Below, in pieces: positions 1 to 47,850 of a DNA stretch of 47,850 nt. Source of the DNA: Desulfobulbaceae bacterium (GTDB lineage: Bacteria > Desulfobacterota > Desulfobulbia > Desulfobulbales > Desulfobulbaceae); contig JANTGH010000009.1 of NCBI GenBank assembly GCA_024763055.1, positions 1-47,850 of the forward strand, written 5' to 3'. Below the pieces are notes generated by a model that saw only the letters and a list, made by a program, of their open reading frames with translations, had not been told where the DNA came from and did no database searches. The translations under genes were made by a program, and so were the position numbers. Positions within the stretch are counted from its first letter, which is position 1, and every line of letters starts with the position of its first letter.

Positions 1-130
1 TCGTGTGTGCCGGGACGATTCACAACATACTACTTGTATAGTTGAGACCCGCCCCGACACACTACTCCTTGTATATCTGTGTTTTTACTTAGCCATCCTT
101 GTGCATATTTTGATTTTTTACGAGTTCATC
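1..130. repeat. Dispersed repeat, copy 1 (truncated by window edge)
   Basis: This stretch matches 30880-31009 at roughly 80 percent identity by hand alignment, with only one compensating one-base gap pair. It contains an imperfect inverted repeat (GTGTGTGCCGGGACG against CGCCCCGACACAC, about 3-64) and ends with TTTTTTACGAGTTCATCAA, which resembles the terminal inverted repeats of small non-autonomous elements. Its left end lies outside the window. No coding potential is evident. Confidence 0.75.
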
Positions 131-215
131 AACGCTCATAGACACAACACCTCCTGATAAAAATAGGGCTCAAACACCATAACATACTGAGTTACCGCTT
201 TAAAATAATATTTCA

Positions 216-245
216 TTGTTGTTTTCGACCATCATATGGTACAAT
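216..245 (+). promoter_or_regulatory. Possible sigma-70 promoter for the secreted SGNH-like gene
   Basis: A -35-like TTGTTG (216-221) is followed after 18 bases by a -10-like TACAAT (240-245). Transcription would start near 252, about 77 bases before the ATG at 329. The -35 is weak, so this is only a plausible call. Confidence 0.3.
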
Positions 246-328
246 ATTATGTTTAGAGATTTTCTTGTTGTCGAATTACCCGTCTCCTCTGTTATCCGGC
301 ACTTTCACATATATTCAGGAGGTCAGCC

Positions 329-1612
329 ATGAAAAATACCTGGAAATCAATATCCATACAATCCCTCAAGTTGTTGCTTGTATTCTTCTTGCTTTTCCCT
401 GTTTCGCCCGCCTGTGCCGCAATTCTTATTGACCACAGCTCCACTGATATTACGATTATACCGCAGAACTGGCTAACATCGGCCAAACAGTCCCTTCATA
501 TTGCCTATGGTCATACCTCCCACGGCAGTCAATTAACCAGCGGGATGACCGGACTCATTGGGTTTGCCAATGGCGGCGGCCTTGGCCTGTCGCTGCCTCA
601 AGATATTTTTAACTGGAATAGAGGTGGCACAGGTGGAGCATTGGACTTGAGGGAAGGAGATGGTTATGGCAGCGGCGATATGGACCACGACTGCGGTTAT
701 TATCCAAACTGGATCAATGAGACAAGAGACTATCTTGGGACACCTGATCCGGCAACCGGACTCGGAACCACTAACCCGGAAATCAATGTCATCATCTGGT
801 CTTGGTGTGGAGAAGCATCAGGATACACAGAACAGCAGATGATAGATCAATATCTCGCACCGATGTCGCAATTGGAAACAGAGTATCCCGGCGTCACCTT
901 TGTCTATATGACCGGACATTCCGATGGCAGCGGCGAAGGTGGGAATTTACATGCCCGCAATCAACAAATCAAAAATTACGCCATCCAGAACAACAAGGTG
1001 TTGTATGATTTTTACGATATTGAGCTTTATGACCCTGATGGAAACTATTACGGAGATAAAGCCGTCAACGATCATTGCGATTATGATTCAGACGGCAACG
1101 GCTCACGCGACAGCAACTGGGCTACGGACTGGCAAAATTCACATATTGAGGGTACTGATTGGTACAGTTGCGGCTGCGCTCACAGCCAGGCATTAAATTG
1201 TAACCGCAAAGCCTATGCCGCCTGGAACCTCTTCGCCCGAATTGCGGGCTGGCCCGGAGTGGGAGCAGACACCGATCCTCCCGTGCGAACAGATGGAAGC
1301 CCCTCAGGCATGCTTCCCGCCGGGACCACTCAGGCTACTCTATCACTGCAAACAGACGAAAACGCGACCTGTAAGTATACAACAACAGAGAACACTGCTT
1401 ATAACGCCATGACGGTCACTTTTTCCGGTACGGGGGCAACTGCTCATTCCGCTTCGATTACCGGCCTGCGGGACGGAGATGTTTACAACTATTATGTCCG
1501 TTGCCGGGACGGAGCGGGCAACGTAAACAGTGACGATTTCACCATTTCATTTCGCGTGGGCGATGCAATGGCAATGGAATCCGTTCTGCACCTGATGCTC
1601 AAAGAAAAATAA
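329..1612 (+). CDS. Secreted SGNH-hydrolase-like protein with C-terminal Fn3-like domain
   Basis: The 427-residue protein starts at an ATG six bases after a strong AGGAGG. Residues 1-30 form a signal peptide (KS-rich start, long Leu/Phe core, ACAA cleavage region), so it is exported. Residues 35-310 carry YGHTSHGSQL, a run of hydrophobic strands (INVIIWSWCG, VTFVYMTGH) and HARNQQIKNYA with a downstream YDFYDIE. This pattern resembles SGNH/GDSL-type esterase folds, with the Ser of SHGSQ as candidate nucleophile. Residues 320-415 form a beta-sandwich of the recurrent type LPAGTTQATLSLQTDENATCKY ... YYVRCRDGAGN, often attached to secreted enzymes in Deltaproteobacteria. The substrate is unknown. 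There is no clear anchor at the C-terminus, and the gene is monocistronic in view. Confidence 0.75.
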   Translation: MKNTWKSISIQSLKLLLVFFLLFPVSPACAAILIDHSSTDITIIPQNWLTSAKQSLHIAYGHTSHGSQLTSGMTGLIGFANGGGLGLSLPQDIFNWNRGGTGGALDLREGDGYGSGDMDHDCGYYPNWINETRDYLGTPDPATGLGTTNPEINVIIWSWCGEASGYTEQQMIDQYLAPMSQLETEYPGVTFVYMTGHSDGSGEGGNLHARNQQIKNYAIQNNKVLYDFYDIELYDPDGNYYGDKAVNDHCDYDSDGNGSRDSNWATDWQNSHIEGTDWYSCGCAHSQALNCNRKAYAAWNLFARIAGWPGVGADTDPPVRTDGSPSGMLPAGTTQATLSLQTDENATCKYTTTENTAYNAMTVTFSGTGATAHSASITGLRDGDVYNYYVRCRDGAGNVNSDDFTISFRVGDAMAMESVLHLMLKEK

Positions 1613-1677
1613 TGGCCATTCCTGCCATAACACATGGGGGAAGCAAAAAAGCGAGACAATAGAGCTACAAGGGCTGC

Positions 1678-2631
1678 TCACGCCTCATCGATAATGACCT
1701 CAATGGCCCTGTCAATCAGCTCCGGGGTGTCGGCCTGCAGGCAGACAATTCCGGATTTTCGCGGCAGGATCTTTTTCATCAGACCGGTGAGCACGGTTTT
1801 GGGACCAAGCTCGACAAACACCTGCACGCCTTCAGCCACCATCTGATTGATAATCTCAAACCAGCGTACGCGGGAGGCAATCTGCCGGGCCATAATTTTT
1901 CGTATTTCTTCGGGATCGTTTTCCTCTTTTGCGGTCACATTAAACAGCAGCGGCACCTGCGGCGCCAGGAAAGAAACAGCAGCCATAAAGCCGGAAAAAT
2001 CTTCCACGGCCCCGGCAACAAGCGGACTGTGATTGGCCACGCTCACCTTAAGCGCGATGACCTTTCCTCCCAGCTCGCCACAAAGCGCTGAAATTTCGTC
2101 AAGCCCCTTGTTGTCCCCGGAAACGACCACCTGTTTCTCCGAATTATGATTGGCAACAACGGCCACGCCATCCCCGGTCGATCTCTTAAGTATTTCATCC
2201 ACCTGCTCTATGGTGAGCCCAAGAACTGCTCGCATGCCACCGGGATGAGCCGCGCCTTCACGTTCCATCAGCTCACCACGTCTGGTGACCAGGCGCATGG
2301 TGTTTTCGCGGCTGAGTACTCCGGCCGCCTGCAGGGCGGAATATTCACCAAGGCTGTGCCCGGCAACATAGGCGGGTTTAAAATCAGGCAGCCGCGCGCG
2401 CAGATACTGATGGCAGGCAAGGTTGACGGCCGTCAGGGCCGGCTGCAGATACAGAACCCGGGTCAATTCCTCCAGCGGGCCGTCAAAACAGAGTTTTTCA
2501 AGTTCAATCCCACTGATTTTCTCGGCCATGGCAAACAACTGCCCGGCATCTTCAGAGGTCTCGACAAAGGACCTGCCCATTCCTACATACTGTGAGCCCT
2601 GGCCGGGAAAAAGGAGAGCTGTTTTTTTCAT
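1678..2631 (-). CDS. fabD: Malonyl-CoA:ACP transacylase
   Basis: FabD moves malonyl groups from CoA to acyl carrier protein for fatty-acid chain elongation in the cytoplasm. The 317-residue length is normal for the family. Visible motifs are GQGSQ (10-14), the nucleophile elbow GHSLGEYSAL with Ser93, the acyl-binding Arg pair at 117-118 (TRRGELM) and the catalytic His201 in VANHSPLV. It is the last gene of ileS-lspA-fabD, 56 bases after lspA. Other fab genes are not in the window, which is unusual because fabD commonly sits beside fabH or fabG. No strong ribosome site precedes the ATG. Confidence 0.97.
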   Translation of the reverse strand: MKKTALLFPGQGSQYVGMGRSFVETSEDAGQLFAMAEKISGIELEKLCFDGPLEELTRVLYLQPALTAVNLACHQYLRARLPDFKPAYVAGHSLGEYSALQAAGVLSRENTMRLVTRRGELMEREGAAHPGGMRAVLGLTIEQVDEILKRSTGDGVAVVANHNSEKQVVVSGDNKGLDEISALCGELGGKVIALKVSVANHSPLVAGAVEDFSGFMAAVSFLAPQVPLLFNVTAKEENDPEEIRKIMARQIASRVRWFEIINQMVAEGVQVFVELGPKTVLTGLMKKILPRKSGIVCLQADTPELIDRAIEVIIDEA

Positions 2632-2687
2632 TTTTTATTTATTCTGGTTAAATTCAATAATCAGGGGGCGGGTTAGAGTTTCAGCGT

Positions 2688-3164
2688 TCAAGCTTTAGAG
2701 CGTTTTCCTGACTGCAGCACGTTGACAAACAGAAAAATCCCGACGCCAACTGTTATTGCCGAATCAGCAACATTAAAAGCAGGCCAATGGTGCGAGGAAA
2801 CATAAAAATCAAGAAAATCAACAACAAAGCCAAGACGCACCCGGTCGATCAGGTTACCGACAGCTCCCCCGGCAATCATGGCCAGACTCACCGTGTACCA
2901 GTGACTTTCAGCGCTGATTTTTTTGTGGAGAAAAAAAATTGCCGCCAAGGCAATCCCGGCAACCCCTATAAAAAAAACCTGCCTCCAGGAGGTGGCATGA
3001 CCGGCAAGAATACCAAAAGCAGCCCCGGTATTGGTCAGGTAGGTCAAATTAAAAAGGCCTGGAATAATCTCCATAGATTCATAGAGAATAAAATGGTGCA
3101 CTACCCATAACTTGGTCAGCTGGTCCAGAATAACGACCAGGAAAAAAAGAATTCCGAAATACAC
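2688..3164 (-). CDS. lspA: Lipoprotein signal peptidase (signal peptidase II)
   Basis: LspA is the inner-membrane aspartyl protease that removes signal peptides from diacylglyceryl-modified prolipoproteins. The 158-residue protein has four hydrophobic segments (about 1-25, 62-80, 92-108, 132-150). The catalytic Asp motifs are GNLIDR..VVDF (Asp116) and FNVADSA (Asp134). The start is a GTG, because no ATG lies near the expected N-terminus and the next Met would remove the first membrane segment. It begins 10 bases after ileS ends. The ileS-lspA pair is conserved in many bacteria, so co-transcription is very likely. Confidence 0.95.
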   Translation of the reverse strand: MYFGILFFLVVILDQLTKLWVVHHFILYESMEIIPGLFNLTYLTNTGAAFGILAGHATSWRQVFFIGVAGIALAAIFFLHKKISAESHWYTVSLAMIAGGAVGNLIDRVRLGFVVDFLDFYVSSHHWPAFNVADSAITVGVGIFLFVNVLQSGKRSKA

Positions 3165-3174
3165 GGGCCGCGTC

Positions 3175-6000
3175 TCAGGAGCTCAGGCTTCGGACCACGT
3201 CACAACAACGGGCGCACAGGGTCGGATGTTCATCATCCCTGCCCACGGAATCTTCAATTACCCAGCAGCGTTCGCATTTTGCACCGGTTGCAGGCCTGAC
3301 CCCAATGGTCATCCCCTCCACATCCTCGGCCATACCAATTTCCATGCCCTCGCCTTTCTCTAACCTGTCGACCATCTGCAGACTGGAAACAATGCACAGC
3401 TCTTTAATAAGTTCAAGATTTTCCGCTAAAAAATCCCCGAGTTCGCCACCGGCTTCAAGCAGGACTGCTGCATCCAGGGAAAGCCCGATCACCTTGTCGC
3501 GCCGGGCAGCCTCAAGGACCCTGGTAATCTCGCCGCGAATCTGCAACAGTCGCTCCCATCGATCATCCAGTTTTTTATCCGACGCAATATCATCGACCTT
3601 CGGAAATTCAGTGAAGAAGACGGATTGTGATAACGGCGCGTCCTGGGCCAGGCCATGAAAATATTCCCAGGCCTCGGCGGTTGTAAAGCAAAGAATGGGC
3701 GCCATCAATCGCAACAGGCCGTCAAGGATTCTATAAATCACGGTCTGGGCTGCTCGGCGTTTTGGATCATCGGGTAGGGAACAGTACAGCCGGTCTTTTA
3801 AGATATCCATGTACAGGCTGGAAACAACGGTGCCGCAAAAGTTATGCAGACTGTGATAGATGGCATGAAATTCATATTCTTGATAGGCCCTGATCACTCG
3901 TTGCACCAGTTCGGCATATCGACTGAGTGCCCAGCGATCAAGTTCGGTGAAGGATTCTTCGGAAACCGTGTGCTGTTCAGGATCAAAATCCGATAAATTA
4001 CTGAGAAGAAAACGGATGGTGTTGCGCATCTTTCGGTAGGCGTCGGAGACGTGTTTCAAGATTTCATCGGAAACCTTGACATCATCTTGATAGTTCTCAC
4101 TCGCCACCCAGAGCCGCAACACCTCGGCGCCGTACTTGTCGATCACCTCCTGGGGAGCAACGACATTGCCCACGGACTTGGACATTTTCTTACCCTGCCC
4201 GTCCACAACATACCCATGGGTAAGCACCCCTTTAAATGGAGCGCGGCCCCGGGTTCCCACCGAGGTCAACAGGGAGGACTGAAACCAGCCACGATGCTGA
4301 TCGCTGCCTTCAAGATAAAGATCTGCCGGGGAACGAAGCTCGCTGCGCCGCTCAAGAACCGCTGCATGGCTGGTGCCGGAATCAAACCAGACATCAAGGA
4401 TGTCTGTTTCTTTACGAAACGCGGTTGATCCGCAGGAACACTGCACGTCTGCGCCGACAAAATCAGCGGCCTCGTATTTAAACCAGGCATCAGCGCCTTC
4501 CCGCGCGAACAGTTCCTCAATCCGGGTGCAGACCTGCCTGTTTTTCAGCACTTCGCCGCATTTGGCGCAGGTCAGCACGGTAAGAGGCACACCCCAGGAA
4601 CGCTGCCGGGAAAGGCACCAGTCCGGCCTGGACTCCACCATGCCGTAAATACGCTGCTTGCCCCAGGCCGGTGTCCAGATAACCTCGTCAATGGCCTTGA
4701 GCGCCTTTTGGCGAAGGTCGTTTTTTTCCATGGAGATAAACCACTGCTCAGTGGCCCGGTAGATAACCGGTTTTTTACATCGCCAGCAGTGGGGATAACT
4801 ATGAACAAGGGCCGCCTCCCTGATGAGAGAGCCGTCCGCAGCCATATCATCGTTGATCTCCCGGTTGACCTCGGGCACCTGTCTGCCCTCGTATTTTCCG
4901 GCTTCAGCAGTGTAACAGCCGACATCATCCACGGGCGAAAGAATTTCAAGTCCATAGCGAAGCCCGGTCAAATAATCGTCAGCGCCATGTCCAGGCGCGG
5001 TATGGACGCAGCCGGTACCGGATTCAGCCGTGACATAATCGGCAAGCACGAGCAGAGAATCACGGTCCATAAAGGGATGCCGACATTTTTTTCCCTCAAG
5101 CACGGTCGCGTCAAAGGTGGCAAGCACCGTATAATCGTCAATGCCGAATTCAGCAAAGCACTGCTCGACAAGTTCTTTGGCAAGAATCCATACCTCACCG
5201 CCGGTTTCAACAGCGGCATAGACAAAATCAGGATGAAAGGCCACGCCCATGTTTGCGGGCAGGGTCCAGGGTGTTGTAGTCCATATTACAACCGAGACCG
5301 CACGACCGCTCAGTTCCGGCGCAATTTTCACCGGATCATTTTTAAGCGGAAACTTGACATAAATTGAAGGTGAGGTGTGATCGGCATAATCAACCTCTGC
5401 CTCGGCCAGGGCCGTATTACAGGTGGAACACCAGTACACCGGCTTTCGTGAACGAACAACGGAACCCGACAGCAGAAATGTATTAAATTCAGCGGCAATA
5501 TCGGCTTCATATTGAAAATTCATGGTCAGATAGGGATTTTCCCACTCACCAAGTACGCCCAATCGCTTAAATTGATTTCTTTGTGTTTTTATCCATTTTT
5601 CCGCATACTTTCGGCAGGCTCCACGCTTGGCAAGCAGCGGAATGGTCTGTTTCTTTTCTCCCAGCTCCTTGTCCACATTATGCTCGATGGGCAGGCCGTG
5701 ACAATCCCATCCCGGAACATAGGGCGCGTCAAAACCGGCCATCCGACGCGAGCGGAGAATAATATCTTTCAGCACCTTGTTAAAGGCGGTGCCAAGATGA
5801 ATATTGCCGTTGGCATAGGGCGGGCCGTCATGGAGAATATATTGCGGCCGTCCTTTGGTTGCCTCTTGCCATTGATGATACAGATCTTCCCTGTCCCAGC
5901 GTTTCAGATACATCGGCTCTTTCTGGGTCAGGTTGGCCTTCATTTTGAACTTGGTTTTGGGCAGATTCAGTGTGTCCCTGTAGTCCATGCTCTTACTCAT
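3175..6000 (-). CDS. ileS: Isoleucyl-tRNA synthetase
   Basis: IleS charges tRNA-Ile and edits misactivated valine. The 941-residue class I synthetase shows PYANGNIHLG with the HIGH-type signature (68-71), KMSKS at about 605-609, the GWDCHGLPIE segment typical of IleS, and a C-terminal zinc site formed by CERC and CARCC (about 905-935). It heads the ileS-lspA-fabD operon. The ATG at 6000 has no recognisable Shine-Dalgarno sequence. It lies two bases after the stop of a 22-codon upstream ORF, so translation may be coupled to that ORF. Met5 is an alternative start. Confidence 0.98.
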   Translation of the reverse strand: MSKSMDYRDTLNLPKTKFKMKANLTQKEPMYLKRWDREDLYHQWQEATKGRPQYILHDGPPYANGNIHLGTAFNKVLKDIILRSRRMAGFDAPYVPGWDCHGLPIEHNVDKELGEKKQTIPLLAKRGACRKYAEKWIKTQRNQFKRLGVLGEWENPYLTMNFQYEADIAAEFNTFLLSGSVVRSRKPVYWCSTCNTALAEAEVDYADHTSPSIYVKFPLKNDPVKIAPELSGRAVSVVIWTTTPWTLPANMGVAFHPDFVYAAVETGGEVWILAKELVEQCFAEFGIDDYTVLATFDATVLEGKKCRHPFMDRDSLLVLADYVTAESGTGCVHTAPGHGADDYLTGLRYGLEILSPVDDVGCYTAEAGKYEGRQVPEVNREINDDMAADGSLIREAALVHSYPHCWRCKKPVIYRATEQWFISMEKNDLRQKALKAIDEVIWTPAWGKQRIYGMVESRPDWCLSRQRSWGVPLTVLTCAKCGEVLKNRQVCTRIEELFAREGADAWFKYEAADFVGADVQCSCGSTAFRKETDILDVWFDSGTSHAAVLERRSELRSPADLYLEGSDQHRGWFQSSLLTSVGTRGRAPFKGVLTHGYVVDGQGKKMSKSVGNVVAPQEVIDKYGAEVLRLWVASENYQDDVKVSDEILKHVSDAYRKMRNTIRFLLSNLSDFDPEQHTVSEESFTELDRWALSRYAELVQRVIRAYQEYEFHAIYHSLHNFCGTVVSSLYMDILKDRLYCSLPDDPKRRAAQTVIYRILDGLLRLMAPILCFTTAEAWEYFHGLAQDAPLSQSVFFTEFPKVDDIASDKKLDDRWERLLQIRGEITRVLEAARRDKVIGLSLDAAVLLEAGGELGDFLAENLELIKELCIVSSLQMVDRLEKGEGMEIGMAEDVEGMTIGVRPATGAKCERCWVIEDSVGRDDEHPTLCARCCDVVRSLSS

Positions 6001-6002
6001 AA

Positions 6003-6071
6003 TTAAGGGTTGGCAAAATCAGAAAAATCCGGGCAATCCCGGAGGATAATTACAAAAACAAGGCTCTTCAT
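6003..6071 (-). CDS. Candidate leader peptide for ileS, rich in branched-chain codons
   Basis: This 22-codon ORF (MKSLVFVIILRDCPDF...) lies between a good promoter and ileS. Residues 4-10 are LVFVIIL, with two consecutive Ile codons at 6045-6050. The 5' arm of an intrinsic terminator begins two bases after the second Ile codon. The stop codon is two bases before the ileS ATG. The layout is that expected of an amino-acid-sensing attenuator: a ribosome stalled for lack of charged tRNA-Ile would cover the terminator arm. The weak point is its ribosome site (only CGAG seven bases upstream). Translation of this ORF is inferred, not shown. Confidence 0.45.
   Translation of the reverse strand: MKSLVFVIILRDCPDFSDFANP
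6023..6043 (-). terminator. Intrinsic terminator or attenuator upstream of ileS
   Basis: On the minus strand TCCGGG-ATTG-CCCGGA forms a six-pair stem with a four-base loop, followed at once by TTTTT. It lies only 23 bases before the ileS start and inside the candidate leader ORF. It therefore cannot simply end the cobO transcript unless the ileS promoter (seen at 6145-6172) reads through it. An upstream CCGGA (6083-6087) could pair with the TCCGG arm as a competing fold. Confidence 0.6.
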
Positions 6072-6144
6072 ACAGCTCGGTATCCGGTCAACGACAGAGA
6101 AAGTATTCTTCGGCGGATCGTAGAGCGAGCCACAAAAAAGAAGA

Positions 6145-6172
6145 ATTTTACCAAGTAAGCGGGAAGTTGCAA
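6145..6172 (-). promoter_or_regulatory. Probable sigma-70 promoter of ileS-lspA-fabD
   Basis: On the minus strand TTGCAA (6167-6172) is separated by 16 bases from TAAAAT (6145-6150), which matches the -10 consensus at five of six positions. Transcription would begin near 6138 and give a leader of about 138 bases before ileS. That leader contains the small ORF and the terminator described separately. Confidence 0.55.
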
Positions 6173-6213
6173 GGGAAAAGGCGGGGCGCCGGCCAAATGG
6201 CGCAAGAAACAGG

Positions 6214-6747
6214 TTAAAACTCAATCCCCTTCTGAGCCTTGACGCCCTTTGCATAGGGATGTTTGATCTCCCGCATATCGGTCACAAGATCAGCAGCCTC
6301 GATGAGCCCGGGGCTTGCGCCGCGACCGGTAACAACCACATGCATGCCGGCCGGCCGGGAAGAAAGTCCGGCAAGAAGATCCTCTTCACTGATCATTTTA
6401 TAGGTGACAAGGTAGGTCAGCTCGTCAAGAATAACCAACTGATGTTGATTCTTCCGAAGAATTTCACATGCAAATTTCCAGGCCGCGCGGGCCTTGGCAA
6501 TGTCTTTTTCCAGGTCATCCGACTTCCAGGTAAAGCCTCTGCCCATCACATGCACATCAAACATGTCGGCAAAACATCCAGCCGATTTGAGTTCCCCGGA
6601 CTGCCGGTCCCCCTTGATGAACTGGACCATTGCCACTCTTTGTCCGTGCCCAAGGGCGCGAAACGCAAGACCCAGGGCCGCCGTTGTCTTGCCTTTGCCG
6701 TTGCCGGTAAAAACCAGCAGCAACCCTTTTTTTCCGGTTTTCTTCAT
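6214..6747 (-). CDS. cobO: Cob(I)alamin adenosyltransferase (CobO/BtuR type)
   Basis: The enzyme transfers the adenosyl group of ATP to the cobalt of cob(I)alamin or its corrinoid precursors, making coenzyme B12 forms. The 177-residue protein has the P-loop GNGKGKTTA (15-23), AMVQFIKGD and the conserved VILDELTY segment, all diagnostic of the CobA/CobO/BtuR family. It overlaps the end of the upstream methyltransferase gene by four bases (ATGA), so the two are translationally coupled. No other cobalamin gene is visible nearby. The window does not show whether it serves synthesis or salvage. Confidence 0.95.
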   Translation of the reverse strand: MKKTGKKGLLLVFTGNGKGKTTAALGLAFRALGHGQRVAMVQFIKGDRQSGELKSAGCFADMFDVHVMGRGFTWKSDDLEKDIAKARAAWKFACEILRKNQHQLVILDELTYLVTYKMISEEDLLAGLSSRPAGMHVVVTGRGASPGLIEAADLVTDMREIKHPYAKGVKAQKGIEF

Positions 6748-7343
6748 CTGGGCCCTCTCTTGCTTCTCGTGGTTACAGCCGCCGGATGTTGCGGCAAGCC
6801 ATCAGTAAGGGGGCGTCCATGCTGGCGAACATATTCATACAGAACAATTGAGGTGGCAACGCTGACATTTAAACTCTGGACGTGTCCCCACTGGGGAATG
6901 GAAAAGGAGGCTATCTCAGGGTATGATGTTCTGTCAAAACTCAAACCAAATTCCTCATGCCCAAAAATAAAAGCCGATTTTTTCGGCAGACTCTTCGCAC
7001 CCAATATCTTCTGTTGCCCGGGTTCAAAAATTATACTAGAATATCCGCGTCCTGCAACCTCCTGGTAACAGGCATCAAAATTTTCATGTTGAAAAAATGG
7101 TATCCAGCGCACCGAACCCTTGGCCGGATCGGGGTCAAAAAACTCTATGTTCACAAGATGTATTTCACGAATGCTGAAGGCATCAGCAGTCCTGAAAATT
7201 TTACCAATATTAAAGTCGGGTTTCAGGCCATCCAGGATGACAATACAGGGATGGAGTCCCGGTGCGGCCCCCACCATGTTTCTTCTTGCCGCCCGGATGA
7301 AGCGGGCATGCATATCAAGCCTTCGCTTGCGTTTGCGCCGCAT
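6744..7343 (-). CDS. SpoU/TrmH-family RNA 2'-O-ribose methyltransferase
   Basis: This family uses S-adenosylmethionine to methylate ribose in tRNA or rRNA through a trefoil-knot fold. The 199-residue protein shows motif 1 (FNIGKIFRTADAF, with Asn and Arg), motif 2 (FIFGHEEFGLS) and motif 3 (SIPQWGHVQSLNVSVATSIVLYE). There is no N-terminal substrate-binding domain of the RlmB type, which fits TrmH-like enzymes, but the target base cannot be read from sequence. The lysine/arginine-rich start may bind RNA. The gene overlaps cobO by four bases. Met11 is an alternative start. Confidence 0.9.
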   Translation of the reverse strand: MRRKRKRRLDMHARFIRAARRNMVGAAPGLHPCIVILDGLKPDFNIGKIFRTADAFSIREIHLVNIEFFDPDPAKGSVRWIPFFQHENFDACYQEVAGRGYSSIIFEPGQQKILGAKSLPKKSAFIFGHEEFGLSFDRTSYPEIASFSIPQWGHVQSLNVSVATSIVLYEYVRQHGRPLTDGLPQHPAAVTTRSKRGPR

Positions 7344-7820
7344 GGTTTCACTTGCAAAGTAGACTTTTTTCTGACAGTATAATCACTCAGCAGAGTACCT
7401 TGAAAAATCAGGTTTTTTGTTCAGCGGAGCAGCTCGAGGTCTGCGAAAAATTTTACCCCAGACACCAAGCCGTTAGCGTGGTTCCAAAGATACAATTTTG
7501 AGCATAACGCCGAGGTTGAATAAAAAGACAATTTTTTCAGGTGACCTGTAAATTCATTGCCCGTGTACTACCATAAAACAAACAAAATGTACCAGGACAA
7601 AATAACCCCTTCTATTGCGAATCAGTACAGCGAGTGTAATTTTCAGGTCCACCCGCAAACATGATACTGTTATGCTGTTAGGGAAAATCAGTACAGCGAG
7701 TGTAATTTTCAGGTCCACCCGCAAACATGATACTGTTATGCTGTTAGGGAAATCAGCCAAAGTCTCACTGTTTGGTGGCCGATTCCTGAACAAATCACGT
7801 AGAAGAACAGGAGTAGAGCG
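7344..7820. other. Non-coding gap between divergent genes, with a tandem repeat
   Basis: These 477 bases separate the minus-strand methyltransferase gene from the plus-strand zinc-ribbon gene. I see no supported gene, RNA or terminator. The only clear structure is the 66-bp duplication at 7621-7752. A minus-strand open frame crosses the duplication but has no start signal or family resemblance and is not annotated. Confidence 0.6.
7621..7752. repeat. Perfect 66-bp tandem duplication
   Basis: Two adjacent identical copies occupy 7621-7686 and 7687-7752, each starting ATCAGTACAGCGAGTG and ending GTTAGGGAAA. Only the run of A at the junction varies. Identity implies a recent duplication or slippage event. 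It lies 69 bases upstream of the TTG start at 7821 and might duplicate a regulatory site. Confidence 0.95.
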
Positions 7821-8387
7821 TTGACAAAACAAAAGACCGACTGTTGTGATCTTTGCGGACAGCAAAAAAAACTGCAGGTTCATGGCAACCGGCAGGTCTG
7901 TTCAACCTGCAAAGCCATTATCAGTCATGTGAAAAATCATCCGGACGAGATAAAAAAAGTCTGGTGTGAACTCTATGATGAACCCATCCTGCCCCGTTCA
8001 CAGCATCATCCCTTACAAGATGAGGGCGAATTGCCGGACGTGCTGGATGGAAAACGATACCGGACCGTGGACCGGGAAGATAATAAATGGTATCTTTCTA
8101 TCAGTGAGGTTGATGGAAATCCGGTGGAAGTCTTTGCCTCAACAGCCTTTGACCGTGATAATGAGCTGCAGTCACGCATCTCCAACCTGACAACCATTAC
8201 CCGGCTTATTTCGCTCATGCTTCGCCATATATTTCTTGGCGAACGGTTGACCCTTGAAAAATGCCTGAAACAAATAAAGCGCAGCTCCCGCCAACGGGAC
8301 GACCTGCCCGATATGCTTTACGGCGTCTTGAGCCGTTACTCACGGCAAGAGGCGACCCCATCATCCGACGATCACCAAAGCGCGTAA
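7821..8387 (+). CDS. Stand-alone zinc-ribbon plus TSCPD-like domain protein
   Basis: The 188-residue protein starts at TTG, chosen because AGGAG (7809-7813) precedes it at good spacing and the first internal Met is far inside. Residues 8-32 hold two CxxC knuckles (CDLC and CSTC), a likely zinc ribbon. Residues 72-168 (DVLDGKRYRTVDREDNKWYL..ISEVDGNPVEVF ... RLISLMLRHIFLGE..LEKCLKQIKR) resemble the TSCPD domain at the C-terminus of B12-dependent class II ribonucleotide reductase NrdJ. The catalytic barrel of NrdJ is absent, so it cannot be a reductase by itself. A role in regulating or assisting NrdJ is possible but inferred. No nrd gene is in the window. It precedes the stressosome-like operon by 359 bases. 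Confidence 0.85.
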   Translation: MTKQKTDCCDLCGQQKKLQVHGNRQVCSTCKAIISHVKNHPDEIKKVWCELYDEPILPRSQHHPLQDEGELPDVLDGKRYRTVDREDNKWYLSISEVDGNPVEVFASTAFDRDNELQSRISNLTTITRLISLMLRHIFLGERLTLEKCLKQIKRSSRQRDDLPDMLYGVLSRYSRQEATPSSDDHQSA

Positions 8388-8746
8388 TCAATCTCAACAA
8401 ACAACGCTGCCAATCACGTCTGTGACCAGTCACAGGATATACCTGCAATTAGAGCATCACACGACAGTGCGCTTTGATACGCGTGGAAGAAAAGGGAAAT
8501 AAAGAGTATTATAGCCCCTAAATTCACGGACCTCAAAAACCGGGACCAAAAAAAGGAGTTTCCAAGTGCATACACTGTCCTCGAAACTTTTCGGAACTTC
8601 TCCGTGCGAAACTTAACGAAGGACGGCGGTTTCCCTGACAGCCTGAACGTTGTATCCTAATGAATTTAAAGGATAAATAGTTGCACAGGAAAGCGATATT
8701 CATTTTCCTGCTCAACACGTTAACTTTTTATACAGGAGGAGACGAT
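8388..8746. other. Non-coding gap upstream of the stressosome-like operon
   Basis: These 359 bases hold no gene I can support. A weak sigma-54-like element, GG (8671-8672) then ten bases then GC (8683-8684) in the context AGGATA...TTGCAC, lies about 60 bases before the MBL gene, but only the TTGCA half fits well. A TTG-initiated extension of the next gene through 8681 is possible but lacks the strong ribosome site found at 8734-8740. Confidence 0.4.
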
Positions 8747-9490
8747 ATGATCACTTACACCATTCATCCCATTGTTATGGGCAGTAAGGTCTTTGACAAG
8801 GGGATGATGACCTACCAGTTTGACTACGGTACTCCCTATATCATACCTATCTACTGCTGGTATCTTGAAGGAGGTGATAAAAAAATTCTGATCGATACCG
8901 GAGAAATGCATCCGGTAATTTCCGAAGACCGGGAAAAGGCCATCAATGGAAAGATTTTTACCTTTGAGCAGGGGTTGGCACGGCATGGCCTTACGCCCGA
9001 GGATATCGACGCAGTCATTCACACCCACCTCCACTCCGATCACTGTGAAAACGATTACAAATGTACCAACGCCAGGTTTTACATCCACGAGAAGGAGCTT
9101 GTGACTATCAGCAATCCCCATCCTCTGGATTACCGCTATGTTGAAGATTTTATTTTTGAAATCCATGAAGCAGGCCAGATAGAGATAGTCCATGAGGACC
9201 AGGAGCTTTTCCCCGGTATTTCCGTCATGCACACACCGGCACATACTCCTGGTGGTATGACCGTGTTTATAGATACGGCCAGGGGCAAAACCGCTATCAC
9301 CGGTTTTTGTGTTATCAGGGAAAACTTTGAGCCGCCGGTTCAGATCAAGGCCATGGAAATGGAGGTCATCCCTCCCGGCACCAACATCAACAGCTATGAT
9401 GCCTACGACATGCTGATCAAGATCAGGGATATGGCTGATTACATTATTCCACTCCATGAGCCTGAGTTTGCATCAATGGACAGTATTTGA
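8747..9490 (+). CDS. MBL-fold metallo-hydrolase, lactonase-like
   Basis: The ATG at 8747 is preceded by AGGAGGA at six-base spacing, giving 247 residues. The signature HTHLHSDH (92-99, HxHxDH) binds two metals, with His166 in PAHTPGG and His237 in PLHEPE as further ligands. The overall layout resembles the N-acyl-homoserine-lactonase branch. The bridging Asp usually found in a TGD motif is missing: the site reads TGFCVI (185-190). Cys188 could serve as a ligand as in class B1 beta-lactamases, though the exact register is uncertain. It is the first gene of a five-gene unit, 23 bases before the RsbR-like gene, so it is probably linked to stress signalling. The substrate is unknown. Confidence 0.85.
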   Translation: MITYTIHPIVMGSKVFDKGMMTYQFDYGTPYIIPIYCWYLEGGDKKILIDTGEMHPVISEDREKAINGKIFTFEQGLARHGLTPEDIDAVIHTHLHSDHCENDYKCTNARFYIHEKELVTISNPHPLDYRYVEDFIFEIHEAGQIEIVHEDQELFPGISVMHTPAHTPGGMTVFIDTARGKTAITGFCVIRENFEPPVQIKAMEMEVIPPGTNINSYDAYDMLIKIRDMADYIIPLHEPEFASMDSI

Positions 9491-9513
9491 ATCACGAAAT
9501 ACAGGAGCATTTC

Positions 9514-10410
9514 ATGAAAGATTTATCTGAAATAAATTTGGATGAAGGTTTTCTCTCCGAAATCATCAATGCGATTACCTCGGGTATCTTTGTCACGGAC
9601 CTGGAAAATAATATCCTGATGATCAACCGGGCAGGGGCCAAGATGGTTGGCAAGAGTTCCGGTGACTGCTTTGACCGCAAATGTTACGATATTTTTGATA
9701 CCCCCATGTGTCAAACCAATGAATGTACCTGCAAGATCGCCACCACAAATAAAGTTGTCAACCATGGAGAAACCATGCTCCATGTTGACGGTCGTGAAAT
9801 TCCCATCGAGTTTACCAGCCGGCCGCTGAAGAATTTTGAAGGGGAAATCATAGGCTGCGTGGAAAACTTTATCGATATCTCTGAACGGCTGGAAAAAGAC
9901 CGGATCATCATGGAGCAGAAGGAAGAACTGCTCAAAAAACGCGAAGAAGACATCCGTCATCTACAAGACGAGATTCTGGAGTTGTCCACCCCGGTCATAG
10001 AAGTCTGGAACGGGATCGTTGCCCTGCCCTTGATCGGCACCCTGGACAGCCACCGGGCTCATATAGCCATGCAGCGTCTGCTGGAATCCATTGAACAGAC
10101 ACGTTCTTCCTTTGTGATCATCGATATCACCGGTGTGCCAACTGTGGACAGTGAAGTTGCCTCCCATGTCCTGCAGACGGCAGGGGCAGTACGGCTTATG
10201 GGTTGCGAAACCATCCTTACCGGGGTTGGACCACATATTGCGCGGGTTATCAGCGAGGGGAATGTCGATCTTGAAAATATTATAGTGCAGGCTCGCATGA
10301 CCGACGGCCTGCACTATGCCATTGGCAAGCTGGCTGAACGCAAGGAGAGAATGAACCGTGTTGCATCGCTCATCGAAGTGAGCGGCAGTCGTTCCGGGCA
10401 TAATAGATAG
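9514..10410 (+). CDS. rsbR: RsbR-like stressosome protein (PAS plus STAS)
   Basis: AGGAG (9503-9507) six bases before the ATG sets the start, giving 298 residues. Residues 11-125 form a PAS sensor with five cysteines between 52 and 73 (GDCFDRKC, MCQTNECTC). Residues 125-160 are a charged coiled coil. Residues 165-275 are a STAS domain of RsbR type: DITGVPTVDSEVASHV, then AVRLMG and TGVGPHIARVI. Thr206 matches the phosphorylated Thr of RsbR proteins. The second known Thr site appears to be Val245, judged from memory of RsbRA rather than by alignment. RsbR proteins build the stressosome shell with RsbS and hold RsbT until a signal releases it. The next gene starts eight bases on. Confidence 0.9.
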   Translation: MKDLSEINLDEGFLSEIINAITSGIFVTDLENNILMINRAGAKMVGKSSGDCFDRKCYDIFDTPMCQTNECTCKIATTNKVVNHGETMLHVDGREIPIEFTSRPLKNFEGEIIGCVENFIDISERLEKDRIIMEQKEELLKKREEDIRHLQDEILELSTPVIEVWNGIVALPLIGTLDSHRAHIAMQRLLESIEQTRSSFVIIDITGVPTVDSEVASHVLQTAGAVRLMGCETILTGVGPHIARVISEGNVDLENIIVQARMTDGLHYAIGKLAERKERMNRVASLIEVSGSRSGHNR

Positions 10411-10418
10411 GATTTGGC

Positions 10419-10802
10419 GTGGAATTGTTTTCAGTTTTTTCCCTGGGCGAAATTCTGCTGGTTTCCATTGAAGAGCAGATTGATGATTCTTCGGTGCGTG
10501 TCTTGCTGGATAAGGTCAGTGAAATGGTCAACAGACAGAATCTGTACGGAGTGATAGTCGACCTGCAGAGCCTTGAAGTTATGGATTCCTTTCTGGCAGA
10601 CCATCTGCAACAGCTTGCCAGGACCCTGAAACTGCAGGATGCGGCGCTGGTCATTGCCGGACTCGGAGTGCCCGTGGTCATGACCCTGCTTGATTTTGAC
10701 ATCAAATTACCGGATCTTGTCTTTGCCCTGGATGTGGAACAGGCACTGCTTCTATTGCAGGAACGGAACGGCAGGGAAGAGGGTAATGGTCCTCTGCAGT
10801 GA
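10419..10802 (+). CDS. rsbS: RsbS-like STAS scaffold protein
   Basis: This 127-residue protein is a single STAS domain. It starts at GTG, six bases after AGGA (10409-10412). The key segment is DLQSLEVMDSFLADHL, where Ser57 corresponds to the Ser that RsbT phosphorylates in RsbS to let RsbT leave the complex. The segment VVMTLLDFDIKLPDLVFALDVEQAL completes the fold. It lies between RsbR-like and RsbT-like genes, the standard order of stressosome modules. It overlaps the next gene by 17 bases, so expression is coupled. Confidence 0.9.
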   Translation: MELFSVFSLGEILLVSIEEQIDDSSVRVLLDKVSEMVNRQNLYGVIVDLQSLEVMDSFLADHLQQLARTLKLQDAALVIAGLGVPVVMTLLDFDIKLPDLVFALDVEQALLLLQERNGREEGNGPLQ

Positions 10803-11889
10803 GCTTGCCATCCGCAGCGAAGCTGATGTTGCTCTTGCCAGACACAGTGCCGGCGAAAAGGCCATGCAACTGGGATTTCCGGACCAGCGGCGGGCCGAGG
10901 TGCGGCTCATTGCCAGCGAACTTGCCCACAATCACCTGGACCATAAAACTTCCGATGGCTTGGTTCGTATCAGTGCTCAGTTGGTTGACGGTATGCCGGT
11001 CCTGACAATCTGCTCCCTGGACAGCGGGCCGGGTATACCCAATGTGGCAGATGTTCTGCAGGGAGCAAAGGGAGGATATCGTTCCCTTACCGGTCTCGGC
11101 GCAGGCATGGCCTCGGTTTCCCGACTGGCAGACCGCTTTTCCTGTTGTTCGTCAGCCGACCCGCATGTCGGCTGTTCAGCCCAACTGGGCGGACAATGGC
11201 AGGGAACAGTAGTTACTGCCCGATGCTGGCCACAGGAACAGGTGCCGCCTTTGTTTGACAGGAACGATATGGATATTGCCGCCCTGGTCTGTGGCCGCTC
11301 TGAAACAACTCCCTGCGGAGACGGAGTTTTTATCAGCTCAGACAACAGGTTTATCCGTATTGTCCTGGTTGACAGCCCAGGTAAGGGCAGGGGCGGGGGT
11401 GAAACCGATCTTATCGGACAAATGCTTGCAAGATTTGACATGATATGGCCGCCGGATCACGTTATGGAATCGTTGTCAGAGGTATTTGCCGCAGAGCCGG
11501 CAACGGCGGTTTGTGTGCTTCGTTTTGATCGCTTGTTAGCTGAACTGCGCTGTTGTCGAATCGGTAATATCGGCATCCACTTGTTGGTAGACGACCTGCC
11601 GGATACACCGCCGAATCCGTTGGCTGTGGAAAGGGCAAAGCTGATCCAGGGGACTGATAGTGTCTACAAAGTTTCGGGTAGTACGGCCTGTCTGCTGTAT
11701 TCAGACGGAGTGACCGGATTTGGCGGGAGAGAAATCTCTCCCCTGCTCATGGAGTTGCAGGCCGGACGAAGGCAGCCGACTGAAAAGCACTGCCCTGACA
11801 CCGCTTTGCTGATCCAGATGCTGTTTTCACGGTACCGGAAGACACAGGATGATGCCGCCCTGTGTCTCTGGAGCTGGCAGAGAAAATGA
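10786..11889 (+). CDS. RsbT-like kinase fused to RsbX/SpoIIE-like phosphatase
   Basis: The ATG at 10786 follows GGGAAGAGGG closely, giving 367 residues. Residues 8-150 are a GHKL ATPase of RsbT type: ASELAHNHL (Glu45, Asn49), DSGPGI (79-84) and GLGAGM (103-108). Residues 165-367 resemble the PP2C-like RsbX/SpoIIE fold: GDGVFI, VDSPGKGRGGG in place of the usual DGLGHG, RIGNIGIHL, YSDGVTGF and a final QDDAALCLW, keeping the acidic metal ligands. In separate-gene systems RsbT phosphorylates RsbR/RsbS and RsbX removes the phosphates, so the fusion would join both halves of the cycle in one chain. That is inference. It overlaps rsbS by 17 bases and the next gene by four. Confidence 0.88.
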   Translation: MVLCSELAIRSEADVALARHSAGEKAMQLGFPDQRRAEVRLIASELAHNHLDHKTSDGLVRISAQLVDGMPVLTICSLDSGPGIPNVADVLQGAKGGYRSLTGLGAGMASVSRLADRFSCCSSADPHVGCSAQLGGQWQGTVVTARCWPQEQVPPLFDRNDMDIAALVCGRSETTPCGDGVFISSDNRFIRIVLVDSPGKGRGGGETDLIGQMLARFDMIWPPDHVMESLSEVFAAEPATAVCVLRFDRLLAELRCCRIGNIGIHLLVDDLPDTPPNPLAVERAKLIQGTDSVYKVSGSTACLLYSDGVTGFGGREISPLLMELQAGRRQPTEKHCPDTALLIQMLFSRYRKTQDDAALCLWSWQRK

Positions 11890-13193
11890 TGATAGACAAA
11901 CCACACCATGTGTTGACCCTGGTTATCCAGAAAGAGACGGATATTCCCCGGATACGCTCCAAGGTAAAACTGCTTGTGCGGGCCATTGACGCACCGGTGC
12001 GGCAGGTGGTCGGCCTTGCCGTCGGCGCCTCGGAGACAGCCCGATTGCTGTTGCAGAAGTATGGAGGCGGCAAGGTTCGTATTTCTTTGTTTCCGCAGAA
12101 AATAATGAATATTGATTGCGGGGTGGAGCTTCTTTTCCACGGAAAAACCTCTTGTCTTAAGGGGCGGATCTGTCCCGTGGACGAACAGGCCTTGCTGGTT
12201 TTACCCCCCTTTCCAGGCTTGATGACTGTTTTTGATTCCGTCCAGGTTCAGGGAGGAACCGGGGGCAGAAAGATTACTATTATCTGTCGTAACATCAGAC
12301 TTGGGGTTACCTGGGAGGAGGTACACAAGCGGTTGTCCTCCATCCGTGGAGAGCTGTTTGCAGATACCGAGGAGTCGTATGTGGAAAATCTGCGGGCCAA
12401 GCATGACGAGGTGGTCCGTCTGCTCCAGGAAAAGACTGAGAAAAATCGTTTGCTGGATCAGTCCAACAACGAGTTGCTTCAGCTCAGCAATGATTTGGAA
12501 AAATTGGCCCGGGAGCGTACCATTATTGAGATGTCGCTTAGAATTGCCGACCAGGTGCGCAACCCGGCAACCGTGATTGGGGGTATGGCCCGGCGATTAA
12601 TGGAAAAAGGAAACCTGACCGGCAGGGAACAGAAAAAAATACAAGTTATTGCATCAGAGGCGGAAAAGATTGAAGCGCTTGTCAAGCAGTTTAATACCAT
12701 GGCCGCGGAAAGGAGAACGCTCTTTGCCCGTGAAGACCTGGTTCTCTTAATCGAGGATGCCCTTCAGACTTGTCCGACACTGCAGAGTAAAAATATCAGG
12801 GTAAAACTTTATGCTCCTCCGAAACCGGTTGAAATCCATGCCAACCGACAGGTGCTTAAAGTTGCCCTGGTTCATATTTTGCGTTATCTCACCAGACAGT
12901 TGCCAGAAGGTGAGGGACTATCTGTTGATATTGGTAAGGGCATGGAACCACGGTTGACTATTAACTGTAAGCTTGATTCCGTCGAACACATGGGTTCAGA
13001 AAAACCGACTGCTATGGATAGTGCAACTGAATCCGACAAGGCTAAAGGACTGGAACTGGTACGGCAGATTCTGACTGAACACCAGGCTGAATTTACAGTA
13101 GAGAGTAATGCCGAAGGCAAGGTGGCGGTCAGTATCCGTTTTCCGAGAGTTTTCCATGAACAGTGGACAACTCCCACAGGAAGCACTGAATAG
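11886..13193 (+). CDS. Degenerate RsbT-like plus histidine-kinase-like protein
   Basis: The ATG at 11886 overlaps the previous stop (ATGA), giving 435 residues. Residues 5-135 look like an RsbT-type GHKL fold (ETDIPRIRSKVKLLVRAI, GASETARLLLQKYGGGKVRIS) but lack the DxGPGI and GLGxG boxes. Residues 150-215 form a long coiled coil. The dimerisation helix reads RIADQVRNPATVIGG, so Asp222 stands where the phospho-accepting His belongs. The terminal part (ANRQVLKVALVHILRYL ... KGLELVRQILTEH) keeps the shape of a HATPase but not its Asn and Gly boxes. It is thus probably a pseudokinase or binding protein, and by position a candidate output partner of the stressosome. No transmembrane segment is seen. 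Confidence 0.8.
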   Translation: MMIDKPHHVLTLVIQKETDIPRIRSKVKLLVRAIDAPVRQVVGLAVGASETARLLLQKYGGGKVRISLFPQKIMNIDCGVELLFHGKTSCLKGRICPVDEQALLVLPPFPGLMTVFDSVQVQGGTGGRKITIICRNIRLGVTWEEVHKRLSSIRGELFADTEESYVENLRAKHDEVVRLLQEKTEKNRLLDQSNNELLQLSNDLEKLARERTIIEMSLRIADQVRNPATVIGGMARRLMEKGNLTGREQKKIQVIASEAEKIEALVKQFNTMAAERRTLFAREDLVLLIEDALQTCPTLQSKNIRVKLYAPPKPVEIHANRQVLKVALVHILRYLTRQLPEGEGLSVDIGKGMEPRLTINCKLDSVEHMGSEKPTAMDSATESDKAKGLELVRQILTEHQAEFTVESNAEGKVAVSIRFPRVFHEQWTTPTGSTE

Positions 13194-13400
13194 TGAATTC
13201 CGGACAGGACTCCGTAGACATTCTAAATTATTAATCTGGTTCCTCTTCCTGTTTTCTGGTCATGCCTGCGCAGAATGAAATATAGTTATTTCAATATATT
13301 ACGTACACAGGCGAGCGTTAATGACGAATTCCAAGACTTTTGTCGAGTAGACTAATTTCACCATATTATTTCCGAAACTCAGCCCCCTTTGACGTTTTGC

Positions 13401-14468
13401 TTACTTCTTCTTTGCTCCCTTCCCGAAGAGTTTCAGATACTCTCCATATCCCTGCCCCTGCATTTCATCTTTGGGAACAAAGCGAAGGGCCGCTGAATTG
13501 ATGCAGTAGCGCAGTCCGGTGGGAGCAGGACCATCCTCAAAGACATGCCCTAAATGCGAGTCCCCATGTTTGCTGCGCACTTCGGTGCGGACAAAAAAGA
13601 GCCTCCGGTCTTTGCGTTCAACAATATTCTCCTTTGTAACAGGCTGAGTGAAGCTGGGCCAACCGGTCCCGGACTTGAACTTGTCCGTTGACGAAAAAAG
13701 CGGCTCACCAGAGACAATATCCACATAAATTCCCTCCTGTTTATTGTTCCAATAGGGGTTATCATAGGGTCGTTCCGTCCCCTCTTCCTGGGTCACCTCC
13801 CATTGCAAAGGGGTAAGCCTTTTTTTCAACTCGGCATTATTTGGCCGGACATACTGTTTTGGAGCGGGAACATCCCTATTTTTCCATGTTTTTTTCTGAA
13901 ATTCCGCTCGGCCGGATCCGGTTTTATACATGGAATAATGCATGACGTTTTTTCTGTAATAATCCTGGTGGTACTCTTCTGCCCTGTAAAAGGCCGCGGC
14001 AGGCAGGATGGCGGTAATTACCGGCTTATCAAAAATACCGGATGCATCCAATGCCTTTTTTGAGGCTTCGGCAATCTGTTCCTGTTCCTCGTCAAGGTAA
14101 AAGATTGCGGTGAAATACTGAGTGCCCCGGTCGGCAAATTGTCCCCCGTCATCGGTTGGATCAATCTGACGCCAGAAAATATCAAGCAATTCTTTGTAAC
14201 TGACCTTATCCGGATCATACACCACCTCGACTGCCTCATAATGGCCAGTCATGCCGGAGCCGACTTCTTCATACGTCGGATTTTCCGTCCTGCCGCCGGT
14301 ATAGCCGGCAGCAACGTCAATCACTCCTTTTGTATTCTCAAAAGGCGGCTCCATACACCAGAAGCAGCCGCCGGCAAAGATTGCTCTTTTCTGTTCAGCC
14401 ATAGTCATCTGCACCTGCACGATAAATAAAAATAAAAAAATAAGGCAAGATATTCGTATCCATTGCAT
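13401..14468 (-). CDS. msrAB: Exported bifunctional methionine sulfoxide reductase MsrA/MsrB
   Basis: The protein repairs oxidised methionine, with MsrA acting on the S form and MsrB on the R form of the sulfoxide. Residues 1-24 are a signal peptide or anchor, so it acts outside the cytoplasm. The MsrA domain (28-190) has GCFWCMEP with catalytic Cys35. The MsrB domain (about 210-340) has SGTGWPSF and [11 protein letters not shown] with catalytic Cys322. The CxxC zinc pairs of many MsrBs are absent. GGAGG eight bases before the ATG supports the start at 14468. It converges on the stressosome-like operon, separated by 207 bases with no clear terminator. Confidence 0.96.
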
Positions 14469-14529
14469 AATAAAACCTCCAAATCATTATACCACAAGGT
14501 AGGCATTGAATACAAAGAAGCAAGTTTTT

Positions 14530-15831
14530 TTATTCATTCGGCTCTTCATGTCCAAAAAAACGAAAAAGATAAAAAAGCCAGCAGAAGCCGGGCAAAAGAA
14601 AAAGCAGGGCCAGATAAACAACAATTGTCCGGGGATCAATACCACTGTCCAGGGCGACTCCGGTCAGCCAGGTAGAGACACTGAGAACCAGCGTCAGCGA
14701 CCCCATCTCGGCTGCAAACACGCGGCCCCGAAACCGGCAATCGACCAGCCTGTGCAGAAGCGTAGTGCTGAAAACCCATTGAATTGAGCCACCTATATGG
14801 CCGATAAAAACAAACAATCCGGCAATGATGATATTGGGTGCCTGGGAAAAAAGCAGATAGGCAAGAGAAGAAATGAAAAAAGAAGCGCCAATGGCCCGAC
14901 GCATGGGCTGCAACCCTTCACCAAACAATTTCCAAGCCAGGATAGGTCCGACGGCAGCGCCCAGGCCGCGCATGGAATAGAGAATTCCACTCATACCTCC
15001 ACTACCTCCTTTGGAAAAAATCTGCTCGCCAAAGACCGTTAATAGAACCAGAATGCCGCCGGACACAGCCCAGCCGCTCTTGACCATGAGTAACGCCGCG
15101 ACATCCCGGTGCCGTGCGACATAGCGTATCCCTTCGATAAGATCATGCAGCCCGATCATTCGTGTTAGGGAAAATGGCTGTTTCTTTCTTTTTGTTAATA
15201 CCGAAACAACCACAGTCATCATAATGGAGGCGGAAATCAAAAAGGAAAACGAATCAATCACAATGGCCGTTCGCCAGCCAAATACCGCGGACACAAAGCC
15301 TCCGGCAGCAGCGCCAAGGGCAAGCATTACCGACCAGGAAGCGCCGGCAAGACCATTGGCGATGCTGAGTTCTTCCTTTTGGCAAATATCGGGCAGCACG
15401 GCCTGGCGCGCCGGGTGCCAGAAACTCCATAAAGACTCCTGCAGCAAGGCCAACAAAAAAATAAGATACACCTGATCGGCTTCCCGAACCAGCAGGTAAC
15501 CGAGGACCACGACAACTCGGGCAAGATCACAGAAAATGAGAATAAATTTTCGATTAAAACGGTCGGCGATCACACCGGCAGAAGGACCGAGAACAGTTGT
15601 GGGGATAAACTTGGCAATCAGGAACCAGCTGACCGCCTCGCCAGAGCCGGTCAAATGGGTCAGAAGCACAAAAATCGCGATATAGTTAAACCAGTCGCCG
15701 GCCTGACTGATGGTCCCGGAAAGCCAGAATTTTCTGTAATTTTTATTTTTACGCAGCAGGTAGAAATAGGAACTTAATCGGCCCGCAGACAGATTTTGTT
15801 TTTCAATATCGGTTAGTTCAGGATCAGCCAT
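14530..15831 (-). CDS. MFS-family permease (enterobactin-exporter-like)
   Basis: This 433-residue integral membrane protein has about twelve hydrophobic segments. The N-terminal motif GDWFNYIAIFVLL, then GVIADRFNRKFIL between helices 2 and 3 (the MFS loop signature) and WHPARQAVLPDI, places it in the MFS_3 group that includes EntS-type exporters. Substrate and direction cannot be inferred. It lies 61 bases upstream of msrAB on the same strand, so the two may be co-transcribed. There is no strong ribosome site before the ATG. Confidence 0.9.
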   Translation of the reverse strand: MADPELTDIEKQNLSAGRLSSYFYLLRKNKNYRKFWLSGTISQAGDWFNYIAIFVLLTHLTGSGEAVSWFLIAKFIPTTVLGPSAGVIADRFNRKFILIFCDLARVVVVLGYLLVREADQVYLIFLLALLQESLWSFWHPARQAVLPDICQKEELSIANGLAGASWSVMLALGAAAGGFVSAVFGWRTAIVIDSFSFLISASIMMTVVVSVLTKRKKQPFSLTRMIGLHDLIEGIRYVARHRDVAALLMVKSGWAVSGGILVLLTVFGEQIFSKGGSGGMSGILYSMRGLGAAVGPILAWKLFGEGLQPMRRAIGASFFISSLAYLLFSQAPNIIIAGLFVFIGHIGGSIQWVFSTTLLHRLVDCRFRGRVFAAEMGSLTLVLSVSTWLTGVALDSGIDPRTIVVYLALLFLLPGFCWLFYLFRFFGHEEPNE

Positions 15832-16065
15832 ATCATTGATTTATATGAAAGGTGGCGCTGAGACTTCAACTTCCGGCCTACTTTCATTGTCTGCTGCGGC
15901 TGTGGCCTGAGGTTTTGGTCCAGCCATGCTGGTTACATAGTGATGGGGGTGGTAATGCGTTACCTGTTCGGTCCGGGAACACTCAGGGTATCATCTCGGC
16001 CAACAATCTTATCCCTTTTTTATTTTTTTGGCACTTCTTATGGTAATCGAACCAATAACCTGATA

Positions 16066-16812
16066 ATGTCCATTGTTCGAATGTATCGTCAAAGGAACCG
16101 GTACTTTCCTATTTCTCCTGCTTTTTTTGACTCTTTTAGTATGGCCGCTCTTGAAGCCCTTCAGGCAATATATAAATTTTATGATGTTTTCATAACACGG
16201 TTTCCCGTTGCCTGCGGGCCTGGATGCTCGGCCTGCTGCTCAGTGAATGTGTCAGTGACCAGTCTGGAGATTGACTATATTAAAAAAAATAAATTATTGG
16301 CCGAAAAAGAAATACAACGACGAATTGCCGCCGCTTCAGCGCACCCGCATTTTATTCCATCCCTGACCACTAACCAACTGGCACGCTTTTGTCTGCGCCA
16401 ACAGGAACCGCCTGAGGAAACAGGAATGCATGCCCCCGGTCAATGTCCATTACTGGGGGACGATGGCCGGTGCCAGGTGTATGCAAATCGGCCCTTTTCC
16501 TGCCGCGCCATGTTGTCGACCAGTCGCTGCAAAGCCGACGGGGAGGCCATAATGGAACCTTTTCTGTTTACAATCAACCTGGCTCTGTACCAGATAATTG
16601 AACATCTTGATCTTCATGGAATAAGCGGGAATATGCTGGATATGCTGGCCGGTAATGAAAACAACACAATCGTCAACAGTGCCCTGCCTGGTTTTTTAGT
16701 GTCACCCGCCGAACAGCCGCAGTTTCAGCAACTCCTGAAAAAAATAAAAAAATATCCGGTCGGTAAAGGATATCTGGATGATTTCTTTCCACCTCGGACT
16801 TTCTCCCTTTAA
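16066..16812 (+). CDS. YkgJ-type CxxCxxCC metal-cluster protein
   Basis: The frame is open from 15940, but homology-like sequence starts later. I place the start at ATG 16066 (248 residues). ATG 16081 is nearly as good, and neither has a clear ribosome site. Residues 45-60 carry CGPGCSACC, and a second cluster CPLLGDDGRC..C lies near 135-155. This is the pattern of the YkgJ/UPF0153 family, thought to bind zinc or an iron-sulfur cluster. The catalytic role is unknown. It stands alone between divergent and convergent neighbours. Confidence 0.8.
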   Translation: MSIVRMYRQRNRYFPISPAFFDSFSMAALEALQAIYKFYDVFITRFPVACGPGCSACCSVNVSVTSLEIDYIKKNKLLAEKEIQRRIAAASAHPHFIPSLTTNQLARFCLRQQEPPEETGMHAPGQCPLLGDDGRCQVYANRPFSCRAMLSTSRCKADGEAIMEPFLFTINLALYQIIEHLDLHGISGNMLDMLAGNENNTIVNSALPGFLVSPAEQPQFQQLLKKIKKYPVGKGYLDDFFPPRTFSL

Positions 16813-16870
16813 TAATGCATAAAAACCATATATACCGGCCTCCTGTGGTCACCAAAAACCTCTTGTTTTT

Positions 16871-19795
16871 TCAGTTTGCGAGAGGATTCTTACCTTTTTT
16901 TTCAACAAGTATCCTGTGTACTTCATCCACTAACTGTTCGGCGGTAAAGGGTTTGGCAAGATAACCGTCAAGCCCGAGTTCAAGCGAGGACTGTGCTGAA
17001 ACATGTTCCGAATACCCGGAACATAAAATTACCGGTACCTCTTTGCAGTCCTTCCGTATTTTTTCAAACAACTGCAACCCCGTCATCTCCGGCATGGCCA
17101 TATCCGTGATAATCAAATCCATTTTCTGTTTCTGCCGATTAAAAATATCCAGGGCCTCCGTACTTGAGGTGGTACTATAGGTCACATAACCGGCTTTTTC
17201 CAACACCTGTACCTCATAGTCAACGATCTGCTGCTCATCATCGACAAGCAAAATTCTTCCCTCTCCTTTTTTCAGCTCTTTATTCTCAGATACCTTACTG
17301 GAATCAACGGTTTTGGCAGGGGGAAGATAGACAGTAAAACAGGTACCCTTGCCGGGAATTGAATCCACCTCTATTGCTCCTCTATGATCCTGAATAATAC
17401 CATGGACAACAGAGAGTCCGAGTCCTGTACCTTCATTTTTCTTTTTGGTTGTAAAATATGGCTCAAAAATACGATTGATATGTTCACGAGCAATACCCTG
17501 ACCATTATCCTCCACCTTAAGGAGAACGTATTCTCCGGCCGGGAGGTTACCTAATGCTATCCCTTCAGGCGGAGTAACATATCTACTGTCAAGCGTTACT
17601 CGAATCCAGCCGTTTTCATGTTCAAGAGATTGAAAGGAATTCATGCATAAATTCATGACTACCTGATGAATCTGCGTCGGATCAGCGCGAACCATTTCCC
17701 TGGATCGGATATCTATTGACAGCTCAATATTTGTGGGCAGGCTTGCCCGTAAAAGACGCAGAGCTTCCTTGACAATGAGATCAATCCGCAGAGAAGATAT
17801 ATTTTTTTCAGTCTGACGACTGAAGGTCAGAATCTGCTTGATTAATTGTCCAGCCCGTTCAGAGGCCGTTATTATTTCAGAAAGATTGCTTTTTAAAATC
17901 TCATTTTCCCCGCATTGCAGGGCCGATAATTCGGCAAAACCGAGAATTGCCGTCAAAATATTATTGAAATCATGAGCAATACCTCCGGCTAAAGTTCCGA
18001 TGGCCTGCATTTTCTGGGTTTGACGCACAATGTTTTTCAATTGATTTTGACGGGTGATATCACGTTTGACCGCCACATAATGAGATATTTTCCCATGGGT
18101 GTTCTTAACAGGGGCAATGGTTTGCTCTTCAGTAAATAAAGAGCCATCCTTTTTCCTGTTAATCATTTTCCCGCGCCATACCTTGCCCGCTGTTATTGTA
18201 TCCCAAAGCAGTTTATAGTGATAAGCCTCCATTTTTCCGCTTTTAAAGAGCCCCGGGCTTTTGCCGATGACCTCTTCTCTTTTGTACCCTGTTGTCCGTT
18301 CATAGGCGGGATTAACATATTTGATTTGGCCTTTTGGATTCGTAATCACAACACTTTCCGCCGACTGTTCAATAGCCGTGGCCAGGAGTCTCCGCTGCTC
18401 CTCATCTTTGACCCTTTTTCTCATGTCATGGTAAATTCTCTGTATAATAGTACGGCCTTTTATTGTTGTGCGGCTGGCGCTGATTTGTACAGGGATACGG
18501 GCTCCACTTTGGTGAAGGAGGGTCACATCCGTTGCCGGTGTATCGCTTTTTCCCTCCACATGTGATCGAAATAGTTTTTTATGAAGTGCATACTCTTCAG
18601 GAGGGTGTAATTCATGCTGCTTCAAACCAATCAATTTATCAACCGGTCTTCCGGTTAATTCGGCAGCTTTCGGATTTGCTTCAAAAATGACTTCGGATTC
18701 CGCATCATAAAGAAAAATCGCGTCACTGAAATTTTCCATGAGCAGGCGATATTGCTCCCTGGAATCAAAGAGTTCTTCTTCAATCCGTTTTCGAGCCGTT
18801 ATATCAGCCACCGAAATCAGAACCATGTGAGAATCAGGACCAGGCAGTACATCCACATTAAGGATTACAACAATTGATTTTCCGGAAAGAGTGAGCAGGT
18901 CCGTCTCTTCCGTAAAGTGGGTTTTTCCCCTGAGTAATGCGCGTAACCCTCTCTGCAGGGTTAACAGGGCGTTGTCGGTGAGTATGCTCTGCAGGGAAGA
19001 GAGGAGATATGCCTTGTCATGCGCTTCAAACAACTCAAGAGTTACTGCATTTACATCGATAATCCGCACCAGACCGGCAGCATGCCAGAGTTTGACTGGA
19101 TCGGGAACCATATCGGTTTGCAGGATTGCAGAAATTTCATTTCTGACTGCTTGTTGGCGAAGTCCGGGAACATCAAGCATCCACTGCGAAATGCTGGTAT
19201 TTTGAAACAATGATCGAAATCGCTGTTCACTGCGGATGATTTCAGCTTCAATCTTTTGTCGTTTCGCGATATCCCGCTGAACCGTTTCCCGCAGCTTGGC
19301 TGCATCATAACTGTGCTGCAGTCGCTCCCCGATGAGTTGAAAAAAATCCAGTTCATCCTGGGACCACTGGCGTGTCGATTTGTCACATATACCAAAGAGC
19401 CAGGATCTGTCATGTTGCATCCTCAAGACCATCAGCAGCTGAGAATAAGAGCAGGTCCTGCCTGGATGACAATTACTGAAAATCAGACACTTACTGCTTT
19501 TATAGGCTGTTACCTTCCGCCTGTTCCGCACCATTCGAATGAAATTCTGCAGGGGTTGATCAACCTTAACAGGCTTGTCAAGTCGATCAAAACAAGGCAT
19601 ATTTCGTCGACAGGAAAAAAATTTTAAACGGCAGGTGGGGGTATTGGCGGTGCAGGGATAAAGAAGCCACGTATTATCAACGGAAAAAATCTTTCGAGCC
19701 GCCTGAACAGCGGTCTTCATAATTGCATCAGCATCATTTTGCCCGCTAATAATGCTGCTGACTACTTTTAACTGTTGTATGGTCAGGTTGCTCAT
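16871..19795 (-). CDS. Hybrid sensor histidine kinase (GAF-like, PAS x3, HisKA, HATPase, receiver)
   Basis: This 974-residue protein has no transmembrane segment, so it senses cytosolic signals. Residues 1-165 look like a GAF domain with several Cys. Three PAS repeats follow (about 190-330, 345-460, 470-590), each ended by a PAC-type GR..I.....DI segment. The HisKA box GGIAHDFNN contains phospho-accepting His608. HATPase boxes (NLCMNSFQS, DNGQGI, GTGLGLSV) span about 710-800. A C-terminal receiver domain has DD near 850, Asp898 in IITDMAMPEM and Lys in LAKPF. There is no output regulator next door, so the phosphotransfer partner is unknown. Confidence 0.95.
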   Translation of the reverse strand: MSNLTIQQLKVVSSIISGQNDADAIMKTAVQAARKIFSVDNTWLLYPCTANTPTCRLKFFSCRRNMPCFDRLDKPVKVDQPLQNFIRMVRNRRKVTAYKSSKCLIFSNCHPGRTCSYSQLLMVLRMQHDRSWLFGICDKSTRQWSQDELDFFQLIGERLQHSYDAAKLRETVQRDIAKRQKIEAEIIRSEQRFRSLFQNTSISQWMLDVPGLRQQAVRNEISAILQTDMVPDPVKLWHAAGLVRIIDVNAVTLELFEAHDKAYLLSSLQSILTDNALLTLQRGLRALLRGKTHFTEETDLLTLSGKSIVVILNVDVLPGPDSHMVLISVADITARKRIEEELFDSREQYRLLMENFSDAIFLYDAESEVIFEANPKAAELTGRPVDKLIGLKQHELHPPEEYALHKKLFRSHVEGKSDTPATDVTLLHQSGARIPVQISASRTTIKGRTIIQRIYHDMRKRVKDEEQRRLLATAIEQSAESVVITNPKGQIKYVNPAYERTTGYKREEVIGKSPGLFKSGKMEAYHYKLLWDTITAGKVWRGKMINRKKDGSLFTEEQTIAPVKNTHGKISHYVAVKRDITRQNQLKNIVRQTQKMQAIGTLAGGIAHDFNNILTAILGFAELSALQCGENEILKSNLSEIITASERAGQLIKQILTFSRQTEKNISSLRIDLIVKEALRLLRASLPTNIELSIDIRSREMVRADPTQIHQVVMNLCMNSFQSLEHENGWIRVTLDSRYVTPPEGIALGNLPAGEYVLLKVEDNGQGIAREHINRIFEPYFTTKKKNEGTGLGLSVVHGIIQDHRGAIEVDSIPGKGTCFTVYLPPAKTVDSSKVSENKELKKGEGRILLVDDEQQIVDYEVQVLEKAGYVTYSTTSSTEALDIFNRQKQKMDLIITDMAMPEMTGLQLFEKIRKDCKEVPVILCSGYSEHVSAQSSLELGLDGYLAKPFTAEQLVDEVHRILVEKKGKNPLAN

Positions 19796-19933
19796 GCCGA
19801 CAATAATAGTTTCATGTATTCAGATCTTATGCACATCACGCGCCGGGATATGGACAGATATCTTTGTACCAGCCCTTAACCTGCCGAAAATCAGGTAAAA
19901 AATATTGGCCAGCTGCTAAAAAACACTTCCCTC

Positions 19934-20785
19934 ATGACAATAAAAACATCCGATACCGGCATACTCTATGTGGTGGCGACCCCCATTGGCAATCTTGAGG
20001 AAATAACTCCAAGGGCCGTCAGCGTTTTACGGCAGGCCGATCTTATCGCCTGCGAGGATACCCGGCATACAAAAAAACTGACGAGTCACCTTGGGATATC
20101 CACACCACTGACCAGTTACTACCGGGAAAAAGAACAGCAGAAAGCCAAAGTTCTTCTCCAACAGTTACAGGACGGGGCAAAAATTGCAATAGTTTCCGAT
20201 GCCGGTGCTCCCGGCATCTCCGACCCGGGCGCCGTGCTCGTCAGGCTGGCGAGGGCTGAAGGCATTCCAATCATTCCTGTTTCCGGCCCATCAGCTTTGA
20301 CAACAGCGCTGATGGCAGCGGGACTGGAAAGGTCCCGCTTCTTTTTTGCCGGGTTCCCACCACCGAAAAAAAATACTCGAAGAGAATTTTTTAAGCAACT
20401 GGCTCCCCTGCCCTGGCCTGTTATTTTCTATGAATCTCCACATCGGATAGAGCAAAGTCTTGTTGACTGCCTGAATTGCCTGGGAAATCGACATGGACTG
20501 CTTTTTCGTGAACTTACCAAAATTCATGAGGAATGCCGGGAAGGACTGTTATCTGATCTCAGTAAAAGCTGTGCCGGAAAAAACAGGGGTGAATTCGTTG
20601 TCATTATTGACGGCGCCGCAAAAACTGCAGAGGATAAACCCGAAGACCTCGACAGTCTGATACTCTGGTATCGAGACCAGGAAGGCATCACCTTAAAAGA
20701 TGCCGTCCGGCAAATGGCAACGGATCTTGATCTTCCCCGGACCCGGATATATCAAAGAGCCCTCAGTCTGTGGAAAAAAATATAG
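19934..20785 (+). CDS. rsmI: 16S rRNA (cytidine-1402-2'-O)-methyltransferase
   Basis: RsmI methylates the ribose of C1402 in the decoding centre of 16S rRNA. The 283-residue protein shows the tetrapyrrole-methylase-like fold: LYVVATPIGNLEEITPRA at 9-26, DLIACEDTRHTKKL, IVSDAGAPGISDPG and PVSGPSALTTALMAAGL, all diagnostic. It is divergent from the sensor kinase gene, 138 bases away, and has no visible ribosome site. The common neighbours yraN and lpoA are absent. Confidence 0.97.
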   Translation: MTIKTSDTGILYVVATPIGNLEEITPRAVSVLRQADLIACEDTRHTKKLTSHLGISTPLTSYYREKEQQKAKVLLQQLQDGAKIAIVSDAGAPGISDPGAVLVRLARAEGIPIIPVSGPSALTTALMAAGLERSRFFFAGFPPPKKNTRREFFKQLAPLPWPVIFYESPHRIEQSLVDCLNCLGNRHGLLFRELTKIHEECREGLLSDLSKSCAGKNRGEFVVIIDGAAKTAEDKPEDLDSLILWYRDQEGITLKDAVRQMATDLDLPRTRIYQRALSLWKKI

Positions 20786-21045
20786 GCCGAAAAACAACTG
20801 AAACGGGCCTGCCGGCTTGCGAAAATATTGTTTTCTCTGTACAGTATATCTGATAAAAATATATTAATTTTCAAATAATTATAGCATACTTTCTACAAGC
20901 TGTACGGTAATTAATCACTGGATTACGGCAGTAACCAGCACAGGCTGGAACAGATAAACCAACCTCAACGACCAATGAAAAGCACAACGCATGTGCTCAA
21001 CACCACAGAGCTTCCCGGTAAACTTTCATGTAAAGGTATTTTTTT

Positions 21046-21864
21046 ATGAACAGACTTGATTTCCTGAACAGGCAGTGCACGGATGAAAAGCAATGCCGCT
21101 TTATCCTGGCCGCCTGCCGGGCTGCGCTGACCGCCGGCTTCATCCTCAAAGATCTGTATGATAAACCGCACACCATCACTATGAAAGGAGAAATCAACCT
21201 GGTAACCGAGGCTGACATTGCCGCAGAAACGGCGATTGTCGCCTCTCTGCAGGAAGACGCGCCTGACATTCCAATCATGGCCGAGGAATCTGCTGAAGAA
21301 AGTCCGCAAGAACCGAAGGGGCCGATATGGGTGGTTGACCCTCTTGACGGCACCACCAATTTTGCGCACGGTTTTCCCATTTTTGCCGTCTCCATTGCCC
21401 TTATGGAAAATGGGCGCACCACCATCGGCGTCATTTACTGTCCCTTGCAGGATGAACTGTTCTGCTGCTGGCAGGATGGCGGCGCATGGCTCAATGGCAA
21501 AGCAATTCGAGTTACGGAAACGGATTTTCTGGTTCAGGCCCTGGTTGCCACAGGCTTTCCCTATGATATCCACGCCAGACTCGATGATGTTCTCTCCCAG
21601 ATGCGTGCCATACTGCCAAAAGTGCGGGATATTCGCCGGGCAGGGGCGGCTGCCGTTGATCTGGCCTATGTGGCCTGTGGTCGACTGGATGGATTCTGGG
21701 AGATGGATCTCAAACCCTGGGATACGGCGGCAGGCTGGCTGCTGGTTGAAGAAGCCGGCGGACAGGTAACTGATTTTACCGGCAAGGACTACTCTCCATT
21801 TTACCCGGAAGTCCTTGCCAGTAACAAAACACTGCATCCTCTTCTCGTCGACCAGCTTGCATAA
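21046..21864 (+). CDS. suhB: Inositol-monophosphatase-family phosphatase
   Basis: Members remove phosphate from inositol phosphates or related sugar phosphates with Mg2+ and include SuhB and 3'(2'),5'-bisphosphate nucleotidases. The 272-residue protein has all three metal motifs: MAEES (78-82), DPLDGTTNF (98-106) and WDTAAG (Asp226). SD-like AAGG lies nine bases before the ATG. The end overlaps or abuts the EamA permease gene. A large frame on the opposite strand (20965-22011) is its antisense shadow. The symbol marks the family; the physiological substrate is not established. Confidence 0.92.
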   Translation: MNRLDFLNRQCTDEKQCRFILAACRAALTAGFILKDLYDKPHTITMKGEINLVTEADIAAETAIVASLQEDAPDIPIMAEESAEESPQEPKGPIWVVDPLDGTTNFAHGFPIFAVSIALMENGRTTIGVIYCPLQDELFCCWQDGGAWLNGKAIRVTETDFLVQALVATGFPYDIHARLDDVLSQMRAILPKVRDIRRAGAAAVDLAYVACGRLDGFWEMDLKPWDTAAGWLLVEEAGGQVTDFTGKDYSPFYPEVLASNKTLHPLLVDQLA

Positions 21865-22786
21865 ACCTGCGCCCGGGCCACGGCGCTGGATTGTCCACGC
21901 CCTGATGCTGCTGACCGCCAGCCTGGTTTCCACCTCATTTACCGTGGGCAAGGCCATTGCCGACAGCATGGATCCCACGGTGCTGACCCTAATCAGATTC
22001 GGCTGTGCCACGCTCTTCTTTCTGCCCTATATTCAAAAAAAATACACCCTTACCCAGCCTGGTTTTGCGGCTCTTACCCGGTACAGCCTGATAAGTTTTG
22101 CTCTGGTCGGTTTTTTTATCCTGATGTTTCTTTCCCTGCAGTACACCAGTGCCCTCAATACCGGTGTGATTTTTACTCTGGTACCCGGCATCTCCGGCAT
22201 TTACAGTATGATCCTGCTGGGCGAACGGCTGGGTCGCGCCCGCCTCATTGCCCTGTCTTTTGCCATGCTTGGTGCAATATGGGTCCTCTTTCATGGAGAT
22301 CCTGTCAGGATGCTGGCCCTGGAGCTGAACCGTGGAGATCTTCTTTTTTTCAGCGGCTGCCTTCTCATGGCGCTCTATACCCCGCTGGTGAAACTGCTGT
22401 ACAGGGGTGAACCAATGGCGGTTATGACTTTCTGGATTCTTGTTACCGGCTGTGGCTGGCTGCTTCTGGCGGCAGGACCAAAACTGTTGACAATTCCCTG
22501 GGCCGACATCGGCTCGGCAACCTGGACCGGAATTATCTATCTTGCGGTGTTCTGCACTATCATTACCTTTTTTCTTTCCCAATGGGCCACACTCCACCTT
22601 GGTCCGACCAGAGTCATGGCCTATTCCTATCTCTATCCACCGCTTATTCTCCTCATTGACTGGGCACTGGGACATGGTCTGCCCCCCGCCCGAACCCTGC
22701 CGGGTGTCTTCCTTATCGGACTGAGCATGGTTATCGTTCAAAAAGGAACAGGCGACTGGACCGGGCGGTGCAGGAACACAAGCTGA
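21815..22786 (+). CDS. EamA/DMT-family permease
   Basis: This protein of up to 323 residues has ten hydrophobic helices in two EamA repeats (about 28-165 and 180-310). Typical segments are LVSTSFTVGKAIA, PTVLTLIRFG, TGVIFTLVPGISGIYSMILLGERL and TRVMAYSYLYPPLILLIDW. DMT transporters usually export metabolites or amino acids, and the substrate is unknown. The start is uncertain: TTG 21815 has GGAAG only three bases before it, TTG 21857 overlaps the suhB stop, and ATG 21905 would cut into helix 1. All place it in the suhB transcript. It converges with pepF, only two bases away. Confidence 0.88.
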   Translation: MPVTKHCILFSSTSLHKPAPGPRRWIVHALMLLTASLVSTSFTVGKAIADSMDPTVLTLIRFGCATLFFLPYIQKKYTLTQPGFAALTRYSLISFALVGFFILMFLSLQYTSALNTGVIFTLVPGISGIYSMILLGERLGRARLIALSFAMLGAIWVLFHGDPVRMLALELNRGDLLFFSGCLLMALYTPLVKLLYRGEPMAVMTFWILVTGCGWLLLAAGPKLLTIPWADIGSATWTGIIYLAVFCTIITFFLSQWATLHLGPTRVMAYSYLYPPLILLIDWALGHGLPPARTLPGVFLIGLSMVIVQKGTGDWTGRCRNTS

Positions 22787-22788
22787 GG

Positions 22789-24567
22789 CTACCGTTCCTT
22801 CTTCACATCAGCCAGCATCTGCTCGATAATGTCCAGGCCGCCATGCCAGAAAGATGAATCAGCAAGAGTAATTTCAAAAGGGAACAGCAGATCTGCCGGT
22901 GACCGGCTTCCGCCCGCTGCCAGTAAAGCCAGGTAGTTCTCTACAAAGGCTTCCCCCTCTTGCTGATAGAGTCCATACAGAGCAAGCACCAGCAGTTCGC
23001 CAAAGGCATAGGAGTAGACATAGCCCGGGGTGCCTAAAAAATGCGGAATATAGGACCACCAGATACCATAGTCCTCAGTGAGCGTGACCGAATCTCCGAA
23101 CATCGGCTTCTGGCTGGTAAGCCAGAACTCGGACAACTGTTCGGAAGAAAGTTCTCCCTGGCTGCGTCTGGCCGTGTGCATGGCGTCTTCAAACCGGTTC
23201 ATGGCCACCTGCCGAAAAACAGTGGCAAAGATGGATTCAAGTTTCTGACAGATAAAGGCCCGCCCGGCAGCCGGATCATCCAGCAATTTCAACTGGGCTT
23301 TAAAAACGAGAAGTTCGGCAAAAACCGAAGCGGTTTCGGCCAGAACCAATGGGGTGTCCGCATTATAAAACCCCTGCTCGGCGGCCAGATACTGGTGTAT
23401 CCCGTGCCCGAGTTCATGGGCTACAGTGGAGACATCGCGCAGGTTGCCGGTATAATTGACCAGCACATAGGGATGCGCCGCCGGCACGCAGGGATGGGCA
23501 AAGGCTCCGCCCTGCTTTCCCTCCATAACCGGGGCATGAATCCACCGGTTTTCAAAAAACATGGCTCCAATTTCCGCCATCCGGCCTGAAAAATCCGCAA
23601 AAGCTCCCAGTACCATGTCCCGGCACTGCTCCCAGCTGATTTCCAGGTCAGCCATTCCCGGTACCGGTGCGTATCGATCATAGTCATACAGAACATCCAG
23701 ACCGAGCAGTTCTTTTTTCAATCTGTAATAACCGGCAACAATATCATAGCGGTCAACCACACTCGTAATCAGGGCCGCGACGGTTGCGCCTTCCAGTTCG
23801 TTTTCAAGATGTATGGCCTGATCCCAGGAAGAGTAAGAGCGCAGCCGGTCATCGATCATCTTTTCCGTAGCCAGAGTATTAAAGATATGGGTCAGAACAT
23901 GCAGTTGCTCCCGCAGCCCCTGGCTCAAGTCAAGAGCAGCCTGTTTTCTCACTCCGCGATCCGAACTGTAGAGGTCTGATAACACCTCTTCTTCCGTACG
24001 TTTCTCTTTGCCGAACTGCTGATGAACCATCACTTTTTCAAAGAGCAGGGTCCAGGAACCCCTGCCCACCGGTTCCAATTCGAGCAGCAACTGTTCCCGG
24101 GATTCGGAGAGAAGATGATCTGCCTGACGACGAATTTTCTTTAAATGATGACGATATTTTTTTAACTCGGCAAACTCAAGATATTCAGCCGCGGTTTTTT
24201 CCTCCATCCGCGCCCATTCCAGAGTAAAAAAAACAAGCTCCCTGTTTATAGCACTTGCAACTTCCGTGATTTTCTGAAGAAACGCTCCGGCGGCCGGTTC
24301 CTTGACACGGGTGGAAAAATTGAGGTATGCGTAGGCAGCCAGGCGGGCAAGATGTTCAGCAATACGTTCAAGGCGGCGTACAGTTCGGGCAAAGACTGCC
24401 GGTTTCAGCCTGCCCAGGCGACCGCTGCACTGCTCCCTGATCAGCTCGGCTTCCTGTTTGCAAAAATCGATATCATCATTGATTGACTCGTCATCCATTG
24501 ATCTATACAGATCATCAAGCAGCCAGACAACATCACCGGTACCCAATCTCGCGTTGTCCACCGTCAT
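22789..24567 (-). CDS. pepF: M3-family oligoendopeptidase (PepF-like)
   Basis: The 592-residue protein is a cytoplasmic zinc metallopeptidase that degrades oligopeptides. The signature HELGHGIHQ begins at His384, with the third-ligand Glu in VLAETASVFAE about 25 residues on, as in the M3 clan. The N-terminal half is helical and charged, as usual for the family. The gene overlaps trpA by four bases (ATGA), so its translation is coupled to the tryptophan synthase genes. That link is not explained by known pathways. Confidence 0.94.
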   Translation of the reverse strand: MTVDNARLGTGDVVWLLDDLYRSMDDESINDDIDFCKQEAELIREQCSGRLGRLKPAVFARTVRRLERIAEHLARLAAYAYLNFSTRVKEPAAGAFLQKITEVASAINRELVFFTLEWARMEEKTAAEYLEFAELKKYRHHLKKIRRQADHLLSESREQLLLELEPVGRGSWTLLFEKVMVHQQFGKEKRTEEEVLSDLYSSDRGVRKQAALDLSQGLREQLHVLTHIFNTLATEKMIDDRLRSYSSWDQAIHLENELEGATVAALITSVVDRYDIVAGYYRLKKELLGLDVLYDYDRYAPVPGMADLEISWEQCRDMVLGAFADFSGRMAEIGAMFFENRWIHAPVMEGKQGGAFAHPCVPAAHPYVLVNYTGNLRDVSTVAHELGHGIHQYLAAEQGFYNADTPLVLAETASVFAELLVFKAQLKLLDDPAAGRAFICQKLESIFATVFRQVAMNRFEDAMHTARRSQGELSSEQLSEFWLTSQKPMFGDSVTLTEDYGIWWSYIPHFLGTPGYVYSYAFGELLVLALYGLYQQEGEAFVENYLALLAAGGSRSPADLLFPFEITLADSSFWHGGLDIIEQMLADVKKER

Positions 24568-25355
24568 CTTTCCCGCCCCTTTTCGTCCGCATGCAGTCCG
24601 GCAATAAACGCACCTACTGCTCCGGCACCCTGCTCGTCCACCAGTCGAATTGTTGCCGTTCCAATAACTGCCATATCCGCCCGGCCCTCAAGCATGGCCA
24701 CATCCGCGCGGCTTGCTATTCCGAATCCGACCGCCAGCGGCAAGTCGGTTGCCGCGTGGCAGCGGGCGAGATAACCCACAAGCCCCGTATCCATTTCGGT
24801 ATGCTCGCCGGTCACCCCGCGCCGGGCAACCACATAGACAAAACCCTCACCCCGGGCAGCCACCTGTCGCATCCGCTCATCGGTGGAGGTGGGCGTAAAA
24901 AAGGTGATGGGCGCAAGCTCAAGACTGCGGCTTGTCGCAAGATAGCTTTCACCCTCTTCCGGAGGCAGGTCCGGGATGATGGTGCCCACAAGCCCGATCT
25001 CCCTTGTCCGCTCAAGAAAACGGGTTTCGCCATATCGAAAAACAATGTTGTAATAGGTCATGAAGAGAAAGTTGACCTGGGAAAATTCCGCCGCCATTTC
25101 CTCGGCAAACCGGAAACAATCCTCAACCCGGACACCCTGCGCCAGGGCATCCTGGTTGGCCTTTAAAATCACCGGGCCATCGGCCATGGGTTCGGAAAAG
25201 GGAATTTGTAATTCTATACAGTCCACTCCGTTTTCAGCCATCTGTCTGATGACTTCCCGGTTGGTTTCAAAGGAGGGATAGCCCAGGACCAGATGGGTCA
25301 TGAGAAGGATTTTTTTGGATTGCAACCTGCTTTTTAAATCATCGTCCAGTTTCAT
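24564..25355 (-). CDS. trpA: Tryptophan synthase alpha chain
   Basis: TrpA cleaves indole-3-glycerol phosphate and passes indole to TrpB through a tunnel. The 263-residue TIM barrel has the catalytic Glu48 in DCIELQIPFSEP and Asp59 in MADGP, plus FVYVVARRGVTGE and AVGFGIASR at the phosphate site. It begins 40 bases after trpB and overlaps pepF by four bases. The other trp genes are not in the window. Confidence 0.98.
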   Translation of the reverse strand: MKLDDDLKSRLQSKKILLMTHLVLGYPSFETNREVIRQMAENGVDCIELQIPFSEPMADGPVILKANQDALAQGVRVEDCFRFAEEMAAEFSQVNFLFMTYYNIVFRYGETRFLERTREIGLVGTIIPDLPPEEGESYLATSRSLELAPITFFTPTSTDERMRQVAARGEGFVYVVARRGVTGEHTEMDTGLVGYLARCHAATDLPLAVGFGIASRADVAMLEGRADMAVIGTATIRLVDEQGAGAVGAFIAGLHADEKGRER

Positions 25356-25395
25356 ATTTTGTTATCTTCTGTTGTTTCCTGTGGTAATGCACAAC

Positions 25396-26622
25396 TTATT
25401 TTCGATAGGAATCCGCCCGATCAATGATAAATTCTTTCCAGGACGGATCGTCAAAGGCGTGGGCAATGGTGAAAATATCCTTATCACCGCGACCGGACAT
25501 ATTAATGATAACAGCCTCGTCCCTCCCCATATCTGGAGCTTCTTTTATGGCCTGGACAAAGGCGTGGGCGGATTCCAGGGCAGGGATAATGCCTTCTTTT
25601 TTCATGGTCAGGCTCAATGCCTCAAGCACCTCCGTATCGGTTGCGGCCTCAAAACGCACCCTGCCCTGCTCGCCAAGATCAGACAAAATCGGTGAAATCC
25701 CCACATAATCAAGACCGGCGGCAATGGAATGGGTATCCAGCATCTGGCCATCATCATTTTGAAGAAACATGGTCTTATAGCCCTGGGCCACACCGGGTGC
25801 TGCCCGGTCACCACACATGCGCGAGGCATGCTGATCAGTGTCAATACCCTTGCCGCCGGCCTCGACGCCGATCAGCTCAACCCCGTCGTCTGCAAAAAAA
25901 CCCTGGAAAATACCCATGGCATTGGAACCGCCCCCCACGCAGGCATAAACCCGGGCAGGCATCTTTCCATGCTGGGCCAGGATCTGCTTTTTCGCCTCAA
26001 TGCCGATAACAGATTGAAACCAGGCCACCATTTCCGGGAAGGGGTGCGGCCCACAGACTGTTCCCAAGACGTAATGGGTGTTATCCATACTTGAGACCCA
26101 GTCACGAAAGGCCTCGTTGATGGCGTCTTTCAAGGTCCTGGCACCATCAGTCACCGGCACCACGGTAGCACCTAATTTTTCCATCCAGAAAACATTGGGT
26201 CGCTGCCGGACCACGTCCTCTTCACCCATGTAAATGGTGCAGTCAAAACCAAAACGGGCCGCCATGGTGGCGGTGGCCACACCATGCTGGCCGGCCCCTG
26301 TCTCGGCAATGACCCTTTTTTTTCCCATCCGCCGGACCAGCAGTCCCTGGCCCATAACATTGTTGGCCTTGTGAGCGCCGGTATGATTGAGGTCTTCCCG
26401 TTTGATGTAAATTCTGGCCCCGCCCAGATAATCACTGAGATTTTCGGCAAAGGTAAGAGGGGTCGGCCTGCAGGAATAGTTGCCCATTAAATCAAGGTAT
26501 TCCTGCCAGAAGGCGGGATCCTGCCGGGCCTTCTCGTATTCCGCATTCAGTTCTACAAAGGTGGCGTGCAGCACCTCGGGGATAAAGGCCCCGCCCCACT
26601 GTCCAAAATATCCTTTTTTCAT
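25396..26622 (-). CDS. trpB: Tryptophan synthase beta chain
   Basis: TrpB condenses indole with serine using pyridoxal phosphate. The 408-residue protein is of the TrpB1 type that pairs with TrpA. PLP-binding Lys85 lies in NHTGAHKANN, the phosphate loop is CVGGGSNAMG, and EVGGKG-type sequence (GVEAGGKGID) follows. The weak purine-rich AGAAAAGAA before the ATG is the only ribosome-site candidate. It heads trpB-trpA-pepF. I looked for Trp codons in a short leader upstream and found none. Confidence 0.98.
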   Translation of the reverse strand: MKKGYFGQWGGAFIPEVLHATFVELNAEYEKARQDPAFWQEYLDLMGNYSCRPTPLTFAENLSDYLGGARIYIKREDLNHTGAHKANNVMGQGLLVRRMGKKRVIAETGAGQHGVATATMAARFGFDCTIYMGEEDVVRQRPNVFWMEKLGATVVPVTDGARTLKDAINEAFRDWVSSMDNTHYVLGTVCGPHPFPEMVAWFQSVIGIEAKKQILAQHGKMPARVYACVGGGSNAMGIFQGFFADDGVELIGVEAGGKGIDTDQHASRMCGDRAAPGVAQGYKTMFLQNDDGQMLDTHSIAAGLDYVGISPILSDLGEQGRVRFEAATDTEVLEALSLTMKKEGIIPALESAHAFVQAIKEAPDMGRDEAVIINMSGRGDKDIFTIAHAFDDPSWKEFIIDRADSYRK

Positions 26623-26740
26623 GTTTGTTCTTTTCTGTGTTATATATTATCCGACCCAAACAGACCTGCCGATCGGTTTGCGCAAAGTAATGTCAATAAA
26701 AATTTATTTTACAGGGTTTGTTGTGGCCAGCCATGCCGGT

Positions 26741-27007
26741 TTATGTGCTTTTTGCCTTGAGGGGAAAACGCTCCGGATGTTCAATTATCTGTTCAGTCAG
26801 ATCAACATCTATTTCGGGCCAATAAAAATGCCCGTGCGATTGTTCTTCAACGTGAAGTATGGTTTTTACAGGTTGATCTTTGAACCATGGAAAATCATCA
26901 TATGACATAAACAACTCTTTGCCATGGGCCAAAAGCCAAACGCCATGCATAGATATATTCGTTACCTCAACCGATAAAGTATTTTTGCCATGCGCTAATG
27001 AGCTCAT
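26741..27007 (-). CDS. DUF2442-family small protein
   Basis: The 88-residue protein has the DUF2442 pattern: a beta-rich start (LSVEVTNISMHGVWLLAHG), then SYDDFPWFKD, then HFYWPEIDVDLTEQIIEHPERF. DUF2442 proteins often sit beside DUF4160 proteins, and the pair is suspected to be a toxin-antitoxin-like module, without a firm function. Here it overlaps its DUF4160 partner by 41 bases, so the two are coupled. It ends 118 bases before trpB on the same strand. Confidence 0.85.
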   Translation of the reverse strand: MSSLAHGKNTLSVEVTNISMHGVWLLAHGKELFMSYDDFPWFKDQPVKTILHVEEQSHGHFYWPEIDVDLTEQIIEHPERFPLKAKST

Positions 27008-27206
27008 TATAATGATCCTCGATAAGTGATTCGATCTCTTTCAGTTGCTTTCGCGAATAACGATAGTTCTTCGCAAGCTCAATTTCTGGTTCCAACCAGA
27101 ACTTTGCCTCTGCACCACCCGATATGACATGCACATGCATCCGATCTTCTTCTCTTGAGAAGAAAAAAAATCTGTACCCATGCTCTTTGAATACTGTTGG
27201 ACTCAT
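26967..27206 (-). CDS. DUF4160-family small protein
   Basis: The 79-residue protein matches DUF4160: SPTVFKEHGYRFFFFSREEDRMHVHV, then AKFWLEPEIELAKNYRYSRKQLKEIESLIEDH. The HxHV segment is typical. It is the upstream partner of the overlapping DUF2442 gene. The pair lies between trpB and an insertion sequence, a position common for mobile small-gene modules. Biochemical activity is not known. Confidence 0.85.
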   Translation of the reverse strand: MSPTVFKEHGYRFFFFSREEDRMHVHVISGGAEAKFWLEPEIELAKNYRYSRKQLKEIESLIEDHYNELISAWQKYFIG

Positions 27207-27288
27207 AATCTTTTTGGGACAACGTACATTCTCAGGGACATGCGGGATTTACAACACTGAGATTTTGTCAAACGGGAGATTCTAAATC

Positions 27289-28875
27289 GGGTCTGTCCCG
27301 AATGGCGCTAGTTTATGGTTGTTGTCCGGTATCTGTTCCGGTGTTCTATTTCTTTCATTTCGTGCCTCGGTTTGGTTAGAAGTTGATAGGCTTTTGGACG
27401 TCTTTTCTTGCATCTTGGTTCGCTCCGACCAGGCCTTTGTGGAAGAGGTAAACCCGTCACAGCCCCATACAAATCATTAAGCAATTTGTTTCTTTCAGCT
27501 TTACTCAACCTGTCACCTTCAAACTGTGGACTCCAACTGCGAATTGCTTGCAAGCTACCCTTAAAACTGACTCGTCTTACATGTAAATCCGCCTTGTCTG
27601 CTGCCTCGTACATTAATCGACGAACACAGTTATAAGCGATGAAGTTCATAAGGATTTCTTTACGAATCATATCCGGTGATTGACAACGTAACACATCCAT
27701 TCCCATAGTTATTTTTATATCTCGAAAAAACAACTCTACATCCCACCGCTTCAGGTACAAACCAACTATTTCTTCGCTGGGGTATTTTACAGGATCAAGT
27801 AGTGTGGTTACGATATAAAACCCTTTTGTTCTGAATCCTGGTTGATCGACAATAACCTGAATCTGCCTCAGTGGCAGTTTTTCAGGAAGTTGCTCCATCG
27901 TTGCTCTTGAATAGGATAACTGGGGTGTATATTTAGGACGATCCCATTTGATCAGCAGGTCATTTGGCCCAAGAGCTTTCAGGCATTTAGACTTGCTGAC
28001 AGGTTTCCTTCGGGCAAGCGTGATGACACTATCAACCCCCTGTTCCTTCAACCTTACCATGTCGTAATAGCTACAGAATCCTTTGTCTCCAAGGAAAATG
28101 TCATCCGGCCTGAACGTCTTCCACTGCTTACGCAACAGCGGAAGTTCATGATTCTTTTTGTTGCCGATTGTATAACTGAGCAACGAACCACTTTCCAAAG
28201 AAAAACAAGCACATACTCGTGCAGACGGGAAACCGCATCCAGATTTCTGGGTTGCTGATTGCGGCCAGACTTCCTGATTGGCCGGTGTGTCAGGCATACT
28301 GAGTCCTGTTCCATCAACAACAATTACTCTGCGGTTGCGCAACAAACCGGTTTGAGTCGGACTGTCACCTTGTTCAGATGTGTATTGGAAAATATTCGTT
28401 AGGGTATTTTCAGCCAGTTTTTTTCTGGCTGTACAGTATGATGCTGTTGAAGATGAGGGAATCATAGTACCTCTGAGCGAAGCATAGGACTGAAGTTTCC
28501 TGACCACTTCTTTGCAGCCACCATCAGCGTCTATAACTTGACCTAAAAAAGCCCAGAATGTATTTTCTTTGGAGAACATACTTCTGCGACTCATGATTCC
28601 AGATATTTCGGGTTTAAGGTAGTCATCGGGAATAAAATGGCCGAAAATTTCTCCAATCTGTTTAAACGATTTTCGTTGTATAGAGGCAATTTTATCTGCA
28701 AAAATTTGTTGAGCAGAACGTCGTTTCCTCCCTCGAAATGGTCTGTAAAAACCGGGCAACATTGGCATGGGATTTGTTAAATTTTTCATGACTGAATTTA
28801 ACATTTTTCACCAATATTATCAGGTGGTTTTTAGCTAAAAAAACACCATAAACTAGCGCCATTCGGGTCTGTCCC
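27289..28875. mobile_element. Complete IS4/IS231-like insertion sequence with target duplication
   Basis: The element proper is 27300-28864 (1,565 bp), bounded by perfect 20-bp inverted repeats at 27300-27319 and 28845-28864 (outer end GAATGGCGCTAG). An 11-bp direct repeat GGGTCTGTCCC flanks it at 27289-27299 and 28865-28875. Its form GGG(N5)CCC matches the target preference known for IS231A. One transposase gene fills the element, and its stop codon lies inside the left repeat. No flanking gene is visibly broken. Confidence 0.93.
27308..28804 (-). CDS. IS4-family DDE transposase
   Basis: The 498-residue transposase is uninterrupted. The DDE acidic residues lie in VVDGTGLSMPDT and FLGDKGFCSY. 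The family-defining YREK box is YLKRWDVELFFRDIK (Y-x2-R-x3-E-x6-K). It would carry out cut-and-paste movement of the surrounding element. Length and box place it nearer IS231/IS4 subgroups than IS5. Met6 is an alternative start. An intact gene and perfect ends suggest recent activity. Confidence 0.95.
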   Translation of the reverse strand: MLNSVMKNLTNPMPMLPGFYRPFRGRKRRSAQQIFADKIASIQRKSFKQIGEIFGHFIPDDYLKPEISGIMSRRSMFSKENTFWAFLGQVIDADGGCKEVVRKLQSYASLRGTMIPSSSTASYCTARKKLAENTLTNIFQYTSEQGDSPTQTGLLRNRRVIVVDGTGLSMPDTPANQEVWPQSATQKSGCGFPSARVCACFSLESGSLLSYTIGNKKNHELPLLRKQWKTFRPDDIFLGDKGFCSYYDMVRLKEQGVDSVITLARRKPVSKSKCLKALGPNDLLIKWDRPKYTPQLSYSRATMEQLPEKLPLRQIQVIVDQPGFRTKGFYIVTTLLDPVKYPSEEIVGLYLKRWDVELFFRDIKITMGMDVLRCQSPDMIRKEILMNFIAYNCVRRLMYEAADKADLHVRRVSFKGSLQAIRSWSPQFEGDRLSKAERNKLLNDLYGAVTGLPLPQRPGRSEPRCKKRRPKAYQLLTKPRHEMKEIEHRNRYRTTTIN

Positions 28876-28905
28876 CTTTTCGTTACTTTCTTCATCTGCT
28901 TTTTC

Positions 28906-29157
28906 CTATTTCCTTGACAGTTCTGAGGGTATTCGCAATTCAATTTCATTTTGAAATTTCATTATGTCACCAGATCCATCAAGTTGCTCAAGAGTGTATG
29001 ACACTTCTGGATTCAGGGAATTAATTGAAATGACAGCACATTCTTTCCCCTTATATTTACCGGAAATAACAAGAACTGTGTCATTGATTACAAATTTTAT
29101 ATTTGCGCGTCGTTGACCAGAAAAAAATGCATCATTAAGTTCATTAGAGATAGTCAT
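28906..29157 (-). CDS. Small protein with KOW/SH3-like segment, unrecognised
   Basis: I start this at ATG 29157 (83 residues); a TTG at 29205 would add 16. Neither has a clear ribosome site. The core FVINDTVLVISGKYKGKECAV has the alternating pattern of a KOW/SH3-like barrel, followed by a polar beta-rich region and a lysine-ending tail. I do not recognise the family. It lies 30 bases beyond the right target duplication of the insertion sequence and is intact. Confidence 0.5.
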   Translation of the reverse strand: MTISNELNDAFFSGQRRANIKFVINDTVLVISGKYKGKECAVISINSLNPEVSYTLEQLDGSGDIMKFQNEIELRIPSELSRK

Positions 29158-29241
29158 ATTGTTTGGAGCGTAACGCTCAATCACACAAAATTCCGTTATA
29201 TCCAAAAATACAAAACCCAGGGTTGTCCGTACTGTCTTCCG

Positions 29242-30837
29242 TCATCTGTCCTCTGTCATCTGATACCGGCACGCCCTTGCAAAATCTTCAGGGAAATGAC
29301 CGGATATAAAGCGTAGTTGCGCCTCGGAAAAAGCGCCCATGGACCAGGGCAGCTTGGGCAGGAACGCATAGAGGAGCCGCTGACCGTTCCGTACCCCGAT
29401 CCGCTTGGGGTATTCAATAGAGGTCACCATTTTGGCGCCCATGGCCGCATAAATGTGCTGAACCCGAAGAATAGCCGCATCAATGGCCGCCCGCACCCGG
29501 CTGTCGGCCTCAAGGATATTACCCACGGGAATTCCGCCCTCATCGGCAATCACCATAATCTGTAATTCCCACTGCGATACCTGGGCCTTGGGCACAAATA
29601 ATACAACATGTTCATCTTCATAGACAATCAGGCTTGCCGGAAAATCACGCCCGTCCATGCGCTGATTTTTTTTAAGTGCTGTTAGATAATCAATAAAAAA
29701 ATCGCGGTCATAGTGATTTTTATATCGTTCAACAATATCGGCCACCTGGTCGCCGCAGCCAAAAGCGGCCATCTCGCCGCCATCCAGCGTGGCAACAGTT
29801 TCCGGCACCATGGCATATTGCTGATGGATCATCTGGTGCGAGGCATGCAACCTATAGCCGGATCCTGAAAAATCATAGCCGAAATTCCAGCCCCACAGGG
29901 TTGCCGGATGGACCGGGTCGGAAGCATTTTTCATGGCGGCAATAATCCGCCGGCGAAGCTGTTCCAGCTCATCACCGCTCATTGTCTTTTCCCGTGCGTC
30001 AACAACAATGCCAAGCTGTTCCGCCAGGGTCGCATAACTGCGCTGATAATAAAGATGCCGCAGTCCCCGCATATCGGTTTTATTGAGATCCGAAGTTTGG
30101 TAACGGATGGCATCCTCGGCCATGTTGGCGGCAAAATGGCCCCAGGGAATATAGGAGTTACGACGAAGATATTCATACACATGGGTTGCGTCCTTTCGAA
30201 AATCACCGACAATCTCGCTTGTCCCCTGGATGCCCGGCCGCAAGACCATGACCTCTTTGTAGACATCGGGCAGGTATGGATTATTGGCCACGGTTTCAAA
30301 GAGCTCAAAATCATCAATATCCGCCCGAGCGGCCCCTTCTTTTTGCAAAAAACTCAGCCCGGTCGGTTGGTCGTCATCGTCATGGATAAACCGGCAGCAG
30401 TTTTCCGCAAGCAGAACCAATTCATCCGCATCCGTTGAATTTGCCGCCAAATCATAGAGAAGAGGCTTAGGTAAATCGGAAACAATCTGTTTGATCCGGC
30501 CGGGAGAAAGATGCTCCGCAAGTACTTTACTCAGACTACACTCTTTGCGGGGGGCAATGGAGATCAAATGCGGATTCTCGGCCCGGGCCCCGGCCCAGCC
30601 GGAATCAATATAGGTGGCGCCGCGAAACGGCAAAGGATTGACAATTTCATAGATCCAGCGGGCTCCCTCTTCCACCACCCTGCCGGACGGAAAATTACGC
30701 GCGTTGTCATGGACGCTGCCGTCACTCAACCGGCCTAATGCATTACTATCCGTTTGACCGCGAAAATTCGCCACCGTATATGAGGGTTTATGCACGCCGA
30801 TGCGAAACCCCTCAGGTGTAACTGAACTGTTGAACAT
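29242..30837 (-). CDS. Large conserved-looking protein, tentative HIT/GalT-like fold
   Basis: The ATG at 30837 gives 531 residues. The frame continues upstream only through repeat DNA, so the longer version is rejected. Two parts suggest the HIT/galactose-1-phosphate-uridylyltransferase superfamily: a His-rich segment GYRLHASHQMIHQQYAMVP near residues 345-363, preceded by LWGWNFGYDF, and a later strand set SLIVYEDEHVVLFVPKAQVSQWELQIMV that resembles the second repeat of such enzymes. The canonical HxHxQ triad is not exact, so the function is left open. The ribosome site is weak. A small transposon-like repeat ends 10 bases before the start. Confidence 0.75.
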   Translation of the reverse strand: MFNSSVTPEGFRIGVHKPSYTVANFRGQTDSNALGRLSDGSVHDNARNFPSGRVVEEGARWIYEIVNPLPFRGATYIDSGWAGARAENPHLISIAPRKECSLSKVLAEHLSPGRIKQIVSDLPKPLLYDLAANSTDADELVLLAENCCRFIHDDDDQPTGLSFLQKEGAARADIDDFELFETVANNPYLPDVYKEVMVLRPGIQGTSEIVGDFRKDATHVYEYLRRNSYIPWGHFAANMAEDAIRYQTSDLNKTDMRGLRHLYYQRSYATLAEQLGIVVDAREKTMSGDELEQLRRRIIAAMKNASDPVHPATLWGWNFGYDFSGSGYRLHASHQMIHQQYAMVPETVATLDGGEMAAFGCGDQVADIVERYKNHYDRDFFIDYLTALKKNQRMDGRDFPASLIVYEDEHVVLFVPKAQVSQWELQIMVIADEGGIPVGNILEADSRVRAAIDAAILRVQHIYAAMGAKMVTSIEYPKRIGVRNGQRLLYAFLPKLPWSMGAFSEAQLRFISGHFPEDFARACRYQMTEDR

Positions 30838-31173
30838 AATAATACTTTGATGGCGTCGTAAAAACTTTGATCGACTGCGTCGTGTGTGTCGGGATGATTC
30901 AAGACATACTACCTGTCTAATCGTGACCCATCCCGACACACTACTCCTTGTACACCTGCGTTTTGTACTTAGCCATCTTTGAGTAAGTTGTGACGTTTAC
31001 GGGTTCATCATGCTTTCACTATTTGAAAAATTACCGCATGAAAAAAACCGATGAAAAAACAAATATAAAAAAAACGTTTGATTCCCAACCTCATTTTTGT
31101 GCATAATAGACTAAACAATCAGATAATTCATCCTCATTTTATGAGGACTCGCGATCTCAGGTCATGCTGTTTA
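30838..31173. other. Divergent intergenic region containing a repeat element
   Basis: These 336 bases separate two divergent genes, and about half is the element at 30847-31010. Promoters for both genes must lie here or inside the repeat. No convincing -35/-10 pair was identified. Confidence 0.5.
30847..31010. repeat. MITE-like dispersed repeat, copy 2
   Basis: The element starts TTGATGGCGTCGTAAAAA and ends GTTTACGGGTTCATCA, which are imperfect inverted ends (TGATG....CGTAAA). It contains an internal inverted repeat (GTGTGTCGGGATG against CATCCCGACACAC, about 30884-30942). The part 30880-31009 is about 80 percent identical to bases 1-130 of the window. It encodes nothing plausible. Size and ends suit a non-autonomous element. 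Confidence 0.75.
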
Positions 31174-32301
31174 ATGAAAAATAATAACCAGGAAAAAAAC
31201 GGCCGGTCCACCGGATTTCCAAAAGAATCCTTCCGGATTTGTGAAAGCCGCCACTGTCCCCTGTTCAGGTATGGTGACACGTTTACCGTATCCGGCATAG
31301 CGCTGGCTATGGAAAGTGGAGGTGACCACTCCTTTATCAATACCACGGTCGTTCATTCACCCCGCAACCGGGAACAATGCAAGATTCTTTACGGGGATCT
31401 GACAAAAATAATTATCGAATATGAACGTGCCGACCAGATACCGGACTGTCTTATTTCCTGCAGCGGCTGCACCGGATCTATTCGGCTGGAACATTTCCAG
31501 GGCCTGCGGGCCGACGCCGAAAATCCCGATGATGAAGCCAACAGGATCAGCAGTATTGTTCACCTGCTCAGCAATTTTTCATTTTTCCGCAGCATAGACA
31601 AGAACAACCTGAATGCCGTCATCAAGAATTTTAATCTGCTTCAAATAGAGAAAAATCAAATCATCATCAGGAAAGGCGACCCGGGCGGGAATTTTTACAT
31701 TGTTGTGTCCGGCCGGGTCGAAATACTTAATGATGCCGGCATTCCCATATCCACACTGAAAGAAGGCGAAGTCTTTGGCGAAATGAGCCTGATCTGCGAT
31801 GAAAATGCGGGTGCCACGGTCCAGGCCCGAGAACAATCCGAGGTACTCTATATTGAGCATAAACAGTTTAAAAAAATCCTGCAGAAATACCCGTCTCTCC
31901 ATCAGTACTTTACCCGTCTGCTCGCCAAGCGGTTAACCGATTCCAACAAAATGCGGTCGGATGATTATGCATCCGGCATGATCGGTAAACTTGAAGAAAT
32001 TCCCGCAGAGGCCCTGTTTCAAACCCTGAACATGAATACGAAGACCGGCATTCTCACCATTACCCAGTTGCAGCAGGGCACAGCCCGTTTCTCCCTGCGC
32101 CAGGGGGCCTTGATAAAAGCCAGCTACGGCGGCATCAAAGGGGAAGGCGCTTTTTATGCCGTGTTACGGGAAAAAACAGGGCGCTTCAAATTCACTCCCG
32201 GGCTGCCGCCGGAAGATTTTGACGTTCCGGAAATCGGCTACTTCATGAAACTTCTCATGGAAGGCATGCAACGGATTGACGAGCATGTGGCCGTCAATTA
32301 A
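31174..32301 (+). CDS. Cyclic-nucleotide-binding plus PATAN (DUF4388) regulator
   Basis: The ATG at 31174 gives 375 residues; ATG 31141 is possible. Residues 15-115 are Cys-rich (CESRHCPLFRYGDTF, CLISCSGC) and may bind a metal; the GDTF.V segment recalls the small TIGR04076-type domain, tentatively. Residues 133-245 are a Crp-type nucleotide-binding beta-roll (IIRKGDPGGNFYIVVSGRVEIL, GEVFGEMSLICDE). Residues 270-345 resemble DUF4388/PATAN (LNMNTKTGILTI, ARFSLRQGALIKASYGG). There is no DNA-binding helix-turn-helix, so it is more likely a signalling adaptor than a transcription factor. Confidence 0.88.
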   Translation: MKNNNQEKNGRSTGFPKESFRICESRHCPLFRYGDTFTVSGIALAMESGGDHSFINTTVVHSPRNREQCKILYGDLTKIIIEYERADQIPDCLISCSGCTGSIRLEHFQGLRADAENPDDEANRISSIVHLLSNFSFFRSIDKNNLNAVIKNFNLLQIEKNQIIIRKGDPGGNFYIVVSGRVEILNDAGIPISTLKEGEVFGEMSLICDENAGATVQAREQSEVLYIEHKQFKKILQKYPSLHQYFTRLLAKRLTDSNKMRSDDYASGMIGKLEEIPAEALFQTLNMNTKTGILTITQLQQGTARFSLRQGALIKASYGGIKGEGAFYAVLREKTGRFKFTPGLPPEDFDVPEIGYFMKLLMEGMQRIDEHVAVN

Positions 32302-32324
32302 AGGCTGAAGGAATCCCTGAAGAT

Positions 32325-33290
32325 TCAACGCGTAAGCAAGGCCAGCAGCCTGCCGATATTCCGTCGCTCAAACCGGTGCAGACCCGCTTTTCGGGCAACT
32401 CGCATTGCCTGTTCAAATTCCCGGGATTCCAGACAACGGTTGATTTCCGGATAGTCATCAGCCCTGTGACCGGGATGATACTGATCCATCACATTGACAA
32501 AGGTTTCCGGTGAAATTTTTTCAGCAAGAAACCGCATGATTGCTCCGGTTTCCTCCGCCATTCCCGGCATCACCAGATGTCTGACCACAAGTCCCCTGAC
32601 AGCCTGGCCCCGCTCGTCACAGAGTAGATCGCCTGCCTGCCGGTGCATCTCGGCAACAGCAGCCCGCATGACTGACGGATAATCTTTTGCCTGCAGATAA
32701 CGGGCCGCCTTATCCTCTGAGTAAACCTTGCAATCAGGCATATAAATCTGAATTATGCCATCGAGCAGACGCAGGGTTTTCACACGGTCATAGCTGCTGG
32801 TATTGTAGACCAGGGGAATATGTAATCCCAGGGAAACCGCCTCCTGCAGGGCGGCCAGGATCTGCGGCACCACATGGGAAGGCGTGACCAGATTGATATT
32901 GGCGCAACCCTGCTCCTGCAGCTGAAGCATAATCGCGGCAAGCTCCCTGCTCGTAAGCTCATCCCCCTGAACGGAGCCGTTTTTCTGCGCCATGCTGATA
33001 TCAAAATTCTGGCAAAATACGCATTGCAGATTGCAGCCGGAAAAAAATATCGCCCCCGAACCTTTTTTGCCAACCAGGGCCGCTTCTTCTCCAAAATGAG
33101 GCCCATGGGAAAAGACTCTTGCCCTAAAACCAATTCCGCAAAAACCAACCTGCCCTGCCAGCCGATTCACCCCGCACTTGCGAGGACAGAGTTGACAATG
33201 CTCAAGATGCGAAGCGGCCTGTTCAGCTCTCTCACCTATCAGTCCGAGGTCATGCATGCCGATATTGTCTTGTTTTTTTCTTTTTCCCAT
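32325..33290 (-). CDS. PflA-like radical SAM protein (COG1313 type)
   Basis: The 321-residue protein (ATG 33290) has an N-terminal Cys motif CQLCPRKCGVNR and the radical SAM motif SGCNLQCVFCQN (CxxxCxxC), which binds a 4Fe-4S cluster and S-adenosylmethionine. Downstream LVTPSHVVPQI and NTSSYDRVKTL are typical of the group annotated as putative pyruvate-formate-lyase activators. The real substrate is unknown. A TTG at 33317 preceded by AAGGA is an alternative start. It converges on the PATAN gene, 23 bases apart. Confidence 0.9.
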   Translation of the reverse strand: MGKRKKQDNIGMHDLGLIGERAEQAASHLEHCQLCPRKCGVNRLAGQVGFCGIGFRARVFSHGPHFGEEAALVGKKGSGAIFFSGCNLQCVFCQNFDISMAQKNGSVQGDELTSRELAAIMLQLQEQGCANINLVTPSHVVPQILAALQEAVSLGLHIPLVYNTSSYDRVKTLRLLDGIIQIYMPDCKVYSEDKAARYLQAKDYPSVMRAAVAEMHRQAGDLLCDERGQAVRGLVVRHLVMPGMAEETGAIMRFLAEKISPETFVNVMDQYHPGHRADDYPEINRCLESREFEQAMRVARKAGLHRFERRNIGRLLALLTR

Positions 33291-33438
33291 TGTGTTCTTT
33301 TTGTGAAAGCAATACAATCAGGCGTCCTTAACTGTAAGGAAACTTGAAGTGAGTACCGGTCAATGCTTTATTTACGCATCACTACCGGTGACAGCAGGAA
33401 GTATTCAAATAATTTTTTCATAGAAAGAGGACAATATC

Positions 33439-34089
33439 ATGTCATGGTTTGTGCAAACCTGTTCATCCTCTGTTGGCAAAAAATATATCATGGCCCTAAC
33501 CGGTTTCATGCTGGGCGGCTTTTTGCTTGTCCATGCCGCCGGCAACACCTCAATATTCTGGGGCCGACATGCCTTTAACAGTTATGCCGAGCACCTGCAC
33601 TCCCTCGGTTTCCTGATCACTATTGCGGAGCTGGTCCTTCTCACCATCTTCCTTCTCCATATTATTACAGGTATCAGCCTGTTTCTGCAAAACCTCGGCG
33701 CCCGTGACAGTCGATACGCCGTGCAGAAATCTGCCGGCGGACGGACCTGGGGCTCCCGCACCATGCCCTATACCGGTCTGGCTATTCTTGCCTTTATCCT
33801 GATGCACCTGATCAACTTTCACTTCGTGGACCATCACCAGCCCATTGCCGACATTGTCAAGCCTGTGCTGTCCAATCCTCTGTACTCCCTGTTTTACGGC
33901 ACGGCCATGTTCGTACTTGGTTTGCATGTCAGCCATGGATTCTGGTCGATTTTCCAGAGCCTTGGCATCAACCATCCAAAATATAACAGCCTCCTCAGAT
34001 GCATAAGCTGGATCGGATGTATTCTTATTGCCGGAATATTCATTGCCATTGTCCTGCTCCTGCTCTTTTCCAGCTCACAGCTTGCCTGA
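33439..34089 (+). CDS. sdhC: Succinate dehydrogenase/fumarate reductase cytochrome b subunit
   Basis: This 216-residue membrane anchor has five hydrophobic helices and several His in membrane positions (VHAAG, EHLHSLG, LLHIITG, MHLINFHF, LHVSHGFW). This is the arrangement of the single-subunit dihaem cytochrome b of type-B succinate:quinone oxidoreductases. It anchors SdhAB and exchanges electrons with menaquinone. AGAAAGAGG lies about eight bases before the ATG. It heads the sdh unit, and a glyoxalase-fold gene follows after seven bases. Confidence 0.95.
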   Translation: MSWFVQTCSSSVGKKYIMALTGFMLGGFLLVHAAGNTSIFWGRHAFNSYAEHLHSLGFLITIAELVLLTIFLLHIITGISLFLQNLGARDSRYAVQKSAGGRTWGSRTMPYTGLAILAFILMHLINFHFVDHHQPIADIVKPVLSNPLYSLFYGTAMFVLGLHVSHGFWSIFQSLGINHPKYNSLLRCISWIGCILIAGIFIAIVLLLLFSSSQLA

Positions 34090-34096
34090 CAGGATT

Positions 34097-34498
34097 ATGA
34101 AAATCATTGCCATGGACCATCTGGTGCTGACCGTGCGCGACCTGGAAAAGACCTGTGCCTTTTATACCAAAACCCTGGGCATGGAACATCGGATAAGTGG
34201 TGCTGCCCGGCATTCCCTGCACTTTGGCAAGAGTGCAAAGATAAACCTGCATCAACAGGGAAACGAATTTCAGCCCCATGCCATGGCTCCAACTCCTGGC
34301 TCGGCTGACCTCTGCTTTATAACCGAGGTCCCGATCGAACAGGTTATAGCTCATCTGCGGCAACTTCATGTCGAGTTGATCGAAGGTCCGGTCGAACGGA
34401 CCGGAGCCACAGGCGATCTGCTTTCAATATATTTTCGAGATCCGGACGGCAATCTTCTTGAGATCGCAAACGTTCTAACACAGTTCTCAACAACATAA
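34097..34498 (+). CDS. VOC/glyoxalase-superfamily protein
   Basis: ATG 34097 gives 133 residues; frame open further upstream lies inside sdhC and is ignored. The sequence [24 protein letters not shown] and the end [14 protein letters not shown] are the classic vicinal-oxygen-chelate pattern with metal ligands His7 and the Glu of LLEIAN. Members act as lyases, dioxygenases or resistance proteins; the substrate is unknown. It lies between sdhC and sdhA with gaps of 7 and 22 bases, so it is in the sdh transcript, an uncommon arrangement. Confidence 0.92.
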
Positions 34499-34520
34499 AA
34501 AATTACAAAAAATACAGAAA

Positions 34521-36449
34521 ATGCAGCTTGATGCACAGATACCAGCCGGAGCGCTGGCCGAAAAATGGGAGAACTGCAAGTTTACCAACAAACTGGTGAA
34601 CCCGGCCAACAAACGCAAGTATGAAATCATTGTTGTCGGCACCGGTCTGGCCGGAGCATCAGCAGCCGCAACCCTTGCCGAACTGGGTTACAATGTAAAA
34701 TCATTCTGTATACAGGACAGTCCGCGCCGGGCCCATTCCATTGCCGCCCAGGGCGGCATCAACGCGGCCAAAAATTACCAGAATGACGGCGATTCAGTCT
34801 TTCGTCTCTTTTATGATACCATAAAAGGCGGCGATTTTCGGGCCCGTGAAGCCAATGTTTACCGACTGGCCCAGGTTTCCAACAATATCATTGATCAATG
34901 TGTGGCCCAGGGAATTCCCTTTGCCCGGGAATACGGCGGCACCCTGGCAAATCGTTCATTTGGTGGCGCCCAGGTTTCCCGTACCTTTTATGCCCGCGGC
35001 CAGACCGGACAGCAACTGCTGTTAGGTGCCTACTCGGCCATGATGCGACAGGTGGCAACCGGAAAGATCACTCTATTCCCCCGCCGGGAAATAATGGATA
35101 TTATCACCATTGATGGCCGGGCCCGGGGCATTATCTGTCGCAACCTGATTACCGGCAAACTGGAACGATACGCAGCGCATGCCGTTGTTCTTGCCACCGG
35201 CGGCTATGGCAATGTCTTTTATCTTTCCACCAATGCCATGGCCTCAAACGTTACGGCATCGTGGCGCGCCTATAAGAAAGGCGCCGGTTTTGCCAATCCC
35301 TGTTTTGTCCAGATCCACCCGACCTGCATTCCGGTGCATGGCGACTACCAGTCCAAGCTCACCCTGATGAGTGAAAGCCTGCGCAACGACGGCCGGGTCT
35401 GGGTACCGAAGAAAAAACATGATACACGGCCACCGGCTGAAATACCGGAAGAGGATCGAGACTACTACCTGGAACGAAAATATCCGAGCTTTGGCAACCT
35501 TGTTCCCCGGGATGTAGCTTCCCGTAACGCGAAAGAGGTCTGCGACGAAGGACGGGGCGTAGGCGAAACCGGGCTGGCCGTGTATCTTGATTTTCAAGAA
35601 GTGATCAAGCGTGACGGACTTGAGCCAATCTTGAAAAAATACGGCAATCTCTTTCATATGTATGAAAAGATTACGGCCAGTGATCCGAGCAGGGAACCGA
35701 TGAAAATATATCCGGCTGTCCATTATACCATGGGTGGCCTGTGGGTTGATTATAATCTGATGTCCACCATCCCGGGAATGTTTGTCCTTGGCGAAGCCAA
35801 TTTTTCCGATCACGGCGCAAACCGGCTGGGCGCATCCGCCCTGATGCAGGGGCTGGCTGATGGATATTTTATTCTGCCCTACACCATGGGTAACTATCTC
35901 GCTCAGGCCGGTGCCTGCGATCTCAGTACCGGGCATAAGCCCTATGATGTTGCCGAAGACGCCATAAAGGAAAAAACCAAAAGCTTTCTACGTCATTCGG
36001 GATCCGGCAGAAAAGGACTACAAACCGTTGACCATTATCACAGAGAACTCGGCGCTCTTCTCTGGGATTACTGCGGAATGGCCAGGAATAAAAAAGGACT
36101 CGAATATGCCTTAAGTAAAATTCCTGAAATTCGCGCTGAGTTTAACGAAAACACATTGGTTCCCGGTACGGGCCAGCAGCTTAACCAATCGCTTGAACGG
36201 GCCGGCCGGGTAGGAGATTTCCTGGAATTCGCCGAGGTAATGGTCCGCGACGCCCTGGCCCGTGAAGAATCATGTGGCTGTCACCTGCGTGAAGAAAGCC
36301 AGACTGAAGAACATGAGGCCAAACGTGATGATGAACATTTTACCCATGTAGCCGTCTGGGAATATACGGGTGATGACAGGGAGCCTGTTCTGCACAGGGA
36401 ACACCTTGAGTTTGAAAATGTGACGCCGTCCCAGCGCAGTTACAAATAA
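34521..36449 (+). CDS. sdhA: Succinate dehydrogenase/fumarate reductase flavoprotein subunit
   Basis: SdhA holds covalent FAD and interconverts succinate and fumarate. The 642-residue protein has the dinucleotide-binding GTGLAG (40-45), the covalent-FAD His72 in [11 protein letters not shown], the capping region with HPTCIP, and [11 protein letters not shown] and [15 protein letters not shown] near the C-terminal FAD contact. Length and motifs fit the type-B (epsilonproteobacterial/Desulfo) subgroup. sdhB follows after 267 bases that contain a long hairpin. Confidence 0.97.
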
Positions 36450-36551
36450 ACCGGCATGGCTGGACCGGATTTTCAGGTCACAGCCACAACAAACCGTGAA
36501 AATATCTGGTCAGGGAGTAAGTAACTATTCGTTTTCATGTTACAAAGAATT

Positions 36552-36623
36552 GTAAGTTGTCTCAGGTGCCCCGGATTTGTGCAGGCGCGACCGTGCAAAG
36601 ACGGGGTACCTGTGACGACTTAC
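36552..36623 (+). other. Long imperfect hairpin between sdhA and sdhB
   Basis: Two 22-base arms (36552-36573 and 36602-36623) pair with three mismatches, at least one of which could be a G-U wobble in RNA. The 28-base loop can form a further short pairing (TTTG with CAAA). No T-run follows, so it is not an intrinsic terminator. It may stabilise the sdhCA end of the message, expose a processing site or be a small palindromic repeat. It accounts for most of the 267-base gap, where no gene is seen. Confidence 0.7.
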
Positions 36624-36716
36624 GTGAAAATAGCCTGAAAGAATCTTCCGTTGGGGGCTGTTTTCGGATAAATCGAAACAAAACACGGGTCGACAAAAAA
36701 TATATGGTGGCATGGC

Positions 36717-37478
36717 ATGGCTGCAAATACAATATCTATTACAGTTAAGATCTGGCGGCAGAGCGACCCGAATTCTACGGGAAGTTTTGAAAATCATCGG
36801 CTTGAAGACATAAATACCGACATGTCTTTTCTGGAAATGCTCGATGTCCTCAACGAACGGCTCACGCTTTCCGGAGGAGAACCTGTTGCCTTTGACCATG
36901 ACTGCAGAGAGGGTATCTGCGGCATGTGCGGCGCTGTTGTCAACGGTATCGCACACGGCCCTGAGCGTGAAACCACCCTTTGTCAGCTGCATATGCGTCA
37001 TTTCCGGAATGGCGAAACCATTGCCATTGAACCTTTTCGAGCCAGGGCCTTCCCCCCGATCAAAGATCTTATTATTGACCGCTCCTCTTTTGATCACATT
37101 ATTACCGCCGGTGGCTATGTATCAATGAATACCGGTTCAGCCCAGGACGGCAACACAATCCCCGTTGCCCAGGACAAAGCCGAACAGGCAATGGATGCCG
37201 CTGCCTGCATAGGGTGCGGCGCCTGCGTTGCCGCCTGTCCCAATGCCGCAGCCATGCTCTTTGTCGGCGCCAAGGTGTCCCAGTTTGCCCTCCTGCCCCA
37301 GGGGGAACCCGAGCGAAAGAAGAGGGCTCTGGCCATGGTCGAGGCAATGGACAAGGCTGGTTTCGGCAACTGCGGCAATGAACGTGAATGTGAAAATGTC
37401 TGCCCCAAGGGGATTTCAATTCGTAATATTGCACGCTTGAACCGTGAATATATACGGGCTGCCTTTACAGCCGATTGA
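36717..37478 (+). CDS. sdhB: Succinate dehydrogenase/fumarate reductase iron-sulfur subunit
   Basis: SdhB carries electrons from FAD in SdhA to the cytochrome through 2Fe-2S, 4Fe-4S and 3Fe-4S clusters. The 253-residue protein shows DCREGICGMCG for the plant-type cluster and CIGCGACVAACPNAA plus CENVCPKGI for the others. It starts at the last of several close ATGs. It is separated from sdhA by a hairpin-containing gap, so it may be transcribed or processed separately. Confidence 0.96.
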   Translation: MAANTISITVKIWRQSDPNSTGSFENHRLEDINTDMSFLEMLDVLNERLTLSGGEPVAFDHDCREGICGMCGAVVNGIAHGPERETTLCQLHMRHFRNGETIAIEPFRARAFPPIKDLIIDRSSFDHIITAGGYVSMNTGSAQDGNTIPVAQDKAEQAMDAAACIGCGACVAACPNAAAMLFVGAKVSQFALLPQGEPERKKRALAMVEAMDKAGFGNCGNERECENVCPKGISIRNIARLNREYIRAAFTAD

Positions 37479-37660
37479 TATATTAAAAGATAGATAGGAT
37501 TCAACTTTTCAACTTTCGTGTCTTTCTCTTCTTTTTTAAACATTGCCAAAAGCATCCCCGCCCAAGGGATGAGGAATCTTTCATCAACCAGGTCTGAAAA
37601 AAAAAGTTCACCTGCTGCAGCACATTGCATCAAGTTCAGTTAAAACATTTTCACTATTCC

Positions 37661-39337
37661 ATGCGGCTACTTATCTTCTTCTGTATCCTTTCATTCTTTA
37701 CATTCCTGTCTTTTGTTTCTCCCGTCCCGGCCGCCGGCCTGCAGTCTCCTTCGCACCAGGCACTCGCAGATATTCTCAACAGCCAGCCGACCATTTCCCT
37801 TGGCATGATGACGGTCGGCATCGATCCCGACGCTGTCGATAAAACGCTGGTAAGTCTATACGACGAAAACGATATGCAACCGTTATGGCTCGAAAACAAC
37901 CAACCAGGTTCAAGGGCCCACGACTTACTGAGGACACTTCAACATTCAGACCTCGACGGCCTTAACCCGGATGATTATAAAGTAGCGGAAATCCTCACAC
38001 TCTGGCATCAGAATGATGAAACATCAAGGGCACGACTGGATGTTTTACTCACCCTGGTACTCGGGCGATATGTGGCTGATATGCGTGAAGGATCAGCAGA
38101 CCCCTGCCTGCTTGATCCCAAACTCTTTGCCGCTGCCAGAGACCAGGAAGTCGATATTCTGCAGGTTGTAAATGGTGCTCTGTATACAGACAACATTAGT
38201 GCTTACCTGCAAAATCAAGCACCTGCCCATTTCCCCTACCAGGGATTACGAAAAGAACTGGCCCATTTTCGAAGGCTGAGCCGATTGGGAGGATGGGACA
38301 CGATTCCAGGTGGCAAGACAATCAAACCGAACATGAGTGACCCACGCCTACCCCTGATCGTTCATCGCCTCAAGATAACCGGAGAGCTTCAAGACAGTAC
38401 AACTTATTTTCAGCGATACGAGCCGGTACTTGTGGAGGCTGTAAAAAAATTCCAACGCCATTTCCTTCTTGAACCTGATGGTATCATAGGAAAAAAGACA
38501 CTGACAGCACTCAATATCCCGGTAGATGAGCTTGTGCGAAAAATAATACTCAACATGGAACGATGGCGCTGGTTGCCGCACAGACTTGATGGAAAACGAA
38601 TTTTTGTCAATATTGCCGGTTTCCGGCTGTTTGGAGCAACGGACGAGCAGATGGAAATCACCATGCCGGTGATTGTGGGCAGAGTTTATCACAAAACTCC
38701 AGTCTTTACCGGCAGCCTTCGCTATGTTGAAGTTAATCCATATTGGAACGTTCCCGACTCCATTGCCGTTAAGGAAATTGTCCCTTCCATGCAGAAAGAC
38801 CCCAACTATCTCAAAAACCACTCTATCCGCATTTTCAAAGGCTGGGCAGAAGACGCTCCGGAAATCGATCCAACAAACATCAACTGGAAAATAATCGGCA
38901 AAAAAATAAAACGATATCGATTGCGCCAGGATCCCGGACCTGAAAATTCCCTGGGCCGGATTAAATTTATCTTTCCCAATACAAATAATATTTACCTGCA
39001 TGACACACCGGCACGCCAGTTGTTCAAAAGGACAATCCGCAGTTTCAGTCACGGCTGTATCCGGGTCGGCAAACCACTGGACCTTGGGGTTTACGTCCTC
39101 AAAGAAAACAAAAAACCTCTTGATATTGATCAGTTAAGGAAAATCATTGCTGGTAAAAAACGCAAAATAATCCTGCTTGACAAGCGTATCCCCATACACA
39201 TACTGTACAGGACGGTTCGAACCGCTCCGGCAACCGGCGAGATCTTTTTTTATCCGGATATCTATGGACGTGATGCTCTGCTGGCCAGGGCCCTGTTTGC
39301 CAGAAAACCTCTCTCCCTGTGCCGTTATCTGCAATAA
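37661..39337 (+). CDS. L,D-transpeptidase of YcbB/LdtD type
   Basis: The enzyme makes 3-3 cross-links in peptidoglycan or attaches proteins to it, in the periplasm. ATG 37661 gives 558 residues with a signal peptide (MRLLIFFCILSFFTFLSF). A scaffold domain (about 50-230) is followed by a peptidoglycan-binding segment (VKKFQRHFLLEPDGIIGKKT, near 265-285) and a YkuD domain. The catalytic motif is SHGCIRV with Cys466. TTG 37625 is a poorer start. The gene ends right before a bidirectional terminator. Confidence 0.94.
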   Translation: MRLLIFFCILSFFTFLSFVSPVPAAGLQSPSHQALADILNSQPTISLGMMTVGIDPDAVDKTLVSLYDENDMQPLWLENNQPGSRAHDLLRTLQHSDLDGLNPDDYKVAEILTLWHQNDETSRARLDVLLTLVLGRYVADMREGSADPCLLDPKLFAAARDQEVDILQVVNGALYTDNISAYLQNQAPAHFPYQGLRKELAHFRRLSRLGGWDTIPGGKTIKPNMSDPRLPLIVHRLKITGELQDSTTYFQRYEPVLVEAVKKFQRHFLLEPDGIIGKKTLTALNIPVDELVRKIILNMERWRWLPHRLDGKRIFVNIAGFRLFGATDEQMEITMPVIVGRVYHKTPVFTGSLRYVEVNPYWNVPDSIAVKEIVPSMQKDPNYLKNHSIRIFKGWAEDAPEIDPTNINWKIIGKKIKRYRLRQDPGPENSLGRIKFIFPNTNNIYLHDTPARQLFKRTIRSFSHGCIRVGKPLDLGVYVLKENKKPLDIDQLRKIIAGKKRKIILLDKRIPIHILYRTVRTAPATGEIFFYPDIYGRDALLARALFARKPLSLCRYLQ

Positions 39338-39340
39338 AAA

Positions 39341-39376
39341 AAAGCCCGGGCTGAGCAACTGCTCAGTCCGGGCTTT
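39341..39376. terminator. Bidirectional intrinsic terminator
   Basis: AAAGCCCGGGCTGAGC and GCTCAGTCCGGGCTTT form a 16-base stem with a single G-T mismatch and an AACT loop. Runs of A precede it and T follow it, so it can stop transcription from both sides. It lies between the convergent transpeptidase and cytochrome genes. Confidence 0.92.
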
Positions 39377-39413
39377 TCCATCATTCTCCCGACCGGGAGA
39401 CTTTTATTCCTTA

Positions 39414-39827
39414 TCAGCCGCAGGAATCGGCGCTGTTGGGATCGTAGGTCCAATCACCATTTCGATATAGATAGTCATTGACCATCTGCAGTTCATCTTC
39501 ACTCAAAACATTCCAGGAACCATCCCGGGCGCATTTTTTACGTCGCTTGGTAAAGATGGAATTCCATGCCTTGGAGGTATAGGATTCCGCATGGATAAAC
39601 GTTGCGCCCTTATTGTTGTTGCGATGGTGGCAGCTCTTGCAGACTTCGCGGAACTTGATGCCCCCTGTTCCCCAGGGTTCGCTTTCCCAGTCAAGCCTGC
39701 CATCCGCCAGGAAACGACACATCCTGGTCCGCTCATCATACCGCTTAACCGGCCGGGCCTGACCGATCTGAACCAGATAAAAAAAAGTGTAGACTGCACA
39801 CATGCAGGTGATAATCAAAGAACGCAT
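39414..39827 (-). CDS. Exported monohaem c-type cytochrome
   Basis: ATG 39827 is preceded by GAGGAG at seven-base spacing, giving 137 residues; longer frame upstream is rejected. Residues 1-22 are a signal peptide (RSLIITCMCAVYTFFYLV). A single haem-binding motif CKSCHH lies near residue 63. The rest is polar, with KKCARDGSWNVLSEDELQMVNDYLY, a pattern typical of small cytochromes in sulfate reducers where the last helix packs against haem. The distal ligand is not evident. It probably carries electrons in the periplasm; the partner is unknown. Confidence 0.85.
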   Translation of the reverse strand: MRSLIITCMCAVYTFFYLVQIGQARPVKRYDERTRMCRFLADGRLDWESEPWGTGGIKFREVCKSCHHRNNNKGATFIHAESYTSKAWNSIFTKRRKKCARDGSWNVLSEDELQMVNDYLYRNGDWTYDPNSADSCG

Positions 39828-40046
39828 CAATATCTCCTCGTCGATAAACCATAGTTGTAAATACCTCATTGTGGTATAACCTATATCATATTTAGACAAA
39901 AAAACAAGCAAAACAGACTATTAATTTTTTCTCACGTAAGAATAAACCGACTGGATTTTCGTTGTGCGGGGCAACGGTATAAAAACACCTTCTGTTTTGC
40001 AGGCAGAGGTTGTACAATCTCTGAGAAATATATACGGAGAAAAATT

Positions 40047-40859
40047 ATGATGTCCTGGTTTCAAGACCTGACAGCTGTCAAACAAACCCTGGTCGGTACC
40101 GGTTTCACATGGTTTATTACTGCCCTTGGCGCAAGCCTTGTTTTCTTTTTCAAGACCATCAACCGTAAGGTCATGGATGGAATGCTTGGAGGCGCTGCCG
40201 GTGTAATGATTGCTGCCAGTTTCTGGTCGCTGCTGGCTCCGGCCATTTCCATGGTCGAAAAAAGCGGGGGTATTATCTGGCTGCCGCCGCTCATCGGCTT
40301 TCTCGGCGGTGGGCTGTTTCTCTGGCTTACCGACAAGACCCTCCCCCACCTGCATCCCGGATTTCCAATCAATGAAGCCGAGGGTATCCACACCAACTGG
40401 CACCGCTCTATCCTTTTGGTGCTGGCCATTACTCTGCACAACATACCGGAAGGATTGGCCATAGGTGTTGCCTTCGGTGCGGTTGCAGCTGGTTTTCCCG
40501 GCGCAACCCTTGGCGGCGCGATCGCTCTCGCCCTTGGTATCGGTATTCAAAATTTTCCGGAAGGGGCGGCGGTCTCGGTGCCGCTGCGACGGGAGGGCAT
40601 GTCACGGGGAAAGAGTTTCTGGTACGGCCAGCTTTCCGGCGCTGTCGAGCCTGTTGCCGGCCTTATCGGGGCGGCAGCAGTGCTGCTGATGCAACCACTT
40701 CTTCCCTATGCCCTTTCATTTGCTGCCGGAGCTATGATTTATGTTGTTGCTGAAGAACTGATACCCGAGTCACAGGCGGAAAAACACTCCGATGTTGCAA
40801 CCATAGGGGTTATGGTCGGATTTGCTCTTATGATGACCTTAGATGTGGCCCTGGGATAG
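40047..40859 (+). CDS. ZIP-family divalent metal transporter
   Basis: The 270-residue membrane protein has eight hydrophobic segments. The metal-binding helices read [16 protein letters not shown] (HNIPEG) and [17 protein letters not shown] (QNFPEG), the hallmark of ZIP proteins of the ZupT/GufA branch that import zinc, iron or manganese. The second His of HNIPEG-type pairs is Gln here, as in many GufA members. CGGAG lies about eight bases before the ATG. It stands alone. Confidence 0.94.
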
Positions 40860-40900
40860 CAAACTCTCTCAGGTACGTTTGGGAATACTGCTGAAAAGAA

Positions 40901-41392
40901 TTACTGGTTAGGTACGAGAAGAACCGGCACTTCGCTATGTCTCATCACACGGCGCGCTGTTGAACCCATCATGCTCCCTCCAAGCAGAACATGGGTACTC
41001 CTGCCAATAACGATACAATCAGCATCGTGTTTCTCCGCCAGTCGCAAAATCTCTTCACTCGGCTCACCGGATGCAACGAGAATCTTGGTTACCGGAGGTG
41101 CGCCTATTTCACAGGCTCCAACCTCTTCATCACAAAAACGCCGTAGCCGTTCTTTCATTTTTTTTAGCACTTCATGCCGGCCATCCTCCTGAAAACGTTT
41201 GACGGCATCCTCACTGAGGTAGGTATCCATAACAAATCGACCGGTTGCCCCAAGTGGTTCAACTACATGCAACATCAAGAGCTCTGCCTTGTAATGACGG
41301 GCTTGACTCAGAGCAAAACGAAAAACCGGCCGGGTATGTTTGCCCAGATCGGTAACATAGAGAATTTTTTTAATTTCCGGCAACGTGCTCAT
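40901..41392 (-). CDS. Universal stress protein UspA family
   Basis: This is a single Usp domain of 163 residues. The ATP-binding G-x2-G-x9-G(S/T) motif is approximated by GRSTHVLLGGSMMGSTARRV near 130-149, ahead of the closing VPVLLVPN strand. GGAGAG before the ATG supports the start. Such proteins help survive energy or oxidative stress; the ligand and partner are unknown. Its promoter region contains the terminator of the upstream TRAP operon. Confidence 0.93.
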   Translation of the reverse strand: MSTLPEIKKILYVTDLGKHTRPVFRFALSQARHYKAELLMLHVVEPLGATGRFVMDTYLSEDAVKRFQEDGRHEVLKKMKERLRRFCDEEVGACEIGAPPVTKILVASGEPSEEILRLAEKHDADCIVIGRSTHVLLGGSMMGSTARRVMRHSEVPVLLVPNQ

Positions 41393-41413
41393 TATATTTC
41401 TCTCCGGTGTGTA

Positions 41414-41449
41414 GAAAAAAGTATAAAGGGTGAGGTGAGCCCACCCTTT
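41414..41449 (-). terminator. Intrinsic terminator of the TRAP transporter operon
   Basis: On the minus strand AAAGGGTG-GG...CC-CACCCTTT makes an eight- to ten-pair stem (one bulge) with a CTCA loop, followed by ATACTTTTTTCT. It starts 36 bases after the dctM stop and lies just before the uspA start. Confidence 0.75.
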
Positions 41450-41484
41450 TCGAATTGGTCACACTCCTTATCATTGCAAGGGCC

Positions 41485-42882
41485 TTAATACCCATGCAGC
41501 TTATCTAACAATTCCGGCAAGAAGAGGGAGACTTGCGGCACATAAGTGATAATAACAAGAAAAAATAACAAAAGTATCAACCACGGCAGGGCTGCTTTGA
41601 TAACCCAGCCGATACTGTGCCCGGTAATGCCGGCGGTTACAAAGAGATTAAGGCCGACAGGCGGAGTCAGCATGCCGATCTCCATGTTGACAACCATGAT
41701 AATGCCGAGATGAATGGGGTCGATGCCTAATTTTAAGGCAATGGGGAAGAGAATCGGCGCCATGATCAAAAGGATTGCCGAAGGCTCCATAAAGTTGCCG
41801 GCAGCTAACAACAGCAGGTTGACGACAACCAGAAATCCCCAGGGCGGCAGGCCCCAACCAACAATAAGTTCAGCCAGGTGATGGGGAATCCGTTCAGTGG
41901 TCAGCACATGGGCAAAAAGCATGGCATTGGCAATGATGAAAAGCAGCATAATGCTGACCTTGGAGGCATCCAGCAGCACCTTGTTCACATCCTTGTCAGC
42001 AATGCACTTTGGTAGAGCGGCGAGAATTTTACCGGTATTGCGTGCGAACGCAGAACCAAAACTTTCGTCATCTTTTCTCCATGGCACTTCTTTCAACGGT
42101 CCTATATCACGATAACCAAGGACAGCCACGGCAAAGGCATAAACGGCAGACACTGCGGCAGCCTCGGTGGGACTGGCAATGCCGCCATAAATAGAACCAA
42201 GAACAATAATGATCAGCATTAAACCGCCAAAAGCTGAAGCGCCGGCAGACACAACTTCACCAAAACCAATCCAGGGCTGGGCGGGGATTTTTTTAATCCT
42301 GGCCGCGATATAAATAGCAATCATAAGGATCAACCCCATGAGCAATCCGGGCAGGAATCCGGCCATGAACATCCTGGCTGCCGAAACCTCGGTTGCCGCG
42401 GCATAGACCAGCATGACAATAGAGGGTGGAATCAAAATACCGAGGGTGCCGGCATTGGTAATAACACCTGCGGCAAAACTTTCCGGATACCCGGCCTTAA
42501 CCATACCGACAATAACTATACTGCCGATGGCTGCCACCGTAGCTGGTGAGGACCCGGATACCGCCGCAAAAATCATACAGGCCATAACCGAGGCCATGGC
42601 AATGCCGCCGCGAATATGACCAACCAGACTTAAGGCAAAACGGATAATACGTTTTGCCACCCCGCCTGTGGAGAGAAAAGCGGAAGAAAGAATAAAAAAT
42701 GGAATTGCCAGCAGGGTATAATGCTCGGATAACGACTCAAATAGTTTAAGCGCAATGGAAGCAAGTGAATCATTTGAAAAAAACAGAATCGTTGTAATAC
42801 TGGACAGGCCAAGGGCAAGGGCTATGGGCATGCCCAGAAGCATACAGGCAAAGAGCAGAATAAACAGGGCGGCAGTTGTCAT
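41485..42882 (-). CDS. dctM: TRAP transporter large permease (DctM type)
   Basis: The 465-residue membrane protein has about 12 helices and typical DctM segments: GMPIALALGLSS, ACMIFAAVSGSSPATVAAIG, GILIPPSIVMLVYA and GMLTPPVGLNLF. With DctQ and DctP it imports organic acids using a sodium or proton gradient. It is somewhat longer than usual because of a polar loop near residues 255-300 (KEVPWRKDDESF...). Its start overlaps the dctQ stop by four bases. Confidence 0.96.
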   Translation of the reverse strand: MTTAALFILLFACMLLGMPIALALGLSSITTILFFSNDSLASIALKLFESLSEHYTLLAIPFFILSSAFLSTGGVAKRIIRFALSLVGHIRGGIAMASVMACMIFAAVSGSSPATVAAIGSIVIVGMVKAGYPESFAAGVITNAGTLGILIPPSIVMLVYAAATEVSAARMFMAGFLPGLLMGLILMIAIYIAARIKKIPAQPWIGFGEVVSAGASAFGGLMLIIIVLGSIYGGIASPTEAAAVSAVYAFAVAVLGYRDIGPLKEVPWRKDDESFGSAFARNTGKILAALPKCIADKDVNKVLLDASKVSIMLLFIIANAMLFAHVLTTERIPHHLAELIVGWGLPPWGFLVVVNLLLLAAGNFMEPSAILLIMAPILFPIALKLGIDPIHLGIIMVVNMEIGMLTPPVGLNLFVTAGITGHSIGWVIKAALPWLILLLFFLVIITYVPQVSLFLPELLDKLHGY

Positions 42883-43421
42883 AGCTCGGCACCCTCCCCT
42901 TTTAATTCTTCAACGAGTTCCATACTCTCTTTCGCCTCATCTGCATGGCGAAATCCATCGGCCTTATTGGTTATAATATCCCACAACAGAATAAAAATTC
43001 TGAGGGAAAGGAAGGTGAACCCGACGATAAGCATACCATGGGCAATCCAGGCTGGAATGGGCAGATCTTCAAGCTCAATGCCTATTCGCTTGACCTTGCC
43101 GAGATAAATCCAGCTTCCATACAAAACCAGGCCACAGTAGATCAGGCTGAGCAGACAACCGATGGCTGATAAAAGCCGACGCCAGGTACGGGGGAACAAT
43201 TTTACAAAGGCATCCACACCAATATGCGAGCCGACTTTTATCCCATAGGAAGCACCAAAGAGCACAAACCAGGCAGACATGTGCAAGGTCAACTCCTGAG
43301 TCCACATGAATCCGGTATTAAAACCAAACCGCATGATAACATCGACAAAGACCAGCAGGGTCGTCAAAACGAGCAACAGGCAGATAACCGCCTCTTCCGT
43401 TCGATTAAGGAAACGTAGCAT
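42879..43421 (-). CDS. dctQ: TRAP transporter small permease (DctQ type)
   Basis: The 180-residue protein has four hydrophobic helices (about 10-30, 45-65, 85-108, 130-152) and the DctQ features FVDVIMRFGFN and WTQELTLHMSAWFVLFGASYG. It joins DctM in the membrane. GAGAGG precedes the ATG. It is separated from dctP by 74 bases containing an intrinsic terminator, and overlaps dctM by four bases. Confidence 0.95.
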   Translation of the reverse strand: MLRFLNRTEEAVICLLLVLTTLLVFVDVIMRFGFNTGFMWTQELTLHMSAWFVLFGASYGIKVGSHIGVDAFVKLFPRTWRRLLSAIGCLLSLIYCGLVLYGSWIYLGKVKRIGIELEDLPIPAWIAHGMLIVGFTFLSLRIFILLWDIITNKADGFRHADEAKESMELVEELKGEGAEL

Positions 43422-43435
43422 ACGAAACCTCTCGT

Positions 43436-43469
43436 AAAAAAAAAGGGCCGCTCCGAAAAAGAACGACCC
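43436..43469 (-). terminator. Intercistronic terminator between dctP and dctQ
   Basis: On the minus strand GGGTCGTTC and GAGCGGCCC form a nine-pair stem with two G-U wobbles and a seven-base loop, followed by eight or nine T. Partial termination here would give more binding protein than permease, as expected for TRAP systems. Confidence 0.75.
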
Positions 43470-43495
43470 CCGAAGATAAGTAACCAGTCAGTTCG

Positions 43496-44566
<1,071 letters not shown>

Positions 44567-44701
44567 CTATAAACGCAGTGTATAAATCTATCAAAATAAT
44601 CAGTCAATCCAAAAAAAATATAGTACCAGAAAGCCTAAATAACGGAAAGTGTAAAAAACATCGGCCAGGCTTGCTTACTGACACCACGAACCAACAAAAA
44701 A

Positions 44702-46438
44702 TTACATGGCTTCAAGGGGCAGATAATCAGGTATCCACCGTATTTTACGAACTAGTTCTTTGAGTCGGCTTGGATTGTTCTGATGCTGAAAGTTTGAAAA
44801 AGCGCAATTTCTGCTTACACCGAGAGCAATGGCCGATTCACCGACTGCCTGGGCAACCTTGAGGCTGACATCTGCAAGCGCCGTTACCTCAGGCAACAGC
44901 GCTCCCTTGCTTAACTCTTCATTACTGACGGCATTGGCAACAGCCCCGGCGGCGGCTGTAAAAAATTCAGGCTTTACCTCCCTGGCTCCTGATGCCAGTA
45001 CCCCAAGTCCAACTCCCGGGAAGACAAAAACATTATTCGCCTGCCCGATCCGGTAGGATTTATCCCCGTGGGTAACATCAGGGAAAGGAGACCCTGTTGC
45101 CACAAGGGCACGGCCGTTGGTCCAGCGATAAAGATCAGCCGGAACAGCCTCCGCATGATCCGTTGGATTGGAAAGGGGCATAATAACGGGTTGGTCTGAA
45201 TTCTCCATCACCGAATCGACGACCTCATGGCTGAAACACCCTGCCTGTCCGGAAGTACCTATCAAAACCGTAACCCCAGCCTTTTTGACCACATTTTCAA
45301 GGCGCAAATCACCTTCTTCTCTGAGCCACTCAAGGCTTGCCGGATCCTTGGCAAATTTTCTCTTGTAGGGAAGCATGTCCCGATCCGTTGTAACAAGTCC
45401 CCGGGAATCAAGGGCAAAGATTTTTGAAAGAGCTTCTTCTTTGCTTAAGCCTTGTTCCCGAAGCGCGGTCTTGATCTGTTCAGCGATCCCCACACCACCG
45501 GCACCGGCACCATGAATAAGATAAACCTGATCCTTCAATTCTTCTTTTTTCACCCGCATGGCAGCGAGAATGCCGGCCAGCGCCACAGCACCGGTACCCT
45601 GAATGTCATCATTAAAGGAAATCAGATCATGAAGATAGGCATCACGAATAGCAAAGGCATTCTGTTTGGAAAAATCCTCCCACTGGCACAGCGCATTGGG
45701 AAACACATTACGGAAGGCCCGGGCGAAACGCTGCACAAAATTTATGTACTCATCCCCCTGTATCCTGGGATGCCGCCAGCCTAAATATTCATCATCGTTT
45801 AAAAGATCCTGATTATTTGTTCCCACATCAAGAGAAATGGGAAGGCAATGCCAGGGAGCGATACCTGCCCCCTGGGTATACAGCATCAACTTGCCGACAC
45901 AGATGGCAATACCGCCTGCTCCCTGGTCACCGATACCGAGAATGCCCTGATTATCTGTTACCACGGCAACTCGAATATCTCTTTGTTGAAAACGACGCAG
46001 AACATCTTCAGCGTATTTGATATTTCCCGGATAAAAATGGAGCCCGTTGGCGGAACGAAACATGGACGAGAAATGCTGGCAGGCCAGCCCGACAGTCGGC
46101 GTATATATAATTGACATATAACGGGCTATGTCACTGCGGATCAGAGCATGGGCCAGGGTGACGTTCCGGTCAAACAGTGAACGGATATAAATGAAGCGTT
46201 CAATATCACTGTTTTTATTCTCCACCTTATATCGGCTGTTTTCCACCTGATCTTCCAGGGTTCTGGTGGCAGGGGGGAGCATGGAAATCAAACCAAGACG
46301 CCGTCGCTCTTCAAAAGTGAATGCTGTTCCTTTGTTAATAAAAGAGTTGGCATGAATGCTGGTTCCGGAATCATAAACATAAATCTCCCGGGTATTACCA
46401 TACTCATCATATTTGAACATAGCAGAATTTTCCGACAT
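44702..46438 (-). CDS. maeA: NAD-dependent malic enzyme
   Basis: The enzyme oxidatively decarboxylates malate to pyruvate. The 578-residue length and the motifs YTPTVGLACQHF (catalytic Tyr region), FNDDIQGTGAVALAGILAA (Asp metal ligands) and the NAD-binding VYLIHGAGAGGVGIAEQI identify the large SfcA-type family rather than the short bacterial form. AGGGAG lies eight bases before the ATG. It is upstream of dctP by 207 bases on the same strand, consistent with uptake then oxidation of malate, although each may have its own promoter. Confidence 0.97.
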   Translation of the reverse strand: MSENSAMFKYDEYGNTREIYVYDSGTSIHANSFINKGTAFTFEERRRLGLISMLPPATRTLEDQVENSRYKVENKNSDIERFIYIRSLFDRNVTLAHALIRSDIARYMSIIYTPTVGLACQHFSSMFRSANGLHFYPGNIKYAEDVLRRFQQRDIRVAVVTDNQGILGIGDQGAGGIAICVGKLMLYTQGAGIAPWHCLPISLDVGTNNQDLLNDDEYLGWRHPRIQGDEYINFVQRFARAFRNVFPNALCQWEDFSKQNAFAIRDAYLHDLISFNDDIQGTGAVALAGILAAMRVKKEELKDQVYLIHGAGAGGVGIAEQIKTALREQGLSKEEALSKIFALDSRGLVTTDRDMLPYKRKFAKDPASLEWLREEGDLRLENVVKKAGVTVLIGTSGQAGCFSHEVVDSVMENSDQPVIMPLSNPTDHAEAVPADLYRWTNGRALVATGSPFPDVTHGDKSYRIGQANNVFVFPGVGLGVLASGAREVKPEFFTAAAGAVANAVSNEELSKGALLPEVTALADVSLKVAQAVGESAIALGVSRNCAFSNFQHQNNPSRLKELVRKIRWIPDYLPLEAM

Positions 46439-46512
46439 TGCGTATACTCCCTAAATAGTAATGGGACATGGATAATAAAGAGCTCTCACAAAGAACCCCT
46501 CTTAAATCAGAT

Positions 46513-46544
46513 TTAGGCAGTCGCCATTTTAGGCAATCGCCATT
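46513..46544. repeat. Short 16-bp tandem repeat between maeA and kamA-like gene
   Basis: TTAGGCAGTCGCCATT (46513-46528) is followed directly by TTAGGCAATCGCCATT (46529-46544), with one mismatch. It lies in the 177-base divergent gap and could be a pair of regulator sites, or simple slippage. Confidence 0.7.
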
Positions 46545-46615
46545 TGTAGACAAATAAAAAATCAACTCTGATTTGATTATATCTTTTCTTGTAGCACTCT
46601 ACCTCTTGACAGGCA

Positions 46616-47650
46616 ATGACAAGTTGGCAAAAACTATTAAAAAACAGCATAGATTCCCCTTGGGAGCTGGTGGCTCAACTCGGCGGCAACATATGCGACC
46701 TCGAACAGGTGGTCAACACGTATCCCCTGCGCATCAATCCCTACTATCTTAATTTAATCAAAAAGGCCGGCACCCCCTTGTATAAACAGGCAGTCCCTGA
46801 TATACGAGAATTATACGACAAAGAAGGGTTGATCGATCCACTGGCTGAAGAGAACTTAAGTCCTGTCCCCAACCTCGTTCATAAATATCCCGACCGTGCG
46901 CTCTTTCTCATCTGTTCAGAATGCGCGATGTACTGCAGATTTTGTACCCGCAAACGAAAAGTAGGCACAAGGGAGATGGTTATTACCGACAAAACAATCG
47001 AGGCCGGGTTTGATTATCTCCAGGCAACGCCGCGGATAAGAGAAGTCCTGCTCTCGGGCGGTGACCCGTTTCTGCTCTCTGATCACAAACTGGAGGGTAT
47101 CCTAAAAAGGATCCGGGAAATTCCATCCATAGAAATTATCCGTATCGGTACCCGGGTGCCCTGCACGCTACCCATGCGGGTAACGGATGAGCTTGCCGCC
47201 ATGCTTAAAAAATATCATCCCCTGTACATCAATACCCATTTCAATCACCCGGCGGAGATTACGCCCGAGGCAACATGTGCCTGCGGACGCCTAGCTGACG
47301 CGGGTATTCCGCTCGGATGTCAGACCGTTCTGCTCAAAGGTGTAAATGACGATGCAGAGGTCATGCGTCAACTTATGCGCAAGTTGCTCACTATTCGGGT
47401 AAAACCCTACTATCTTTTCCAAGCCGATCTCACGCGGGGAACAAGCCATTTTCGCACCTGTATTGATACCGGCCTTGAAATCATGCGGCAGTTAATCGGT
47501 CATGTTTCGGGCATGGCCGTACCGACATTTGCCCTGGACGCTCCCGGCGGCGGCGGCAAAATACCACTGACCCCGGAATATATCACCCATTATGGTGAGA
47601 CCCTGGAATTTATCACTTACAAGGGATTGCCCTGCAGTTATACTGATTAA
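46616..47650 (+). CDS. KamA-family radical SAM aminomutase
   Basis: The 344-residue protein resembles lysine 2,3-aminomutase. Its radical SAM motif is CAMYCRFC (Cys103, 107, 110) and the PLP-binding Lys315 lies in DAPGGGGKIPL. The segment SHFRTCIDTGLEIM near 290 contains the Asp used for substrate binding in the family. It is shorter than clostridial enzymes (about 416 residues) and near EpmB in length, but CRFCTRKRKVG is closer to KamA than to EpmB. Possible products are beta-lysine or another beta-amino acid used as an osmolyte, or an EF-P modifier; the window does not decide. No ablB acetyltransferase follows in view. Confidence 0.9.
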   Translation: MTSWQKLLKNSIDSPWELVAQLGGNICDLEQVVNTYPLRINPYYLNLIKKAGTPLYKQAVPDIRELYDKEGLIDPLAEENLSPVPNLVHKYPDRALFLICSECAMYCRFCTRKRKVGTREMVITDKTIEAGFDYLQATPRIREVLLSGGDPFLLSDHKLEGILKRIREIPSIEIIRIGTRVPCTLPMRVTDELAAMLKKYHPLYINTHFNHPAEITPEATCACGRLADAGIPLGCQTVLLKGVNDDAEVMRQLMRKLLTIRVKPYYLFQADLTRGTSHFRTCIDTGLEIMRQLIGHVSGMAVPTFALDAPGGGGKIPLTPEYITHYGETLEFITYKGLPCSYTD

Positions 47651-47850
47651 AGGGAGTTTAAAGATAAAAACTACCTATGATCACAAAATTCAGTTGGATT
47701 CTTTAATTTCAGATAGTTACCAAGGGGTCATATGCTATACTTTATCATGACCCATAAAATCTATCCGCAAAAAAATAAATTGTTCTGCCAGTAACGGTTA
47801 CACGCAACATGTTGGAATATATAGACATGCATATTAATTGCCCCAACGCC
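47651..47850. other. Terminal 200 bases, no supported gene
   Basis: I see no terminator or RNA here. A frame opens at ATG 47810 (MLEYIDMHINCPNA) and runs off the window edge, but has no ribosome site and is too short to judge. Confidence 0.4.

Follow-up and report, generated by a model that had tools for sequence, protein, structure and literature searches.

The operon at positions 8747-13193 of the window (the whole stretch of DNA that was analysed, 47,850 nucleotides) is a real stress-sensing gene set that is conserved in sulfur-cycle bacteria. Its novelty lies in the absence of a free RsbT combined with a conserved last protein which, judged by its sequence and predicted structure, is best described as a pseudo-histidine kinase headed by a pseudo-RsbT domain. 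The operon bears on how stressosomes that have neither RsbU nor SigB deliver their signal. The last protein, which has an RsbT-like domain of its own, has lost histidine kinase catalysis and has kept the dimerisation core, offers a concrete and testable way in which a Ser/Thr partner switch could reach a histidine kinase.

Gene order and distribution of the operon

The five genes lie on the plus strand and encode an MBL-fold hydrolase (8747-9490), an RsbR-like protein (9514-10410, in a frame that opens at TTG 9487), an RsbS-like protein (10419-10802, GTG start), the T'X fusion (10786-11889, ATG start, 367 aa) and the pseudo-histidine kinase (11886-13193, 435 aa). The order and coordinates given in the original prediction are exact, as are the gaps of 23 and 8 bases and the overlaps of 17 and 4. 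The genome bin to which the window belongs, as contig C9, measures 4.17 Mb and is 97% complete. Misbinning of the contig is ruled out by its ileS gene, which is 84-86% identical to that of the same genus.

The same gene order was found in 13 named MAG contigs and in dozens of genomes and is thus not due to chance. Nearly all of the named relatives are MAGs of Desulfobulbaceae or Deltaproteobacteria, Desulfobulbus and Desulfurivibrio among them. In the order to which the window belongs, a profile search with the fusion detected full operons in 18 of 258 genomes, and in a second order in 25 of 46; across the phylum, 42 of 395 genomes have matches to the fusion profile, some of them partial. The gene order R-S-(T)-TX-PK, where PK is the pseudo-histidine kinase, is constant across the loci compared. 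In sister lineages, a separate RsbT gene is positioned between RsbS and TX. In the window clade and some others this gene is absent, and RsbS abuts or overlaps TX. No match to a sigma-54 promoter was found upstream of the operon in 8380-8746, and an Rfam search found no RNA elements. A minus-strand ORF at 7554-7883 contains a perfect internal repeat (FPNSITVSCLRVDLKITLAVLI twice); it lies upstream of the operon and is probably a DNA repeat.

The product of the first gene has a Lactamase_B match (61.5 bits, Pfam) and the HxHxDH motif, and belongs to the AiiA (N-acyl-homoserine lactonase)/4-pyridoxolactonase group. The AiiA-type dinuclear Zn ligand set is incomplete in this protein, as the bridging Asp (D191 in AiiA numbering) is Gly in all aligned homologues. 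Despite this Gly, the family is 80-87% conserved between genera, with a dN/dS of 0.05. In the related genome G002, the gene (L025 10573-10824) codes for only 83 aa with both ends kept, owing to either an in-frame internal deletion or an assembly collapse.

The lack of RsbU and of a sigma factor had been considered unusual. The absence of RsbU stands: no match to the SpoIIE/RsbU-type family (PF07228) was detected at E <= 0.001 in the whole genome bin (97% complete), and control genomes were positive in the same search. Such a lack is nevertheless ordinary, because rsbRSTX modules without RsbU and SigB are widespread (PMC9237108). Some of the published RSTX modules that have no RsbU feed phosphorelays or c-di-GMP enzymes, and in V. 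vulnificus an interaction between RsbT and D1 could not be demonstrated (PMC9237108).

The STAS core and the T'X fusion

The RsbR-like product contains PAS and STAS domains and the RsbS-like product a STAS domain (Pfam). The best structure matches of the former are RsbR (6qcm and 9o3z, E 1e-25 to 3e-26), and that of the latter is the solved RsbS (E 3e-13). The RsbR-like protein has the expected N-terminal sensor, here a PAS domain, in front of an RsbR-type STAS domain. The presence of a stressosome-like core is supported by these matches at the level of the genes. Only one further STAS protein is encoded in the genome bin.

Ser57 of RsbS, which had been proposed as a phosphorylation site, aligns at the RsbS phosphosite, and this position is Ser or Thr in all 42 loci with data. 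The RsbR site had been misplaced. Counted from ATG 9514, Thr206 is the Thr in a DITGVP motif and no phosphosite; it is S179 and S213 that align with T171 and T205 of B. subtilis RsbR. The second of these positions is Thr in 17 of 17 operons that have RsbT; in operons without RsbT it is Ala (14), Ser (8), Glu (1) or Thr (1). As no more than one or two independent pairs remain on the tree, the association between the loss of RsbT and the loss of the second Thr is suggestive only, and it was dropped as stand-alone evidence.

The Cys-rich PAS domain of RsbR (9514-9900) carries a conserved pattern, CFDRKC...MC...CxC (CTC in the window), which is lost in locus L087. The cysteines point to a sensor of the thiol, metal or Fe-S type. 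An msrAB-like fusion gene (13401-14468) is convergent with the operon, at the place where relatives have a histidine kinase. With this cysteine pattern and msrAB adjoining, RsbR might receive a redox signal.

The fusion protein consists of two domains, both encoded on the plus strand. The T' domain (10786-11235) is an RsbT-like GHKL ATPase, in which the N (Asn49), G1 (D79xGPG) and G2 (GLGAG) boxes are intact. The X domain (11263-11889) is an RsbX-type PP2C phosphatase with conserved Asp179, Asp196, Asp307 and Asp356. The full-length product has an HATPase_c_2 match of 31.4 bits, and the X half alone has no match in Pfam. A profile made from a 14-sequence alignment of the X half finds B. subtilis RsbX (3w40, E 8.7e-11) and Moorella MtX (3zt9, E 6e-9). 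In the AlphaFold model of the fusion, which is of modest confidence (pLDDT 66), the predicted fold of the X half matches RsbX (Z 17.1) and MtX (Z 16.2), and that of the T' half matches SpoIIAB (Z 15.5). The profile and fold matches to RsbX rule out a C-terminal half of 10786-11889 that is not of the PP2C type and agree with the original prediction. With its PP2C fold, metal-binding Asp residues and RsbX as the closest match, the X half belongs with the RsbX feedback phosphatases. In two loci (L088 5640-6602 and L124 1532-2560), T' is kept and the X half is altered or missing and no longer recognisable, which indicates that the X half is not indispensable.

The kinase half of the proposed RsbT-RsbX fusion is a different matter. 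Beside T', a separate RsbT occurs in Xanthomonas, in Deinococcus and in many Desulfobacterota; in 18 loci the orthologous fusion adjoins a stand-alone RsbT. In an unrooted tree of RsbT-like domains, the fused domains all fall on one side of a branch with 98/97 support, and the stand-alone RsbT and the domains fused to histidine kinases fall on the other. The 18 loci and this branch together argue that T' is a paralogue of RsbT. That T' is RsbT itself is disfavoured by the same branch, although one alternative placement, in which the window-type T' joins the sister lineages' stand-alone RsbT, is not rejected by the AU test (p 0.22). The ATP-site N and D of T' are kept in 43 of 43 loci, including those without RsbT, and T' may therefore have taken over the work of RsbT.

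No stand-alone RsbT can be assigned in the window: the operon has no room for one, and the fused domain is the paralogue. No stand-alone protein of the size of RsbT or RsbW is present among the HATPase_c_2 matches listed for the genome. The fusion of a kinase with a phosphatase had been noted as one of the surprises of this operon. The fusion is widespread, and the oddity is the missing free RsbT. Nor is the fusion itself new, since the annotated plasmids of Xanthomonas, Phaeobacter and Deinococcus show RsbT, a T'-containing protein in the fourth slot and a histidine kinase in the same layout.

The last gene and its putative histidine kinase partner

The last protein comprises three parts, all encoded on the plus strand. 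Residues 5-139 (11898-12302) form a cryptic SpoIIAB/RsbT-like fold, the predicted structure of which matches SpoIIAB (1th8, Z 15.6, VIA-align). The ATP-site Asn of this domain is missing in all homologues (42 of 42). In the tree, the domain clusters (96/97) with RsbT-like domains from other operons, where they stand in front of a true histidine kinase in the same slot. It is followed by a conserved coiled coil and DHp-like helices (12333-12710), in which the H-box His is replaced by Gln223 (ADQVRNP), and by a degenerate histidine kinase CA (HATPase) domain (12723-13160), in which the N-box Asn is replaced by Tyr. The Pfam HisKA match is below the cut-off (22.3 bits). The fold of the C-terminal half matches histidine kinase domains, among them DivL (4q20, Z 16.9) and RetS/GacS (7n0e, Z 15.9).

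None of the 42 homologues has the phospho-accepting His, the position being Q, R, K or S instead. The N-box Asn is intact in 29 of the 42 and lost in the window protein and 12 relatives, a single change on the tree, and the window protein accordingly has no functional ATP site of the HisKA kinase type. The gene had been described as decayed. Its dN/dS of about 0.15 rules out a decaying pseudogene, and the purifying selection is strongest in the coil and DHp region (0.05-0.09) and weakest in the CA domain (0.12-0.25). These values indicate that the protein is maintained and that its dimerisation core matters most. That a protein without the His serves as the output, as had been proposed, is still the likeliest reading of the sequences. 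In family f91, two loci encode, directly 3' of the pseudokinase gene, proteins without a Pfam match (833 aa, L082 1714-4215; 529 aa, L086 2935-4524), which are possible alternative outputs.

The set had been thought to be bracketed by the hydrolase and the last kinase. In relatives of family f1, a true histidine kinase with intact HisKA and HATPase domains follows, and the order is mutL-MBL-R-S-TX-PK-PAS-HK. The window genome has no histidine kinase after the pseudokinase, and keeps the orthologue (64%) as an orphan PAS-histidine kinase on contig C51 (L097, about 4997-6052), between mutL (6190-8001) and hisD (3206-4528), at the ancestral site of the operon. In genus g1, the kinase and the operon are both present in G000 (the window genome), G002, G003 and G006 and both absent in G001, G004, G005 and G007. 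This co-occurrence is informative for an unlinked pair only in G000, because in most f1 genomes with both, the two lie side by side. No adjacent histidine kinase of the f1 PAS-HK type was found in the f3 relatives examined (L039-L043).

The window operon is 73% like that of a genome from another genus, G027 (TX 73%, RsbR 88%), and 42-47% like those of its own genus. The mismatch between the operon and ileS with regard to the closest genus suggests that the operon was replaced horizontally and that the resident histidine kinase was retained. In other lineages, the fifth slot holds a true histidine kinase (Xanthomonas, Deinococcus and L089-L092), and its N-terminal RsbT-like domain is intact in Deinococcus, L091 and L092. 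Elsewhere, a PilS-like membrane histidine kinase and an NtrC-type sigma-54 response regulator immediately precede the R-S-(T)-TX-PK operon (L078 10058-11602, L079 270-1706 and L087 9453-10856). The graded loss in the family, from true histidine kinases to kinases without the His and then to those without the His or the ATP site, makes it a natural set in which to test the requirements of a pseudo-histidine kinase.

A possible partner switch and its relation to known systems

By combining these observations, it is possible to outline a rewired partner switch, in which the pseudo-histidine kinase would be the output and would control a true histidine kinase, in the way DivL acts on CckA or RetS on GacS (PMC9491836, PMC12189002). 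We give this mechanism an even chance. What the sequences show is the domain composition, which residues are retained or lost, the gene order, the co-occurrence and the selection; from these we infer complex formation, phosphorylation, release and histidine kinase control. RsbR, with its Cys-rich PAS sensor, and RsbS would form the STAS core, to which T'X would bind. T', whose ATP site is the only live one among the RsbT-like domains, would phosphorylate Ser57 of RsbS as well as RsbR, and the X half would strip the phosphates from both proteins and reset the core. The dead RsbT-like head of the pseudokinase could in principle dock on the same STAS surface, and the phosphorylation state of the core would then decide whether the pseudokinase is held or released. 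Once free, the pseudokinase would pair through its DHp and coil region with the cognate PAS-histidine kinase (G000:C51; the next gene in relatives) and set its activity.

It is also conceivable that the fusion is RsbT joined to RsbX, that one chain both phosphorylates and resets the core, and that the last gene is the output. The catalytic residues of both halves are intact, the bin has no other RsbT among the HATPase_c_2 matches listed, and the AU test tolerates the placement with stand-alone RsbT. The loci in which the fusion stands beside RsbT and the well-supported branch make this reading unlikely; they mark the fused domain as a paralogue, though one that may do the job of RsbT here. If T' bound ATP and the core without phosphorylating it, signalling would be allosteric, and the Ser and Ala at the RsbR sites would reflect a relaxed need for a kinase. 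The distribution of Thr at the second RsbR site is in line with such a scaffold, but comes from one or two independent evolutionary pairs. The phosphosite of RsbS is kept throughout, and the retained Asp residues of the X half imply a substrate to dephosphorylate, so that a phosphorylation-independent scaffold appears rather improbable.

The pseudokinase itself might still be an enzyme which, with an intact CA domain, phosphorylates a Ser or Thr of RsbS or of a partner instead of its own His. This agrees with the N-box Asn in most homologues. The loss of this residue in the window and 12 relatives and the weak constraint on the CA domain leave little probability for it. It is most improbable that the operon is a horizontally acquired, functionless remnant heading to loss. 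Its similarity to the operon of another genus would fit such an origin, but all five frames are intact and their dN/dS values are 0.05-0.18.

The partner switch with a pseudo-histidine kinase output might represent a separate stressosome class, a tentative proposal to which we assign a somewhat less than even chance. In such a class the RsbT-like domains would be hard-wired, the live one to the resetting phosphatase and the dead one to a histidine kinase without its His, and a two-component kinase would be gated directly without a free RsbT, RsbU or sigma factor. No open-access paper was found that describes a stressosome joined to a pseudo-histidine kinase; an older survey of RST output modules may already describe the R-S-T-T'X-HK arrangement.

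The minimal RSTX modules of Vibrio vulnificus, V. brasiliensis and Moorella likewise have an RsbR with a sensor and a STAS domain, RsbS, an RsbT-like kinase domain, RsbX, no SigB cascade and a signalling gene downstream. The window operon differs from them in having no free RsbT and a T' paralogue fused to X, a PAS sensor in place of a globin, and, in place of a DGC or a true histidine kinase, a downstream histidine kinase homologue that has no His and carries a dead RsbT-like N-domain. The R-S-T-T'X-HK operons of Xanthomonas vasicola pXVH29, Phaeobacter pP97_a and Deinococcus MP1, annotated as 'anti-sigma regulatory factor / ATP-binding SpoIIE family protein phosphatase / ATP-binding protein', share the gene order, T' with a C-terminal domain in the fourth slot and a histidine kinase in the fifth. 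Unlike the window operon, they keep a stand-alone RsbT, and the kinase of Xanthomonas and Deinococcus retains both the His and a live ATPase domain. A Paraburkholderia record contains the T, T'X and HK plus response-regulator part of this layout. The RsbRSTUVW-SigB-RsbX system of B. subtilis and Listeria has homologues of RsbR, RsbS and RsbX in common with the window, which lacks RsbT, RsbU, RsbV, RsbW and SigB. DivL and RetS, finally, share the histidine kinase fold and act on another histidine kinase (CckA and GacS, respectively) through complex formation, and DivL, like the window pseudokinase, has no canonical phospho-His; neither of them, however, is tied to a stressosome or carries an RsbT-like domain.
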